Part shown: positions 1 to 64,000 of the stretch, in pieces
Position numbering within the stretch: position 1 is the first letter of the stretch
Layout of the letters: the number at the start of each line of letters is the position of its first letter
DNA from: Bacteroidales bacterium
Lineage (GTDB): Bacteria; Bacteroidota; Bacteroidia; Bacteroidales; UBA932
Direction of reading: 5' to 3'
Assembly (NCBI GenBank): GCA_022653675.1
Contig: JALCST010000006.1
Span: forward strand, 1-64,000
DNA length: 64,000 nt
Translations under genes and position numbers: made by a program
The notes under the pieces: model-generated
The model's database searches: none
Seen by the model: the letters and a program-made list of their open reading frames with translations, nothing else
Told to the model about the DNA's origin: nothing

Positions 1-2
1 TG

Positions 3-524
3 TGTCTTGCGCTTTCGTTGAATGTAAGCGCTCAGGGGAAAAACGATGGTCCATCCCATACGGATGGCGTCGCATACAACTATAATTACAAGAGGGGAAC
101 CCATTTCGGGTTTGAAGGTTCTTTTCTTTATTATTCAGGCTTGACAGAATCGCCTGAGGGTTTGGGAGACCTTCCGGTATGGGGAGAATTTGCGGCTAAC
201 GTAGGATATTCCTGGGGAGACGGATTATATGCCGGTTTTGATCTTGGATGTCTCTATTCAAGTGAGGCTTTATTCCTCGATCCTGCTTTGGTATTAAAAT
301 ATAATTTCAGAAACGATAAGCGGAGCCCTTTCGTCAAGGTAAAGGTCGGATCCAATGTGTTCCCAGACCTTGATAATCCAATACTTTACCAATTTTGTTC
401 TACGAGTGTAGGCGTTGACTTCAGACATTTTTCCGTCTATGTGGGGTATTACAACATCAATATTACATCCTCAGTCTTGACGTGGATAAATTTATGTAAC
501 ATCGGGATCGGATATAATTTTTAG
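3..524 (+). CDS. Small outer-membrane protein, copy 1 (5' end outside window)
   Basis: The reading frame is open from the window edge. Its first codons give CLALSLNVSAQ, which matches the signal-peptide end of the next gene, so the true start lies upstream and an internal TTG is not the start. The mature part has alternating aromatic and polar residues and ends in a terminal aromatic (IGIGYNF), typical of a small outer-membrane beta-barrel. The product family is not recognised. It is paralogous to the gene at 731-1276: about the first 130 bases seen here are essentially identical to 766-896, after which the two diverge sharply. It is probably co-transcribed with that copy. The barrel assignment is inference. 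Confidence 0.7.
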   Translation, partial: CLALSLNVSAQGKNDGPSHTDGVAYNYNYKRGTHFGFEGSFLYYSGLTESPEGLGDLPVWGEFAANVGYSWGDGLYAGFDLGCLYSSEALFLDPALVLKYNFRNDKRSPFVKVKVGSNVFPDLDNPILYQFCSTSVGVDFRHFSVYVGYYNINITSSVLTWINLCNIGIGYNF

Positions 525-527
525 TGG

Positions 528-678
528 TTTCACCGTAGGTAATTTGGGTAAAGAGGCCTCCTGGCTATCCGGAAGGTCGATTTTGGAATGCGGAGTTGTC
601 GACCGAAAAACGACGGGGGCTTTTTGTTGTCTCAACTTACTGAATATCAGCAGTAGTACCCAAATTACCTACGATAAA
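528..678. repeat. Repeat family A, copy A1 (151 bp, inverted termini)
   Basis: The element begins TTTCACCGTAGGTAATTTGG and ends CCAAATTACCTACGATAAA, so its ends are near-perfect inverted repeats. The interior shares AAAGAGGCCTC near the left end and CAGTAGTACCC near the right end with copies at 10739-10891, 14897-15049 and 15233-15385. It starts six bases after the stop codon of the first outer-membrane gene. It holds no credible coding sequence. Confidence 0.75.
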
Positions 679-730
679 TATTTTATTGGAAATGTTAGAT
701 ACATTGTCATTTATCACAAAAAATAATATT

Positions 731-1276
731 ATGAATCGTTCAATCAGGGTATGTGCTTTATTCCTGTGTCTTGCGCTTTCGTTGAATGTAAGCGCTCAGG
801 GGAAAAACGATGGTCCATCCCATACGGATGGCGTCGCATACAACTATAATTACAAGAGGGGAACCCATTTCGGGTTTGAAGGTTCTTTTCTCTATTCTTC
901 AGGTTCAACTGAAGTTATAGCAAACAGTAGTCCGTTATTCGGAGAAATTTCGGCAAACGTAGGTTATTCCTGGGGGGATGGGTTATTTGTTGGTTTCGAT
1001 ATGGGATGTTTATTTTCCGACGGAGCTCTGTTCAATCCGGCTTTGACCGTTAAATATAATTTTAAGAATGATAAGAGAAGCCCCTTCATCAAGGTAAAGA
1101 CAGGGTCTTCATTTTTTTTGATTAACGGGGTCACAGCCTACCAATTCTGTTCAACGAGTGTCGGCGTTGATTTCAGGCACTTTTCCGTCTATGCGGAATC
1201 GTACAACCTCAATCCTTCTTCTTCGATCTTGACATGGGTGTCTTTATTTGGCATAGGGGTAGGATATAATTTTTAG
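731..1276 (+). CDS. Small outer-membrane protein, copy 2
   Basis: A 181-residue secreted protein. Residues 1-22 form a signal peptide (RSIRVCALFLCLALSLNVSAQ). The mature N-terminus (GKNDGPSHTDGVAYNYNYK) is identical to copy 1, while the middle differs (IANSSPLFGE here, PEGLGDLPVWGE in copy 1). It ends GIGVGYNF, a terminal aromatic usual for a barrel closing strand. ATG 731 is chosen because it leads directly into the signal peptide; an upstream in-frame ATG would add hydrophilic residues in front. Function unknown. The tandem arrangement and shared 5' end suggest a recent duplication or gene conversion. Confidence 0.75.
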   Translation: MNRSIRVCALFLCLALSLNVSAQGKNDGPSHTDGVAYNYNYKRGTHFGFEGSFLYSSGSTEVIANSSPLFGEISANVGYSWGDGLFVGFDMGCLFSDGALFNPALTVKYNFKNDKRSPFIKVKTGSSFFLINGVTAYQFCSTSVGVDFRHFSVYAESYNLNPSSSILTWVSLFGIGVGYNF

Positions 1277-1318
1277 TGGTTCCGATTTAGAGAATATGAT
1301 CCTCACCGGATAAAAAGC

Positions 1319-1348
1319 AGGCCGGCCCGAAGCGATACGGGCCGGCCT
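1319..1348. terminator. Bidirectional rho-independent terminator
   Basis: Perfect 11-bp stem AGGCCGGCCCG / CGGGCCGGCCT with an 8-base loop. T residues follow on the plus strand, and an A5 tract at 1312-1316 precedes it, giving a U tract for minus-strand transcripts. It sits between the convergent ends of the outer-membrane pair and uxaC and can serve both. Confidence 0.85.
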
Positions 1349-1374
1349 TTTGGTTAAAAACATCTGTAATTAAT

Positions 1375-2778
1375 TTAGAAACCGAAGTACCTGTCGGCAT
1401 TATTGTAGCATATGTCTTTGACCATTTGGTGAAGGAAAGGCATCTCGCTTTCGGGCAGGCGGCCGGATTCGACATCCTCGCCGATGACGCTGCAGAGTAT
1501 GCGGCGGAAATATTCGTGGCGGGGATATGAGATGAAACTGCGGCTGTCGGTCAGCATTCCGACGAAGCGGCTGAGCAGGCCGACTTCCGACAGTGCGTTG
1601 AGTTGCTTGCGTATCCCGTCCTCCTGGTCGAGGAACCACCACGCCGCACCGTATTGCATTTTCCCTATGCAACTTCCGTCCTGGAAGTTGTAGCACATCG
1701 TAGTGAGAACTTCCGTGTCGCGCGGATCGAGATTGTAAAGTATGGTCTTCGCCAGCTTACCCTCGCCGTCGAGGCGGTCGAACAGTTTGTTACCGGCGGC
1801 TGCGCAGTGCAGGTCATGTATGGAGTCATATCCCGTGTCCGGGCCGAGGACCTTCATCATCCTGCTGTTGTTGTTCCTTATGGCGCCTATGTGGAATTGC
1901 TGTACCCAACCCGATTCGGCATCCATGACCGCGAAATCGTAGAGGGCGGCACTGCGGAACTTGTCCGTCTCCTCGGCTGTCGGCATTTCGCCTTTCATGG
2001 CTTTCGCGAATATGTTTTCGATCTCCGTGTCCGTATAGTCCGAAGCATAGAACGTCTCGATGCCGTGGTCCGAAAGCTTGCAGCCCATGGAGGCGAAGAA
2101 TTCGTGGCGTTTGCGCAACGCATCGAGCATGTCCCTGTACGAACGGATGTCGATGCCGGCGGCGGCCCCGAGTTTTTCTACGTACTTGGAGAACTCTTCG
2201 GGATTGTCGACCGCCATGGCCTTGTCGGGCCGCCATGCGGGGATCACCTTTACCCCGAAAGGATGTTCCATGATCTGTTTGTGGTATTCGAGGCTGTCAA
2301 TTGGGTCGTCGGTGGTGCAGACCGTCCTGACATCGAATTTCTTCATTAACGCCTGGGCGCGGAACCCTTCCGTTTGCAGCATCGCGGTGCATTCGTCGTA
2401 GATCTTACGGGCCGTGCCCGGGTTCAGCAGGTCGTAGACGCCGAATACCCTCGCCAGTTCGAGATGCGTCCAATGATAAAGAGGATTGCGCATCGTGTAA
2501 GGCACGGTTTCCGCCCACTTCATGAATTTCTCGAACGAAGGTTTGTTGCCGGTTATGTAGTCTTCGCTCACTCCGTTCGCCCGCTCGCAACGCCACTTGT
2601 AATGATCGCCGCCGAGCCAGACTTCGGTCAGGTCTTTGAATTGGTAGTTTTCGGCTATCATCTTGGGTGACAAGTGACAATGATAGTCTATTATAGGCAT
2701 TCCCTCGGCACTCCCGTGAAAAAGCTCCCGTGCGGTTTTGCAGGTGAGCATGAAATCCTTATTTATGAAACTCTTCAT
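1375..2778 (-). CDS. uxaC: Glucuronate isomerase (uronate isomerase)
   Basis: A 467-residue protein, the usual UxaC length. UxaC is a cytoplasmic metal-dependent isomerase that converts D-glucuronate to D-fructuronate and D-galacturonate to D-tagaturonate, the first step of hexuronate breakdown. The amidohydrolase-type metal motif HxH is at residues 33-35 (IIDYHCHLSP). Other family stretches visible are TVCTTDDPIDSLEYH, AGNKLFDRLDG and the C-terminal MLTDSRSFISYPRHEYFRR. The start is the ATG at 2778, since upstream codons run into the promoter. It diverges from uxaB across a 125-bp region holding a LacI-type operator over its predicted -33 region. Confidence 0.95.
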   Translation of the reverse strand: MKSFINKDFMLTCKTARELFHGSAEGMPIIDYHCHLSPKMIAENYQFKDLTEVWLGGDHYKWRCERANGVSEDYITGNKPSFEKFMKWAETVPYTMRNPLYHWTHLELARVFGVYDLLNPGTARKIYDECTAMLQTEGFRAQALMKKFDVRTVCTTDDPIDSLEYHKQIMEHPFGVKVIPAWRPDKAMAVDNPEEFSKYVEKLGAAAGIDIRSYRDMLDALRKRHEFFASMGCKLSDHGIETFYASDYTDTEIENIFAKAMKGEMPTAEETDKFRSAALYDFAVMDAESGWVQQFHIGAIRNNNSRMMKVLGPDTGYDSIHDLHCAAAGNKLFDRLDGEGKLAKTILYNLDPRDTEVLTTMCYNFQDGSCIGKMQYGAAWWFLDQEDGIRKQLNALSEVGLLSRFVGMLTDSRSFISYPRHEYFRRILCSVIGEDVESGRLPESEMPFLHQMVKDICYNNADRYFGF

Positions 2779-2796
2779 TAGCGTGATTTTTACATG

Positions 2797-2804
2797 CAAA
2801 TTTA
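2797..2804 (-). promoter_or_regulatory. uxaC -7 promoter box
   Basis: On the minus strand this reads TAAATTTG, matching the Bacteroidota -7 consensus TAnnTTTG. It lies 18 bp upstream of the uxaC start. The operator at 2821-2836 covers the matching -33 position, as expected for repression. Confidence 0.6.
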
Positions 2805-2820
2805 ATAAAAAATCGGAATG

Positions 2821-2836
2821 TCGTGTACGTGCACGA
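2821..2836. promoter_or_regulatory. LacI-type operator of the hexuronate regulon (site 1)
   Basis: TCGTGTACGTGCACGA is palindromic at 14 of 16 positions. The same motif, TCGTGCACGCACACGA, occurs at 7045-7060 between the LacI-family gene and kdgK. Both sites sit 16-17 bp from a TAnnTTTG box, so repression by the local LacI-family protein is the natural reading. Binding is inferred. Confidence 0.7.
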
Positions 2837-2846
2837 AAATAATTGC

Positions 2847-2873
2847 TATTTTTGTGTGCGAATGTTATTTTTG
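2847..2873 (+). promoter_or_regulatory. uxaBA promoter region with two -7 boxes
   Basis: TATTTTTG occurs at 2847-2854 and again at 2866-2873, both matching TAnnTTTG, upstream of the uxaB ATG at 2904. The distal box lies 10 bp from the operator and so would be the regulated one. Which box is used cannot be told from sequence. Confidence 0.5.
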
Positions 2874-2903
2874 TATTCGAAAACAAAAAAAATAAATGTG
2901 AAT

Positions 2904-4340
2904 ATGTTAAGGTTGAACAGAAAAAACGTAGCCGCAAAGAGCTACACCGAAAAAGTGATCCAGTTCGGAGAGGGGAATTTCCTCCGTGGCTTCGCCGACT
3001 GGATAATATGGAATATGGACCGGAGAATAGGTTTCGACGCATCTGTGGTGGTGGTACAGCCGATCGCGAAGGGTATGGCCGGCGTCCTGAACGAACAGGA
3101 TGGGCTTTATGACCTGAACCTTCAGGGATTGGACGGAGGTAAACCGGTGAACAGCATCGAAATGATAGATGTCGTCAGCCGTGCCATAAATCCCTACGAA
3201 GATTTCGACGCTTATCTCAAATTGGCTGAAGACCCTAACATGAGATTCATAATCTCGAATACGACCGAGGCCGGCATCGCATTCGATCCGGAATGCAAAC
3301 CGGGCGACAGGCCGGCTCTTTCCTATCCTGGCAAGCTGACCCAGCTCCTGTATCACCGTTACGAATATTTCAATGGGGATTTGACGAAGGGCTTCATCAT
3401 TTTCCCGTGCGAACTCATTTTCCTGAACGGAAAGGAATTGAAGAAATGCATCGAGCAATATATCGACTCATGGAAACTTCCCGACGGATTCCGCAAATGG
3501 TTCGAAACAGCCTGCGGGGTTTACTGCACGCTCGTCGACAGGATCACGCCGGGTTATCCGAAGGACAATATCGGAGAGCTCCTGAAGATTATCGGCTATG
3601 ACGACCGCCTGGTCGACAAGGCCGAGATATTCCATCTATGGGTCATCGAAGCTCCCGAAAGCGTGGAGAAGGAATTCCCCGCGGACAAGGCCGGGCTGCA
3701 CGTCAAGTTCGTCCCGTCCGAGGCCCCTTACCATGCGCGCAAGGTCACCCTGCTGAACGGCCCCCATACGGTCCTTTCGCCGGTAGGCTACCTCAGCGGT
3801 CTGGACACCGTACGCGAATGCTGCGAGGATCCCCTTATAGGCCGCTTCGTGAACAAGGTAATGTACGACGAACTACTCGGGACGCTCGACCTTCCTCACG
3901 ACGAGCTTAAGAAATTCGCGGACGACGTACACGAGCGTTTCTGCAACCCGTTCGTAAAACACTTCGTGACCAGCATAATGCTGAATTCCTTCCCGAAGTA
4001 CAGGACCCGCGACCTGCCGGGGTTGAAAACTTACCTGGAACGCAACGGGAAGCTGCCCGAGGGACTCGTGCTCGGGCTCGCGGCGATCATCACATATTAC
4101 AGGGGAGGCAAGAGGGGAGAGGACACGATCGTTCCGAACGACGATCCCGCGATAATGGAATTGCTCAAGGATCTTTGGTCCAAGGGGTGCCTGGATTGCC
4201 TTGCCAAGGGAGTTCTCGGTGCCGAAAACATCTGGGGCGAAGACCTGAACGAAATCCCCGGCCTGACTGAACTGGTAGAAAGGGATATCGCCCTCATTCA
4301 GGAAAAGAGTATGGAAGCAGCTGTGGAAAGCATACTTTAA
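2904..4340 (+). CDS. uxaB: Tagaturonate reductase (altronate oxidoreductase)
   Basis: A 478-residue member of the mannitol dehydrogenase family. UxaB reduces D-tagaturonate to D-altronate with NADH in the cytoplasm. The N-terminal dinucleotide-binding signature GEGNFLRGF is at residues 22-30. The catalytic Lys-Asn-His triad of the family is seen as K280, N285 and H288 in KVTLLNGPH. ATG 2904 is preferred over an upstream in-frame start because the latter would begin inside the promoter. It is followed 10 bp later by uxaA, forming a uxaBA operon. A fructuronate reductase (UxuB) is a related alternative, but the neighbouring uxaA points to the galacturonate branch. Confidence 0.92.
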   Translation: MLRLNRKNVAAKSYTEKVIQFGEGNFLRGFADWIIWNMDRRIGFDASVVVVQPIAKGMAGVLNEQDGLYDLNLQGLDGGKPVNSIEMIDVVSRAINPYEDFDAYLKLAEDPNMRFIISNTTEAGIAFDPECKPGDRPALSYPGKLTQLLYHRYEYFNGDLTKGFIIFPCELIFLNGKELKKCIEQYIDSWKLPDGFRKWFETACGVYCTLVDRITPGYPKDNIGELLKIIGYDDRLVDKAEIFHLWVIEAPESVEKEFPADKAGLHVKFVPSEAPYHARKVTLLNGPHTVLSPVGYLSGLDTVRECCEDPLIGRFVNKVMYDELLGTLDLPHDELKKFADDVHERFCNPFVKHFVTSIMLNSFPKYRTRDLPGLKTYLERNGKLPEGLVLGLAAIITYYRGGKRGEDTIVPNDDPAIMELLKDLWSKGCLDCLAKGVLGAENIWGEDLNEIPGLTELVERDIALIQEKSMEAAVESIL

Positions 4341-4350
4341 TTCCTGTGCC

Positions 4351-5841
4351 ATGGCCGAATACATACGCATAGACGGTAAGGACAATGTCGCCGTCGCAGT
4401 CAACCGGCTTTCCAAGGGGACTTCGTTAAATGTCGACGGCCGGGCGGTGATTCTGGCCGAAGATATCCCGGCGGGCAACAAGTTCGCACTGTCCGACCTT
4501 CCGGCCGGAGGGACCGTGGTCAAATACGGTTTCCCGATAGGACATCTTACCAAAGCCGTCCCAAAAGGAGGTCTCGTAGATCATAATTGCCTTAAGACTG
4601 GTCTCGATGGCTTGCTCGAATATTCCTATAGTCCCGATCTGGAAGAGATTCCCGCGTCGGAGCCGCGGACCTTCCGGGGATTCGAGCGTGCAAACGGGGA
4701 GGTCGGCATCAGGAACCAGATATGGATCATACCTACCGTGGGGTGCGTAAACGGCACCTGTCTCAGGCTGGCGGAGCTGTTCAACGCTGAGATTTCCGGC
4801 CGGGCGGGTTCGGTGGATGCGGTGGTCGCATTTCCCCACGATTACGGTTGTTCGCAGCTCGGGGACGACTTTCAGAATACCCGCAAGGTATTGCGCGACA
4901 TGGTGCTGCATCCCAATGCGGGCGGCGTGCTGGTCGTCGGGCTGGGATGCGAGAATAACCAGCTTGGAGAATTCATGGATTTCGTAGGCCCTGTCGATGC
5001 TTCGCGCATCAAGGCTTTCGAGACGCAGAAGGTGGATGACGAGATCGAATACGGCCTGGCCATGCTGCGCGAAATATTCATCGTCGTTTCCTCTGACAGG
5101 CGTACCGAGTGCCCTGCAAGTGATCTCAGGATAGGCCTGAAATGCGGCGGCAGCGACGGATTCAGCGGCATTTCTGCAAATCCCCTCGTAGGCAGGTTCA
5201 GCGACTGGCTCGTATCCCAGGGAGGCACCACCGTCTTGACCGAAGTCCCGGAAATGTTCGGAGCCGAAACTCTGCTAATGAACCGCTGTGCCGACAAGTC
5301 GGTATTCGACAAGACCGTTTCCATGATCAACGGCTTCAAGAAGTATTTCATCGGCAACGGGATGCCGATTTACGAAAACCCTTCGCCGGGGAACAAGGAG
5401 GGAGGAATATCCACGCTCGAGGAGAAATCTCTGGGTTGCACACAGAAGAGCGGGAGAAGCATTGTCCGCGACGTGCTGGAATACGGGGACAGGCTCAAGA
5501 CGAAAGGACTGAACCTGCTGTCCTCTCCCGGCAACGACCTGGTGGCGGCAGGGGCATTGGCTTCCAGCGGCTGCCAGATGGTTCTATTCACTACCGGCCG
5601 CGGAACCCCTTTCGGGACGTTCGTCCCGACGATGAAGATATCTACCAATACGCCTCTCTTCGAACATAAGCCGGGCTGGATGGATTTCAATGCCGGCCGT
5701 ATCATCGATGGCGACTCTTTCGATGCGCTGCTGCCTCAATTCATAGACAAGGTGCTTGCAGCCGCATCGGGCGCCCCTGTCAGGAACGAGTACAACGGGT
5801 TCAGGGAACTCGCCATCTTCAAGACGGGAGTCACGCTCTAA
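4351..5841 (+). CDS. uxaA: Altronate dehydratase
   Basis: A 496-residue UxaA-family enzyme. It dehydrates D-altronate to 2-keto-3-deoxygluconate (KDG), the substrate of the downstream kinase. Residues 1 to about 95 form the small SAF-type N-terminal domain. The larger C-terminal domain carries the family stretches GIRNQIWIIPTVGCVN, HDYGCSQLGDD, GLGCENNQ, LKCGGSDGFSG and FTTGRGTPFG. The full-length family domain order is present with no truncation. It lies 10 bp after uxaB and shares its promoter and operator. Confidence 0.94.
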   Translation: MAEYIRIDGKDNVAVAVNRLSKGTSLNVDGRAVILAEDIPAGNKFALSDLPAGGTVVKYGFPIGHLTKAVPKGGLVDHNCLKTGLDGLLEYSYSPDLEEIPASEPRTFRGFERANGEVGIRNQIWIIPTVGCVNGTCLRLAELFNAEISGRAGSVDAVVAFPHDYGCSQLGDDFQNTRKVLRDMVLHPNAGGVLVVGLGCENNQLGEFMDFVGPVDASRIKAFETQKVDDEIEYGLAMLREIFIVVSSDRRTECPASDLRIGLKCGGSDGFSGISANPLVGRFSDWLVSQGGTTVLTEVPEMFGAETLLMNRCADKSVFDKTVSMINGFKKYFIGNGMPIYENPSPGNKEGGISTLEEKSLGCTQKSGRSIVRDVLEYGDRLKTKGLNLLSSPGNDLVAAGALASSGCQMVLFTTGRGTPFGTFVPTMKISTNTPLFEHKPGWMDFNAGRIIDGDSFDALLPQFIDKVLAAASGAPVRNEYNGFRELAIFKTGVTL

Positions 5842-5940
5842 ATCACGCTTTGAACGGTGATGCGCTGATTTTCAGTATGTTCCTCCTGCATCTCCGCTAT
5901 CGAAGAGTTATGCTCTGATTTGTGTTGGGGTGATCTTTTA
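5842..5940. other. Convergent intergenic gap, uxaA / lacI-type gene
   Basis: This 99-bp tail-to-tail spacer contains only a weak ATCAC/GTGAT inverted repeat near 5842-5861 and no T-rich terminator that I can support. Confidence 0.4.
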
Positions 5941-6993
5941 TTAGTAGTAATCGATGTTGAAGCGGGTGAGAAGGTCCATGTGCATGTAATTGTCTTTCTT
6001 GGCCGGAGTCTTTTTCAGGACTATGTAATCCGTAAGAGCCTGTATCGCATAGAATGACTGCATGTCGGCATGCTGGGTGATGAGAGCCTGCACGGTGCCT
6101 GTCCTCAAAGCGTTGAGGTTTCTTTTGAGGCTGTCGTAGCCCAATACCCTGCGATCGGGATCGGGATGCTTTTCCAGATAATTGGTAATAAGGTAAACCC
6201 GTGAGTTGAACATCACTATGTGCTTGAAATCCGGATGTTCCGAAAAGAATTTTTCCAAGGTGGACTCTATCCCCTCGGTATCGTTCGGGTAAATGAAAAC
6301 GTTCTGCACCTCGCAGTCGGGGAAGTGCTCCGACATATAGTCCATGAATCCCTCACGCCTGTTTACGGTAGGGTCCGACTGCCGGTTCTTGTCCCTTACG
6401 ATGCGTACCACGGCGGCTTTCCCCGGATTCTTTCCCAACGTCAGAAGGTCGGCGCAAAGATATCCACTCTGGTACATCGGCATCCCGAAATATGCGAAAT
6501 AGTCGTCTTCTTCTATCTTCGAGTCGATATAAACGTAGGGAATCCGGTTCTCGGCCAGTTTCTCCACGAAATTGCGTGTCTCGTTCTTGAACATCGGTGC
6601 GAGAACCACTCCGGAAGGGTCGTTCTTAATGACCTCTTCGCAGGATGCCTTGAAAGACTCTATGTCGTATTGGTTGTAAAAGAATGGTATTACTTTGACA
6701 TTGAATGGTTTGGCCATTTCTATTCCCCTTGTTACGCCTTCGTTCGACATGGCCCAGTAATCCCCTTCGTGGAATTGCGGCATAAGGCATGCGACCAGGT
6801 GTTCCTTGTTCGAGGCAAGCATGGAGGCGAAGATGTTCGGCTCGTAGCCGAGTTCTTCTATAGCCTTCATAACCTTCTCTTTGCTCTTTTCCGATACTTC
6901 GCCCCTGTTGTGGATGACCCTGTCGACCGTGCCTTTGGATATGCCGGCTTTTTTCGCGACATCCTTTATAGTGATTTTGCTGTACTTCTCCAT
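5941..6993 (-). CDS. LacI-family transcriptional regulator of hexuronate use
   Basis: A 350-residue repressor. The N-terminal LacI helix-turn-helix spans about residues 6-53 (ITIKDVAKKAGISKGTVDRV and the hinge-proximal EELGYEPN). The remainder is a periplasmic-binding-protein-like sensor domain. It sits inside the hexuronate cluster, divergent from kdgK, and two copies of one LacI-type palindrome lie in the cluster's two divergent promoter regions. I infer that it represses uxaC, uxaBA, kdgK-eda-exuT and probably itself, and that a hexuronate or pathway intermediate is the inducer. The ligand is not determinable from sequence. Confidence 0.88.
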   Translation of the reverse strand: MEKYSKITIKDVAKKAGISKGTVDRVIHNRGEVSEKSKEKVMKAIEELGYEPNIFASMLASNKEHLVACLMPQFHEGDYWAMSNEGVTRGIEMAKPFNVKVIPFFYNQYDIESFKASCEEVIKNDPSGVVLAPMFKNETRNFVEKLAENRIPYVYIDSKIEEDDYFAYFGMPMYQSGYLCADLLTLGKNPGKAAVVRIVRDKNRQSDPTVNRREGFMDYMSEHFPDCEVQNVFIYPNDTEGIESTLEKFFSEHPDFKHIVMFNSRVYLITNYLEKHPDPDRRVLGYDSLKRNLNALRTGTVQALITQHADMQSFYAIQALTDYIVLKKTPAKKDNYMHMDLLTRFNIDYY

Positions 6994-7015
6994 TTATGGC
7001 GCTTTTAATTGCAGA

Positions 7016-7023
7016 CAAATATA
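7016..7023 (-). promoter_or_regulatory. -7 box of the LacI-family gene
   Basis: The minus strand reads TATATTTG, matching TAnnTTTG, 22 bp upstream of the start codon. The operator at 7045-7060 is 21 bp further upstream, compatible with autoregulation. Confidence 0.5.
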
Positions 7024-7044
7024 TGAAAAATATTTGTCATCTTT

Positions 7045-7060
7045 TCGTGCACGCACACGA
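7045..7060. promoter_or_regulatory. LacI-type operator of the hexuronate regulon (site 2)
   Basis: TCGTGCACGCACACGA differs from site 1 (2821-2836) at few positions and is palindromic in the same way (TCGTG ... CACGA). It ends 17 bp before the kdgK -7 box, so it overlaps the expected -33 element. Geometry matches that at uxaC. Confidence 0.7.
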
Positions 7061-7077
7061 CAATTATAAAAAATGAC

Positions 7078-7085
7078 TAAATTTG
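7078..7085 (+). promoter_or_regulatory. kdgK-eda-exuT -7 promoter box
   Basis: TAAATTTG matches TAnnTTTG and lies 19 bp before the kdgK start codon at 7105. The upstream operator covers the -33 position. Confidence 0.6.
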
Positions 7086-7104
7086 TGTCATAATAGTTGA
7101 AATC

Positions 7105-8142
7105 ATGAAAAGAGTTGTCACTTTCGGAGAAATAATGCTTCGCCTTGCGACTCCCGGCTACGAGAGGTTCTGTCAGGCTGACAGTTACAATGCGACGTTC
7201 GGCGGAGGGGAAGCCAATGTGGCCGTTTCGCTCGCCAATTACGGCATCGATGCCGAGTTCGTAACGCGGCTGCCCGAGAACGACATCGCGGAAGCCTGCA
7301 TTGCGGATCTCAGGAGGCACAATGTCCGTACCGGAAACATAATCAGGGGCGGAGAGCGTCTCGGAATCTATTTTCTCGAGACAGGGGCGGTCGCACGTCC
7401 TAGCAAGGTGATTTATGACCGCGCCCACTCCTCCGTTTCCGAGATACGTCCGGGTATGGTGGACTGGGAAAGGGTCCTGAAGGGAGCCGACTGGTTCCAT
7501 TGGACCGGAATAACCCCGGCCATATCCCAAGGGGCCGCCGATACCTGCCTGGAAGCGGTTAGAGTGGCCAACAGGCTCGGCGTTTTCGTCTCCTGCGACC
7601 TGAACTATCGCAAGAATCTTTGGAAATACGGCAAGAGTGCCGGCGAGGTCATGCCTGACCTCGTTGCCGGATGCGATCTTATCCTCGGCAACGAGGAGGA
7701 TGCCGAGAAGGTGTTTGGGATCAAGCCCGAACATTTCGACGCTTTGGCCACTGCCGGTAAAGTGGATGCCTCGAAGTTCGAAAGCGTCTGCAAGCAACTG
7801 ATGGCGAAGTTCCCGCGTGCGAAGAAAGTGGCCATAACCCTGAGAGGTTCGGTCAATGCGAACATAAACACATGGGGCGGCTGCATCTATTCCGACGGGA
7901 CGTTGAAGCAGTCGCGCAGATATGAGATCACCGACATAGTCGACAGGGTCGGCGGAGGCGATTCCTTCATGGGAGGACTTATTTACGGCCTGCTCACTTA
8001 CGGCGACGATCGGAAGGCACTGGATTTCGCGGCTGCGGCGTCGTGCCTCAAGCATACCGTTTACGGTGACTATAATCTCGTCACCGTTCCGGAAGTGGAG
8101 AAATTAATGAGTGGGGACACATCCGGAAGGGTTTCCCGCTAA
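7105..8142 (+). CDS. kdgK: 2-keto-3-deoxygluconate kinase
   Basis: A 345-residue PfkB-family sugar kinase. It phosphorylates KDG to 2-keto-3-deoxy-6-phosphogluconate (KDPG). The N-terminal substrate region (GEIMLRL, FGGGEANVAVSLANYG) and the C-terminal nucleotide/anion-hole motif GGGDSFMGG are clear; the catalytic base is D286 in that motif. The first motif position is Gly rather than the common Ala (GAGD), as in many KDG kinases. It heads the kdgK-eda-exuT operon, 14 bp before eda. Confidence 0.93.
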   Translation: MKRVVTFGEIMLRLATPGYERFCQADSYNATFGGGEANVAVSLANYGIDAEFVTRLPENDIAEACIADLRRHNVRTGNIIRGGERLGIYFLETGAVARPSKVIYDRAHSSVSEIRPGMVDWERVLKGADWFHWTGITPAISQGAADTCLEAVRVANRLGVFVSCDLNYRKNLWKYGKSAGEVMPDLVAGCDLILGNEEDAEKVFGIKPEHFDALATAGKVDASKFESVCKQLMAKFPRAKKVAITLRGSVNANINTWGGCIYSDGTLKQSRRYEITDIVDRVGGGDSFMGGLIYGLLTYGDDRKALDFAAAASCLKHTVYGDYNLVTVPEVEKLMSGDTSGRVSR

Positions 8143-8156
8143 ACAATAACAATATC

Positions 8157-8846
8157 ATGGCAAGATTCACAAAATTGGAAGTGCTGCATACGATGAAGGA
8201 ACGCAGCATGGTTCCCGTCTTTTACGACGGCGACATAGGAATAACCGAACACGTCCTAAAGGCGTGCTACGAAGGGGGAGTAAGGCTTTTCGAGTTCACG
8301 AACAGGGGTGATTTCGCATCCGAGGTGTTCGTGGCATTGGCTAAATATGCGGAAAGGGAGTGCCCCGAAATGATTTTAGGTGCGGGCACCGTCATTGATG
8401 CTCCCACTGCTGCCATATACATGCAGTTCGGTGCCAACTTCATAGTCGGTCCCTGCTTCAACGCCGAGGTCGCCAGGATATGCAACAGGCATTGCGTTCC
8501 ATATATTCCTGGTTGCGGAACCGTGACTGAAATTGGCGATGCCGAGGAGTGCGGCTGCGACGTCTGCAAGATTTTCCCTGCCGGATGCGTTGGAGGCCCG
8601 GCCTTCGTAAAGAACATAAAGGCTCCCCTGCCTTGGGCCAACATACTGGCGACCGGTGCTGTGGAACCTACGGAAGAGAATCTTTCCGCATGGTTCAAGG
8701 CGGGAACGTTTGCGGTCGGGATGGGCTCCCGGTTGTTTCCGAAGGACGTGATAGCTTCAGGAGACTGGCAGGCGATCACGGACAAATGCATATTTGCATT
8801 CAAGGTTATAGAATCCAATAAAAAATTGAATCTGAAACGACAATAA
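8157..8846 (+). CDS. eda: KDPG aldolase
   Basis: A 229-residue class I aldolase of the KDPG/KHG family. It cleaves KDPG to pyruvate and glyceraldehyde 3-phosphate, the last step of the pathway. The Schiff-base lysine is K138 in DVCKIFPA; GAGTVID and the pyruvate-binding region FIVGPC are also recognisable. It lies between the kinase and the transporter genes with 14-bp and 1-bp gaps, consistent with one transcript. Confidence 0.93.
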   Translation: MARFTKLEVLHTMKERSMVPVFYDGDIGITEHVLKACYEGGVRLFEFTNRGDFASEVFVALAKYAERECPEMILGAGTVIDAPTAAIYMQFGANFIVGPCFNAEVARICNRHCVPYIPGCGTVTEIGDAEECGCDVCKIFPAGCVGGPAFVKNIKAPLPWANILATGAVEPTEENLSAWFKAGTFAVGMGSRLFPKDVIASGDWQAITDKCIFAFKVIESNKKLNLKRQ

Positions 8847-8847
8847 A

Positions 8848-10308
8848 ATGGGAATTTCCGACAAGGCCGGCAAGATGACTTCGTACCGTTGGCTCATCTG
8901 CTTCATGCTTTTTTTCGCGACGACGGTAAACTATATGGACCGGCAGGTCCTTTCCCTGACATGGAAAGACTTCATAGCTCCCGAATTCCATTGGACCAAC
9001 AATGATTACGGAAAGATAACTTCCACGTTTTCCATTTTCTATGCGATCGCCATGCTTTTCGCCGGCCGCTTCGTTGACTGGATGGACACCAAGAAAGGTT
9101 ATCTGTGGTCGATAGGCATATGGTCGGTAGGCGCTTGCTTGCATGCGTTCTGCGGAATAGCCACTTCCGGTATTGCCACTGGAACGTGGATATTCAATTT
9201 CGCTGGGGCAAAGGCGGCGTTAGCTCTTATGGATAACATATCCAAAATAGTGACGGTCAGCGTTTCGCTCTTCATCTTCGCCCGGCTTGTCCTTGCGATA
9301 GGCGAGGCTGGCAACTTCCCGGCGGCGATAAAAGCCACCGCCGAATATTTCCCGCGCAAGGACCGTGCATTCGCTACGAGCCTCTTCAATGCCGGTGCGA
9401 CCGTCGGTGCGCTGATCGCTCCCGTGACGATACCCGCCATAGCAGTGAAATTCGGATGGGAGATGGCCTTCATATTCATAGGCGCCCTCGGATTCATCTG
9501 GATGGGAATCTGGGTGTTTGTCTATAAGAAGCCGGAAAGGAACAAACATGTCAACGAAGCCGAACTGAATTATATCCTGCAGGATTCCGAAGCCGACAAG
9601 GCTGCCGGCGTCGGGGATACGGCAGTACGTGACGCAAAGAAGATTTCATTATGGAAATGCCTAAGTTTCAAACAGACATGGGCCTTCGCTTTCGGAAAAT
9701 TCATGACCGACGGCGTATGGTGGTTTTTCCTGTTCTGGATACCGGCCTATCTTAGCTCCGTTTACGGACTTACTTCCGATATGCCCAAAGCACAGATGCT
9801 CATTTTCGTATTGTATGCTATAACCCTGCTTTCGATAGTCGGTGGCTACCTGCCTTCCATCTTCGTCAGGAAGCTAGGTATCAACCCTTACGAGGCAAAG
9901 ATGCGTGCCATGCTGATTTTCGCCTTCGTACCGTTGCTTGTCTTGTTCGCTCAGCCGCTCGGGCACATCTCCGTCTGGATACCCGTCGTATTGATAGGGC
10001 TTGCCGGGGCAGCCCACCAGTCTTGGAGTGCCAATATATTCTCCACGGTCGGAGACATGTTCCCGAAGAGTGCGATCGCCACGGTGACGGGCATCGGAGG
10101 AATGGCCGGCGGAGTAGGATCCTTCATAATCAACCGCGTTAGCGGGGCTCTTTTCGACCATGCGGCTGCAGTGAATATGAAGTTCATGGGGTTCAGAGGT
10201 ATAGAATCCGGGTACTTCATAATCTTCTGCGTTTGCGGTGTCGCATATATTATCGGTTGGGTCGTAATGAAACTTCTCGTACCTAAGTACAAGCCTATAG
10301 AAGTATAA
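8848..10308 (+). CDS. exuT: Hexuronate transporter, MFS family
   Basis: A 486-residue major facilitator of the anion:cation symporter branch, the ExuT-like group. The first membrane helix is followed by NYMDRQVLS, a hallmark of this group, and GEAGNFPAAIKATAEYFP is the matching central motif. About 12 membrane segments are visible. An extra hydrophobic/amphipathic insertion follows the second helix pair (about residues 95-135). Co-transcription with kdgK and eda and the shared operator argue that it imports galacturonate or glucuronate. Substrate preference between them is not determined. Confidence 0.88.
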   Translation: MGISDKAGKMTSYRWLICFMLFFATTVNYMDRQVLSLTWKDFIAPEFHWTNNDYGKITSTFSIFYAIAMLFAGRFVDWMDTKKGYLWSIGIWSVGACLHAFCGIATSGIATGTWIFNFAGAKAALALMDNISKIVTVSVSLFIFARLVLAIGEAGNFPAAIKATAEYFPRKDRAFATSLFNAGATVGALIAPVTIPAIAVKFGWEMAFIFIGALGFIWMGIWVFVYKKPERNKHVNEAELNYILQDSEADKAAGVGDTAVRDAKKISLWKCLSFKQTWAFAFGKFMTDGVWWFFLFWIPAYLSSVYGLTSDMPKAQMLIFVLYAITLLSIVGGYLPSIFVRKLGINPYEAKMRAMLIFAFVPLLVLFAQPLGHISVWIPVVLIGLAGAAHQSWSANIFSTVGDMFPKSAIATVTGIGGMAGGVGSFIINRVSGALFDHAAAVNMKFMGFRGIESGYFIIFCVCGVAYIIGWVVMKLLVPKYKPIEV

Positions 10309-10311
10309 AAT

Positions 10312-10342
10312 TTTGCATAGTCATAAAAAATTGATACTTTTG
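10312..10342 (+). promoter_or_regulatory. tRNA-Lys promoter
   Basis: TTTG at 10312-10315 and TACTTTTG at 10335-10342 are separated by 19 bp. This is a textbook Bacteroidota -33/-7 pair, about 55 bp upstream of the tRNA. Confidence 0.75.
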
Positions 10343-10397
10343 CACCCCTTGAAAGGATGAACGGCTTCCGAATAAACGTGAAATCCTTTTCGGGGAA

Positions 10398-10470
10398 GAT
10401 CCGCTAGCTCAGTTGGTAGAGCACAACACTTTTAATGTTGGGGTCTCGGGTTCGAACCCCGAGCGGGTCA
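10398..10470 (+). tRNA. tRNA-Lys (anticodon TTT)
   Basis: A 73-nt cloverleaf. The acceptor stem GATCCGC pairs with GCGGGTC. The D arm contains GCTCAGTTGGTAGAGC. The anticodon stem CAACA/TGTTG encloses CTTTTAA, giving anticodon TTT. The T arm is TCGGGTTCGAACCCCGA. The CCA end is not encoded. No integrase gene or second copy of its 3' end was seen nearby. Confidence 0.97.
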
Positions 10471-10583
10471 CAAAGTTCAGCTTCTCTCCGGAGCCCGGGC
10501 GCTACTGAGCCCAATTCGCTGCTAATCCAAGCCGCCACTAATTACTAAGCTTAGTCACTACTAATCCTGAACGCTCTATGACG

Positions 10584-10712
10584 GAGCGCAGCACTTTTCT
10601 TTCAAACAGCTTGTAATCTGTTGTTTAGAGCAGAGTCGCATAGAGGAATGTGGCCATAGTATTCTACGCAAGTACCTTATTGACAGGTATTAGGGAGAAA
10701 AGTGCTGCGCTC
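10584..10712. repeat. Repeat family B, copy B1 (129 bp, perfect 17-bp inverted termini)
   Basis: It begins GAGCGCAGCACTTTTCT and ends with its exact reverse complement AGAAAAGTGCTGCGCTC. Copies of identical length are at 14637-14765 and 15079-15207. By eye B1 and B3 match at about 119 of 129 positions. No coding sequence is present. Confidence 0.8.
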
Positions 10713-10738
10713 GCCTATTTTCATATCTCCGGGGCAGC

Positions 10739-10891
10739 TTTCACCGTAGGTAAATTGGGGAAAGAGGCCTCACAGGTGTTTCCCGAGCCGATTTTGGAGA
10801 CCGAGTCTGCCAATCGAAAATCGAAACAGAATCTCAAACACAGCTAACTTGCTGATTGCCAATAGTAGTACCCAATTTACCTACGATGAAA
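10739..10891. repeat. Repeat family A, copy A2 (153 bp)
   Basis: It starts TTTCACCGTAGGTAAATTGG and ends CCAATTTACCTACGATGAAA. It is nearly identical to A6 at 15233-15385 (about 149 of 153 positions by eye). It follows B1 after a 26-bp spacer, and the same B-then-A order recurs at 15079-15385. Confidence 0.8.
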
Positions 10892-10914
10892 TGGTCCTCA
10901 CCTTTCGGGAACGC

Positions 10915-10935
10915 TTTTCATCGTAGGTAAATTTG
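10915..10935. repeat. Isolated family A terminus
   Basis: TTTTCATCGTAGGTAAATTTG is a lone left-type terminus. It is inverted relative to the right end of A2, so 10874-10891 and 10915-10933 could form a hairpin stem of about 18 bp with a short loop. Confidence 0.6.
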
Positions 10936-10942
10936 ATAAACT

Positions 10943-10970
10943 AGCCCTTGAGATAACTAAAGGGCTGTTT
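10943..10970 (+). terminator. Terminator-like hairpin
   Basis: AGCCCTT / AAGGGCT forms a 7-bp stem with a 10-base loop, followed by GTTTTG on the plus strand. No plus-strand gene precedes it other than the tRNA about 470 bp upstream, so its role is uncertain. Confidence 0.45.
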
Positions 10971-11116
10971 TGTGGAATCTATTTTTTTGTCAAACTTCCG
11001 GTTGGACCACCACTGCGGGAAAACCATCGCGCAGTGCCAGGGTAATCCTGGTGGCGATATTCATGAACGAGCGGGCAAATGGCAATATCGCCATATCTGC
11101 GGCTTCCAATTAATGA

Positions 11117-11156
11117 CATGGCCCCGGAGGTCTTTCGTGTAACTTCCGGGGCCATG
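11117..11156. other. Strong GC-rich hairpin downstream of the lipoprotein pair
   Basis: CATGGCCCCGGA pairs perfectly with TCCGGGGCCATG (12 bp) around a 16-base loop. It lies 28 bp beyond the stop codon of the minus-strand small lipoprotein. There is no T tract on either side, so it may be an RNA 3'-end stabiliser or a terminator without a canonical U tract. Confidence 0.55.
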
Positions 11157-11183
11157 CCAAAAGAGGAGACGCCATTTATGTTT

Positions 11184-11681
11184 TTACTGCCCCGCTTCCC
11201 ACGCCTTCAGGTCGTCGTCGGTGACGGTATAGGTCCAGGTGTGGTAAGTGTAGTAGTTCTTCCTCCCATTTAGGTCCTGCTGCCATGAACGAGCGGTCCA
11301 CGATGACTCTGAGAACAGGAACTTATGTCCTGTGGGGTTATCAGCTTCCGACTCGTACCAGCCCTTAATCAATGATTTGAATTCTGGGTCACTGTAGAAT
11401 TCAACGTAAGTATTATCGTTTGGAAGGCGAGTGTGAGCAATCAGGTCGAAATACAGTTGATCTTCATATGGAGCCCTACCATTTGCAAGGATTGCACTAT
11501 CTCCCGCATCAATTGAAATGCTATCTGATTTAAAGTTGATAGTGGAAGCCCTTATGTATAAGTTTTGGGTAGAGTTGTTCTGAACATACCAGATTCCTAT
11601 GTATGGTGGATTTAAAAGACTCTCCGGATCGCAGGAGCAGAGCAGAACCAGCATGGAGATAAATATAAGTAATTTTTTCAT
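11184..11681 (-). CDS. Small secreted lipoprotein, unknown function
   Basis: A 165-residue protein whose N-terminus MKKLLIFISMLVLLCSC is a lipoprotein signal peptide with Cys at positions 15 and 17. The mature part is hydrophilic (NPPYIGIWYVQNNSTQNLYI and DLIAHTRLPNDNTYVEFYSD) and looks like a small beta-rich domain. No family is recognised. The ATG at 11681 starts 10 bp after the stop of the large lipoprotein gene, so the two are probably one operon. A longer start inside the upstream gene is possible but would bury the signal peptide. Confidence 0.7.
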   Translation of the reverse strand: MKKLLIFISMLVLLCSCDPESLLNPPYIGIWYVQNNSTQNLYIRASTINFKSDSISIDAGDSAILANGRAPYEDQLYFDLIAHTRLPNDNTYVEFYSDPEFKSLIKGWYESEADNPTGHKFLFSESSWTARSWQQDLNGRKNYYTYHTWTYTVTDDDLKAWEAGQ

Positions 11682-11691
11682 TTGGTCTAAA

Positions 11692-13446
11692 TTAAAAACC
11701 GTAATGTACAAATGTGGTATCGATAGGCACTGACTTCGATGTAAAATTAAGCATCAGTTTTGATTTCAGCGATGCAATGTCATCGACGTCGGAGGTCATG
11801 CACGACATGATTTCGTTAAGTGACAGTATGTTATTGCAATATAGATCCCATACTATGCCTGGCCGAAACCAATAAGAAGCTATAATATTTGGGCATTTAT
11901 ATATAGATGTCAGTTTATGGTTATTGTTAAGCATCTTTTCATATTCCATGATATAACCTACCGCAGTAGCCCACATTTCGGTCACGCCGCATTTGCCGTT
12001 ACCCGAAGATGTCTTTGTCCCGTACGGATCATTGAAAGAAGATGCCACGATGCAGTTCGCTTCATAATCCATCACGTCGGCCCACCATGCCATCCCGATA
12101 CCGGAGTACGAGACATTCCGGAAATGGCTCGCGTGAGAGAACTCATGGCAAACGTCTTCGTAGATGCTTTCGTAAGTGCGGTTTTCTATATCGCATATCG
12201 TTATGTCCGGGCCTAAAAGATCAACCAACAGATCTAAAAGGACGTATGCACCGGCTGTTATTGCGGTGGCTCCAGAACCTGTCACCGGTGCGAAAACCAT
12301 CAGGGATATCAATCCGGCATCCGACAGTGTCGTGTATGGAAGCGTTCCATGGTGAAGCATGAGGGTGGATGCCCCTTCGAAGCTTTCGAGTGCCCAGACA
12401 CGCATGCCGCCTGGCGGCGGGGTTATCCCTTCGTTATCGCAGCGCCTGTACCAGTCGTAAGCCGCATCGTTGATGGCCGCAAGCGCCCATGCCTTCTTGT
12501 CGGCGTCGTTGTTCCTGTCCAGGGTGACGCTTCTCGTCTGCTTCATGTTATAGGTATATGGCATGATCAGTGCAAAGCCATAACCCATATTATAACCGTA
12601 CTCGTTTACGAACCTCAATTCGAACCGCGGGGTTCCTATGATGTCTGACAACCCCGCGATGGTATAGGTCCCGTCACTCCTGGTGAAGCCGGTACGGATC
12701 TTGAGGAATCTTCTTGCTCTCACCTTGATGCCCTTTACCGGAAGCGAAGACGAACGGGCCAGGTCGGAATAAAACATTATTTTGCCGGTATTCGATACTG
12801 TGGAACTGGAGGAGCCGGAGGAGCCTGACGAACTGGAAGAGCCGCCGGAACTGCTTTCGCTCTCGTCCGGATTCGTTATGTCGTACGATCTTTGTTCGAC
12901 CTGCCTGAGGTCGATCCCTTCTTTGGAAGCCGTAGCGGAACTTTCATTATCGGGGATCAGGCACGTGTCCAGAATTTCATACCTGACGGCTTTCGGCAGC
13001 GTGTCGTCTATGGGTACGACGGTATATTGCCATGTGAACTCATCGGGCGGTACTGACGGGTCATGATAATCGCTCGGGTCTCCGAGTACCTCGTAATCCA
13101 ATGGATAGTCGTAATACTCGTAATCCAGATCCATGATCTTGTTGAATTCGAGGGAATCCTCGGGCAGCATTCTTACATACAGATAGTTGGGAGTGATTGC
13201 GCTGTCGATGGCGGCCGTATTGCCGCGAGTGGCTGGGTAAAGCTCTTCGCAGGCGGCCCGCATCGCACCGATGGAATAAGGATTTTCGAGCTTTCTCCCC
13301 AGAACGGAATGGTCGACGACGATTTCGGATGCCTTGTGATGATCCGTCATCATTTGGGTGGGAGTGGACAACTCGTCCTCATTGAACGTAGTGCATGCGC
13401 CAATAGCCATGCACCAGAATAAGATTAGTAGTGATTTCGATTTCAT
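11692..13446 (-). CDS. Secreted lipoprotein with HExxH motif, putative metalloprotease-like
   Basis: A 584-residue protein. MKSKSLLILFWCMAIGAC is a lipoprotein signal peptide (lipobox AIGAC). Residues about 20-190 are acidic and of unknown fold, followed by a Ser/Gly-rich linker (about 195-220). A carboxypeptidase-regulatory-like beta domain follows (TGKIMFYSDLA through RTGFTRSDGTYTIAGL). The C-terminal half contains HEFSH at residues 434-438, an HExxH zinc motif, with E462 24 residues later as a possible third ligand of the gluzincin type. Proteolytic function is inferred from this motif only. It is the first gene of a two-gene unit with the small lipoprotein. It lies in the repeat-rich island. 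Confidence 0.65.
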   Translation of the reverse strand: MKSKSLLILFWCMAIGACTTFNEDELSTPTQMMTDHHKASEIVVDHSVLGRKLENPYSIGAMRAACEELYPATRGNTAAIDSAITPNYLYVRMLPEDSLEFNKIMDLDYEYYDYPLDYEVLGDPSDYHDPSVPPDEFTWQYTVVPIDDTLPKAVRYEILDTCLIPDNESSATASKEGIDLRQVEQRSYDITNPDESESSSGGSSSSSGSSGSSSSTVSNTGKIMFYSDLARSSSLPVKGIKVRARRFLKIRTGFTRSDGTYTIAGLSDIIGTPRFELRFVNEYGYNMGYGFALIMPYTYNMKQTRSVTLDRNNDADKKAWALAAINDAAYDWYRRCDNEGITPPPGGMRVWALESFEGASTLMLHHGTLPYTTLSDAGLISLMVFAPVTGSGATAITAGAYVLLDLLVDLLGPDITICDIENRTYESIYEDVCHEFSHASHFRNVSYSGIGMAWWADVMDYEANCIVASSFNDPYGTKTSSGNGKCGVTEMWATAVGYIMEYEKMLNNNHKLTSIYKCPNIIASYWFRPGIVWDLYCNNILSLNEIMSCMTSDVDDIASLKSKLMLNFTSKSVPIDTTFVHYGF

Positions 13447-14028
13447 AGATGTTGTTATTATTGGTTGGAATAGTTTTATGGGTAAATATGTAAAGGTGTT
13501 CTAAGTTACAGTCATTCCGTGACTTTTCCAAATATTTCCGGATTATTTTGAAGTGAAAGTTAAAAACGCTTTCGAGGACTTTACAGGCCATTGTAACCCG
13601 ACTTCTGGAGTGCACTTTAACCGGACTTTTCTTCTTCTTATACTTCTTCTTTTCTTCCTTGTTTTATCACTTAAGTAATTACTCCATTTAGTAAGATTAT
13701 ATTATACCTGGGCTTGGGAATAAATGGATCATGAATGGAAAACCATGTATGTCCTTTTTTTTGATAATCGTGACATTAAAATCCTTGAATCACCTTTCGT
13801 CGTTTTCCCCTCTGTACTTTTCTTCCCTAAACAAACTTGCCTTTCGCGGATCCGTCCATTTGGATTCGATCGAACGAAATAATGAAGTCTCTTGTCTCAA
13901 GATCGTATTGAATTGGCGATTCCAGCATTTTGCCCGATTTCGATGTTCTACCCCCTTGTTATTACTAATACTAAAATCCAGGAGTAAGTCCTTTAGCTAC
14001 GCTAACCCTTTCCATTATTACCCATTAC
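13447..14028. other. AT-rich gene-free segment
   Basis: I see no supportable gene on either strand. Open frames are short, lysine- or serine-rich and lack family features. The segment may be decayed accessory DNA. Confidence 0.4.
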
Positions 14029-14402
14029 CTAACCAAGACGAAATATCGATACATCGGCGATATCGTAGTAAATGCCGTTAACTTCAACTTGGAATTTCAC
14101 GGAGTCAAATCTGCCCATTATAGCGTTGTATTTCCTTTGTATGATATTCTTCTGCCTGTCGCCGGCAAATGCAATGCGTCGTTTGTATTTGCGCTTCAAC
14201 GATGGTTTTATCCCAAGCTCCCTGACAAAAGAGCTTGTGTCAAAGAATGGGAATGCAAGGAAATCCTTTTTGCTGTCGATCGTGTCCGGAAAAGATTCCC
14301 TGGCTTCCCTCTCCGTTTCACCGTATCCGAAAAGATCCTTTTCCGCTTGCAGCATAAACGCCATATTTCCCGTTCCCCGTTTTTCCCCATTGCCGTTACC
14401 AT
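14029..14402 (-). pseudogene. HicB-like antitoxin remnant (two frameshifts)
   Basis: The long minus-strand frame (14029-14364) reads AEKDLFGYGETEREARESF, followed by FDTSSFVRELGIKPSLKRKY and QRKYNAI...DSVKFQV. This is the layout of Bacteroidota HicB-family antitoxins: an N-terminal small domain, then a helix-turn-helix. The missing N-terminus, NGKYGVYAA, is present just upstream in a second frame, and a start codon (MVTAMGKNG) in a third. Two one-base insertions, one in a G run near 14376 and one near 14350, would explain the breaks. No HicA-like toxin partner was found. The family call rests on recalled pattern. Confidence 0.5.
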
Positions 14403-14636
14403 TCTGATATACTTGCTACTTTTTTTTTGCTTATATGTTTCACAAAAGGTGTTCTAAAAGCAAAATATATTTGTACAGTAACGACGCAACCCTAAGGCTG
14501 AGCCTGCACCAAACCACTTAAAATGTTAAGCCCTTTTTTGTCAAACCTCCGGTTGGGTTCCTAATTTTGGAGAATCGGTCTTGGAAAGTAGTCTGGAGTC
14601 TACGTGGTAACCGAAGCTCCGGTTGGGTTTTTGCGG
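14403..14636. other. Spacer between the HicB remnant and repeat B2
   Basis: No gene. It contains a TATATTTG box at 14466-14473 with nothing coding after it, and two short CTCCGGTTGGGTT segments (about 14550 and 14617) also related to 10993. These may be decayed ends of a third repeat type. Confidence 0.4.
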
Positions 14637-14765
14637 GAGCGCAGCACTTTTCTTTCAAATGGCTTGTAATCTGTTTTTTAGGAGGACATCACATATGGGG
14701 ATATTGTAGTTTTGTCTTGTGTAAATGCTTTGGGGTCAGGCGTTAGGGAGAAAAGTGCTGCGCTT
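14637..14765. repeat. Repeat family B, copy B2 (129 bp)
   Basis: It begins GAGCGCAGCACTTTTCT and ends AGAAAAGTGCTGCGCTT, one mismatch from the perfect inverted repeat. The interior is clearly divergent from B1 and B3 although the length is identical. This supports termini under constraint and a variable core. Confidence 0.75.
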
Positions 14766-14813
14766 GAAATGCACATCCGATAACATAGGCTCCATGCCGC
14801 TCATCGAAAGCGC

Positions 14814-14882
14814 TTTTACCTACGATAAAATAGCCCTAAAACCTCCAAGGCGATTTTCACCTACGCTGAAATCAGACATGTA
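14814..14882. repeat. Degenerate family A termini
   Basis: A right-type terminus TTTTACCTACGATAAAA occurs at 14814-14830. A small palindrome TTTCACCTACGCTGAAA lies at about 14865-14881. Both look like remnants or partial copies of family A between B2 and A5. Confidence 0.5.
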
Positions 14883-14896
14883 CTCCAGAGAACGAT

Positions 14897-15049
14897 TTTC
14901 ACCGTAGGTAAATTTGGCAAACAGGCCTCACGGGTGTTTCTTGGCCAGATTTTGAGAACTGAACCAGGCGATATATGATCTATACGTGGCTCCTAACATG
15001 GCTAACTTGCTGGTTGTCAAGAGTAGTGCCAGATTTACCTACGATAAAA
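14897..15049. repeat. Repeat family A, copy A5 (153 bp)
   Basis: It starts TTTCACCGTAGGTAAATTTG and ends CAGATTTACCTACGATAAAAT. Ends and blocks such as CAGGCCTCACGGGTGTTTC and CTAACTTGCTGGTTG are shared with A2 and A6, while the middle has diverged. Confidence 0.75.
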
Positions 15050-15078
15050 TTATTGGCGGCTATGGAAACAGTCTTAAA

Positions 15079-15207
15079 GAGCGCAGCACTTTTCTTTCAA
15101 TCAGCTTGTAATCTGCTGTTTAGAAGAGAGACGCATAGCGGAATGCGGCCATAGTACTCTACGCAAGTACCTTATTGACAGGTGTTAGGGAGAAAAGTGC
15201 TGTGCTC
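15079..15207. repeat. Repeat family B, copy B3 (129 bp)
   Basis: It begins GAGCGCAGCACTTTTCT and ends AGAAAAGTGCTGTGCTC, with one mismatch in the inverted repeat. It is about 92% identical to B1 by eye and followed after 25 bp by A6, reproducing the B1-A2 arrangement. Confidence 0.8.
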
Positions 15208-15232
15208 GCCGACTTTCACATCTCAGGGCAGC

Positions 15233-15385
15233 TTTCACCGTAGGTAAATTGGGGAAAGAGGCCTCACAGGTGTTTCCCGAGCCGATTTTGGAGACCGAGT
15301 CTGCCAATCGAAAATCGAAACAGAATCTCAAATACAGCTAACTTGCTGATTGCCAATGGCGGTACCCAATTTACCTACGATGAAA
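15233..15385. repeat. Repeat family A, copy A6 (153 bp)
   Basis: TTTCACCGTAGGTAAATTGG to CCAATTTACCTACGATGAAA, nearly identical to A2. It forms the right half of the second B-A composite. Confidence 0.8.
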
Positions 15386-15446
15386 TAGTTGTGCCAGATT
15401 TATATGCGATGAAATGGTTGTGCCAGATTTACCTACGATGAAATTC
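15363..15446. repeat. Degenerate tandem repeat of the family A right end (about 29 bp x 3)
   Basis: The right end of A6 is followed by two further units, each of the form GTGCCAGATTTA...CGATGAAATGGTT (15391-15419 and 15420-15446). The first of the added units is degenerate in the CCTAC core. Confidence 0.6.
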
Positions 15447-15591
15447 TGCTGCGACCTGGTCTGACCTAACCAATACGTTTCCCCGGACATTTTCACTGAA
15501 ACGTTTTAACCAGCATCCATTCCACTTGACAGTCAAATAATTAAAGACGCAAATAACTGTAATAGAATTTGTTATTTAGAGATGGAGATGT

Positions 15592-15707
15592 TATATTTGA
15601 ATTGCTCAAAAACTATGGATATGAAAAAAAACGTTTGTGCCCTGATATTGGTTCCGCTTTTTTTCGCTTGAAGCAATCCTGCATCCGCGGTAATACTGAT
15701 ATCTTGA
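15592..15707 (+). pseudogene. Truncated secreted or lipoprotein gene remnant
   Basis: A TATATTTG -7 box at 15592-15599 is followed 22 bp later by ATG 15621. This encodes MKKNVCALILVPLFFA, a convincing signal peptide, then a TGA stop at 15669-15671 exactly where a lipobox Cys (TGC/TGT) would be expected. Reading through gives SNPASAVILIS and another stop. Nothing further is recognisable before the end of the MATE gene. It is likely the 5' stub of a decayed lipoprotein gene. Confidence 0.4.
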
Positions 15708-15751
15708 CGGAGATAGATAGGATGGCAACTTTGTCATCGCTAAAATCAAGC

Positions 15752-17110
15752 TTAAATAGCTTTCCCCACTCCGAACCTCTTTTTCCACTGTTCGTAGAAA
15801 ACGATGCCGATGAAAAACGAGATCACGTCGGATATGGGTTGGGAAAGTTCAATGCCGGTCAGTCCCCACAATTTGGATGAGAGTAGCAGTATCGGAATGA
15901 AGACTATGCCCTGGCGCGTCATGGCGAGGATTGTGGCTGGGACCGCACGATTGGTGGTCTGAAGGAGCATGCTGGTTATGCTTACGAAGCTTACGGCCGG
16001 GAATGCGAGGCTCTGGAACCTTAGCGTCTGTGCCCCGATCCTGATCAGTTCGGCATCCTCGGAGCGGAATATGCTTATCAATTGAGGGGCGAATATTATG
16101 TTGACGATGCCGAGTGCGATGAAGATCAGGCCACCAGCCTTCAACGTATAGCGGAAGGCGCCGTTGACGCGGTCGTACAGCTTCGCCCCGAAGTTGAAGC
16201 CGCATACCGGCTGGAACCCCTGTCCGAAGCCGAGCAAGGTGGCGAATTCTATCATCACGATGCGCATCACGACCGAAAAGGCGGCGAGTGCGGAGTCACC
16301 GAAAACGCTGACTGCCCTGTTCAGAAGCAGGGCGGCTACACCGGCTAGGCCTTGTCGTCCGAGCGATGGCAGGCCGCCGGAAATCATGCTGTTGTACATC
16401 TTTCTTGTTGGCGTGAAATTGTGCAGGCGGATATGTATGCTTCCCTTGCGCTCTGTGGCGGCCATCAGCAGCACGAACCCGACGAACTGGCTTATGGCCG
16501 TGGCAAGGCTGGCGCCCATGACTCCCATCTTCAGCCCGAAAATGAAAATAGGGTCGAGTATTACGTTCAGGACGCCTCCGCATATGAGGCCTACCATGGC
16601 TGACATGGCGTTACCCTGCAGCCTCAACTGGTTGTTCAGGACGAACGAAGTCATTATGAAGGGAGTCCCTATCATTATGAACTTCATGTAGTTCATTGCG
16701 TAAGGAAGGACAGTCTCGGTAGCTCCGAGAAGCGAGGAGATCGGTTTGAGGAATATGAGGCCTGCGGTGCCGAGTGCGACACCTGCGACCAATGCCGTAT
16801 AGAAACCCGTGGCAGCCATCTTCGAAGCATTTTTGTAATCCTTCGACCCGAGTGCTACCGATATGAAGTTTCCGGAACCATGGCCGAAATAGAACCCGAG
16901 GGCTTGGATGATCGCCATGTATGAAAAGGCGATTCCTATGGCTGCCGTGGACTGCGTATCCAGATGGCCGCAGAAAATGGTATCGACCATGTTGTAGAAC
17001 GCGCTGACGAGCATGCTTATTATGGTAGGCACAGACATCTTGTTGACAAGTTTGTCTACCGGCAGCGTGGTCATCATAACGTACTTTTCCTGGAGTTTGT
17101 CTTCTGCCAT
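15752..17110 (-). CDS. MATE-family efflux transporter
   Basis: A 452-residue multidrug/toxin exporter of the inner membrane with about 12 hydrophobic helices. The N-terminal PVDKLVNKMSVPTIISML and VDTIFCGHLDT, and the second-half GFQPVCGFNFGAK, are characteristic of the MATE (NorM/DinF-like) family. These transporters use Na+ or H+ gradients; the substrate cannot be predicted. The gene diverges from the BIG2 lipoprotein gene across about 160 bp in which no clear -7 box was found for it. Confidence 0.88.
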   Translation of the reverse strand: MAEDKLQEKYVMMTTLPVDKLVNKMSVPTIISMLVSAFYNMVDTIFCGHLDTQSTAAIGIAFSYMAIIQALGFYFGHGSGNFISVALGSKDYKNASKMAATGFYTALVAGVALGTAGLIFLKPISSLLGATETVLPYAMNYMKFIMIGTPFIMTSFVLNNQLRLQGNAMSAMVGLICGGVLNVILDPIFIFGLKMGVMGASLATAISQFVGFVLLMAATERKGSIHIRLHNFTPTRKMYNSMISGGLPSLGRQGLAGVAALLLNRAVSVFGDSALAAFSVVMRIVMIEFATLLGFGQGFQPVCGFNFGAKLYDRVNGAFRYTLKAGGLIFIALGIVNIIFAPQLISIFRSEDAELIRIGAQTLRFQSLAFPAVSFVSITSMLLQTTNRAVPATILAMTRQGIVFIPILLLSSKLWGLTGIELSQPISDVISFFIGIVFYEQWKKRFGVGKAI

Positions 17111-17271
17111 CTTTCGTGTTTACGGTGCGACATCCCTCAATTATCAAGCCAGCATCGGTATCGGGTGCTGCGGAAGACATTTGGTCAGGTGTTGTCAGTA
17201 TGTGTAAGACTTTTAACCGTTTTCCGTAAAAAAAACGTATATTGGTGCGAATTTGGCACTCGATCAGAGAT

Positions 17272-20200
17272 ATGTTACAGTTCCTCTTATCACGTATGTT
17301 TTCAGGCAGAAAGGGCTTTCCCTTTCACATGGTGAAGGCCGCAGTACTTTTGACGGCCGTTCTTTCCCTTTCACAAGGATGTGTAAAAACCATTGAGGTC
17401 TCTGCGGTTTCCATTGACAGACCTTCGGTGGAACTTGCGGTTTCGGGAACGGTCACATTGACGGCTACCGTGTTGCCTGTGGATGCCAGTAATCCTGCGG
17501 TTTACTGGAGCAGCAGCGATACGGATGTCGCAACCGTCGAATCCGGTTTCGTGACAGCAGTAGCTCCCGGCGAAGCCACCGTAACTGTGACGACGGTGGA
17601 CGGTGCATATACAGCGAAATGCAATGTGACCGTTACCGATCCGGCAGTTAAGGTCAACAAGGTATCGTTCGATGTGACGGACAGTGTCCTGGTAGTTGGG
17701 GATTCGTTCGTACTGGCGGCTACCGTGCTGCCTGAAGATGCTGCCGACAAGTCCCTGACGTGGAAATCCAATGATGAGAGAATAGCAGGCATAAGCGTGT
17801 CGGATGACGGATTTTCAGCGGAAGTGACGGCCGTGAAGGCGGGAACAGCCAAGGTTACGGCTACTTCCGTGAACGGATATTGGGCGAATTGCAGTCTGAC
17901 CGTCGAGGATGCCGAAGTTCCTGTTGAATCGGTCTCCGTAAAACCGACCACCATGACCATATGCATAGGCCAGACTTCGAACGTGAGCGCGACGGTCTCC
18001 CCTTCGAACGCTACCGACAAGGGCGTAAGCTGGTCCTGCAGCGATCCTTTATTAGCGGTGGTAGATGATGACGGGAACGTGACCGGAGTTGCAGAAGGGA
18101 CATGTACCGTTACCGCTACGACCGAAGGCACGTCTTCTGACGGCGGAAACCAGACGGCGTCGTGCGAGGTAACCGTTTCTGGTTACGCGTCCGTAAAGAG
18201 TATTTCGTTGAGCGATAATTCGCTTACGATGAATATAGGTGATACTGACACCCTGCTGGTCTCGATATCCCCGTCATATGCTCACGACAAGAGTGTGACC
18301 TGTGCCTCGAGCGATGAAGGGGTGGTGCAGGTATCCATGTCCGGTACGGCAAAGGTTCTGGCCAAGGCTCTGAAAGCGGGGGAGAGCACCATAACCGTCA
18401 CTGCCAACGACGGCAGCGGCAAGTCCGCCGGTTGCAGCGCCGAGGTTCTGAAGGATACCGTGGATGTTACAGGAGTAAGTTTCGATGTCAGGGACACCGT
18501 CCTTAATTTCACCTCCCCGATGTCCGACAGCCTTCTTTTGAATGTGAACGTGTACCCTGAAGATGCCACGGTGAAGGATCTTCTCTGGATAAGCGGAAAT
18601 GCCGGCATAGCATATGTCCGTCAGAACGGAATGGTAATAGGAATGGGCGAAGGTGACACTTATATAGCTGCGATGTCCGTGGACAACAGCCTGTGCAGGG
18701 ATACATGCTGGATTTCGGTTCGCCGCGACACGGTTTATTTAAAAAGCATTTCCATTGCTGCGGAACCCGGAAGCGATACCGAATCCCGCCTTTACTCCGG
18801 CCAGACCGTAAGGTTGTCCGCTTCCATCGACCCTGCCAATGCCAATTACATGACCGGTTTAAACTGGAGTTCCGGCGACGGCGAAGTTACCGTTTCGGCT
18901 TCCTCCTCGAATGACGTTGAGGCTACTGCGACCGTTGTAAATGCCGGGAACCTTTCATCGTCCTCGGAAGTTAAAGTCGAGTCGGAAAATGGAGTCGATG
19001 CCACTTCGGAAGTGTATTTCGGACGGATAGCCATTTTCGGGGATTACGGTGAAATTACGGATACGCTCGAAATGGAGACGGACGACATGTGTGCCGTAAG
19101 TTGCGAATGGAACGAATCCGTAGCTTCTTTCAGCAAGGTTCCGGATTCGGATGTCGACTGGTCTATTTCCGACCGTTCTGTCGCATATTACTCCGGAGGC
19201 TGCGTCTACGGCTCTTCCTCAGGCGTAACTTCCCTGACTGCCGTGGTTGGCTTCACATCCGTTTCAATACCTGTGAAGATCATCGAAAAATCATTGAAAG
19301 TGAAGGGTATATCTGTAGATCCTAGTGCGGCTTACATGGTAGTGGGAGACAGTTTGCAACTCAAGGCCACCATTACTCCCCAGTATGCAGAAAACCGTAA
19401 CGTAACGTGGAGCAGCAGCGATGAGGAAGTGGCTATGGTGGATACCGCCGGACTTGTAAGGGGAATTTCGAAGGGTAAGTCTACCGTGGATGCGGTTACC
19501 GAAGATGGCGGCTTTACGGCTTCCTGCACGGTTACCGTCTCCGATTCCGTCGTTCATGTGACCGGAATCAGCATGGTTTTCGATACAGTTTCCGTTCAGG
19601 AAGGTGGAAATACTACGTTGCGAACGATCGTTTCCCCTATTAATGCGACATACAAATCCCTGACATGGAGTACAGACAAGCCGGATGTGGTTGCCGTTTC
19701 AAGTGAAGGTACGGACGATTACGGTCAGCCCGATGCCACTATAACCGGTTTAGCCGAAGGCGATGCTACGGTTACCGCCGTTACCCTCGACGGTGGATAC
19801 TCGGCATCGTCACATGTGGTCGTGGAGGTGAAATCCAATCCGGTGACTTCGGTCTCCGTTTCGGCCGATCCGGAGACCGGTACTGAAGACAGGCTTTACC
19901 CGGGACAAACGGTCAGACTTGAAGCCTCTTATAAACCTGATGATGCGAATTGCGGAACCGATATCACATGGACAAGTTCTGACGAATCGATGGTATCCGT
20001 CGTACCTGATGCAATCGGAAGCCTTACAGCTTCGGCTACCGTAGCCAATCCTTCGAATAAGACCGGAGTGGCGGTGATAGCGGCCATGTCTTCCAACGGG
20101 GTTGCAGATTATTCCACGGTTTATGTGGGCGAAATAGCGGTGGGCAGGGATGGAGAACGAATGAATTTCCTTTCGGCCAAGGGAAATACCGAGATGCAGT

Positions 20201-21207
20201 TGCAATGTCTATGGGAAATATCCAACGGCACCATGTCCGAGGTGCCTCTTTCGGCGGTTACATGGACCACTTCCGATCCTTCCGTAGCCACTATATCTTC
20301 AAGCGGATTGCTTAAGACATTGAAAAGCAACTCTACCGTTACGGTTACCGCAAAAGTCGGGGCCGCTTCGGCATCGGCATCGGTAGACATCGGTGACGAA
20401 TATGTCGGCGTCACCGGTGTGGAATTGTCCCAGACATCCATCGAGGCGGTCAAGGACTCCGTCTTTTCACTTTCGGCCATTGTCTATCCCCCGAATGCGG
20501 ATAATACCGGTGTCAAATGGAGCTCTTCCGACGAGAGCGTGGCTACTGTAGGGGATGACGGGACCGTAACGGTCAACGAATCCTTGGGCTCGACGGACAT
20601 CACCGTTACTACGGATGAAGGCGGGTTTACGGCGTCCTGCATCGTATCGGTGTCGGACAAGGTTATGAAAATCACTTTGATAAATGATGCGACAGCCGAA
20701 AACAGATCGTACAGCGGACAGACGGTAAAGATCACTCCGGTCTTCTATCCGGATTATGCGACCGAAGGGACAAATCTGATGTGGTCCGGAAGCAACGGTT
20801 CGTATGGTACCGTGGACCAGAAAGGCAATGTGACCATAACGGCTTCGATGAACTATTCGTCTTTCCTGAATGTTTCCGTATTGAACGGTAACGGCCTGGC
20901 TGCATCCACGATGGTCTATTTCGGCAAGCTGCATCTTCTGTGCAACGGAGATGAGGTCTCAGCGGTAATGTCGGCATATAAGATGGAAGTGGGGAATGAG
21001 GTGCAGCTTTCGGTTACCTATGAAACGGATAGTGCCGGCGACCAGAGTCCCGTATCTGCGGTAACGTGGGATGCTCCTGTCCCTGGAGTATTGAAAGTGG
21101 ATGATAACGGAAAAGTTACCGCCGTTGCGAAGAGCACCAATGCGAAAATTACTGCGACTGTCGGAAATATCGTCTTGACATTTTACGCTTCTATAAGTGA
21201 AAATTGA
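17272..21207 (+). CDS. Giant Ig-like (BIG2) repeat lipoprotein
   Basis: About 1311 residues. The N-terminus carries KAAVLLTAVLSLSQGC, a lipoprotein signal with lipobox SQGC. The rest is a string of roughly 14 bacterial Ig-like group 2 modules, recognised by recurring units such as VTLTATVLP, WSSSDESVATV and GEATVTVTT. Such arrays form extended surface or periplasmic stalks and often bind glycans or proteins. No enzymatic or C-terminal anchor domain follows; the gene ends at the last module. The start is uncertain: ATG 17272, 17296 and 17329 all lead into the signal peptide. 17272 is chosen because it lies about 20 bp after a near-consensus -7 box (TATATTGG). It heads a tight six-gene run. Confidence 0.82.
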   Translation: MLQFLLSRMFSGRKGFPFHMVKAAVLLTAVLSLSQGCVKTIEVSAVSIDRPSVELAVSGTVTLTATVLPVDASNPAVYWSSSDTDVATVESGFVTAVAPGEATVTVTTVDGAYTAKCNVTVTDPAVKVNKVSFDVTDSVLVVGDSFVLAATVLPEDAADKSLTWKSNDERIAGISVSDDGFSAEVTAVKAGTAKVTATSVNGYWANCSLTVEDAEVPVESVSVKPTTMTICIGQTSNVSATVSPSNATDKGVSWSCSDPLLAVVDDDGNVTGVAEGTCTVTATTEGTSSDGGNQTASCEVTVSGYASVKSISLSDNSLTMNIGDTDTLLVSISPSYAHDKSVTCASSDEGVVQVSMSGTAKVLAKALKAGESTITVTANDGSGKSAGCSAEVLKDTVDVTGVSFDVRDTVLNFTSPMSDSLLLNVNVYPEDATVKDLLWISGNAGIAYVRQNGMVIGMGEGDTYIAAMSVDNSLCRDTCWISVRRDTVYLKSISIAAEPGSDTESRLYSGQTVRLSASIDPANANYMTGLNWSSGDGEVTVSASSSNDVEATATVVNAGNLSSSSEVKVESENGVDATSEVYFGRIAIFGDYGEITDTLEMETDDMCAVSCEWNESVASFSKVPDSDVDWSISDRSVAYYSGGCVYGSSSGVTSLTAVVGFTSVSIPVKIIEKSLKVKGISVDPSAAYMVVGDSLQLKATITPQYAENRNVTWSSSDEEVAMVDTAGLVRGISKGKSTVDAVTEDGGFTASCTVTVSDSVVHVTGISMVFDTVSVQEGGNTTLRTIVSPINATYKSLTWSTDKPDVVAVSSEGTDDYGQPDATITGLAEGDATVTAVTLDGGYSASSHVVVEVKSNPVTSVSVSADPETGTEDRLYPGQTVRLEASYKPDDANCGTDITWTSSDESMVSVVPDAIGSLTASATVANPSNKTGVAVIAAMSSNGVADYSTVYVGEIAVGRDGERMNFLSAKGNTEMQLQCLWEISNGTMSEVPLSAVTWTTSDPSVATISSSGLLKTLKSNSTVTVTAKVGAASASASVDIGDEYVGVTGVELSQTSIEAVKDSVFSLSAIVYPPNADNTGVKWSSSDESVATVGDDGTVTVNESLGSTDITVTTDEGGFTASCIVSVSDKVMKITLINDATAENRSYSGQTVKITPVFYPDYATEGTNLMWSGSNGSYGTVDQKGNVTITASMNYSSFLNVSVLNGNGLAASTMVYFGKLHLLCNGDEVSAVMSAYKMEVGNEVQLSVTYETDSAGDQSPVSAVTWDAPVPGVLKVDDNGKVTAVAKSTNAKITATVGNIVLTFYASISEN

Positions 21208-21211
21208 ACAT

Positions 21212-22270
21212 ATGCGCGGAATAGTTTGCATATTGATCCCGTTGATACTTTCCGTGCCTCTTAAGGCTCAGGATACGAATTCCGCTCCATCCAAGGCTTT
21301 CAGTGATGTGGAGGAATACGTCTCCGTAAGTGACAGCGTGATGAACGAGAACAGCCGGCGCCAGATGGACGAATTCAGGGTACAGTATGATAATCAGCAG
21401 AAAGAAAATGAGATAGCGCTTCTCAAGGTTAAGGAAGATCACGACAGGATCCGTTTGCTTATCTTTGTTTTCAGTCTTCTGTTACTCTCGGTGTTGGTCG
21501 TGATGCTATTTATATTGAACAGGTCCATGAATGCACACAACAAGGCTTTGAAGCAAATGGAATCCATAAAGGATAGATTCTATTCCGTGATTTCCCATGA
21601 CTTGAAAAGCCCTGCGGTAGCCCAGGAAATGGCTCTCCAAAGCCTTTGCGAAGATCCCGTCATAAAAAGTAACGATGAATTGTCGGAAAAATGCGGCGTC
21701 CTCGTGAAAACGGCCAAGGCCCAGTCTGAACTTGTTCATGACCTTTTGCTTTGGACGAGACTTCAGACCGGGAACATGCAATATGTGCCTGCCACATTCA
21801 AGGTGGTGTCAATGTTTCGCGAAGTATCCGGATTGCTGGCAGAATCGTTGAAAAATAAGGAAATATCCCTAAAGAGCGATATTCCAGACCATATTTCGAT
21901 ATATGCCGACAGGATAATGGCTTCCATCGTAATGAGAAACCTCATGTCCAATGCAGTGAAGTTTTCGCGCAGAGGTGGTACGATAACTGTCTCAGCCTAT
22001 GCGGATGAGAGTGGGAGAACAGGGATAAGCGTTGCCGATAAGGGAGTAGGCATGTCCGCGGAACGTCTGGAAACGATTTTCAATCTGGATAAGGTAGAAT
22101 CTACGGACGGAACCGAAGGGGAAAAAGGAAGCGGCATAGGACTTGAAGTTTGCAAGGAGATGGTGGAAAAATGTGGAGGAATCATTCTTGTCGAAAGCGA
22201 AGAGGGTAAGGGCTCGGTATTCACCTTTATCCTACCGGCTTCTCCGGAAGCTGCTAAAAAGAGGAAATAA
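21212..22270 (+). CDS. Sensor histidine kinase, short periplasmic sensor
   Basis: A 352-residue membrane kinase. Residues 1-20 are a signal peptide. A short periplasmic stretch (21-80) ends in a charged coiled coil (QYDNQQKENEIALLKVKE), and a membrane helix spans about 82-102. The HisKA phospho-acceptor is H129 (SVISHDLKSP). The ATPase boxes are NLMSNAVKFS, DKGVGM and GSGIGLEVCK. The coiled coil resembles the segment just before the membrane in Bacteroidota TPR-type sensor kinases, but no TPRs are present. ATG 21212 sits 4 bp after the BIG2 gene; a GTG at 21197 would overlap it. The LuxR-type regulator next door is the likely partner. Confidence 0.87.
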   Translation: MRGIVCILIPLILSVPLKAQDTNSAPSKAFSDVEEYVSVSDSVMNENSRRQMDEFRVQYDNQQKENEIALLKVKEDHDRIRLLIFVFSLLLLSVLVVMLFILNRSMNAHNKALKQMESIKDRFYSVISHDLKSPAVAQEMALQSLCEDPVIKSNDELSEKCGVLVKTAKAQSELVHDLLLWTRLQTGNMQYVPATFKVVSMFREVSGLLAESLKNKEISLKSDIPDHISIYADRIMASIVMRNLMSNAVKFSRRGGTITVSAYADESGRTGISVADKGVGMSAERLETIFNLDKVESTDGTEGEKGSGIGLEVCKEMVEKCGGIILVESEEGKGSVFTFILPASPEAAKKRK

Positions 22271-22272
22271 CC

Positions 22273-22938
22273 ATGTTTGAAGAAACTTATCTTGAATCTG
22301 CCAAGAAAATAAGTGCAATTGTCGTCGATGACCATCCTCTTATGCTGGAAGGCATCTCTTCTGTCATTTCCAGGAAAAGCGACAGGATAGAAGTCGTTGG
22401 AACCGCTTCTTCGTATGACGCTCTGTTTAAGCTTTTGGAGAAAGAATCGCCCGATATAGTGCTTCTAGACATAATAATGCCTGGAATGTCCGGCATCGAG
22501 GTGGCAAAAAGACTCAGAAGGGAGTATCCTGATGTGAAAATCCTGATGTTGTCGAGCAATTGCAGCGAGATCACGCTCATGGAGGCCATGAACGTCGGGA
22601 TCAACGGTTTCATAAGCAAGTCGGTGCCGGCGTCCGAACTAATCACGGCAGTAGAATATATAGCTGACGGAGAATCCTATTTCGGAAGGGACATAGCCAG
22701 GATAATCGAATCCATCACCAGTGAAAGGACGCAGAGAAAGGACATGTTTACGAAGAGGGAACTCGAAATAATAGACTTGTGTTGTGCCGGTATGACAAGC
22801 AGGGAAATCGCCAGGCAATTGAATATCTCCATGAGGACTGTGGAAACACACAAGAACAATATCTTCAGACATCTCAATATTTCAAATTCCGTCGAACTGG
22901 TCAAGGCGGCAATAGCAAAACATTTGATACAAATTTGA
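22273..22938 (+). CDS. LuxR-type response regulator
   Basis: A 221-residue NarL/LuxR-family regulator. The receiver domain has acidic DD at 19-20 and phospho-acceptor D66 (VLLDIIMPGMSG). The C-terminal LuxR helix-turn-helix covers about residues 158-215 (LTKRELEII-like, SREIARQLNISMRTVETHKN). It begins 2 bp after the sensor kinase gene, so the two form a two-component pair. Its targets probably include this operon, but no binding site was identified. Confidence 0.92.
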   Translation: MFEETYLESAKKISAIVVDDHPLMLEGISSVISRKSDRIEVVGTASSYDALFKLLEKESPDIVLLDIIMPGMSGIEVAKRLRREYPDVKILMLSSNCSEITLMEAMNVGINGFISKSVPASELITAVEYIADGESYFGRDIARIIESITSERTQRKDMFTKRELEIIDLCCAGMTSREIARQLNISMRTVETHKNNIFRHLNISNSVELVKAAIAKHLIQI

Positions 22939-22940
22939 TT

Positions 22941-24113
22941 ATGGGTAATATCGGTTTGTTTAACGACAGCTTTCCTCCCATCATGGATGGGGTCGCCGTC
23001 ACGATGGAGAACTATGCATTCTGGATGTGGCAGAAAACGCGCAGGGTATGTGTCGTGACGGCGGAGGTTCCCGGCTATCACTACGATAATAAGCCATATC
23101 CGGTTTATACATACCATTCATTACCCGTACCTACGAGGCATCCATATCGCATGGGAATTCCGCGATTTGATTGGTCTTTCGATTACAAACTCGATTCCGT
23201 GCCGTTCGACATAATCCATGCCCATTCTCCGTTCGCTTCCGGCGCCCTTGCCCATAAGGTCGCGGAGAGACAGGGCATACCGTTCATAGCTACTTTTCAT
23301 TCGAAATACCGGGATGATTTCAAAAGCATAATCCCGGACCGTTTTATCCTGGACATGATCGTCAAGTACATAGTCAAGTTTTATGAATCGGCCGACCAGG
23401 TATGGATTCCACAGGCTGCCGTGGAGGATACTATACGTGAATACGGTTACAAAGGCCCTCTGGTGGTTATGGACAACGGCAGCGACCTTGTTACAAGCGA
23501 GGACCTTGTGAAAGTCAGATCGTCTGCAAGGGAACATCTGGGAATAGGGGCGGACGACAATGTGCTTCTGTTCGTGGGGCAGCACGTCTGGCAGAAGAAT
23601 ACGAAATTAATAATAGAATCACTTGCCTTGCTGAAGGATTCCGAATGGAAGATGTATTTTGTCGGAACGGGTTATGCCGCCGAGGAGATGAAACAGATGG
23701 CAAAACAATTGAATATCGGAAACCGATGCACTTTTACAGGGGCTGTGGTGGATCGTGCGGCAATAAGGGATTATTATGCCTCGGCCGATCTTTTCCTTTT
23801 CCCGTCCCTTTACGACAATGCCCCTTTGGTCGTTAGGGAGGCCGCAGCGCTCCGGACCCCTTCACTTTTCTCGGTCGGAGCGGATGCCGCACAGATAGTA
23901 AGCGACGGATTCAACGGTTTCCTTGCGAAACCAGAAGCGGCCGAATATGCCTCACGCATAAGATCCCTTTTGGCCGACAAGACGGTTTTGAGGAAAGCCG
24001 GGGAAAATGCGGCATGTACAATAGTACGTTCCTGGAGCGACATAGTCGACGAAGTGCTGGACCGCTACAGGCATTTGATTGCGGGGAAATCACATAGGAC
24101 AATAGAAATATGA
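22941..24113 (+). CDS. Glycosyltransferase family 4
   Basis: A 390-residue cytoplasmic, retaining GT-B glycosyltransferase. The N-terminal half has the GT4 acceptor-side features SFPPIMDGVAVTMENYA and HAHSPFASGALAH. The C-terminal donor-binding half has VGQHVWQKNTKL and FPSLYDNAPLVVREAAAL, the latter holding the conserved acidic residue pair region. It resembles diacylglycerol or phosphatidylinositol-type glucosyl/mannosyl-transferases, but the acceptor is not certain. ATG 22941 is 2 bp after the regulator gene; a longer frame inside that gene is an artefact. It overlaps the next gene by 4 bp. Confidence 0.87.
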   Translation: MGNIGLFNDSFPPIMDGVAVTMENYAFWMWQKTRRVCVVTAEVPGYHYDNKPYPVYTYHSLPVPTRHPYRMGIPRFDWSFDYKLDSVPFDIIHAHSPFASGALAHKVAERQGIPFIATFHSKYRDDFKSIIPDRFILDMIVKYIVKFYESADQVWIPQAAVEDTIREYGYKGPLVVMDNGSDLVTSEDLVKVRSSAREHLGIGADDNVLLFVGQHVWQKNTKLIIESLALLKDSEWKMYFVGTGYAAEEMKQMAKQLNIGNRCTFTGAVVDRAAIRDYYASADLFLFPSLYDNAPLVVREAAALRTPSLFSVGADAAQIVSDGFNGFLAKPEAAEYASRIRSLLADKTVLRKAGENAACTIVRSWSDIVDEVLDRYRHLIAGKSHRTIEI

Positions 24114-26323
24114 AGATAATAAAAAGAACTTTTCCGGTAAAAGGAATGTCTTGCGCAATGTGTGCGATGCACGTCGAGAAGGCGCTCAAATCCTGCAACG
24201 GCATGGTGAACGCCGTGGTCAACCTCTCTGCGAACGAAGCCGAGGTGGAATACGAAGAAAAGAAGACTTCCCCATCCAAAATGCGCAAGGCCGTTCAGGA
24301 TGCAGGCTACGATCTGCTTACAGAGGATGAAGAAAATGATCCCGACCGATTGCGTCGGGCGCAAAAGAAGGAATATGATGATCTTAAGAAGGATGTGATA
24401 TGGGCTTCTGCTCTCGCTGTACCTGTGGCGGTACTCGGGATGGCATTCATGCGTTGGCCGGCTTCCAAGTGGATCGAGCTGCCCCTTGCGACCGTAGCCG
24501 TCTTCTGGTTCGGCAGGCAGTTTTTCGTCAGCGCATGGAGGCAGATAAAGCATTGGCAGGTAGGGATGGACACCCTTGTCGCCCTTTCGACAGGTACGGC
24601 GTATCTTTTCAGCCTTTTCAATACCGTTTTCCCACAGGTATGGACTTCCCGCGGACTAGAAGCGCATGTTTATTACGAAGCTTCCGCTGTAGTGGTGGCT
24701 TTCATACTCATCGGAAGGTTGCTGGAATCGCGGGCCAAATACGACACTTCATCATCCATCCGCAGGCTGGTGGCTCTACAGCCCAATAAGGCTACGGTGG
24801 AAGTGGATGGAATGCAGGTCGAAAGGGACATTTCGGAGTTGGCAGTCGGGGATACCATAGTGGTCAAGCCCGGTGAAAACATACCTGTGGACGGCATCGT
24901 CGCCGACGGCTCTTCCTATGTTGACGAGAGCCTTCTGACGGGCGAACCCATGGCTGTCCTAAAAAGTGGTGGAAGCGAAGTCTTCGCCGGAACCGTCAAC
25001 CAGAAGGGATCCTTCAGATTTACTGCTTCCACGATAGGGAGAACTACAGTCCTGTCCCGGATAATCAGGACCGTCCGGGAGGCCCAGTCCAGCAAGGCTC
25101 CGGTACAGAAACTGGTGGACAGGATAGCTGGGGTGTTCGTTCCCGCAGTCATGGGCGTTGCCTTGTTGTCTTTTGCACTTTGGCTTATTTTCGGTCCGGA
25201 GGGGTCGGCATTGACTTATGCCGTGCTTTCCTTCGTGACCGTTCTTGTCATCGCTTGCCCGTGTGCTCTCGGGCTCGCAACCCCTACAGCCGTTACGGTA
25301 GGTATCGGCCGCGGAGCTGACGAAGGTATCCTTATAAAGGATGCAGAAAGCCTCGAAACGATGCGGAAAATAAATGCCGTGGTTTTGGACAAAACCGGGA
25401 CCATAACTGAAGGCAATCCCCATGTGTCCGAAGCTTATTCGGTTGGAGACCCTGAACGCGTGAATGAAGTGACGGCTGCGGTGGCTAATCTGGAAAGGTT
25501 GTCCGAGCATCCGTTGGCGGAGGCTATAATGGAATATTTCGGGAATGAAAGTACTATGGCGGTTGACGGCTTTGAAAGTACGACCGGGCTTGGCGTCTCG
25601 GGGAAAATAGGAGGTAAGCAATATTATGCAGGCAATTCCGAATTTATGCACCTGAACGGAATAGAAGTCCCTTTCAAACTGGAGGAAAAGTATTCTCTTT
25701 GGAAAGGCAGGGCCATCTCTCCGGTTCTTGCCGCGGATAGCGAAGGTGCGGTCTCGGTATTCGGGATAGCCGACAGAATAAAGCCCACGTCTGTGGATGC
25801 CATTCGCGAGATGAAAAGCAGGGGAATCGAAACCCACATGGTGACCGGCGATAACGATGCCGTGGCTAAAATCGTTGCTGAGCAGGCCGGAATAGAGAAA
25901 TATGCTGCGGAAGTGCTTCCGAATGAGAAATACGAATATGTCAGGAAACTTCAGAATTTGGGGAAGACCGTAGCTGTTGCCGGGGACGGAATCAACGACA
26001 GTGCGGCGTTGGCGCAGGGAGACGTAGGTATAGCCATGGGAAAAGGAAGCGGGATAGCGATAGACGTCGCCAAGATGGTCATAATATCGTCCGACCTGAG
26101 GAAGATTCCCCAAGCCGTAAGGCTTTCGACTCTTACGGTTTCTACGATAAGACAGAATCTGTTCTGGGCATTTTTTTACAACGTCCTGGCGATCCCGGTC
26201 GCCGCAGGCGTCCTTTACCCGATCAACGGCTTTATGTTGAACCCGATGATAGCCGGGGCATGTATGGCTTTGAGCAGCGTATTCGTAGTAACCAACAGCC
26301 TACGCCTGAAGATCAGAAAATGA
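24110..26323 (+). CDS. copA: Copper-type heavy-metal P1B ATPase
   Basis: A 737-residue inner-membrane transporter. An N-terminal heavy-metal-associated domain carries the metal motif MSCAMC (about residues 13-18). The membrane ion-path motif is C383-P-C385 (ACPCALGLATPTA). The phosphorylated aspartate is D427 in DKTGT, and the hinge motif is VAGDGINDSAAL. CPC with one HMA domain is typical of Cu+ exporters; silver or other soft metals cannot be excluded. It overlaps the glycosyltransferase by 4 bp and is followed 1 bp later by the HD gene. Confidence 0.92.
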   Translation: MKIIKRTFPVKGMSCAMCAMHVEKALKSCNGMVNAVVNLSANEAEVEYEEKKTSPSKMRKAVQDAGYDLLTEDEENDPDRLRRAQKKEYDDLKKDVIWASALAVPVAVLGMAFMRWPASKWIELPLATVAVFWFGRQFFVSAWRQIKHWQVGMDTLVALSTGTAYLFSLFNTVFPQVWTSRGLEAHVYYEASAVVVAFILIGRLLESRAKYDTSSSIRRLVALQPNKATVEVDGMQVERDISELAVGDTIVVKPGENIPVDGIVADGSSYVDESLLTGEPMAVLKSGGSEVFAGTVNQKGSFRFTASTIGRTTVLSRIIRTVREAQSSKAPVQKLVDRIAGVFVPAVMGVALLSFALWLIFGPEGSALTYAVLSFVTVLVIACPCALGLATPTAVTVGIGRGADEGILIKDAESLETMRKINAVVLDKTGTITEGNPHVSEAYSVGDPERVNEVTAAVANLERLSEHPLAEAIMEYFGNESTMAVDGFESTTGLGVSGKIGGKQYYAGNSEFMHLNGIEVPFKLEEKYSLWKGRAISPVLAADSEGAVSVFGIADRIKPTSVDAIREMKSRGIETHMVTGDNDAVAKIVAEQAGIEKYAAEVLPNEKYEYVRKLQNLGKTVAVAGDGINDSAALAQGDVGIAMGKGSGIAIDVAKMVIISSDLRKIPQAVRLSTLTVSTIRQNLFWAFFYNVLAIPVAAGVLYPINGFMLNPMIAGACMALSSVFVVTNSLRLKIRK

Positions 26324-26324
26324 T

Positions 26325-26945
26325 ATGGAACTTAAAGAATATATTGAAAAGGAGATTCTTCCCCGTTATGACGCCTTCGATGGCGCCCATACGAGGCGGC
26401 ATGTGGAAAATGTCATCCGTAACAGCGAAGAATTGTGTACGTTGTACGGTGCTGACCATGATATGTGCTATGTAGTAGCGGCATACCACGACCTTGGCAT
26501 CTGCGAAGGAAGGGCTGTGCACAATATCGTATCAGGACGTATTCTTGTGGCCGACAATGTTCTTCCCGAGTGGTTCACCCGGGAGCAAATCGAGATCATG
26601 AAAGAGGCGGTGGAAGACCACAGGGCTTCCCTTGGAAAGGAGCCGCGCAGCCTTTACGGGAAGATAGTTTCGGAGGCCGATCGCGAATTGGATACCGATA
26701 CGTGTCTCAGGCGTACTGTGCAATACGGGCTCGATAATTTCAAGGGGCTTTCCATGGATGAGCAGTTCTGCAGGTTTTGCAGGCATCTGGACGAAAAGTA
26801 TGCCGAAGGGGGATACCTTAAACTTTGGCTGGACAAATCCCCGAACCGGGCCAGGCTCGCCGAACTCAGGAAAACGATTGCCGACAGGGGCGGGCTTCGC
26901 AGCCGGTTCGACTCCATTTATGCCGAGGAGATGAAAGAAAAATGA
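26325..26945 (+). CDS. HD-domain phosphohydrolase
   Basis: A 206-residue small HD-superfamily protein. Metal-binding residues visible are H22/H26 region (HTRRHVENV), the AAYHDLG histidine-aspartate pair and EDHRAS. These proteins hydrolyse phosphomonoesters or nucleotides; the substrate is not predictable. It is the last gene of the run that starts with the BIG2 lipoprotein; a new promoter follows for the TonB receptor. Confidence 0.82.
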   Translation: MELKEYIEKEILPRYDAFDGAHTRRHVENVIRNSEELCTLYGADHDMCYVVAAYHDLGICEGRAVHNIVSGRILVADNVLPEWFTREQIEIMKEAVEDHRASLGKEPRSLYGKIVSEADRELDTDTCLRRTVQYGLDNFKGLSMDEQFCRFCRHLDEKYAEGGYLKLWLDKSPNRARLAELRKTIADRGGLRSRFDSIYAEEMKEK

Positions 26946-26993
26946 TAATTTCCCATCCTTTTGCCGGTAGAGGATATTTTAAGAGAATTGTCT

Positions 26994-27001
26994 TAACTTT
27001 G
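26994..27001 (+). promoter_or_regulatory. -7 box of the TonB receptor operon
   Basis: TAACTTTG matches TAnnTTTG, 22 bp before the start codon at 27024. No good -33 TTTG at the usual spacing was found. No iron-box-like palindrome was recognised. Confidence 0.55.
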
Positions 27002-27023
27002 AACCCGTTAAAACATCCTCTTT

Positions 27024-29999
27024 ATGAGAAAGATCATAATATCGACCGTCGTGGTTTTCTTATGCGTGTTTACGTCGGCGGCCCAGAGTTTCGACTTTTC
27101 CGGAAAAATAATGGACAAGTCTACCGGAGCCCCCGTCGGATTCGCAACTCTCGCCCTGCCCGGTTGCGAACTTTGGGCGGTTGCGAACGAACGTGGGGAA
27201 TTCGTCGTAAAGAACGTTCCCAAAGGGAAATTGGATGTCGAGATTTCCTGCCTTGGTTACGTCGATGCGAAGTTCTACGTAGATATCGAGGGCGATCTGA
27301 AGGACCGGACATTTTATCTCAACCCCGATAACCTTACTCTTGCAAGTGCGACGGTCACGGCGCAGGAGAATACCTCTTCGACCACTACTACGAGGACTAT
27401 CGACAGGGTGGCTATCGACCACATGCAGATGACCGATGTCTCGAAGCTTTCGGCGCTCTTGCCCGGAGGGGTCACGTCGGCGAGCAACAACCTGACCTCT
27501 ACCAGCGAAAGCGCTTCGCGTTTTTCCATCAGGTCCGGCGTCATGACGAGCGAGCTCGGCAACTCCAGTTTTTCCACCGCCGTCGAAGTGGACGGCGTGA
27601 GACTGTCGAACAACTCCAACTTCCTCAAGACGGCAGGAGTATCCACCAAGAACATAGCTTCGGCAAACGTGGAATCCATAGAAATCATTACCGGTGTGCC
27701 CTCGGTGGAATACGGGGACATGAGCAGCGGCATAGTGAAGGTCAATACCAAGAAGGGCACCTCGCCTTTCGTATTCACAGTTTCCACCGACCCTAACACG
27801 AAGCAGTTCTCCCTCGGAAAGGGATTCGACCTCGGGGGGAAACGCGGAATACTGAACTTCAGTGCGGAACGCACCAAGGCGAACAGCGATATCGCTTCCC
27901 CGTACACCACGTATCAGAGGAACAACGTGAGCCTGATCTATTCTAACACCTTTTACGGCAGGAACGGTACTTCCGAGCCGGTGCGTTTCACGGCAGGCAT
28001 AACGGGAAACATAGGCGGATACGACAGCGAAGCCGATCCGGATGCCTTCAAGGAGACCTATACCAAAATAAAAGACAATACACTCAGAGGCAATGTGGAT
28101 GTGAACTGGCTTCTCAACAGGCCTTGGATAACAAGCGTCGAGTTCAGCGCCAGCGCAGTTTTCAGCGACGACGACGAGAGCATCAACACGAACAAGTCGA
28201 GCGCATCCTCAAGCAGTGCCCTGCACGGAAAGGAGGAAGGTTATTACGTCTCGACCGCATACGATGTCAATCCGAATGCGGAAATCATTCTCCGCCCTGC
28301 GGGATACTGGTACGAACTCGAACGGATCGACAGCCGTCCGCTGGATTACAGCGCCAAGCTGAAGGCCAACCTGGCCAAGACGTTCGGCAATGTCAACAAC
28401 CGGTTCAAGGCGGGCCTGGAATTCACCGGCAGCGGCAATTTGGGAAAGGGGATCAATTATGACGACCTGGGCACGGCCCCGACGTGGCGCACATACCCTT
28501 ATGATGAAATCCCATTCATGAACAACCTCGCCGCCTATGCTGAAGACAATGTGATAATCCCTGCCGGGTCGGGGTTCTTAGACCTGAAGGCGGGCATACG
28601 TTCCGAATGGACCTTCGTGAGCAATTCCAGCTACGGCACGGTCAACAGCTTGTCCCCGAGGTTCAATGCGAAATACACGGCATTGACTTATGATAAGGAC
28701 AGATTCGTCAGGGCCCTGTCGTTCAGGGCGAGCTGGGGAGTAGCCGTCAAGCTGCCGAGCTTCAACATCCTTTATCCGACGCCGAGTTACAAGGACATAC
28801 TGACCTTCGCCCCCGGAGCCTTGGCCGACGGGAGCGCATATTATGCATACTATATCCAGCCCCAGACCATAAATTACAATTCTTCCCTCAAGTGGCAGCG
28901 AAATCACCAGTCCGAAGTGGGGCTCGAGGCCGATCTCGGTGGTACCACCGTTTCCATTTCCGCCTACTACAACCGGACCTTCGATGCCTACGTGCAACAA
29001 CAGGATTATACGCCCTTTTCCTATAATTTTACCTCCCAGATGAATCTGGCCGGGTGCGAAATCCCTTCGGCGAACAGGAGTTACCTGGTGGACCGGAGCA
29101 CTGGCATTGTGACGGTCGCCGATGTGACAGGCAAATATGCCGATTACGTGGTAGATGCGGTGACGAGAAAGACCTTCAGCTCCTCGGTGACCACCACTAA
29201 CGAGACCGTCCCTTATATCCGCAAGGGTATCGAATGGGTCGTGGACTTCGGGATGATAAGGCCTATCATGACTTCCATACGTCTCGACGGTTCATATTAC
29301 AGTTACAGCGGCCACAGCGAAGTGATACAGGCTGGATATCTGAGCACAACCATGTCCGACGGTTCGCCTTACAAATACGTGGGCTATTATGCCGGCGCCC
29401 AGTCCGGGGCTAGCAACGGTAGCGCCATCGAGAAGCTGCAGACGAACGTAACCTTCACGACCCACATCCCGTCGGTCCGCATGATACTCTCGCTGAGAAT
29501 AGAGGGATCCCTTTACACTAGCCAGCAGTATGTTTCCGAATATTCCGGAAGCAAAATTACATACGAAGTCGACGGTTCGGATTATACGCCTCTGGACGGC
29601 GATTACACGACAGACAGGAATTATGCAGCGACCTATCCCCTGTATTACGTGAGCGTTGACGATCCGACAGACAAGATAGCGTTCCTTGGAGACGGAGTCG
29701 GTTCCTATGCCTGGGCTAAGGAGAACGATACGACCCTTTACAACTATCTCACCTCCCTTATCCGGCGCTCGAATACCAATTATTTCTTCCGCAAGAATGT
29801 GGTCTCCCCATATCTCTGCGCGAATATCAGCGTGACCAAGGAGATAGGGGACAAGGCTTCGCTCTCCTTCTATGCGAATAATTTCTTCCGCAACCTTAGC
29901 AATGTCACCAACAGCTGGAACGATACCGAAACCACGCTGCTTGACCTTAACTCATACCCCGTATTCTATTATGGGATGACATTGAGACTTAAATTCTAA
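27024..29999 (+). CDS. TonB-dependent outer-membrane receptor
   Basis: A 991-residue receptor. Residues 1-20 are a signal peptide (VVVFLCVFTSAAQ). A carboxypeptidase-regulatory-like domain (about 22-105, GKIMDKSTGAPVGFATLALPG) precedes the plug domain (about 110-235, including ESIEIITGVPSVEYGDMSSG). A large beta-barrel ends in the C-terminal GMTLRLKF. No SusD-like gene follows, so this is not a classical Sus glycan locus. The next genes encode a DUF4876-like lipoprotein and a DUF6850-like barrel protein at 6-bp and -4-bp spacing. The ligand, perhaps a metal complex or cofactor, is unknown. Confidence 0.92.
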   Translation: MRKIIISTVVVFLCVFTSAAQSFDFSGKIMDKSTGAPVGFATLALPGCELWAVANERGEFVVKNVPKGKLDVEISCLGYVDAKFYVDIEGDLKDRTFYLNPDNLTLASATVTAQENTSSTTTTRTIDRVAIDHMQMTDVSKLSALLPGGVTSASNNLTSTSESASRFSIRSGVMTSELGNSSFSTAVEVDGVRLSNNSNFLKTAGVSTKNIASANVESIEIITGVPSVEYGDMSSGIVKVNTKKGTSPFVFTVSTDPNTKQFSLGKGFDLGGKRGILNFSAERTKANSDIASPYTTYQRNNVSLIYSNTFYGRNGTSEPVRFTAGITGNIGGYDSEADPDAFKETYTKIKDNTLRGNVDVNWLLNRPWITSVEFSASAVFSDDDESINTNKSSASSSSALHGKEEGYYVSTAYDVNPNAEIILRPAGYWYELERIDSRPLDYSAKLKANLAKTFGNVNNRFKAGLEFTGSGNLGKGINYDDLGTAPTWRTYPYDEIPFMNNLAAYAEDNVIIPAGSGFLDLKAGIRSEWTFVSNSSYGTVNSLSPRFNAKYTALTYDKDRFVRALSFRASWGVAVKLPSFNILYPTPSYKDILTFAPGALADGSAYYAYYIQPQTINYNSSLKWQRNHQSEVGLEADLGGTTVSISAYYNRTFDAYVQQQDYTPFSYNFTSQMNLAGCEIPSANRSYLVDRSTGIVTVADVTGKYADYVVDAVTRKTFSSSVTTTNETVPYIRKGIEWVVDFGMIRPIMTSIRLDGSYYSYSGHSEVIQAGYLSTTMSDGSPYKYVGYYAGAQSGASNGSAIEKLQTNVTFTTHIPSVRMILSLRIEGSLYTSQQYVSEYSGSKITYEVDGSDYTPLDGDYTTDRNYAATYPLYYVSVDDPTDKIAFLGDGVGSYAWAKENDTTLYNYLTSLIRRSNTNYFFRKNVVSPYLCANISVTKEIGDKASLSFYANNFFRNLSNVTNSWNDTETTLLDLNSYPVFYYGMTLRLKF

Positions 30000-30005
30000 T
30001 TTGAA

Positions 30006-31400
30006 ATGGAGATGAAAACAAGATATCCGTCATATGGGTTCCGGGCACTTCTTGCGGCATTCGCCGTATGCCTTCTGGCAGCTTCCTGCTCACTTGACAG
30101 CCTGTTCAAACCGGGCAGTGCAAAGGAAGAATACGGCACATACGCCGTTAAGATCCGGCTTGTCTATCCGGCAGGCGACTATTCCGCAACCAAGGGAATC
30201 GGCGTGACCGTAACCAGCGTCAATACTGAAGCATCCTATACCGCGGAGACCGATTCGGAAGGGGTGGCTACCATGCAGGTGGCCGCCGGGATGTACAAGG
30301 CTTCGGCAACCGATGTCCGTACGGCAGAAGGCATCATGACCATTTATAACGGCAATTCCGCCTCGGTTGCGGTCGGTCCCGATTGGGAGGCTTCCGGAAA
30401 AAGCATGGAGATAGATCTCGTCTCCTCCGTTTCCCATCAGCTCGTGATTAAGGAGCTGTATTACGGAGGATGCCAGAAGGACGACGGGTCGGGCGCCTAC
30501 AGTTACGACAAGTATTGCATAATCTATAACAATTCCGATGAGCCCGCTACAGTCGACGATCTCTGCCTCGCTGCCGTACAACCATATAATGCAAGTTCTT
30601 CCACCAATGCCGATTACGACTCCGAGGGCGACCTGTGGTACTCTTCCGAGGACGTATCGCTCATCAACCCGGCATTCTTTACCCTCGAGCAGTCCCTTAC
30701 CATCAAACCTTTCGGCCAGATCGTGATCGCGTTCAACAATGCAAATGACAATACATTGACCTACAGCAATTCCGTCGACCTGAGCGATTCCTCGTATTAT
30801 GTGACCTACGACCCGTCGGTTTTCACGAATACGACATACCATCCGGCCCCGAGCGAGAATATTCCGGTTTCACACTATCTCAAGGCGTATTTTTGGGCGC
30901 AGGGGAACGCTTGGTCATTCTCCCAGGTTTCTCCCGGCTTCGTGATTTTTTCTCCCAAGGATTGCACCCCTGCGGATTTCTATACGGATTCAAACAACGA
31001 GAATTACTACAACAACAGTTCTTCGAAGGCAATGCTGAGGAAGAAGTTGCCGAACGACTGGGTTCTCGACGCCGTCGAGGTTTTCCTTTACGGTGCGGCG
31101 AACAATCTGAAGCGCCTGCTGCCTTCCATTGATGCCGGCTATATTTCCGGAACTCCCCAGCAGGGATATACCGTATACAGGAATGTGGACAAGGAGCGGA
31201 CCGAGGCCTTGCCGGAAAACGAAGGCAAACTCGTTTACGGATATTCCCTGGGCACCTCCGATATAGCCGGAGGCTCGACCGATCCCAGCGGGATAGATGC
31301 CGAAGCTTCCATAGCCAACGGGGCGGAAATATATTATCAGGATACCAACAATTCGACGAACGACTTCCACCAGAGAGCCAGGTCGTCCTTAAGGAAATGA
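30006..31400 (+). CDS. DUF4876-like surface lipoprotein
   Basis: A 464-residue lipoprotein (signal RALLAAFAVCLLAASC). A beta-sandwich region with YAVKIRLVYP and a carboxypeptidase-like segment (about residues 40-145) comes first. Then comes a lamin-tail-like domain beginning LVIKELYYGGC and YCIIYNNSDEPATVDDLCL. This matches my recollection of the DUF4876 family, which accompanies certain TonB receptors. It probably caps or assists the receptor at the cell surface. It is 6 bp after the receptor gene and overlaps the next by 4 bp (ATGA). Confidence 0.75.
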   Translation: MEMKTRYPSYGFRALLAAFAVCLLAASCSLDSLFKPGSAKEEYGTYAVKIRLVYPAGDYSATKGIGVTVTSVNTEASYTAETDSEGVATMQVAAGMYKASATDVRTAEGIMTIYNGNSASVAVGPDWEASGKSMEIDLVSSVSHQLVIKELYYGGCQKDDGSGAYSYDKYCIIYNNSDEPATVDDLCLAAVQPYNASSSTNADYDSEGDLWYSSEDVSLINPAFFTLEQSLTIKPFGQIVIAFNNANDNTLTYSNSVDLSDSSYYVTYDPSVFTNTTYHPAPSENIPVSHYLKAYFWAQGNAWSFSQVSPGFVIFSPKDCTPADFYTDSNNENYYNNSSSKAMLRKKLPNDWVLDAVEVFLYGAANNLKRLLPSIDAGYISGTPQQGYTVYRNVDKERTEALPENEGKLVYGYSLGTSDIAGGSTDPSGIDAEASIANGAEIYYQDTNNSTNDFHQRARSSLRK

Positions 31401-32995
31401 CCATGAACAGGAAATTCGCATTAATCATTCTATTTTCAGCCGTCGTTTCCTTTGGTTCTTATGCCCAGAACGGCGACAAGCACCTGAACGACTTCGATTA
31501 CGTCAAGTTTTCTGATGCCTGGCTTACTTCCCAGAATGCTTCCGGACTCGGCGTCCTGCCGGTTTCAGATATGACTTATGTCGAAGTCTCCGGCACCAAG
31601 TCCAACGGTTCGTTCGTCAATTACGATGGAAGTCCGGACAGCTATTGCGGCGCAGGGCGCAGCGAGTCTTTCGTAAGGCTCAATCCGAAAACCGTGCTTT
31701 ACGGCCGCGTCTCGTACGATTACTTCCATGGAAAGGACATGGGGGGGAGCGCTTTCGTAAATCCCTATTTCAACTCGGTGAACATAGTGGAATATTCCGA
31801 CACTACCCGGGGCCCGAAACTCAAGGAGACCTACAGCTTGTCTGGCGGGGTAGGATGCGATCTTACGGATGATCTCTCAATCGGGATCAGGGCCGACTAC
31901 GATGCCGTCGATTACGCGAAGACGAAAGACCTGCGGTATGTGGACAATCTTATGGATATGAAGTTCACCGCAGGTGCGAAATATCGCCTCGGATTCGCCG
32001 ATATCGGGTTGAATTATTACTACCGCCGCCGTGTGGAATATGCCAAATTCGAAGTCGAGGGTACCACGGACAACAACTATTATTCCCTGATCGATTACGG
32101 CGGATTCTTCGGTGACTGGGAACTGTTCGGAGAATCGGGGGTGACTTCTTCGTCCTACAAGGCTCCCGAACTCAGCCAGCTTCAGGGTGGATCGTTGCAG
32201 CTCGGCTTCCGTTTAGGAGATGCCTACTGGTTCAACGAATTTTCGTTGCGCAGCAGGAACGGCTATCTCGGTTCCACTTCCAGTGCGCGCATAATGTATT
32301 ACGAGCATTCCGGCATGGAGGCGGAATATAACGGCCGGATTGGCGTCCGCAAGGGGAATTCGATGCATGCGCTGACCCTTAAATGGCTTTATGCGACTCT
32401 GCAAAACAATCAGGATATCTACAACATGGTGACAGACAATACCGTGACGACCGTGTACTATTACGGCAGCAACCGTGTAGGTGACCGCATATCCGCAAAC
32501 GGAAGCTTGGAATATGCCGGGGACTTCGGAATCCGGGGCAATTATCCCGTTTTCACCGTCAAAGCCGGTGCCGATGCCTTTTACCTCGCGTCGCGTACCT
32601 CCGTATACCCTAATTACAGGGACAGGGAGATTGCCAGCATTAACGGCCGCTTGTCCGGAACCTACAATATGATCGGGAAGGAGGGAATATGTTCGTTCGC
32701 CCTTAATCTGGGTTATGGTGCCGGTTCCGGAGAGATGAAGTCCGACGGCACATACAACAACCCTTCGGCCGTAAGCCTGGTCGTACGTTCCACCGATTTC
32801 AATCTCGAGCGGGAATACGAATATTTCACCGCAGGCAAGTTCAGGGCCGGAGCCGCTTTAAAGTATTCGCGTTTCCTCAGCAAGGGAATGACCGTTTATG
32901 CGGAACTTTCCGACGATTTCCTCTTCTCTCCGAAGGCCGTTTACCTCGGAAAGACGGCCAACGTCGCAATGATTACCGTAGGACTCGGATTTTAA
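31397..32995 (+). CDS. DUF6850-like outer-membrane beta-barrel protein
   Basis: A 532-residue secreted protein. The signal peptide (KFALIILFSAVVSFGSYAQ) is followed by a barrel-like sequence with alternating Tyr/Phe strands. It ends VAMITVGLGF, a C-terminal Phe typical of outer-membrane barrels. It resembles the DUF6850 family usually found beside DUF4876 lipoproteins and TonB receptors. The 4-bp ATGA overlap shows coupling to the lipoprotein; the alternative start MNRKF is 6 bp later. Molecular role unknown. Confidence 0.75.
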   Translation: MTMNRKFALIILFSAVVSFGSYAQNGDKHLNDFDYVKFSDAWLTSQNASGLGVLPVSDMTYVEVSGTKSNGSFVNYDGSPDSYCGAGRSESFVRLNPKTVLYGRVSYDYFHGKDMGGSAFVNPYFNSVNIVEYSDTTRGPKLKETYSLSGGVGCDLTDDLSIGIRADYDAVDYAKTKDLRYVDNLMDMKFTAGAKYRLGFADIGLNYYYRRRVEYAKFEVEGTTDNNYYSLIDYGGFFGDWELFGESGVTSSSYKAPELSQLQGGSLQLGFRLGDAYWFNEFSLRSRNGYLGSTSSARIMYYEHSGMEAEYNGRIGVRKGNSMHALTLKWLYATLQNNQDIYNMVTDNTVTTVYYYGSNRVGDRISANGSLEYAGDFGIRGNYPVFTVKAGADAFYLASRTSVYPNYRDREIASINGRLSGTYNMIGKEGICSFALNLGYGAGSGEMKSDGTYNNPSAVSLVVRSTDFNLEREYEYFTAGKFRAGAALKYSRFLSKGMTVYAELSDDFLFSPKAVYLGKTANVAMITVGLGF

Positions 32996-33005
32996 AGCAT
33001 CATAT

Positions 33006-35678
33006 ATGAAATTTTGTCGTTTTCTGATTGTCGCGGCGTCGATTTCCGTTCTTGTTTCCTGTACAGGCGAAAGGGGGCATCTCATTTCAAACCGTTCGTA
33101 TCGCATGGAGGTCGGTAAGGATTTCGCAAGCCGCCGCAAGCTTCTTGCAAACGATAGCGCCAGTTTCGGCGTCTTCGGCAGGCACCTTACGACTGAAGAG
33201 AGGGAGGCCATGGAGTTCATCTACGCGTATTCCCCGCTCGGCGACATCACGTTGCATGACGGCGATTATTTCTATCGCAATGTAAGGCAGACTTTCGAAG
33301 CCAGGAGAAGGATGCCTTGGGGAGATTCCATACCGGAATACATTTTCAGGCATTACGTCATGCCCTTGCGCATAAACAACGAATCTCTCGACATGTCGCG
33401 CGTGGATTTTTACGACGAACTTTGCAAGAGGGTTGCCGGGAAAAGCATGGAACAGGCGGCTCTCGAAGTGAACCACTGGTGCCACGAGCATGTGAACTAC
33501 CAGCCTACGGATGCCCGTACGGCTTCTCCCGAGGCTTTGATGAAACGCGCTTACGGAAGATGCGGTGAGGAGACCGTATTTGCCGCCGCCGCCCTGCGTT
33601 CCGTCTGCATACCCGCCCGCCAGGTCTATACTCCCCGCTGGGCGCATTGCGACGACAACCATGCATGGCTGGAAGTCTGGATTGACGGGAAGTGGCATTA
33701 CATGGGGGCGTGCGAACCGGCACCGCGCCTCGACGAGGCGTGGTTCACATATTCTGCCGGCAGGGGACTGTATATGGAAGTGAAGGTTTTCGGAAAATAT
33801 TCCGGGGAAGAGGATATCGTAATTCAGGATTCGCTCGTGGCACGCATCAACGCTACTGCCAATTACGCTCCCGTCGCCCGGCCTGCCGTGAAGGCCGTCG
33901 ACGTAGAGGGCAAACCCGTCGCTGGGGCGTATGTGTTTTATAAAGTCTACAACTATGCCGAATACCATACCGTCTTTACCGGAAAGACCGATTCCAGGGG
34001 GGAAGCTTGTTTTTCCATGGGTAAAGGCGATTGGATCATACGTGTTTCCGATCCTGCGACGCAAAACTACGGCATCGTCGAGGCCAATCCGTCGGACACG
34101 TCCGTGATAGTGGTCGCGCTGGACAGAAAGGAGGGGGACGAATATTTCGAAAGGCATGAAATCGTCCCTCCCGCAGGAACCCCGTTCCCGAGGGACATGG
34201 ATTCTCCCGAAGAGAGGCGGAACAGGGAGAGGATCGCGCATGAGGATACGATCAGGGAGGCGTTCGTATCTGCTTTCCCGAAAAGTTGTTCCGAAGCAAT
34301 GTCCCGATATGATTTCGAGTCAGCGTCGGATACCTCCGGTATGAAGTCGGTCATGCTCGGCGACCGTTCGGTTTTCGATCCTTCAGTCCTTGACCGTGCC
34401 GTGAAGGTCTCTTGCGGCAACTGGAGGATGATACCTGAAGTCCTAAACGGTGCCGCCCTCGCCGGACGTCGATATCTTGCTATTGCGGTTAGCCTGCTTA
34501 ATTCTCTTTGCGACAAGGATTTGCAGGATGCCGAGGCGGATGTGCTCGTCTCGCACACATTGTGGTACGGAACCGATTCTTGCAGGGCCGGTTATGATCC
34601 GGCTTTCGCCGCCTCGTACATAGTGTCGCCGAGAATAGGGACTGAGGAACTGACTTCGTGGAGGAAAGCCGTTTCGGGCTGGCTCGGATCCCATGGTGCC
34701 GGGAATGCGGACGAACTTGCGGAAGCCGTGAGATCCATGAGGGTAGATAACTCTACTACCAGGGGAGACGTCTTCATGACTCCCGAAGCTGTCGCCAGAT
34801 TTGGGGTTTGCGATTCCGTCTCGAGAGAGATGTTTTACGTGGCTGCCGCCAGGACCCTTCGCATCCCTTCCAGGCTCAGTCCCGTGGATGGGAAACCACA
34901 AATTTTCGAGGACGGGAAATGGATTACCGTGGAACTTGGAAAGGGAATCGAACACGATCCATCCGATTACGGTTCGCTGATGCTTACCTGCAAGGGAGGC
35001 GCAGTGGAAGACCCTCAATATTATATAAACTTCACCCTCTCCAAGCTGGAAGGCGGACGAATGAGGCTTCTCGACCTGGGAGGATCTTCGGAAGGGGATA
35101 TGGGCGACAACCTGCGGTGCAGCCATATTTTCAGGGAGCCGGTCCGGCTCGAATCCGGCAACTATTTCCTCGTTACCGGCAACCGCCGTTCAGACGGAAG
35201 CGTAGTCTCGTCAATCCGTTCCTTCAACATAGAAAAAGGGAAGGAGAGGGATTTGGATTTCAGAATAGAATCCGCTGCTTCCCTGCCTGTAGGTTATATT
35301 CCCGCAGCCGAGGCTGCGAAGCTTTTCGGAGGCAAGGGTTATTCCGTCGTTCTGTTGCTCGCTTCGGGGAGCGAACCTTCAACGCATCTGATGAACGATT
35401 TCGCAGTCATGAGGGGAGATTTCGAAAGAGTGAAGGCACCGTTCAGGGTTTACTGCGATGACAGGAAGTCGGCTGCCGAAGCTGAAAATGGCATGCTTCC
35501 GGGAAATGCGGTTTACGGAGTTGACGAAGGCGGGAGTATTTTCGAAGAGCTGACTTCTAAACTGCACCTGCAGAGGGAATATCCAGTGGTTGTGATAGGC
35601 AATGCCGAAGGGGAGATAGCCTATGCTTCGAGCGGATATGGAATCAACCAGGGAGTCAGGATATTGAAATATTTCTAA
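33006..35678 (+). CDS. Transglutaminase-like lipoprotein with thioredoxin-like C-terminus
   Basis: An 890-residue lipoprotein (signal [14 protein letters not shown]). The transglutaminase-like core has Cys186 (YGRCGEET), His219 ([11 protein letters not shown]) and the acidic position in [14 protein letters not shown]. It is followed by a carboxypeptidase-regulatory-like segment ([16 protein letters not shown]). The last about 110 residues ([13 protein letters not shown] to [15 protein letters not shown]) look like a thioredoxin fold without the redox cysteines. It lies 10 bp after the barrel protein, so it likely belongs to the same operon. Peptidase or amidase activity on a surface substrate is plausible but unproven. 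Confidence 0.8.
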
Positions 35679-36277
35679 CAGAGAGGTCCCGATGAGTCGC
35701 CGTTCTCGTCGCTAACGTCGGTGCAGGCCAGGTAACATCTGCGGCAAAGGGGTTCGTAAATGTCCTGTTCGCCGAGAACGACCAGTTTGTCGCTGTCGCT
35801 TTTCCTGTGGGAGAATTCCGCCAGGTCTCCGCATCTGACGCAAATGGCATGGACTTTCGTTACTTCGTCGGCTACCGCCATCAGGTCGGGCATCGGGCCG
35901 AAAGGTTTTCCCTTGAAATCCATGTCGAGACCCGCAACTATGACGCGCACTCCGTTATTGGCGAGTTGCAGGCATACATCTACGATTCCCTTGTCGAAAA
36001 ACTGGGCTTCATCGATGCCTACCACATCCACGTCTCCTGTTAGAAGGGTGATTGCCGTTGAAGAATCGACAGGAGTGGAAACGATGGTATTCGAATCGTG
36101 CGATACTACTTCTTCGTCCGAATAACGTGTGTCTATTTTTGGTTTGAATATCTCTACTCTCAGCCTTGCGAACTTGGCGCGCTTCAGTCGCCTGATGAGT
36201 TCCTCGGTCTTGCCTGAAAACATAGAACCGCAGATAACCTCAATGGAACCAGCATTTTTTGTGTTTTCCAGAAACAT
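35675..36277 (-). CDS. tdk: Thymidine kinase
   Basis: A 200-residue type II thymidine kinase that phosphorylates thymidine for salvage. The P-loop GSMFSGKT is at residues 17-24, DEAQFF follows, and the zinc-binding cysteines appear as CVRC and CRRC. ATG 36277 fits the family length; an upstream frame would run through the promoter. Its stop codon overlaps the stop of the convergent transglutaminase gene by 3 bp. Confidence 0.95.
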
Positions 36278-36283
36278 TTTGCC

Positions 36284-36306
36284 TATTTTTGCGTCAACCA
36301 AAGATA
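36284..36306. promoter_or_regulatory. Overlapping divergent promoters, tdk / rsmI
   Basis: TATTTTTG at 36284-36291 (plus, rsmI) and TATCTTTG on the minus strand at 36299-36306 (tdk) both match TAnnTTTG. Only 37 bp separate the two start codons, so the core promoters interpenetrate. Confidence 0.6.
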
Positions 36307-36314
36307 GGCAAAAT

Positions 36315-36986
36315 ATGTCAAAACTGTATATAGTCCCAACCCCGGTAGGGAACCTTGAAGACATGACCTTCAGGGCAGTGAAAGTGTTGCAGGATGCCGA
36401 TCTTATTCTAGCCGAGGATACCCGGACAAGCAGCGTGCTTTTCAGGCGTTACGGAATTACCACCCATGCCGAGAGCCATCACAAGTTTAACGAGCACGCC
36501 ACTGTAGGTATCATAAGGGACAGGATACTTGCAGGTCTGAATGTCGCCCTTGTCAGCGACGCAGGTACGCCTGGCATATCCGATCCCGGGTTTCTTCTCG
36601 TACGCACCTGTGTCGAAGCGGGGATAGAGGTTGAAACCCTTCCCGGAGCTACGGCGTGCATACCGGCCGTTGTTAATTCCGGATTTCCCTGCGACCGTTT
36701 CTGCTTCGAAGGGTTCCTGCCGGTCAAAAAAGGACGTCAGACGCGTTTGGCGGAACTTTCGGAGGAAAAGAGGACTATGGTCTTTTACGAGTCCCCGTTC
36801 CGTCTGGTGAAGACCCTTTCCCAAATGTGCATATCATTCGGTGATGACCGCCTTGCGGCTGTGTGCCGTGAAATATCCAAGATACACGATACCACCCACC
36901 GCGGAACATTGGCCGAGCTGCGCGACCTTTTCACTTCCGATGCTCCTAAGGGCGAAATTGTCCTCGTCGTAAAGGGGAAAGAGTGA
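36315..36986 (+). CDS. rsmI: 16S rRNA (cytidine-1402-2'-O)-methyltransferase
   Basis: A 223-residue SAM-dependent methyltransferase of the tetrapyrrole-methylase fold. Family motifs are [35 protein letters not shown] and YESPFRL. It methylates C1402 in the decoding centre of 16S rRNA. ATG 36315 starts directly at the conserved SKLYIVPTP. The 3' end overlaps the convergent HhH gene by 41 bp. Confidence 0.94.
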
Positions 36987-37845
36987 GTATGCCGTTCCTG
37001 ATCAGGTTGCCGATAGTCCACTCCGCCGTATCGCAAGTCCTTTTGAAACGCTCTATTTCTTTTGCGGCGTAGGTCCCTATGTAAGGATGCTTTGCCAGAG
37101 AATCGCTGCTCATTTTCCATATGTCCAGAGGATTGAAAGTGGATGAATCGATCCTGACGCACTCCTTTAAGCGTTCATATGTCTCTTCCCTCATTCCCTT
37201 GACCTCCTTAAGTTGCCCGATGTCGGAATACCCTCCCAGCGATTTCCTGTATTTGAGGATCGATGAAGCGTAATAGGGACCTATACCGGGCAATGCGTCG
37301 AGCTGTGCGGAGTCGGCGGAGTTCAGGTCGAGAGCGGTAACCCGTATGTAGGGCTCTAGCTTGGTATACATGGAATCAGAGACCGTGTACATCCGTTTGA
37401 AATCGCACTTGCTGAAGAACTTGCCTCCGGCTTCGCGATATCTTATGATTGAAGCGGCCTGTCTCGAAGACAACCCGAGCCGTTCGAATTCATCCTGCGT
37501 GGCGATATTCGGGTCGAAAGGGAACGGTTCGTATTCCACATGCCGCACGGCCGTCCCCTCATTGGCCGCAGTTTCCCCCCTACGGGAATCGGACCGGCCC
37601 TCGCTCCGGCTTTTCCGATCGCTTCCACTGTTTTGTCGGTAATTCCGTGATTCATGTTTGCCTCCGGAAGGCACGGGGTCTTTTTCGGAAACCGTTTCCT
37701 CTTCCTCAAGAGCAAACCCTCCTTTCTCCGGAGCCAGGAATTTTACCATAAACAGTGCGGACTGAAGTCCTATCACAAAAAAAACGAGAGCTACGACGCC
37801 TGTTGCCGCGGCCCTCCCGAATTTGTCTTTTCTCTCTCCCCTCAT
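36946..37845 (-). CDS. Helix-hairpin-helix (ComEA-like) membrane protein
   Basis: A 299-residue protein. One N-terminal membrane helix (VVALVFFVIGLQSALFMV) is followed by a charged, low-complexity linker (about 45-100, rich in Arg/Ser/Glu). Repeated helix-hairpin-helix motifs follow, seen in DALPGIGPYYASSIL, EVKGMREETYERL and AKHPYIGTYAAKEI. HhH domains bind DNA without sequence specificity; in ComEA this serves DNA uptake, but here the role is inference. It diverges from the ABC exporter operon. Confidence 0.82.
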   Translation of the reverse strand: MRGERKDKFGRAAATGVVALVFFVIGLQSALFMVKFLAPEKGGFALEEEETVSEKDPVPSGGKHESRNYRQNSGSDRKSRSEGRSDSRRGETAANEGTAVRHVEYEPFPFDPNIATQDEFERLGLSSRQAASIIRYREAGGKFFSKCDFKRMYTVSDSMYTKLEPYIRVTALDLNSADSAQLDALPGIGPYYASSILKYRKSLGGYSDIGQLKEVKGMREETYERLKECVRIDSSTFNPLDIWKMSSDSLAKHPYIGTYAAKEIERFKRTCDTAEWTIGNLIRNGILTLSPLRRGQFRP

Positions 37846-37861
37846 CTTTCCCTACTTTCCC

Positions 37862-37869
37862 CAAAGTTA
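37862..37869 (-). promoter_or_regulatory. -7 box of the HhH gene
   Basis: The minus strand reads TAACTTTG, matching TAnnTTTG, 17 bp upstream of the start codon at 37845. Confidence 0.5.
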
Positions 37870-37877
37870 GCGAGAGG

Positions 37878-37909
37878 TTTGAAAAAGACAATATTTTTCA
37901 ATACTTTTG
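37878..37909 (+). promoter_or_regulatory. Promoter of the ABC exporter operon
   Basis: TTTG (37878-37881) and TACTTTTG (37902-37909) are separated by 20 bp, a full -33/-7 pair. The start codon (GTG 37956) follows 46 bp later. Confidence 0.65.
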
Positions 37910-37955
37910 TCATCAACATACTAATTGCGGTCGAAGCCGCATAATACGATTTACC

Positions 37956-38867
37956 GTGAGCGATTCAATTATCCGGTGCGAACACATCGTAAAGAAATAC
38001 GGGAATTTCACAGCCCTGAACGATGTCTCAATAGATGTTCCCAGCGGGGAAATCTTCGGCCTTCTGGGCCCAAACGGAGCCGGCAAAACTACTACAATCA
38101 GAATAATCAACCGCATCATCAAACCTGATTCGGGCAACGTCCTGTTCAACGGTGACCAAATGAATGACGATGATGTACGCAGGATAGGCTATCTTCCTGA
38201 AGAAAGGGGCCTTTACAGGAAAATGAAAGTTGGTGAGCAATGCATATATTTCGCCAGGCTCAAGGGTATGTCGCGTCAGGATGCCATAACCGAACTGCAC
38301 AAATGGTTCAGGAAATTCCAGATCACGAGTTGGTGGAACAGGAAAGTTGAAGAACTTTCCAAAGGCATGGCCCAAAAGATACAATTCATAAGCACCGTGG
38401 TACACAAGCCTAAACTGCTGATTCTCGACGAGCCTTTCAGCGGGTTCGATCCGGTGAATGCCCAACTTATCAGGGACGAGATACTGAATCTTAAAAATGA
38501 AGGGGCGACCATAATGCTTTCCACCCATAATATGGAGTCTGTAGAGCAGCTTTGTGACAATATCGCCCTGATCAACAAGTCCAAGCTCGTCGTAACGGGC
38601 AATACCGACGCAATCCGGAGGGAGTACGGCTTCAACAGGGTTGCCGTTACATACAAGTCAGAAAAGGAGACGGATCTGCCGGAATCGGAGCTTTATGCCC
38701 AGTCTTCAGATGACGAATACCACGGCATGAGACGCAAGATCATCGATGTTTCGGAAGGGGCGCCGAAGAGGGAGGTCATTTCATCCCTCAATTCCCTGCT
38801 CGAAATCTCCTCTTACGAGGAAGTTATACCGAGCATGAACGACATCTTCATCAAACTCGTAAGCTAA
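37956..38867 (+). CDS. ABC transporter ATP-binding protein
   Basis: A 303-residue ATPase. Walker A is GPNGAGKTT, the signature is LSKGMAQK (a variant of LSGGQ), Walker B is LLILDEPFSGFDP and the switch histidine follows in STHNMES. The C-terminal extension ends in the DIFIKLV motif usual for NatA/YhaQ-type ATPases. No suitable ATG precedes the conserved IIRCEHIVKKYG, and GTG 37956 is placed correctly after the promoter. It works with the permease 10 bp downstream. Confidence 0.9.
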   Translation: MSDSIIRCEHIVKKYGNFTALNDVSIDVPSGEIFGLLGPNGAGKTTTIRIINRIIKPDSGNVLFNGDQMNDDDVRRIGYLPEERGLYRKMKVGEQCIYFARLKGMSRQDAITELHKWFRKFQITSWWNRKVEELSKGMAQKIQFISTVVHKPKLLILDEPFSGFDPVNAQLIRDEILNLKNEGATIMLSTHNMESVEQLCDNIALINKSKLVVTGNTDAIRREYGFNRVAVTYKSEKETDLPESELYAQSSDDEYHGMRRKIIDVSEGAPKREVISSLNSLLEISSYEEVIPSMNDIFIKLVS

Positions 38868-38877
38868 AAGGAAGATC

Positions 38878-40251
38878 ATGAGACATCTTGAAACCATAAA
38901 CATAATCATCGGCAGGGAATTCTCCACGAGGGTAAAGAAGAAATCCTTCCTATGGATCACCCTCCTGACCCCTGTTTTCTTTGCCGCCTGTTTTATCATC
39001 CCCGTACTCATAATGAATACCAGCAAAGGGGAAAAAGGCCGCGTGATCAATGTGGTTGATCGTAGCGGGATAGTAGCTCCCGCACTCAAGAACAGCGAGG
39101 AGATGACTTTCGACATGCAGCCTGCCGATTCGGACATAGAATCCCTAAAGGGGGGACTTTCCGATAAGGAGGGTGCCTATGCCTTGGTATTGATTTCCCC
39201 GCTGGATTCCGCAGGGGATATTTCCGTAGTTTCCTATAGCAGGGAGCCTTTGAGCCTTGATGTCAGGAACGCCGTATCGGATGCAGTAAAAAAGCAGGTG
39301 GAGGATTACAAACTCAGGAAGTACGACATCGTGAACCTTGACAAGATACTTTCCGACATATCTTCCGACGTTAAATTCAATTCGATAACCATAACGAAAA
39401 AGGGTGAGAAGGAGGACAGCGTCGAAGTTTACATGGTAGTTTCCTACATCCTCAGCTTCATGATATACATGTTCATAGTTTTGTTTGGCGGCATGGTCAT
39501 GAGGAGTGTCATAGAGGAGAAGACATCCAGGGTGGTGGAAGTCATCGTATCTTCCGTCAAATCGGTGGACCTGATGATCGGCAAGATAGTCGGGGTGGCA
39601 CTTGTGGCATTGACGCAGTTCCTGATATGGATAGTTTTCACGGCAGTCCTGATAATAGGGTTCCAGGCCATAGTCGGGGTCGATTTCTTCAAAACTCCCG
39701 TTGCCCGGCCGGGAATGGAACAGGTCGTGGTCTCATCTGGAACGGACTTGGGAAGCAATATCCAGCAGCAGCTCAGCAATCCCGATTCCGAGATGGCGGG
39801 CATAGTCAAAAGCATAAAGGCCATAAATTTCCCTTACCTGATAGGATGTTTCCTGCTCTATTTCATCCTGGGATATATGCTTTATGCATCGATGTATGCT
39901 GCGGTAGGTTCGGCGGTCGACAACGAGACGGATACGCAGCAGCTTACCATACCAATTACGGCTCCGCTGATAATAGGTCTTTTCGTGATGCTGCAGGCAT
40001 TCCAGTATCCCGATGCCTCTGTGGCCGTATGGTGTTCCATAATACCATGGACATCGCCTATGGTGATGCTCGCGCGTCTGCCTTTCGGTAATGTTCCCGC
40101 ATGGCAGCTTACTCTTTCCCTCGTGCTTCTCTTTCTGACGTTTATCGGTACAGCATGGATCTCCGGAAAGATATATAGAGTGGGGATTCTATCTTACGGG
40201 AAGAAAGCCACGTGGAAAGATATGTTCAAATGGATGAAATATAAAAACTGA
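38878..40251 (+). CDS. ABC-2 type permease (NatB-like)
   Basis: A 457-residue permease. One N-terminal membrane helix (SFLWITLLTPVFFAACFIIPV) is followed by a large extracytoplasmic domain (about 45-185). Then come about five C-terminal helices, including EEKTSRVVEVIVSSVKS at the membrane entry. This layout is typical of sodium/drug exporter permeases of the NatB/YhaP group. The substrate is unknown. Its TGA overlaps the next gene's ATG by 1 bp. Confidence 0.88.
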   Translation: MRHLETINIIIGREFSTRVKKKSFLWITLLTPVFFAACFIIPVLIMNTSKGEKGRVINVVDRSGIVAPALKNSEEMTFDMQPADSDIESLKGGLSDKEGAYALVLISPLDSAGDISVVSYSREPLSLDVRNAVSDAVKKQVEDYKLRKYDIVNLDKILSDISSDVKFNSITITKKGEKEDSVEVYMVVSYILSFMIYMFIVLFGGMVMRSVIEEKTSRVVEVIVSSVKSVDLMIGKIVGVALVALTQFLIWIVFTAVLIIGFQAIVGVDFFKTPVARPGMEQVVVSSGTDLGSNIQQQLSNPDSEMAGIVKSIKAINFPYLIGCFLLYFILGYMLYASMYAAVGSAVDNETDTQQLTIPITAPLIIGLFVMLQAFQYPDASVAVWCSIIPWTSPMVMLARLPFGNVPAWQLTLSLVLLFLTFIGTAWISGKIYRVGILSYGKKATWKDMFKWMKYKN

Positions 40252-41048
40252 TGAGACACGGAAACTTTTATCCCTTTGCTGTTTTGACTGTAACGATGCT
40301 CGCGATGGCTTCGTGCGGCTCCACAGGCAAGACAACAAGGAGTAGCGGGGACTACAGGCTGGCATGGGAAAGGATTCCCATGGATTCGACTTATGACAGG
40401 ATAATCGACAGTTCAGCCACTAATCTTATTGACAGCTATGATTCACTTCTTTCTCCGCTCAAGAGGATCGTCTTTTACACCCGTTCCGAGCTGAGGTGCC
40501 ATCCGCCGGAGAGTACATTGTCCGATTTCCTGGTTGACTTATTGCGTGAATCGGCTGCGGAGAAGGTTGGACATGGTGTGGATATGTCACTTCTTAATTT
40601 CGGGGGTATCCGTACGGATATGCCTAAAGGTGCGGTACGCGTTTATGACATTTACTCCATATTGCCTTTCAATAATATGGTAATCGTTGCTAAGATCAAG
40701 GGGTCCGATTTGCGCAGGATGATATCCGACATCGTATCGATAGGTATCCAGCCCATGGGTGGCGTACGAATATCGGTCGAAGGAAAGAAAGTTGGGAGTG
40801 TCATCATAGGAGGAAAACCTATCGATGACGGAAAGGATTATTATGTGGCTACCGTCGATTTCCTTATGGATGGCGGCGACGGAATCTTCGTGAAGGATTA
40901 CGCCGAGTCTGTGGAAAATACGGGAGTGTATATGCGCGATCTTCTGATAGGATATTTCGATGCCGGAAAAATGAAGGAAGTTGATCCTGTGAAAGACGGA
41001 CGGGTTGTTTTGGCTGGGATGGATGAAAAAAAGGAGGATCAAAGATGA
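40251..41048 (+). CDS. 5'-nucleotidase C-terminal-domain lipoprotein
   Basis: A 265-residue lipoprotein (signal ending TMLAMASC). The body corresponds to the C-terminal nucleotide-binding domain of periplasmic 5'-nucleotidases: NFGGIRTDMPKGAV, YSILPFNNMVV-like, and TVDFLMDGGDGI. It lacks the metallophosphatase domain, which is encoded by the next gene with a 4-bp ATGA overlap. The two chains likely act together outside the cytoplasm on nucleotides or sugar nucleotides. Confidence 0.87.
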   Translation: MRHGNFYPFAVLTVTMLAMASCGSTGKTTRSSGDYRLAWERIPMDSTYDRIIDSSATNLIDSYDSLLSPLKRIVFYTRSELRCHPPESTLSDFLVDLLRESAAEKVGHGVDMSLLNFGGIRTDMPKGAVRVYDIYSILPFNNMVIVAKIKGSDLRRMISDIVSIGIQPMGGVRISVEGKKVGSVIIGGKPIDDGKDYYVATVDFLMDGGDGIFVKDYAESVENTGVYMRDLLIGYFDAGKMKEVDPVKDGRVVLAGMDEKKEDQR

Positions 41049-41896
41049 AAAGATATTTTATACGATATGCGGCAGTCATACTCTTGTTTTGCGTATTTCT
41101 GTTTGTCCCTTCGGTGGTTTCCGCACAAAAACTTGTTATTCTCCATACTAACGACACTCACAGTCAGATCGAACCTTTCAGGGTAGGGGAGTATAAGGGT
41201 ATGGGCGGAGTGGAACGCCGCCTTCAATTTTACGATTCCCAGTTCGAAAAATACGGAAGGGATCGCGTGCTGGTCCTCGATGCGGGAGATTTCAGCCAGG
41301 GTACCCCTTACTTCATGGTCGGTCACGGGGATATCGAGATAAAACTTTTGAATATCCTGCATACGGATGTCGTTACTTTGGGCAACCACGAATTCGACAA
41401 CGGGGTCTCGGAAATAGCCAGAAGGATAGGAATGGCCGATTTCCAAGTGGTTTGTGCCAATTGGGATTTTACGGGGACTTCCCTGGAAGGGCTCGTAAAA
41501 CCCTACGCTATCGTGGAAAGGGGAGGAATGAAGATAGGCATAATAGGTGCCACAACTACCTCTCTGCCTTCGGTTTGTTCGCCCGGGGATATTGTCGGGC
41601 TTAAACTGCTTCCTACTGTCGATACCATAAACTCGATTGCCGAGAAATTGAAGAAAAGGGAGAAATGCGATCTGGTAATTCTGTTATCCCATCTGGGATT
41701 CAACGGTGGAAACTTCAAACATCCTTCCGATTGTATCGTCGCTGCCAACAGCCGGGATATAGATATCATCATAGGAGGACATACCCATACATTCCTGAAG
41801 AAGGAATATCCTGTTAAGAACCTTGACGGTAAAGATGTAATGGTAACCCAGACAGGTTGCAAGGGCGTTTACATCGGGAAACTGTGCATTTATTGA
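41045..41896 (+). CDS. Metallophosphatase (5'-nucleotidase N-terminal domain)
   Basis: A 283-residue exported phosphoesterase. The signal peptide is AAVILLFCVFLFVPSVVSAQ. Dimetal motifs are LHTNDTHSQ, DAGDFSQG, TLGNHEFDNG and GGHTHTF. It ends where the catalytic domain ends, so the C-terminal domain is absent here and supplied by the preceding gene. Translation is coupled through ATGA. Confidence 0.9.
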   Translation: MKRYFIRYAAVILLFCVFLFVPSVVSAQKLVILHTNDTHSQIEPFRVGEYKGMGGVERRLQFYDSQFEKYGRDRVLVLDAGDFSQGTPYFMVGHGDIEIKLLNILHTDVVTLGNHEFDNGVSEIARRIGMADFQVVCANWDFTGTSLEGLVKPYAIVERGGMKIGIIGATTTSLPSVCSPGDIVGLKLLPTVDTINSIAEKLKKREKCDLVILLSHLGFNGGNFKHPSDCIVAANSRDIDIIIGGHTHTFLKKEYPVKNLDGKDVMVTQTGCKGVYIGKLCIY

Positions 41897-41906
41897 TAAA
41901 TGCTGC

Positions 41907-42311
41907 TCAATCGTTCTCTATTCTTAACTGTTGTATGTAATTTTTCCCGTTCTCTGATGTGCGAACGAATATGGTGACCCTGAAAGTCTCTCCACCCGCT
42001 TGAAGGGAACCTATGGCATATTTCATCGGCGCTTTTCCGCTCTTATGGAATATTATGAATTTCTTTGGCGTATATTCGTCGATGAAAGTCTTCATTATTA
42101 ATTTGGCTTGATTCTTACTGCAGTTGTTTACGTTTCCCAATACATCGAGTTCCAGGTTGTCTGCAAACCATGCTGCAAGGTTGTCGTACTGACCTGACTC
42201 GAGATATTTGGAGATGGGTACGAAAACATCCTGTCCACTCTGCGGCTGGGCCGACCCAGTTTGTGCGAAAATGAACATCCCCATCAAAGCTGCAAAAAGG
42301 AATTTCTTCAT
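41907..42311 (-). CDS. DUF4783-like secreted protein
   Basis: A 134-residue protein with signal peptide KKFLFAALMGMFIFAQTGSAQ. The mature part (SKYLESGQYDNLAAWFADNLEL, FIIFHKSGKAPMKYAIGSL) has the NTF2-like layout I associate with DUF4783. It ends 10 bp from the convergent metallophosphatase. Function unknown. Confidence 0.75.
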   Translation of the reverse strand: MKKFLFAALMGMFIFAQTGSAQPQSGQDVFVPISKYLESGQYDNLAAWFADNLELDVLGNVNNCSKNQAKLIMKTFIDEYTPKKFIIFHKSGKAPMKYAIGSLQAGGETFRVTIFVRTSENGKNYIQQLRIEND

Positions 42312-42368
42312 TATGCCATCTTAAGTAGATATCATGAAAAGTTAGCAAAAACCAAGCCAAATAATTAT

Positions 42369-42376
42369 TATTTTTG
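42369..42376 (+). promoter_or_regulatory. rlmH -7 box
   Basis: TATTTTTG matches TAnnTTTG and lies 19 bp before the chosen rlmH ATG at 42396, which supports that start. Confidence 0.55.
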
Positions 42377-42395
42377 TGTGTGGAAGGGGCTAGAT

Positions 42396-42821
42396 ATGAA
42401 GGTGACGCTTTTGCTGAAGGGTAAGACTACGGACTCTTATTTGAAGACCGGGATGGACGACTATGCCGCCCGCATAGGACGTTATGTGAATTTCGAAGTA
42501 GTGGAACTGAAAGATTCACAGGATCTTCTGAAAAAAATAAAGCCATCGGACCATCTCGTTCTACTCGATGAGAATGGAAATGCCTATGACAGCGTCAGTT
42601 GGGCACGACATTTGGAGAGTTTCTTCGTACACAGTTCCAAGGATTTGGTCTTTGCCGTCGGTGGCCCATACGGTTTTACGGCACGGGAGTATGCCAGGGG
42701 AGACGAAATGGTGTCGCTTTCGAAAATGACTTTTTCGCACCAATTGGTAAGAGTCATATTCCTGGAGCAGTTATACCGCGCTATGACCATAATTAAAGGC
42801 GAACCTTACCACCACCAGTAG
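42396..42821 (+). CDS. rlmH: 23S rRNA (pseudouridine-1915-N3)-methyltransferase
   Basis: A 141-residue SPOUT methyltransferase. Motifs are LLDENGNAYDS, FAVGGPYGF and LSKMTFSHQLVRVIFLEQLYRAMTI, with the C-terminal EPYHHQ. It is shorter than the usual about 155 residues because the loop after KDSQDLLKKI is trimmed; all active-site segments remain. It is followed 9 bp later by the large NtrY-like kinase. Confidence 0.93.
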   Translation: MKVTLLLKGKTTDSYLKTGMDDYAARIGRYVNFEVVELKDSQDLLKKIKPSDHLVLLDENGNAYDSVSWARHLESFFVHSSKDLVFAVGGPYGFTAREYARGDEMVSLSKMTFSHQLVRVIFLEQLYRAMTIIKGEPYHHQ

Positions 42822-42830
42822 ATTTCTGAT

Positions 42831-45800
42831 ATGAAATTCAATTTTAAGGATACGGTTTCTTTTATCAAGAAAAATGTAGCTCTTTGCATTGGAATCGTTG
42901 CGGCGATCCTGTTTGTCGTATCCTTTATGGTTTCTCCCGAATCCGTGAACTGCAACAGGGCTGCAGGCAAATTGGAGTCACACCTTCACGCAAGGCAGAG
43001 AATACTTGAGAAATACGTAAGAAAAGCCGGCGAGATGCCTCCGGACCAGTGGATTTCGTTCGACAATTTCCCCGACGACATGGTTTTGTACCGTTATAAC
43101 AGCGATCCTTTTTACGGCGACACGCTCCAGTCGTGGATAAACAGGTTTCCGGTAAGTAATGACGAGATAGATATCCTTCCAGTTGGATACCGTTTGAATT
43201 ATTTGAGTAGCAGCAACCTGTATTCCACCCCCCTCGCCTATATAGGGAATAGGGAGCAATATGTGAATCTCGGTTCAGCTTGGTATGTGGTGAAGTGCTA
43301 TTCCGGTTATGGCAGCAGGATAATTGCAGGTGTGTTGATAAAGAACGAAAATCTCAACGAAAAATCCACCCTTACATATAAAGTCAACCCTAAGTTGCAT
43401 CTGGATAAGCACCTTACTACCATGGAACTGAATTCTGCCGAAGGTGCGCTGGTAAAAGGAATCGAAGGGGATGCCCTTTTTACCATATCCTTCCTAAGTT
43501 CGCAGCACAGGTATTCTTCCCTTTATATCCTTCGGTGGCTGGCTTTAATGCTTGCGGTCGTGGCTATACTCGCTTACCATATCAAGAAACGCTCAATACT
43601 TTCGATGTTCGTCGCATTTGCGGTAACGAGCATAGTAAATATGCTTGCGGTGTTCCTTTCGGTCAAAATAGGTGCCGAGACCAAGTTTTTTTCCCCAATC
43701 CTTTATGCGGATAGCACGATGTTCCATTCGTTGGGAAATCTGCTTTTGAGCAACCTTTATGTCGCCGTGATGGTCTATATACTCTTCCTGACGAAGAGAG
43801 CTATAGAAAGGAAGTTCTTTGGAGGGGGCAAGGCGGTAAAGATAATAATAAGGGTCCTGCTCATAGGTGTCCCTTTGGTATTGTGCGTTTATATCCACAT
43901 GACGCTCCGTTCCCTTTTGATGAATTCTTCTCTGGTCCTGGACCTTTCACGATATGCCGAAATAAACTTTTATTCCATAATATGTTACCTTTCATACGCC
44001 CTGCTACTGGCGATGCTGCTGTTTTCCCTGCAGATGATCATGCCACTGTTCGGGGCGACCAGGAAGATAAACTTGTTTTCCGTTCGCAATATATTAATTT
44101 TCAGCTGCTTGGTAACATTGTATTTTGTCTTGGCCGTCAATATTTTCGGATTGAAGAGGGAATACGAACAGAACAGGGTTTGGACCAACAAGCTCAGCAT
44201 AGAAAGGGACCTGACCCTGGAGCTGCAACTTTGCGAAGAGGAAAGCAATATAGCACAGGACAAGGTAATAGAGATGTTGTCCGGCTATTCCGGAAGTAAC
44301 GGCACTATCAGGGAAAGGCTTCTGGCGAGGTATCTGGAAGGTCCTCTGATGCAGAATTACAATGTTACCGTAACGACTTGCGGAGAACACGATCTGCTTA
44401 AGGTGGAACGTAATTCCACTCCGATAGACTGTTTCGGATTCTATCAGGACGAAATAGAAAAATACGGGACCCCGGTTCTTCCCAATTCGCATTTTTATTT
44501 CATGAACAACTACAACGGGAGGATCGGATATATAGGCGTTTTCACATATCCTACCGTTTTCAGATACAATTCGCCGAAGGTTTCCAGGCTCTTCATCGAG
44601 ATAGATTCTAAGTATATACGCGATGACATTGGCTATCCCCTGCAGCTTTTTGCCTACAAGCAGAATGACAAGATAAAACTTCCGCGCTATTACTCCCATG
44701 CCGATTACATAAACGGAAGGCTCCAAAGCTTCGAAGGGAATTACAACTATCCCATAACGTTCAGGCACGAAATCAGGAAAGGTTATTTCAAGTTGAATTA
44801 CAACGGATATGTCCATTTCATAAATTGCGTTTCGGAAGATAACATCATTGTGATCAGCCGTCAGCGGAGATCCATATTGCCTTTTCTGGTGACGTTTTCC
44901 TATCTTCTCCTCTTCTACGGGATCATAATATTGCTGATGACAGGCAAGGCCAGGAGGGACAAGATGTTCTACCTGCCGAGACACTCTTTCCGAAGCAGGA
45001 TAACCATACTGCTTAGCGTTTCACTCGTCTTCTCGCTCCTGTGCCTGGGTATCGGAAGCATAATGCTTTCGCTATCCCAGACCAGGAATGTGAACCGGCA
45101 GCAGATGAGGGAAAAACTGCAGACCGTGCAATCCACTCTTACAGATTATTGCAAATATGCCCTACGCTATAACGACATAAACACTTCGGAACTATTCGAT
45201 GCGATGGAACGCGTGGCCTACAATACCCAATCGGACATAAACCTTTACGATCCGCACGGCCTTCTTGTCAGAACTACCAAGGCGGAAGTGTTCGAGCATT
45301 ATCTGCTTGGCTGCCGCATCAATCCCGAAGCCTATAACATGATAATAAACAACGATGCGAAGAGGTGTGTCCTGATGGAGGAAATAGCCGGCATACGTTA
45401 TTATTCCCTTTATGCCCCTATTTTCAATGCCGAAGGGTTGCTGGTATCGATAGTGAACATCCCTTATTTTTCCAGGATGGAGGATATGGAGGACAGTGTT
45501 TCGGATATAGTGGCCGCCATAATAAACATATATCTACTGCTTCTCATCGCTTCTCTTCTTGGAGGTTTTGCCGTATCGAATTCGTTGTCCAAGCCTATGG
45601 AGGAGATCAGTCGCAAGATGCAGCGTTACGACGTGACCCAGAAGGTGGAGCATATCGATTACAAGGGCAATGATGAAATCGGAATGTTGGTCACTTCCTA
45701 CAATAAGATGGTAGACGATCTCGATGAAAGCACCAAGCGTCTGGCAAAAACGGAAAGGGACCAAGCCTGGAGAGAGATGGCTCGCCAGATAGCACACGAG

Positions 45801-46439
45801 ATAAAGAATCCTTTGACTCCTATGCGTCTGAGTATACAACAGCTGATGAGACTAAAGAAACTCAATTATCCCGGATGGCAGGACAAGCTCAACCAGGTGT
45901 TCGACTCTTTGCTCGAGCAGATAGAAATCCTTTCCCAGACGGCTACTGAATTCTCTTCATTTGCGAAGTTTTACAACGAAGAGGTGTCCAAACTCAATCT
46001 TAACGATTTGCTAAGAGACGAGATAGTACTTTACAACAATGACGACTCGATCAAGGTGAAAATGGTGGAGAAGGTGAAGGATGCAATGGTCATGGCCCGT
46101 AAATCACAAATGCTAAGGGTCTTCGTAAATCTTCTCTCGAATGCCATGCAGGCCATAAAGAATGAAGGCATAAAAATAGGCGTAGTAATGGTTACCATAA
46201 GGCGGGCCGGAACTTTCTATGAAATAGTTTTCGAAGACAACGGTCCCGGCGTTCTTCCGGAAAACCGTGACAAGCTGTTCAAGCCGAATTTCACCACAAA
46301 GTCAAGCGGAACCGGCTTGGGGCTTGCGATTTGTCGCAGCATCGTGGAGCAATCGTCCGGTTCAATACGCTACGAAACCTCGGCTTTCGGCGGGGCGGCT
46401 TTCATAATAGACCTTCCGGCCGTTACTTGCGGCGCATGA
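42831..46439 (+). CDS. Large NtrY-like sensor histidine kinase
   Basis: A 1202-residue membrane kinase. The first helix (residues about 14-35) is followed by a periplasmic domain (about 36-220), a cluster of six or more helices (about 225-450), a second extracytoplasmic domain, two helices near 680-750, a third sensor segment and a final helix (about 895-920). Next come HAMP ([13 protein letters not shown]), HisKA with H989 ([16 protein letters not shown]) and the ATPase domain ([29 protein letters not shown]). The NPLTP box is typical of NtrY. The NtrC-like regulator about 2 kb away on the other strand is a plausible partner. The 3' end overlaps der by 17 bp. Confidence 0.87.
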
Positions 46440-47730
46440 ATATTTGTACCGTGCAACCGGTGAGAGGAAAGTTCTTTCTCAGCGTATTTTCCAGGAAGCG
46501 CTTGTAGGGCTCGCGGACATACTGGGGAAGGTTGCAGAAAAAAACGAATGACGGAGAGGGTGAAGGCAATTGGGTTATATATTTTATTTTAACGAACTTG
46601 CCTTTCCATGCCGGCGGAGGATAATTTTCTATTTCAGGCAGCATGGCTTCGTTGAGCCTGGATGTCGGTATCTTGTTGGAATAATTGTCCCAGACCTTTG
46701 AGGTAGCTTCAATTATGTCAAAAATGCGCTGTTTGCCGAGTGCGGACGTGAATATCAGGGGTATATCATTGAACGGGGCGAACTTGGCCAGGATCGTTTG
46801 CGTATAATCCCTCACGGAGTTGTTTTCCTTTGTTACCAGATCCCATTTGTTCACTGCTACCACAAGTCCCTTCTTGTTCTTGATTATCAGATTGAAGATA
46901 GCCATATCCTGGGCTTCTATCCCCGTAGTGACATCTATCATCAAAATACAGACGTCGGAATTCTCGATTGCCCTTATGGAACGCATTACCGAATAGAATT
47001 CGAGATCTTCAGTTACCTTGGATTTTCGCCGCAGGCCGGCGGTGTCGACGAGCATGAATTCGTGTCCGTATTGGTTATAGTAACTCGAGACGGCATCTCT
47101 GGTGGTGCCTGCGACGGGAGTCACTATGTTCCTATCCTCTCCCAGGAGGGCGTTGGTGAGCGAAGACTTGCCTACGTTGGGTTTGCCGACGATGGCTATC
47201 CTCGGTATTCCGGGATGATCTTCAGCTGCGATCTTTTCCTTAGGAAGCCTTTCAAGGACTTCGTCGAGAAGATCGCCCGTCCCGCTTCCATTTGCGGATG
47301 AGATGCAGAAGGGATCTCCGAGTCCGAGTGAGTAAAATTCGTAGGAATCGTACATCTTTTCTCCGGAATCAACCTTGTTGCAGACGGTTATGACGGGTTT
47401 CATGCATTTCCTCAGGATTCCGGCAATCTCGGCGTCGGTAGATGTTATTCCAGTGCCTATTTCTACCATGAACAGTATGAGGTCGCACTCTTCTATGGCA
47501 ATAAGAACCTGTTTGCGGATCTCGGCTTCGAATACGTCGGCATCGTCCGAGGTGAATCCACCGGTATCGACGACCGAGAACTCTTTGCCGCACCATTCGC
47601 ATTTTCCGTAAATCCTGTCGCGGGTTACTCCGGAAGTTCCGTCTACGATAGCTTCGCGTCCCCCAACAAGACGGTTGAAAAGGGTTGATTTGCCTACGTT
47701 AGGCCGTCCTACGATGGCTACTAAACTCAT
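46423..47730 (-). CDS. der: Ribosome-assembly GTPase Der (EngA)
   Basis: A 435-residue protein with two tandem GTPase domains (GRPNVGKST near residue 8 and GKPNVGKSS near residue 183), switch motifs DTGGF and [10 protein letters not shown], and specificity motifs NKVD and NKWD. A C-terminal KH-like domain follows. Der acts in assembly of the 50S subunit. It starts 19 bp after the NtrC-like gene and is likely co-transcribed with it. Confidence 0.96.
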
Positions 47731-47749
47731 GATTGATGTTTGTTTTGTG

Positions 47750-48910
47750 TTAAATTACCGGCGAAGCGTATGTTATGACATTGTCCTTTGTTATTGTATT
47801 TCCGCAAAGGATGATAAGCCTTTCGATTACATTACGCAGTTCACGTATGTTTCCCGTCCATTTCTGTCCCTTTAGCTGCTCTATTGCGTCCGGTGTAATG
47901 GAACGTAGCGGAATTCCCTGTTCTTCGCAGATCTGTTTGAGAAAATAATTGGCGAGAAGAGGTATGTCGTCTCGGCGTTCCGCAAGCGGAGGTACTGTCA
48001 TTACTATGACGGAGAGTCTATGGAACAGGTCTTCCCTGAAGTTGCCCTTCTCTATTTCGTCGTGGAGGTTCTTGTTGGTGGCCGCGATGACCCGCACGTC
48101 CACTGTTATATCCTTGTCGCTGCCTACCCTGGAAAGTTTGCGCTCCTGAAGTACCCTGAGCACTTTCGCCTGGGCCGCAAGCGACATGTCCCCGATTTCG
48201 TCGAGGAACAGTGTTCCGTGATCGGCCTGTTCGAACTTCCCCTTGTGCTGTTTGACTGCTGAAGTAAAAGCTCCCTTTTCATGGCCGAAAAGTTCGCTTT
48301 CAATCAGTTCGGATGGTATTGCGGCGCAATTCACCTCTATGAAAGGCTCGTTGACCCGCGGACTCTTTTCATGCAGCCATCTGGCAACTAGCTCCTTGCC
48401 TGTGCCATTGGCTCCCATTATCAGAACCCTGGCATCCGTAGGCGCGACTTTGTCAATCATCTGTTTCACGTGCATTATGGCCGGACTCTCTCCGATCATT
48501 TCCTGGATTCCCGGAATCTTACGCTTCAACGTACTGATGGTCTTTACTTGGGAAGTCCTTTCGGTCGCGTTTTTCAGGGAAATCAGTATCCTGTTGAGGT
48601 CCAGTGGTTTTTGGATGAAATCGTAAGCTCCTTTCTTTATACATTCCACTGCCGTATCGATGTCTCCATGTCCTGAAATCATTATGACGGCCGATTCGCA
48701 TCCGGCTTCAGCCAACTTGTCGAGAACCTCTATGCCGTCCATTTCGGGCATCTTGATGTCACAGAATATCGCATCGAAATTGCCGTTCAGAGCCGCATCC
48801 AACCCCTCTTTCCCATTGGCGGCGAGGGAGACCTCGTGATTCTCGAATTCGAGGATCTCCTTCATCGTGTTTCTGATGCTTTTTTCATCATCAATAATAA
48901 GGATCTTCAT
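47750..48910 (-). CDS. NtrC-like sigma-54 response regulator without DNA-binding domain
   Basis: A 386-residue protein. The receiver domain has phospho-acceptor D51 ([11 protein letters not shown]). The AAA+ domain has Walker A GANGTGKE (166-173), Walker [10 protein letters not shown] and the arginine-finger region FREDLFHRL. The sigma-54 contact loop reads GAFTSA (213-218) instead of GAFTGA. The protein ends shortly after [14 protein letters not shown], so the C-terminal Fis-type helix-turn-helix normally present is missing. No frameshift is seen. It may act from solution or be specialised; NtrX-type is possible. It precedes der by 19 bp. Confidence 0.88.
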
Positions 48911-48936
48911 TTTGTTATGTGATTATAACTTAAATG

Positions 48937-48964
48937 CAAAGATAAGATTTTTGTAGTATTTTTG
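48937..48964. promoter_or_regulatory. Divergent promoters, NtrC-like gene / cmk
   Basis: The minus strand reads TATCTTTG at 48937-48944 for the regulator gene, and TATTTTTG at 48957-48964 is the plus-strand box for cmk. Both match TAnnTTTG. The cmk box lies 15 bp before ATG 48980, which argues against the upstream TTG as start. Confidence 0.55.
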
Positions 48965-48979
48965 CAGAAAGCAAAACCT

Positions 48980-49678
48980 ATGCCGATACCGGATATCATA
49001 ATAGCGATAGATGGCTATTCCTCTACGGGGAAAAGTTCTTTTGCCAAACTGATAGCAGGCAAGCTGGGTTTTCTTTATCTGGATTCCGGTGCATTGTATA
49101 GGGCAGTTACGCTTTTTGCATTGGACAATGGCATGATATATAGGGGTGTTATCGATGAACCGGCGCTACGCAAGGCTTTAAAGGTACTTAAGGTCTCCTT
49201 CAAGCCATCGGCGGAAAGCGGTAAATATCATGCCTGCATGAATGGCAAGAATGTGGAAAGGAGAATACGTACCCTTAGGGTTTCTGAGTATGTCAGCAAC
49301 GTGGCGGAACTGCCTTTCGTACGTTCCTACGTGGACAATATCCTCCATTCTTACGGTAAAAAAGGGAGGATCGTAATGGATGGCAGGGATATAGGTACGG
49401 CCGTGTTCCCTTATGCAGATCTTAAGATATTCATGGTGGCCGAACAGAAGATAAGGGCTGGCCGCAGGTTGAGGGAAATGGAGGAGAAGGGTGAAAAAGC
49501 CACTCTCGACGAGGTTCTGGACAACCTGAAGGAACGGGATGAAAGGGATTCTTCCCGTACGGTGCATCCGCTCAGCAAGGCTGATGATGCCATAGTATTG
49601 GATAATAGTTATATGACGATGGATGATGAAATGGACTGGCTCGAGGGAATCCTGCGTGAAAGATGGCCACAAAAATGA
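48980..49678 (+). CDS. cmk: Cytidylate kinase
   Basis: A 232-residue nucleoside monophosphate kinase converting CMP and dCMP to diphosphates. The P-loop is AIDGYSSTGKSS near the N-terminus; YLDSGALYRAVTL and DGRDIGTAVFP are the other family signatures. ATG 48980 gives the family length. It overlaps ispH by 4 bp (ATGA). Confidence 0.94.
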   Translation: MPIPDIIIAIDGYSSTGKSSFAKLIAGKLGFLYLDSGALYRAVTLFALDNGMIYRGVIDEPALRKALKVLKVSFKPSAESGKYHACMNGKNVERRIRTLRVSEYVSNVAELPFVRSYVDNILHSYGKKGRIVMDGRDIGTAVFPYADLKIFMVAEQKIRAGRRLREMEEKGEKATLDEVLDNLKERDERDSSRTVHPLSKADDAIVLDNSYMTMDDEMDWLEGILRERWPQK

Positions 49679-50538
49679 AAGTTACGGTTGAAATCGATCC
49701 GAGGGCCGGCTTCTGCCGTGGCGTTGTCAGGGCTGTCTACCACGCCGACAAGTACTTGAACGAGAACGGTTCTCTCTATTCCCTAGGTTCCATAGTGCAT
49801 AACAGTTACGAGACCGAAAGGCTGAACAGGGAAGGATTGAGGATAATCGGCTACGATGAATTCGGGAAGCTGAAGAATACGTCCGTACTAATTCGTGCAC
49901 ACGGGGAGCCGCCTTCAACATACGCGACGGCGAAGGCGAACGGAATCAAGTTGATCGATTGCACCTGTCCTGCGGTCCTGGCTCTTCAGAAGAAAATCCG
50001 TCTCGCATATTCCGTCACAAGAAAGACAGGGGGCCAGATAGTCATTTTCGGGAAAAGGGAGCATGCCGAGGTCAACGGTCTGGCCGGGCAGGTCGGCGGT
50101 GATGCGATCGTGATACAGTCGGAGTCGGATATCGGACGGATCGACTTTTCCAAGCCTGTGGAACTTTTTTCGCAAACTACGCGGGATCCGGAAGAATACG
50201 GGCGTATTACGGGCCTGATCCGTTCGAAGAACCCCGTATCCCTTGTCGTTCACGACACCATCTGTCGCAATGTCCGCTCAAGGTACATGCATCTCCCCGA
50301 ATTCGCCGCATCGCATAACATGGTACTGTTCGTGGCTGGAGCCGACAGTTCGAACGGGAGGGTGCTATACGATCTTTGCAGGGAGGTCAACCCGCGTACT
50401 TTCCTGATCAACAATGCCGGCCAGATAGACAAGGAATGGTTCGCGAACGGGGACTCGGTAGGGATAAGCGGAGCTACGTCGACGCCTGCGACCCAGTTGC
50501 AGGAGGTGGCTGACACCGTCCGTAAACTTTTTTTATGA
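49675..50538 (+). CDS. ispH: 4-hydroxy-3-methylbut-2-enyl diphosphate reductase
   Basis: A 287-residue iron-sulfur enzyme, the last step of the MEP isoprenoid pathway. The three cluster cysteines are C14 (AGFCRG), C98 (DCTCP) and C197 (DTICR). HGEPP and SGATSTP are further family motifs. Start ATG 49675 gives a 4-bp coupled overlap with cmk; an ATG 12 bp earlier is also in frame. Confidence 0.95.
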   Translation: MKVTVEIDPRAGFCRGVVRAVYHADKYLNENGSLYSLGSIVHNSYETERLNREGLRIIGYDEFGKLKNTSVLIRAHGEPPSTYATAKANGIKLIDCTCPAVLALQKKIRLAYSVTRKTGGQIVIFGKREHAEVNGLAGQVGGDAIVIQSESDIGRIDFSKPVELFSQTTRDPEEYGRITGLIRSKNPVSLVVHDTICRNVRSRYMHLPEFAASHNMVLFVAGADSSNGRVLYDLCREVNPRTFLINNAGQIDKEWFANGDSVGISGATSTPATQLQEVADTVRKLFL

Positions 50539-50556
50539 TAATCCTTCCATATTGGC

Positions 50557-50564
50557 TATATTTG
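50557..50564 (+). promoter_or_regulatory. efp -7 box
   Basis: TATATTTG matches TAnnTTTG, 39 bp before the efp start codon. The leader between them is very AT-rich, as is common for well-translated Bacteroidota genes. Confidence 0.55.
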
Positions 50565-50603
50565 CAACTCATTATTAAATAATTATTAATATAAATCGTA
50601 CTT

Positions 50604-51170
50604 ATGGATACCGGTGATTTTAAAAACGGACTTTATTTCAAATTTAACGGACATCCGTGCTGTCTCATCTATTTTCAGCACGTAAAGCCTGGCAAGGGCC
50701 CGGCTTTCGTAAAGAGCAAATTCCGTGACCTGGAAACCGGCAAAACTCTCGAGAATACCTTTACGGCGGGCGAAAAGATCGAGCCGGTGACCGTGGAACG
50801 CCGTCCTTACCAGTTCCTTTACAAGGATGCCTCCGGCTATAACTTCATGCACACGGAGACTTTCGAACAGATCGTGCTTCCCGAAGAGATGATTTCCAAT
50901 CCGGATCTCATGAAGGAGGGACAGACGGTGGAGATGATGTATCTTCCCGAAGAGGAACGTCCGCTCACATGCGAGATGCCTACCTACGTGGAGCTGAAGA
51001 TAACCTATACCGAACCTGCGGTAAAAGGCAATACCGCTTCCACAAATGCTCTTAAGGAAGCTACCCTTGAAACCGGGGCGAAGATAATGGTACCTCTGTT
51101 CATACAGCAGGATGATGTTATCACGGTGAATACCGTGGACAGGGCATACGGCGAAAGAGTGAAAAAATGA
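50604..51170 (+). CDS. efp: Translation elongation factor P
   Basis: A 188-residue EF-P with its three beta domains. The tip loop VKPGKGPAF carries the modifiable Lys31. C-terminal TYTEPAVKGNTAS and GAKIMVPLFIQQDDVITVNT match the family. EF-P relieves ribosome stalling at proline stretches. The stop overlaps the next gene's ATG by 4 bp. Confidence 0.96.
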   Translation: MDTGDFKNGLYFKFNGHPCCLIYFQHVKPGKGPAFVKSKFRDLETGKTLENTFTAGEKIEPVTVERRPYQFLYKDASGYNFMHTETFEQIVLPEEMISNPDLMKEGQTVEMMYLPEEERPLTCEMPTYVELKITYTEPAVKGNTASTNALKEATLETGAKIMVPLFIQQDDVITVNTVDRAYGERVKK

Positions 51171-52552
51171 GACGGTTCGCAGCGATCATACTGATGTCCG
51201 CGGTCCTTACGGGCTGCGGACATTTTTCTTCCGGAGGGGGAAAATCTCCGGAAGCGGATTCAGTTCAGGTTACTTACGGTTACGATTCGCTGGCCGATTT
51301 CCAAAACAGACTTGCAATTGACTTCAACCGCGATGAAGCCTATATTCGCGATTATCTCAAGCCTTATTATCCGAATCTTACCGATGGAATGATGAAAGGA
51401 TGGGAGGCTTCCGGGGCCTTGGAAACCATGGTGATAGACGGACATAAACGCTATTTCCGCAATGCCGGAAGGAACCTGTTCCGTATCGACAAGGGTGCGA
51501 AGGCCGTCTATGACAGCGTCAACGTCTCCTTACCGAAGGTGGATGGTTATGAAAAATTCCTGGACGGATATCTCCATGAGGTAATAGCCGCCGTAAAATC
51601 CTCGGGAAAAACATACGTAATGCCTGTGAAGCATACCATAAGGTACGAGCTTTCCGTCGATGCCGATGCCGTTCCCGCGGGAGAAACCGTCAGGGCGTGG
51701 CTACCTTATCCGCGTACGGATATTCCGGATGCCCAATTCGATGTCAAGCTTGTTTCCGCTTCCGAGCATGATTACGTAATTTCGCCCGATTCCTATCGTC
51801 ACAAGACCATTTACATGGAGAAAAAGGCGGATTCCGGCAAACCCACGGTCTTTACCTGCGAGTATTCCTATAAGGCCAACAACCGTTGGTTCGATTTCGA
51901 TGCGGACAAGATAAAGCCGTACGACAAGGGCAGTGCCGAATACAGGGAATTCACCGCCGAACAGGTTCCTCACATAGTGTTCAGCCCGAGGATCCGCCAT
52001 ATTGCAGACTCGCTGACCGCAGGAATCGTCAACCCTTACCGCAAGATGGTTTTGATTTACGGCTGGATAGTCGACAATTTCCCATGGGCTTCGGCCAGGG
52101 AGTATTCCACGATCGACGATATTCCCGAGTATGTTCTCGACAACCGTCACGGGGATTGCGGACAGGTGGGAATGTTGCTCATCACTATGTGCAGATGCGA
52201 AGGCATCCCCGCACGTTGGCAGAGCGGCTGGATGCTTCATCCCGGGGAAATCAACCTTCACGACTGGAGCGAAGCCTATTTTGAAGGTGTTGGATGGATT
52301 CCCGTGGACGTGAGTTTCGGAAGGGGGCGCGGAGACGTCAGGGACAATCCGGAAGATTACCTGTTTTATACTCGCGGTCTCGATGCTTACCGCCTCATCG
52401 TGAACGACGGGTGGGGAGGGGATTTATATCCCGCTAAGATTTATCCTCGCAGCGAGACGGTCGATTTCCAACGGGGCGAGGTCGAATGGCGGGGTGGAAA
52501 TCTCTACTTCGACAAATGGAACTATAGCCTGAAGGACGGTTACGGGAAGTAG
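51167..52552 (+). CDS. Transglutaminase-like lipoprotein
   Basis: A 461-residue lipoprotein (signal AAIILMSAVLTGC). After an N-terminal domain of unknown fold comes a transglutaminase-like core with the catalytic triad Cys331 (HGDCGQ), His365 (NLHDWSEAYF) and Asp381 (WIPVDVSFG). This is a different subfamily from the 890-residue protein at 33006. Probably a surface or periplasmic peptidase/amidase. Coupling to efp (ATGA) is likely incidental operon packing. Confidence 0.86.
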   Translation: MRRFAAIILMSAVLTGCGHFSSGGGKSPEADSVQVTYGYDSLADFQNRLAIDFNRDEAYIRDYLKPYYPNLTDGMMKGWEASGALETMVIDGHKRYFRNAGRNLFRIDKGAKAVYDSVNVSLPKVDGYEKFLDGYLHEVIAAVKSSGKTYVMPVKHTIRYELSVDADAVPAGETVRAWLPYPRTDIPDAQFDVKLVSASEHDYVISPDSYRHKTIYMEKKADSGKPTVFTCEYSYKANNRWFDFDADKIKPYDKGSAEYREFTAEQVPHIVFSPRIRHIADSLTAGIVNPYRKMVLIYGWIVDNFPWASAREYSTIDDIPEYVLDNRHGDCGQVGMLLITMCRCEGIPARWQSGWMLHPGEINLHDWSEAYFEGVGWIPVDVSFGRGRGDVRDNPEDYLFYTRGLDAYRLIVNDGWGGDLYPAKIYPRSETVDFQRGEVEWRGGNLYFDKWNYSLKDGYGK

Positions 52553-52565
52553 TTTTCAAATTCAG

Positions 52566-55046
52566 TCAGAAGGTATAGCCGCGCTTTTTCAGTTCCCTTA
52601 TCAGTTTGTCCAAATACTTGTCGTAGAATTTGTCGGTCCTTGTGGTTTCGGTACCGAAATGTACCAGAAGTATGTATCCGTTCAACCCATGTTCCCTTTC
52701 CATATTCATTACGTGTTCGTAAATTGAGCGGCTGGAACGGTATCCTTTCATGTCGGGAGTCGTATAGTCCGCATTCGTTCCGCTCCCAGGGGTATAGTTG
52801 ATAAGATGCAGGGAATATTGTTTCGCCCATGATGAAACCGTTTCGTTGTAATATTCGTAGGGAGGGACGAAAAGACGCATGCTGTCTCTGATTCCCGCCT
52901 TACGGATCAATCCGTAGCTTTTTACTATGTCGTTTGCGAATTCCTCCTTGGTGACGAGCATGGAATCTCTTTTTCCCCAAGGCATGTAGAGAAGATGGCC
53001 GTAGCTGTGGCTGCCTATGTAATGCCCCGCTTTCAGCAGCCTTTCTACGGTATCGGGGAATTTTTCATAGAATTCGCCGGTAAAGAAGAAATAGCCGCGG
53101 ATGCCTTCCTTTTTCAATGTCCCGAGTATGGCCTTCTCTCCGTCGCGTTTGTCTGCAGCGGTGAAAATCAGTGTAATGTGTTTCTTCGACGTGTCCGTTC
53201 TGACTATGCCTCCCTTTTCGATTACGTTTCTTCCCCGGCCGTCGAAAAATGGATTGCCGTCATGTGAGAAACGTCCCTTTTGCTCCTTCAACCCTTCGTT
53301 CTGGAATTCGGCCAAAGCTGGAAACAATGCCGCACTGCCGTCCAGAGTCGGTTCGTTGGTGGAATAGTCGTGCATGGAGTCATGGTAAACCATCCTGTCC
53401 GGTTGGTATTCAGCATAATCTTCACCTCCTTCCGTTCTTACGCCACGCAGGGAATGGAATATGGTGGAGTAGACCGGTCCGTCCACAAGTCCTCCGTCGG
53501 GCCTTCCGGCTCCGCAAAAGAGAAGGGAGGAGTGTGGTTGTGAAGGAAAGTCCCCGCTTTGCGGTAGTCCAACGATCATTGAGGTGCCCCACGGGTTGCA
53601 GCCGAAGAGCCAGTCCATGAAAGACGCTGCCTGTACCTTGTCGTCGCAGAGGACCATTTGGTCTAATGCCGCCGCCGAAAGGTTGTTCGAACACCAGATA
53701 TACGGGATTCCGTGGCGGAAAGCATCGTTTTCCGATTTTACGGCGATTTCGGAGAGGCCTTCCTTCATATATCCCTTGAATTCCCCGATGCCGAATGTAA
53801 CTCCGAGAACGGCATGTCCGAAGTTTATGAATGGAAACCACTGATAATGACGGGCCGTATCGGCACCCATCCACGGGGAAACGGGTTCCATACGTCCGTA
53901 TTCCTCGGCTTGCTTCATATATCCGGGCTTCCCTGTCATGCGGTACAGTTCTGCAGCAGCGAGTTCCATGTCGTCCGCCCAATCCGTCTCTTCATAGATG
54001 TAGGGTGAAAGGACCGATGCCGTCTGGCAGGCGCCTGGCATCTTCCTTCCCATTTCGTATGCCGCTATAGCCTTATGCCTCAGGGAATCGGCGAAATCAG
54101 GATAAAAGGGTTCCATAATCTTGGAGCCTAGAGCGAAATCGGAAGCGAATTTCCCTGCCGTGGATGCCACGCCTTCCGTATCGTTCATCCTTCCGTGCCT
54201 TCCCCTGCATTGCGGCTTTCCGGTCGCAGCGTATACGGGACGGCCGTTGCCGGCTCCCCAACCGTAGTCGGCTTCGTCGTCGTGAGGCAGTCTCATTCCG
54301 ATGTGATCGCGGTCGTCGGCCACCTGGTTGTACATCTCCCCGTCCCGCGGGTTCATCTTGACGAGCCAGTCGAGCCCCCATTTGATTTCGTCCACTATGT
54401 CCGGGATCCCGTTCGCTCCCGGCAGCCCGTTTGCATTCACATAGTCCCCGAAAATTCCTGGATTACGCAGGAAGGCCTGCATCATAAGATAAACGGCATG
54501 TGCGGACGTCGCGGAGTATCTGAGACAGTCGCCGGCATCGTGCCATCCGCCGGTTACGTCTATCCTGGTGCTGTCTCTTTTTTCGTCCCCGCTCCAGACT
54601 ATGTAGCCGTCCCTGGTATGGCAACTGTCGCGCAGGAACGGGTTGAACCCGCAGCGTTGCTGGCGCATGTATCTGAGGATGAAGTCTGCGGTGCCGTCGT
54701 AAACGCAAGGGTCTATCGGGAAAACTGGCGACGATGCACGGCCGGCCGCCAGACGGTATGCGCCACATTTGCGGAAGCCGCTGAAGTCCAGTCTGCAGAC
54801 CGCTTCCATTTTACCGTATCCGCTTTCCGGCCTGCCGGTTCGCGATACGAGTACCGTATCGCCCGACAATGCGTCTATCAAGGCGAATTCCTGCGGCATG
54901 TCCGGGTTTTCGCTTATGTATACCGCGGTCTTGATGCCGTCGGGCAGGTATCCGAGCTGGTTTATTCTGATTTCACTTACGTTTTGGGCACTGCTTATCG
55001 CTGCGGAAAGCAGTAGGAAAGCCATTATGAACGGAGTCTTTTGCAT
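52566..55046 (-). CDS. GH9 glycosidase fused to a polysaccharide-deacetylase-like domain
   Basis: An 826-residue secreted protein. Signal peptide (FIMAFLLLSAAISSAQ), then a cellulase Ig-like N-domain (about 25-110). The GH9 catalytic domain (about 115-585) has the nucleophile-water motif DAGD at 170-173 and the acid E565 in STNEPTLD. A C-terminal NodB-type domain (about 620-826) has the metal histidines HSYGH (680-684) and VPPYEYY. Motif 1, normally TFDDG, reads TAADK (629-633), so the usual base Asp is Ala631 while D632 may still bind metal. It likely acts on beta-glucan or xylan-type fibres; deacetylase activity is doubtful. Confidence 0.88.
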   Translation of the reverse strand: MQKTPFIMAFLLLSAAISSAQNVSEIRINQLGYLPDGIKTAVYISENPDMPQEFALIDALSGDTVLVSRTGRPESGYGKMEAVCRLDFSGFRKCGAYRLAAGRASSPVFPIDPCVYDGTADFILRYMRQQRCGFNPFLRDSCHTRDGYIVWSGDEKRDSTRIDVTGGWHDAGDCLRYSATSAHAVYLMMQAFLRNPGIFGDYVNANGLPGANGIPDIVDEIKWGLDWLVKMNPRDGEMYNQVADDRDHIGMRLPHDDEADYGWGAGNGRPVYAATGKPQCRGRHGRMNDTEGVASTAGKFASDFALGSKIMEPFYPDFADSLRHKAIAAYEMGRKMPGACQTASVLSPYIYEETDWADDMELAAAELYRMTGKPGYMKQAEEYGRMEPVSPWMGADTARHYQWFPFINFGHAVLGVTFGIGEFKGYMKEGLSEIAVKSENDAFRHGIPYIWCSNNLSAAALDQMVLCDDKVQAASFMDWLFGCNPWGTSMIVGLPQSGDFPSQPHSSLLFCGAGRPDGGLVDGPVYSTIFHSLRGVRTEGGEDYAEYQPDRMVYHDSMHDYSTNEPTLDGSAALFPALAEFQNEGLKEQKGRFSHDGNPFFDGRGRNVIEKGGIVRTDTSKKHITLIFTAADKRDGEKAILGTLKKEGIRGYFFFTGEFYEKFPDTVERLLKAGHYIGSHSYGHLLYMPWGKRDSMLVTKEEFANDIVKSYGLIRKAGIRDSMRLFVPPYEYYNETVSSWAKQYSLHLINYTPGSGTNADYTTPDMKGYRSSRSIYEHVMNMEREHGLNGYILLVHFGTETTRTDKFYDKYLDKLIRELKKRGYTF

Positions 55047-55103
55047 TGGAATGAATTTTGAGTCGGCTGGAAGAGGAATTTCAGCATGTAAAGATAAAAA
55101 AAG

Positions 55104-55111
55104 TAAATTTG
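55104..55111 (+). promoter_or_regulatory. parE -7 box
   Basis: TAAATTTG matches TAnnTTTG and lies 18 bp before ATG 55130. This decides the parE start, because an ATG at 55058 would lie upstream of transcription initiation. Confidence 0.6.
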
Positions 55112-55129
55112 TCGGAAAATATAACGAAT

Positions 55130-57010
55130 ATGCAGGACGGAACGGAGAAGAAGGCCGGAGAGGAAAATTACGGGGAGCAGAATGTCATAACCCTTTCGTG
55201 GAACGAACATATCCGGCAGAGGCCGGGCATGTACATAGGAAAGCTCGGCGATGGCACAAGCGAGGACGACGGAATTTATGTGCTGATAAAGGAGGTGATA
55301 GATAATTCCGTGGATGAATTCGGCGAAGGGTACGGGAAAAACATAATCATAAACATAGAAGACCGAACCGTTACGGTGCGCGACTATGGGAGGGGTATCC
55401 CGCTCGGGAAAGTAGTCGAATGTGCAAGCGTAATGAATACCGGAGGAAAATTCGACAACCGTGCCTTTCATAAGGCAGTAGGCCTGAACGGAGTTGGCAT
55501 CAAGGCCGTTAATGCGCTTTCCAGCGATTTTTACATACAGTCATTCAGGGAAGGTATCACGACCCGTGCTGAATTTTCGAAGGGGGAGCTGCTGAGCCAA
55601 AGATCGAACGAAAGCACCGGCGAAAAGAACGGCACGCTTATCCGTTTCGTGGCGGATGATTCCCTTTTTACCGATTACCAATACAATTTCGATTACATAG
55701 AAAGACGTCTCCGGGATTATTCCTATCTGAATCCCGGGCTTTCCCTCGTTTTGAACGGAAAGGAGTTTTCGTCCAAGGACGGACTCTTGGACTTGCTAAA
55801 CGACAAACTTGGGGACGACAATGCCCTTTACCCCCCGATTCACTTGAAGGGGGATGACATAGAAATAGCCCTGACCCACGGGAGGAATTACGGGGAGGAG
55901 ATCTATTCTTTCGTGAACGGACAGAACACCACCCAGGGAGGCACCCATCTTTCGGCTTTCAGGGAGGCAGTGGCGAAGGAGTTCAAGGACTTCTTCAAAA
56001 AGGATTTCGATCCGGCGGATTCGCGCGAGTCCATTGTAGCTGCCGTCAGTGTGAAGGTGGAGGATCCCATATTCGAATCCCAGACGAAGACCAAACTCGG
56101 AAGCAGGGAGATGTACAAAGACGGTCCTTCCGTGCGCAACTACGTCGTGGATTTCGTAACCCGGGAACTGGACAACTACCTTCACAAGAATCTCGACGTA
56201 GCGGACATCATATTGAAAAAGATCCAGGAGTCCGAAAACATACGCAAGTCCAATGTCGCGACAAGCAAGGCCATACGAGAAAGGGCTAAACGGACTTCCC
56301 TACATAACAAGAAGCTGCGCGATTGTAACATTCACTATAATGACAAAAATCCCCTTGCCGAGGAGACTACCATATTCCTGACGGAGGGAGATTCTGCTTC
56401 CGGCTCGATTACCACGAGCCGCGACGCCGATACGCAGGCGGTATTCAGCCTGCGTGGAAAACCTGCCAATTGTTTCAAGGCGTCTAAAAAGAAGATAGTG
56501 TACGAAAACGAGGAGTTCAACCTGCTGATAGCCGCCCTCAACATAGGTGAAGACCTCGACAATCTGCGGTACAACAAGGTCGTCATTGCGACCGATGCAG
56601 ATGTGGACGGAATGCATATCCGTCTGCTTTTGCTGACTTTTTTCCTGAAATTCTTCCCTGAACTGGTTAGGAAGGGGCATGTCTACATACTTCAGACCCC
56701 TCTCTTCAGGGTGCAGAGCAAAAAGGACAACGTTTACTGCTATAACAGCGCCGAAAAGGATGTGGCCGTGAAAAAGATAGGTGCTGATGCCGAGATAACG
56801 AGATTCAAGGGGCTCGGCGAAATCTCCCCTTCCGAATTCAGGGGTTTTATCGGAAAGGACATGCATCTGGATCTCGTAAAACTCTATCCGGATGATTCCG
56901 TAAACGAACTCATGGAGTTCTATATGGGAGACAATACTCCCGACAGGCAAAATTTCATTAGGACCTACCTCCGTACCGAAGTTGAGAATACGGAAGAGGA
57001 AAACATATGA
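55130..57010 (+). CDS. parE: DNA topoisomerase IV subunit B
   Basis: A 626-residue type IIA topoisomerase ATPase subunit. The GHKL ATPase motifs are [19 protein letters not shown] and [13 protein letters not shown]. The transducer and Toprim domain follow ([22 protein letters not shown]), ending FRTYL-type C-terminus ([12 protein letters not shown]). Length and the [14 protein letters not shown] segment fit Bacteroidota ParE rather than GyrB. The partner parC is not adjacent; an acyltransferase gene overlaps by 4 bp. Confidence 0.9.
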
Positions 57011-57600
57011 TAAATCACAGATTCAGTAAATTCCTTATAAGGTTGCTTGGGTGGAAGGGCGTAGGAGGCCTCCCGGCGGATAAGAAATGCATTATCCTGG
57101 GCATTCCGCATACTTCCATTTGGGATTTCGTGATAGCCTTCTATTATTACAGGACGATAGGGGGGGATATACACGTTATGATAAAGAAGGAACTTTTCAA
57201 GGGACGGCTGGGAAGGTGGCTCCTGGTGCGTGGCTCTATCCCTATTGACAGGAAAAACAGCATGGCTACGATCCGCAACGTGATAAAGGCTTTCTCGACC
57301 CACGACACACTTTATCTCGGGATAGCTCCGGAAGGGACGAGGAAACCCGTCAAACGATGGAAGACGGGGTTCTACACCATAGCCAAAGCCGCAAAAGTAC
57401 CGGTCTACCTCGGTTGGTTCGATTGGAAGACGAAAACCATCAGTGCAGGGGAACGTTTCGAGCTCTCCGATGATTCCCAACTCGATCTCAGGCGCATCCA
57501 GCTCTATTACCGCAAGAAAAATCCTACACCGCGGCATCCGAAGAACTTCGTCTTCCTGGACGAAGTGGAGGAGGCATACCGGGAAGGAAGGGAGTTCTGA
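57007..57600 (+). CDS. Lysophospholipid acyltransferase family protein
   Basis: A 197-residue membrane-associated acyltransferase of the PlsC superfamily. Motif I is HTSIWD (Hx4D), motif III is APEGTR, and PVYLGWFDW is the C-terminal block. It could act as a 1-acylglycerol-3-phosphate acyltransferase or on other lipid acceptors. Translationally coupled to parE (ATGA overlap). Confidence 0.85.
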
Positions 57601-57617
57601 TCCGGCGCTTCTGCGAT

Positions 57618-59702
57618 TTACTTTCCGGCGTTCGCGCGCTTCGCGTTCAACAACTCAATCATCTTTATTGCGGAGAGGGATATGCGTGTTCCCGGTCCGA
57701 AGATGGCCGCTGCTCCGTCGCGGTAAAGTTCGTCATAATCCTGAGGAGGGATAACTCCCCCTACGACTACCATGATGTCCGGGCGTCCCTCTTTTTTGAG
57801 CGCGGCCAGCAATTGGGGAATCAGCGTCTTGTGCCCCGCTGCCAGTGAGGAGACGCCTACTATGTGAACGTCGTTCTCGACAGCCTGTCTGGCCGCTTCT
57901 TCCGGGGTCTGGAAAAGAGGTCCCATGTCGACGTCGAATCCGCAGTCGGCGTAGCCTGTGGCTACCACCTTTGCCCCGCGGTCGTGGCCGTCCTGCCCGA
58001 GTTTCGCAATCATTATGCGCGGCTGGCGTCCTTCGCGCCGTGCGAAATCCTCCACCATGGCGCATGCCTTCCCGAACTCGGCGTCATTTTTAACTTCGGA
58101 CGAATATACTCCTGTGTTCATGCGAATTACTGCTTTATAACGGCCTGCGACCTTTTCGCAGGCATCTGATATTTCTCCAAGTGTCGCGCGTACCCTTGCG
58201 GCTTCGACGGCCAGTTCCAGCAAATTGCCCTTGCCGGTCCTTGCACATTCGGTTATTGCGGTTAGAGACGCGTCCACGGCTGAACCGTCGCGTCTTGCGC
58301 GGAGATCCTTCAGGCGTCTTACCTGGGATTCGCGGACTGCGGTGTTGTCTACGTTCAGAATGTCTATCGGAGCCTCTTTTTCAAGGCGGTACTTGTTGAT
58401 GCCCACTATTGCATCCTCCCCGGAGTCTATCCGCGCCTGTTTTCTTGCCGCGGCCTCTTCGATTCTCAATTTGGGGATTCCGGTCTCAATGGCCTTGGCC
58501 ATCCCTCCTAGTTTCTCGATCTCGGTTATGTGTTCCCATGCCTTGTGTGCCAAATCGTTGGTAAGGCTTTCTACATAATATGAACCTGCCCACGGGTCAA
58601 TCGAACGGCATATGCCGGTCTCCTGCTGTATGTAAATCTGGGTGTTGCGCGCTATCCTTGCGGAAAAGTCGGTGGGCAGCGCTATGGCCTCGTCCAGCGC
58701 GTTGGTATGCATGGACTGTGTCCCTCCCAAAGCCGCTCCCATGGCTTCTATACATGTGCGTGCGACATTGTTGAAAGGGTCCTGTTCTGTAAGCGACCAA
58801 CCCGATGTCTGGCAATGTGTCCTAAGAGAGCGAGACTTCGGGTTCTTAGGATTGAATCCATCGACTATCTTGGCCCACAACATCCTTGCGGCCCTCATCT
58901 TGGCGATCTCCATGAAATGGTTCATCCCTATGCCCCAGAAAAACGAAAGGCGGGGGGCGAATGCGTCGATATCTATCCCGGCCTTAATCCCGGTACGTAT
59001 GTATTCCAGACCGTCCGCAAGGGTGTATGCCATTTCGATGTCGTCGCTCGCCCCCGCTTCCTGCATGTGGTAGCCGGAGATCGATATGGAATTGAACTTC
59101 GGCATGTTCCGCGACGTGTAGGCGAATATGTCGCCGATTATGCGCATCGAAAATTCGGGCGGATAGATATATGTGTTGCGAACCATGAATTCCTTGAGAA
59201 TGTCGTTTTGGATGGTGCCCTGCATATCTGACAGTGCCACGCCCTGTTCCTGCGCCGTCACTATGTAAAAAGCCAGTATGGGCAGTACGGCGCCGTTCAT
59301 AGTCATCGAAACGGACATCTTTCCGAGCGGGATCTGGTCGAATAGGACCTTCATGTCCTCCACGCTGCATATGCTGACTCCAGCTTTGCCGACATCGCCG
59401 ACGACGCGCGGATGGTCGGCGTCATAGCCGCGGTGGGTGGGGAGATCGAATGCGACTGAAAGTCCTTTCTGGCCCGCCGCCAGGTTCCTGCGATAAAAGG
59501 CGTTGGATTCCTCCGCAGTCGAGAAACCGGCATATTGCCTTATGGTCCAAGGTCTCATGACATACATGGTGGAATATGGTCCCCTAAGGAACGGCTTGAT
59601 TCCGGCCGCGTAATCGAGGTGCTCCATGTTTTCCAGGTCTTCCGCAGTATAAAGATGCTTTACCCCTATTTTTTCAGGTGTGTTCCAAATATCGTTATTC
59701 AT
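57618..59702 (-). CDS. mutB: Methylmalonyl-CoA mutase, large (B12-binding) subunit
   Basis: A 694-residue adenosylcobalamin enzyme. The catalytic TIM barrel contains [18 protein letters not shown] and [14 protein letters not shown]. The C-terminal B12-binding domain carries [10 protein letters not shown], with the cobalt-coordinating histidine. It interconverts succinyl-CoA and methylmalonyl-CoA on the route to propionate. It starts 19 bp after mutA and is co-transcribed with it. Confidence 0.96.
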
Positions 59703-59721
59703 ATTCTTCTATGTCAGATTT

Positions 59722-61557
59722 TTATTTTACGACGCCGAGCTCTTCCTGGTATCCGTGAAGGGTTTCGAGGATGTTGCTACGTATGCTTATGAAGTGGCTT
59801 ATGCCGGCTGCCTCGAGTTCGGGGCGGCAGGCAGGATCGCCGGCGACCGTCAGGACGGCTTTGCCTCCGAGCAACTTGGCGATTTCAGGTACTTCTTCCG
59901 AGTATTCTTCGTCCGAAGAGCAGGCGACGACGATGTCGGCTTTTGACTCCAGTGCGGCTGCTGCTCCTGTTTCTATCGAATCGAAACGGTTGTTGTCCAT
60001 TATCTTGAATCCGGCCGTTGCGAAGAAATTACCGGAAAATTGTGCTCTTGCCCGGCACATGGCGAGGTTGCCGAAAGTCAGCATGAAGACGGCGGGCCTC
60101 CTGCCGGACTTTTCGGTGGCGAGACGTAGCCGCTCGAACGGCTCGGCACCCCGGTAGAACCTAAGCGGCCGGGTCGGCTGATCTTTCCGAACGGCCGGTG
60201 CGTTTTTCAATTCGGTCTCTTCGAAGTTCGGGAAAGCGTTGGTTCCCACGAACACTTCGCGTCCCTTTGCGATTGCCGCGTCCCTTTTCGCCGTTACCTC
60301 TTCGATTTCCCTGCGGATCGTGCCGTCCTCGAATCCGGAGCGGAAATCGGCACCGCCGCCGCACGTCGCATTGAACAGCTTTTCCACCGCATCTTTTATG
60401 GAGGAGGTCAACTCCTCGACATAGTAGGAGCCGCCGGCTGGATCGGCCACGAAGTCGAAATGGGATTCTTCCTTAAGTATTATCTGTACGTTGCGGGCTA
60501 TCCTGTTCGAGAATGCATCCGGTTTCCTGTATGCCGAATCGAAAGGGATGACTGTCAGGGAGTGGACTCCGCCGATGGCAGCGCTCATGGCTTCGGTGGT
60601 ATTGCGCAACATGTTGACGTAGGAATCGTACAGGGTCTGGTTCCACCTGCTCGTAACGGCGTCGGCGACCATCTTGCGGCCGTCGCCGACTGCGCCGGCC
60701 TTATCCGAAATTTCGGCCCAGAGCACCCTTGCTGCGCGAAATTTTGCTATTTCCATGAAATAGTTCGAACCTACCGAGAATTTGAACCGTATCTTCGATG
60801 CGACGAGGCCGGCCGTCATTCCCGGTTTCCCTTTCAATGCGTCAATATAATATGAAGCGCATGCGAGTGCAAATGCGGTTTCCTGTACTATGGATGCCCC
60901 GGCATCGTTGAAATCGTAGCCGTTAGCGCATATCGCGTCGATTCCGGGATATCCTTCGAGGCCTTTCAAGATCTCCGCCAGCCTGTCGAAAGCTTCGTCT
61001 TTTATAGTTCCTGCGGTTACGAGATCGTGGAGGGGGGAGAAATCGAACGAAACCTCCAAGTCGCTCGCCGGTATTTCCGCTTCATTTGCAAACGACAGGA
61101 ATGCTTCCACCGCCGAAGCGTTTTCAGGAGAACAGCCTGTGAAATTTATTTCCGTGCTCTTCAAGTCAATGCCTCCGAGAAGTTCCTTCATATCCCCGAT
61201 GGTCATCTTCCTCTCCCGTCCTATGTCGAACCCTATCGCTTCTGCCCCTTTCGAAAGGGCGTCGACAGCCGACCGGTTGGCTTCGCCGAGGTCTCCCGTC
61301 GCATCGAAATCCTGGCGTATCAGCCAGCCGTTGCTTTCCCCGGTACCTCTCATGTAAGGGAATTCTCCGGGAGCGCGGTCCAATCCGCTCAGTTTGTCCG
61401 TATCTTCTTTCCTGTAAAAGGGCCTGACCGAAAAACCTTCCTGTGTCCTCCACATCAGTTTCCTATCGTAATCAGCTCCTTTCAGGTCCTTGACGATGAC
61501 GCTCTCCCATTCCTGAGTCGAAACGGGAGGGAATTCTGTAAAGAGTTTTTGTTCCAT
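59722..61557 (-). CDS. mutA: Methylmalonyl-CoA mutase, small subunit
   Basis: A 611-residue homologue of the large subunit with a degenerate active site and B12 domain, the non-catalytic partner in the heterodimer. Blocks such as FSVRPFYRKEDTDKLSG, GSNYFMEIAKFRAARVLWAE and VADPAGGSYYVEELT are typical. It is the first gene of the mutAB operon. Confidence 0.94.
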   Translation of the reverse strand: MEQKLFTEFPPVSTQEWESVIVKDLKGADYDRKLMWRTQEGFSVRPFYRKEDTDKLSGLDRAPGEFPYMRGTGESNGWLIRQDFDATGDLGEANRSAVDALSKGAEAIGFDIGRERKMTIGDMKELLGGIDLKSTEINFTGCSPENASAVEAFLSFANEAEIPASDLEVSFDFSPLHDLVTAGTIKDEAFDRLAEILKGLEGYPGIDAICANGYDFNDAGASIVQETAFALACASYYIDALKGKPGMTAGLVASKIRFKFSVGSNYFMEIAKFRAARVLWAEISDKAGAVGDGRKMVADAVTSRWNQTLYDSYVNMLRNTTEAMSAAIGGVHSLTVIPFDSAYRKPDAFSNRIARNVQIILKEESHFDFVADPAGGSYYVEELTSSIKDAVEKLFNATCGGGADFRSGFEDGTIRREIEEVTAKRDAAIAKGREVFVGTNAFPNFEETELKNAPAVRKDQPTRPLRFYRGAEPFERLRLATEKSGRRPAVFMLTFGNLAMCRARAQFSGNFFATAGFKIMDNNRFDSIETGAAAALESKADIVVACSSDEEYSEEVPEIAKLLGGKAVLTVAGDPACRPELEAAGISHFISIRSNILETLHGYQEELGVVK

Positions 61558-61577
61558 AAATGTTACTTGATTGTATA

Positions 61578-61585
61578 CAAAGTTA
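61578..61585 (-). promoter_or_regulatory. -7 box of mutAB
   Basis: The minus strand reads TAACTTTG, matching TAnnTTTG, 21 bp upstream of the mutA start codon. Confidence 0.55.
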
Positions 61586-61624
61586 CACTTTATAACGAGA
61601 AAACGAATTGTCTTCCATTTTTGT

Positions 61625-61632
61625 TAAATTTG
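61625..61632 (+). promoter_or_regulatory. -7 box of the esterase-like gene
   Basis: TAAATTTG matches TAnnTTTG, 22 bp before the start codon at 61655. Confidence 0.55.
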
Positions 61633-61654
61633 CATAGACAAATTCGTACATATT

Positions 61655-62668
61655 ATGAAACGCGTTTTCTCATTACTTGTAACAATGCTTGTGACTGCAG
61701 CATTGGCTTGTGCGCAACCCGTAAGGATCCGGATCGATACCGTAAGGCATTATTCCCCGGATTCCACCGTAGCGATGATAACTTACGATACGGTCCGCAT
61801 GGCGACCTATGATTACTGCATACCTTACTGCAAACGCGATACGGGAGATCTGGTCATGTATATGTACATGCCGGCCGACGACAAACCAGTCCACCCGTGC
61901 GTGGTATACGTTTTCGGCGGCGGTTTCGCCTCTTCCTCGCTGCTTAGGCCCGATATAGTCGGGTATTGCAGAAGGTTGGCCGACCATGGAATAGTGGTTG
62001 CAGCAATAGACTACAGGCTATACCTCAGGGGATATAAGATGAAGGGTGGCCTTCTTAGCATGATAAAACCGGCTTACGCTGCCGTCGAATATGCCGCGGA
62101 CGATTGTTTCGATGCCGTAAGATATTTGATAGACAATGCTTCGAGTTGCAGGATAGATCCGAAGCAGATTATACTGGAGGGCAGCAGCGCCGGTGCCATC
62201 ACGGCCCTTCAGTGCAATTACGAGCTTTGCAACGGCCTCGGAAATTCTTCCGTCCTTCCGGAAGGATTCAGGTTCGCGGGAGTAATTTCGTACTCCGGTG
62301 GCATTTATTCTAAGAAAGGTTCGCCGAAATATGCGGATATGGCTCCGGCACCGACTATGTTTTATCATGGCACCAAGGACGGATTGGTTTTCTACAACAA
62401 GTTCCAGTTCTTCAATCTAGGGCTTTTCGGTTCGAGCCACCTCGTCAAGGAATATGACAAAAAAGGTTATCCCTATTTCATGACAAGGGTAAAGGATCAC
62501 ACTCACGATGTCGCAGATTATATGAACCGCACCTATGACGACTGTATCTGGTTCATAGACAGCATGGCTGTGGGGAAAAAGAACCTTCAGGTAGACCGGA
62601 TATACAACGATATGGATGATAAGCCCGATACCAGTTATTCCTCCAACGCCGCCGAACTCTACCATTGA
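61655..62668 (+). CDS. Secreted alpha/beta-hydrolase (esterase/lipase-like)
   Basis: A 337-residue protein with signal peptide VFSLLVTMLVTAALACAQ. The alpha/beta-hydrolase oxyanion segment is VVYVFGGGFASSS (HGGGF-type with His replaced by Phe-Gly). The nucleophile elbow is LEGSSAGAI (GxSxG: GSSAG) and the late His region is KDHTHDVADY. It likely cleaves ester bonds on glycans or peptides in the periplasm. Substrate unknown. Confidence 0.82.
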   Translation: MKRVFSLLVTMLVTAALACAQPVRIRIDTVRHYSPDSTVAMITYDTVRMATYDYCIPYCKRDTGDLVMYMYMPADDKPVHPCVVYVFGGGFASSSLLRPDIVGYCRRLADHGIVVAAIDYRLYLRGYKMKGGLLSMIKPAYAAVEYAADDCFDAVRYLIDNASSCRIDPKQIILEGSSAGAITALQCNYELCNGLGNSSVLPEGFRFAGVISYSGGIYSKKGSPKYADMAPAPTMFYHGTKDGLVFYNKFQFFNLGLFGSSHLVKEYDKKGYPYFMTRVKDHTHDVADYMNRTYDDCIWFIDSMAVGKKNLQVDRIYNDMDDKPDTSYSSNAAELYH

Positions 62669-62723
62669 TAAACGTGAATACGGAAACTCAAGAATAATTG
62701 AAAACTGTTTTAATAGCTCAAAA

Positions 62724-62757
62724 TAAAAAAGAGGGCCCATTTCACAATGGAACCCTC
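62724..62757 (-). terminator. rpsU terminator
   Basis: GAGGG/CCCTC plus CCATT/AATGG form an interrupted stem (62731-62757) with a TCAC loop. On the minus strand it is followed by TTTTTTATTTT. It lies about 50 bp after the rpsU stop and can also end the convergent esterase transcript. Confidence 0.7.
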
Positions 62758-62804
62758 AACAGCTATGAAAACGGTTTTTTATTTGTAATTTTTTTACAAA
62801 ATCC

Positions 62805-62996
62805 TTATTCGTCGCGGAGTTGCATCTGCTGTACGTATATGGCTTTCTTGATGGCCATGCGTCTCCTCACCGAAGGCTTTTCGAAAGTCTTCCTGTCTCT
62901 CAGCTCCCTCGTGGTACCTGTTTTGTCGAATTTACGCTTGAATTTCTTCAAAGCCCTTTCGATGTTTTCACCTTCCTTAACTGGTACTATTATCAT
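62805..62996 (-). CDS. rpsU: Small-subunit ribosomal protein bS21
   Basis: A 63-residue basic protein beginning MIIVPVKEGENIERALKKF and ending in an Arg/Lys-rich helix (KPSVRRRMAIKKAIYVQQM), the full bS21. ATG 62996 is set by a perfect Shine-Dalgarno 8 bp upstream. In Bacteroidota bS21 helps hide the anti-Shine-Dalgarno of 16S rRNA, and rpsU is known to keep a strong Shine-Dalgarno for autoregulation. Confidence 0.96.
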   Translation of the reverse strand: MIIVPVKEGENIERALKKFKRKFDKTGTTRELRDRKTFEKPSVRRRMAIKKAIYVQQMQLRDE

Positions 62997-63004
62997 TGTA
63001 GATT

Positions 63005-63013
63005 CACCTCCTT
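63005..63013 (-). promoter_or_regulatory. Perfect Shine-Dalgarno of rpsU
   Basis: The minus strand reads AAGGAGGTG, eight bases before the rpsU ATG. It is the only extended match to the anti-Shine-Dalgarno that I noticed at a gene start in this window, and it excludes the longer in-frame start. Confidence 0.85.
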
Positions 63014-63028
63014 TTCTTAAAAGCGGTG

Positions 63029-63036
63029 CAAATTTA
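63029..63036 (-). promoter_or_regulatory. rpsU -7 box
   Basis: The minus strand reads TAAATTTG, matching TAnnTTTG, 33 bp upstream of the rpsU start and 16 bp upstream of its Shine-Dalgarno. Confidence 0.55.
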
Positions 63037-63064
63037 TGGAAATTTTCCAATAAACAATACTTTT

Positions 63065-64000
63065 ATGGATGAAATATTAGCTAAACAAATCAAAGAAGGG
63101 ATTCCGGATTATCTGCCGGATCCCAAGAAGTACGAGACCGATGTGAACCATGCTCCGAGGCGTAAAGATATCCTGACGCCGGAGGAAAAGAAACTGGCGC
63201 TACGCAATGCATTGCGTTATTTTCCTTCGAAATTCCATCGCGTGCTCCTGCCGGAATTCCGCAAGGAGCTGGAAGATTACGGAAGGATCTACATGTACCG
63301 TTATCGTCCGGATTATGTGATCAAGGCCCATCCTATCGAGGACTATCCCTGCAAGTGCCGGGCTGCGGCAGCGATAATGCTGATGATAACCAACAATCTG
63401 GATGATGCTGTTGCGCAGCATCCTCGCGAACTTATCATTTACGGCGGGAATGGGGCGGCGTTCCAGAATTGGGCACAGTACCGGCTTACGATGAAATACC
63501 TGTCGGAAATGACAGACGAGCAGACGCTCGTTTTATACAGTGGCCACCCGCTCGGGTTGTTCCCTTCGCACAAGGAGGCTCCGAGACTCGTGATCACCAA
63601 CGGAATGGTGGTTCCCAACTATTCCAGCAAGGACAATTGGGAGCGTTTCAACGCCCTGGGGGTATCGCAGTACGGACAGATGACGGCCGGTTCGTTCATG
63701 TATATCGGGCCCCAGGGCATAGTACACGGGACGACCATTACCGTGATGAATGCGGCACGCTTCAAATGCAGGAACAACGATCTTGACCGTACCAAAATAT
63801 TCGTCAGCAGTGGTCTAGGTGGAATGTCGGGAGCACAGCCCAAGGCGGCTAGAATAGCAGGGGTGGTCGGCATAATAGCCGAGATCAACCCTAAGGCGGT
63901 CGAAAAACGCCGTGTTCAAGGGTGGGTAGACGAAGTCTACACCGATCTTGACAAACTGATCGACCGTGCCGGCAGGGCTAGCGCCTCAAAGGAATCGGTC
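63065..64000 (+). CDS. hutU: Urocanate hydratase (3' end outside window)
   Basis: The frame from ATG 63065 is open to the window end (312 codons; the family in Bacteroidota is roughly twice that). It begins MDEILAKQIKEGIPDYLPD and contains YGGNGAAFQNWAQY, MTAGSFMYIGPQGIVHGT and SSGLGGMSGAQPKAA, which are urocanate hydratase signatures. The enzyme hydrates urocanate to imidazolone propionate in histidine degradation, using NAD+. It diverges from rpsU; other hut genes would lie beyond the window. Confidence 0.95.
   Translation, partial: MDEILAKQIKEGIPDYLPDPKKYETDVNHAPRRKDILTPEEKKLALRNALRYFPSKFHRVLLPEFRKELEDYGRIYMYRYRPDYVIKAHPIEDYPCKCRAAAAIMLMITNNLDDAVAQHPRELIIYGGNGAAFQNWAQYRLTMKYLSEMTDEQTLVLYSGHPLGLFPSHKEAPRLVITNGMVVPNYSSKDNWERFNALGVSQYGQMTAGSFMYIGPQGIVHGTTITVMNAARFKCRNNDLDRTKIFVSSGLGGMSGAQPKAARIAGVVGIIAEINPKAVEKRRVQGWVDEVYTDLDKLIDRAGRASASKESV

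Follow-up and report, generated by a model that had tools for sequence, protein, structure and literature searches.

The 129-bp units described here are very probably (we put this at about 85%) non-autonomous palindromic doublets that are dispersed in trans by a RAYT-like Y1/HUH transposase. The evidence comes from their copy number and fixed length, from the flanking of the transposase gene by copies, from the one-to-one pairing of two such genes with two element families, from a common subterminal motif, and from the recurrence of this arrangement in relatives. In the mechanism we propose, each unit would be made up of two inverted half-elements of ~44 nt around a spacer of ~41 nt, and each half-element would comprise a 20-nt terminal inverted repeat, a few free bases, and a subterminal motif of about YTNNNNARTCWRNNNNTTA. 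When the element DNA is single-stranded, the ends would pair to form a hairpin. The product of the gene that we call RAYT1 (G000:C2:61563-62483) would bind and cut this single-stranded DNA and so disperse B-type units in trans, and the motif and the length may be what it reads.

The arrangement is of interest because one genome holds two RAYT genes, each with its own family of fixed length, and other genera add further pairs that have unrelated ends and the common motif. Such gene and family pairs are swappable substrates for asking which part of the element the enzyme reads and why the length stays constant, and they bear on how RAYTs recognise and spread elements other than canonical REPs.

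Elements of constant length with inverted ends

The window, by which we mean the whole 64,000-nucleotide stretch analysed, is part of contig C6 of a 2.18-Mb genome that is 85.8% complete. Three elements lie in it on the plus strand, B1 (10584-10712), B2 (14637-14765) and B3 (15079-15207), and a preliminary description of this DNA gave their coordinates and their length of 129 bp correctly. It also called their ends identical. The left ends are indeed the same in all three, but only in B1 is the right end perfectly inverted relative to the left, over 17 bp (20 bp when G-T pairs are counted); the right ends of B2 (...GCGCTT, in which the last base is changed) and B3 (...TGTGCTC) each have one mismatch to it. 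For the same reason B2, which was thought to keep its ends around a strongly altered core, has the altered core (75% identity to B1) and one imperfect end. Despite that core, B2 is an ordinary member of the larger, main subfamily B, while B1 and B3, which are 92% identical, belong to a minority group together with another copy on contig C21. The 17-mer end, allowing up to 3 mismatches, occurs six times in the window against 0.13 expected from shuffled sequence, and none of 100 shuffles gave six, so a chance origin of these ends is excluded. In B1, arm comparison places a left subterminal motif, CTTGTAATCTGTTGTTTA, at 10610-10627 on the plus strand and its right counterpart, in inverse orientation, at 10669-10686 on the minus strand; the left motif is common to other RAYT-linked families.

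Two other features adjoin these elements. A module of ~92 bp that ends in CCGGTTGGGTCTTTGCGA (window 14539-14636) lies ahead of B at several sites and is also present in places that lack B. A tRNA-Lys(TTT) gene lies just upstream of B1 (window 10398-10470), with an anticodon arm, GAGCACAACACTTTT, that is similar to the element end GAGCGCAGCACTTTT; the similarity may be fortuitous. We considered a tRNA-derived origin on the strength of this likeness by eye and of the position of B1, but discarded it, as a tRNA gene is present at only 4 of the 21 loci scanned.

Searching the genome with B1, with the end, with inverted pairs of the 9-bp end at 114-144 bp total, and with the second subfamily, we found 21 dispersed copies (16 of subfamily B, 4 of subfamily C and 1 of subfamily D), so that the genome-wide search for inverted end pairs suggested in the preliminary description had a positive outcome. 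All copies align end to end, gap-free between subfamilies; 20 are 129 bp long and one is 128 bp. Parsimony on the copy tree requires ~293 substitutions vs a single indel; the 89-column core accounts for 276 of the substitutions. Length variation among many copies had been named beforehand as the result that would speak against a fixed-length element, and it did not appear. We also asked whether the length reflects coding, given that 129 = 3 x 43, but no reading frame is open through all copies, and this explanation was dropped even though the C-terminus of RAYT1 makes use of the start of one copy.

Inverted ends of the perfect type, dispersed copies and the lack of coding capacity would also describe a classical MITE, that is, an element derived by deletion from a DDE transposon whose TIRs are 17-20 bp long. 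We regard this as extremely unlikely, because decay would bring the length variation that is almost absent here, because no consistent direct repeat or target-site duplication is evident in the flanks of the copies (a point that counts against our own proposal too), and because the gene bounded by these ends is of the Y1/HUH type.

The 20-bp terminal stem is paired in 96% of cells, and three of its pairs have changed on both sides. The fold of the hairpin is very stable (z about -4 to -7). On the plus strand the stem has 47 G-T vs 6 A-C pairs, and therefore this strand folds better, which would fit an RNA as well as a single-strand DNA substrate that is strand-specific. A core hairpin, by contrast with the terminal stem, forms only in some copies; the strongest helix in the core is paired in 68% of cells and is broken throughout entire subfamilies, and we rejected it as a common structure.

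The stability of the fold, its strand bias and the position of most copies downstream of genes are what one would expect of a structured RNA, a possibility that the preliminary description had also considered. Such an RNA would be a hairpin for regulation or mRNA stability, retained at the 3' ends of many genes, with its length set by the constraint of the RNA fold. This account is very unlikely in our judgment. There is neither a conserved, covarying core fold nor an Rfam match for the element (the Rfam search of the element region returned tRNA as its only match), the cores of sister families look nearly random, and an RNA role would not account for the separate family around each RAYT gene. 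The doublets may nevertheless have a secondary role as RNA.

Outside this genome, we found no match to B in phages, plasmids, viral contigs and species genomes, sets from which near relatives may be absent. Across 200 genomes of the family, we found only unrelated repeats containing GAGCGCAGC; in G134, G071 and G171 these are repeats with GAGCGCAGCGAGGAATCTC ends that share this 9-mer.

Two RAYT genes and their element families

A genome-wide search with the Pfam model Y1_Tnp (PF01797) matched one gene, at C2:61626-61931, within the 306-aa open reading frame of RAYT1. The match scores 40 bits, above the cutoff of 23; the NCBIfam model REP_Tyr_transpos (REP-associated tyrosine transposase) gives an E-value of 3e-12, which is below that model's cutoff and is a second point against the proposal. 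RAYT1 has the motifs THIH and YFFYNP, and an alignment of 11 relatives shows no change at their residues H, H, Y, N and P; the distance from HUH to Tyr is ~57 residues. A conserved C-terminal block resembles a helix-turn-helix in the alignment and has no Pfam match, and a profile search of the PDB with RAYT1 gave no significant match, which likewise speaks against the proposal.

Copies of the element flank RAYT1 closely. The reading frame starts 51 bp past a copy of subfamily C and runs on into the following copy, whose first 47 bp encode the C-terminus of the protein up to the stop codon; two further copies come after it in a 170-bp tandem. For a gene of this length, the probability of having copies no more than 60 bp away on both sides by chance is ~5e-5. 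The cognate transposase with the same ends that the preliminary description called for thus exists and is flanked by copies, but it is a RAYT-like Y1/HUH enzyme and not the transposase of a classical TIR transposon. Within G000:C2:61383-62905 (L086, L089), we noted that the array behind RAYT1 has a period of 170 bp (129 + 41) and that degenerate 33-bp partial units, AAAAGAGCGCAGCCTCCTCCCGTGGCAGACCCC, lie before the gene.

A protein search identified a second gene, RAYT2 (C2:100431-101279), which is 38% identical to RAYT1 and is flanked by four copies of a different element, family A. This family has inverted TTTCACCGTAGGTAAATT ends and is also of fixed length, all 17 pattern matches having an inner span of 141 bp and an overall length of 153 bp. 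Three copies lie in the window on the plus strand, beside B1 (10739-10891), between B2 and B3 (14897-15049), and beside B3 (15233-15385), so that B1 and B3 each adjoin a family A element. A degenerate copy outside the search pattern (window 528-680), measured between the same markers, falls 1 bp short of this, and some family A sites are tandem arrays with a period of ~177 bp. Since RAYT1 is flanked by B-type copies and RAYT2 by family A, the two genes pair with two families.

Homologous RAYT genes are carried by 47 of 150 genomes of the same family, this one included. At 39 RAYT loci of relatives (E <= 1e-12, this genome excluded), we counted 34 inverted doublets no further than 200 bp from a gene end, vs 5 at 700-1250 bp, and doublets are present on both sides of the gene at 12 of the loci, with a median span of 127 bp. 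The doublets flanking these genes are ~106-151 bp long and their ends are mostly unrelated to those of B. At about 10 of the loci the downstream doublet overlaps the 3' end of the RAYT gene, an overlap that the text of PMC3733652 already notes as "3'ov". Near more distant Y1 genes doublets are rare (4 at 29 loci). Two of the relatives' families were followed genome-wide. The G113 family has 17 copies with an inner span of 123 bp (14 copies) or 122 bp (3 copies), and the G101/G113 family, in which the cores are nearly random, has 26 copies with an inner span of 104 bp (25 copies) or 105 bp (1 copy).

When the arms of B, family A, G113 and G101/G113 were aligned from their ends, we found the motif of about YTNNNNARTCWRNNNNTTA to be common to all four families. 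Its TTA begins 41-45 nt from the end in both arms, though the left arm of family A has only a weak version of the motif. Because the motif was derived from these four families, we ran a separate test on 36 doublets from 18 other RAYT loci, none of which had been used to define it. The mean best motif score was 9.0 of 11 in these doublets compared with 7.9 in shuffled cores, where the highest of 200 shuffle means was 8.1; as doublets within one locus are related, we take this enrichment as support and not as an exact probability.

It is quite possible, if somewhat short of probable, that these doublets form a distinct RAYT-dependent class with two half-sites, each made up of a family-specific terminal repeat and a class-wide motif, at a spacing fixed to the base pair. 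The transposase complex or the hairpin substrate would then act as a length ruler, and the terminal repeat could change freely while motif and spacing are kept.

Dispersal and placement of the copies

Where sites were compared, several pairs are homologous from B's left end (to within 0-10 bp) to the vicinity of family A's right end, and the sequence outside is unrelated (for example, L011 vs L012, in which the homology runs from 0 to 367). Part of the spread has therefore taken place as composites of B, spacer and A. In many composites (L009, L011, L012, L007 and others) a third short module of ~72-75 bp, GAAATGCACGTCGGCCGCC..., sits between B and A at about +130 to +206 after B; it is missing in L013.

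Comparison of sites within the genome revealed neither a clean empty site nor an insertion polymorphism, which counts against the proposal. At C10:70208 the left flank of the copy matches a repeat that is free of any element at window 13491-13537; the match is not taken up again by the right flank, and the site therefore does not qualify as a clean empty one. The repeat itself, AAAGGTGTTCTAAGTTACAGTCATTCCGTGACTTTTCCAAATATTT, is 47 bp long; its two occurrences, at that window position and at G000:C10:70156-70202, are 96% identical, and one lies upstream of a gene and the other directly adjoins a B element. Nine of 15 regions lie between convergent genes, a context that is approximate given the crude ORF calls; convergent intergenic placement is also reported for REPs in the text of PMC3733652.

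Some of the dispersal, as composites or as tandem units, could have been copied by ordinary recombination, and this also weighs against the proposal. Taken further, the repeats might be passive, ancient palindromes copied only by recombination or segmental duplication and kept for DNA binding (by gyrase or a nucleoid protein), with the RAYT now inactive. The 170-bp tandem units at the RAYT locus, the shared composites, and the presence of RAYT1 as a single copy in the genome all fit such a history, which we nonetheless consider unlikely, because what several composites have in common is limited to the segment between B's left end and roughly A's right end, with unrelated flanks, and because the pairing of family and gene recurs across genera. 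Dispersal by a RAYT-like transposase remains our preferred reading. The preliminary description had suggested a non-autonomous mobile element, and the 21 dispersed copies, the homology blocks bounded by the element end, and the transposase gene flanked by copies all agree with it; from these we infer mobility, the copies probably having spread through the action of RAYT1 on the single-stranded element.

Comparison with known systems

ERIC and Correia-type elements are intergenic imperfect palindromes of ~100-150 bp, as are the elements described here, a likeness in description only. They are not known to pair with a RAYT, unlike the B elements.

In the way it would work, the B element is a REPIN. 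As in the REPINs of Pseudomonas fluorescens SBW25 (PMC3116915), two conserved inverted ends enclose a variable spacer at a conserved distance, a single-stranded DNA hairpin with compensatory changes is predicted, and each family adjoins its own RAYT. It differs in that the unit is longer, the copies are few (~20), and the end sequences, read directly, contain no small self-palindrome and no GT[AG]G in either arm. Inverted ends, spacer, hairpin and the link to a cognate RAYT are thus as in canonical REPINs and the REP-type ends are not, and this departure too counts against the proposal. Fixed length as such is not new, since Bertels and Rainey already stressed the conserved length of REPINs (PMC3116915).

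In Bacteroidetes, the text of PMC6006769 describes TnpA_REP subclass 2.6, Y1 genes flanked by atypical structures of which more copies occur in the genome, as here. The distance from HUH to Tyr is given there as ~82 residues, whereas it is shorter in RAYT1, and the structures are resolved here as doublets of fixed length.

Because the ends are not GTAG REPs, the published definitions favour TIRtron over REPIN as the better fit (PMC3733652, PMC6006769). TIRYT/TIRtron of PMC3733652 largely corresponds, as far as the texts describe them, to TnpA_REP subclass 2.1 of PMC6006769, which has a C-terminal helix-turn-helix domain; according to the text of the latter, genes of subclass 2.1 have no REP-like sequences nearby, and those of 2.6 have only the "atypical structures". 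Both in TIRtrons and here, a RAYT-like Y1 gene is flanked by long inverted repeats that are unrelated to GTAG REPs and sometimes overlap the gene end, and there are dispersed families of the repeats as dimers or clusters. The sequence GGGGWSAS, found in some published TIRs only, is not kept here, and part of subfamily B has a 7/8 match to it, GGGGAGAA. A further difference is that on each side of the gene there is here a full inverted doublet whose length is strictly fixed, and that families with unrelated ends share a subterminal motif, which does not figure in the texts of PMC3733652 and PMC6006769, supplementary tables aside. What is added here to the known systems is the strict length in four families with almost freely varying interiors, the common motif across unrelated ends, and the pairing of gene and family.
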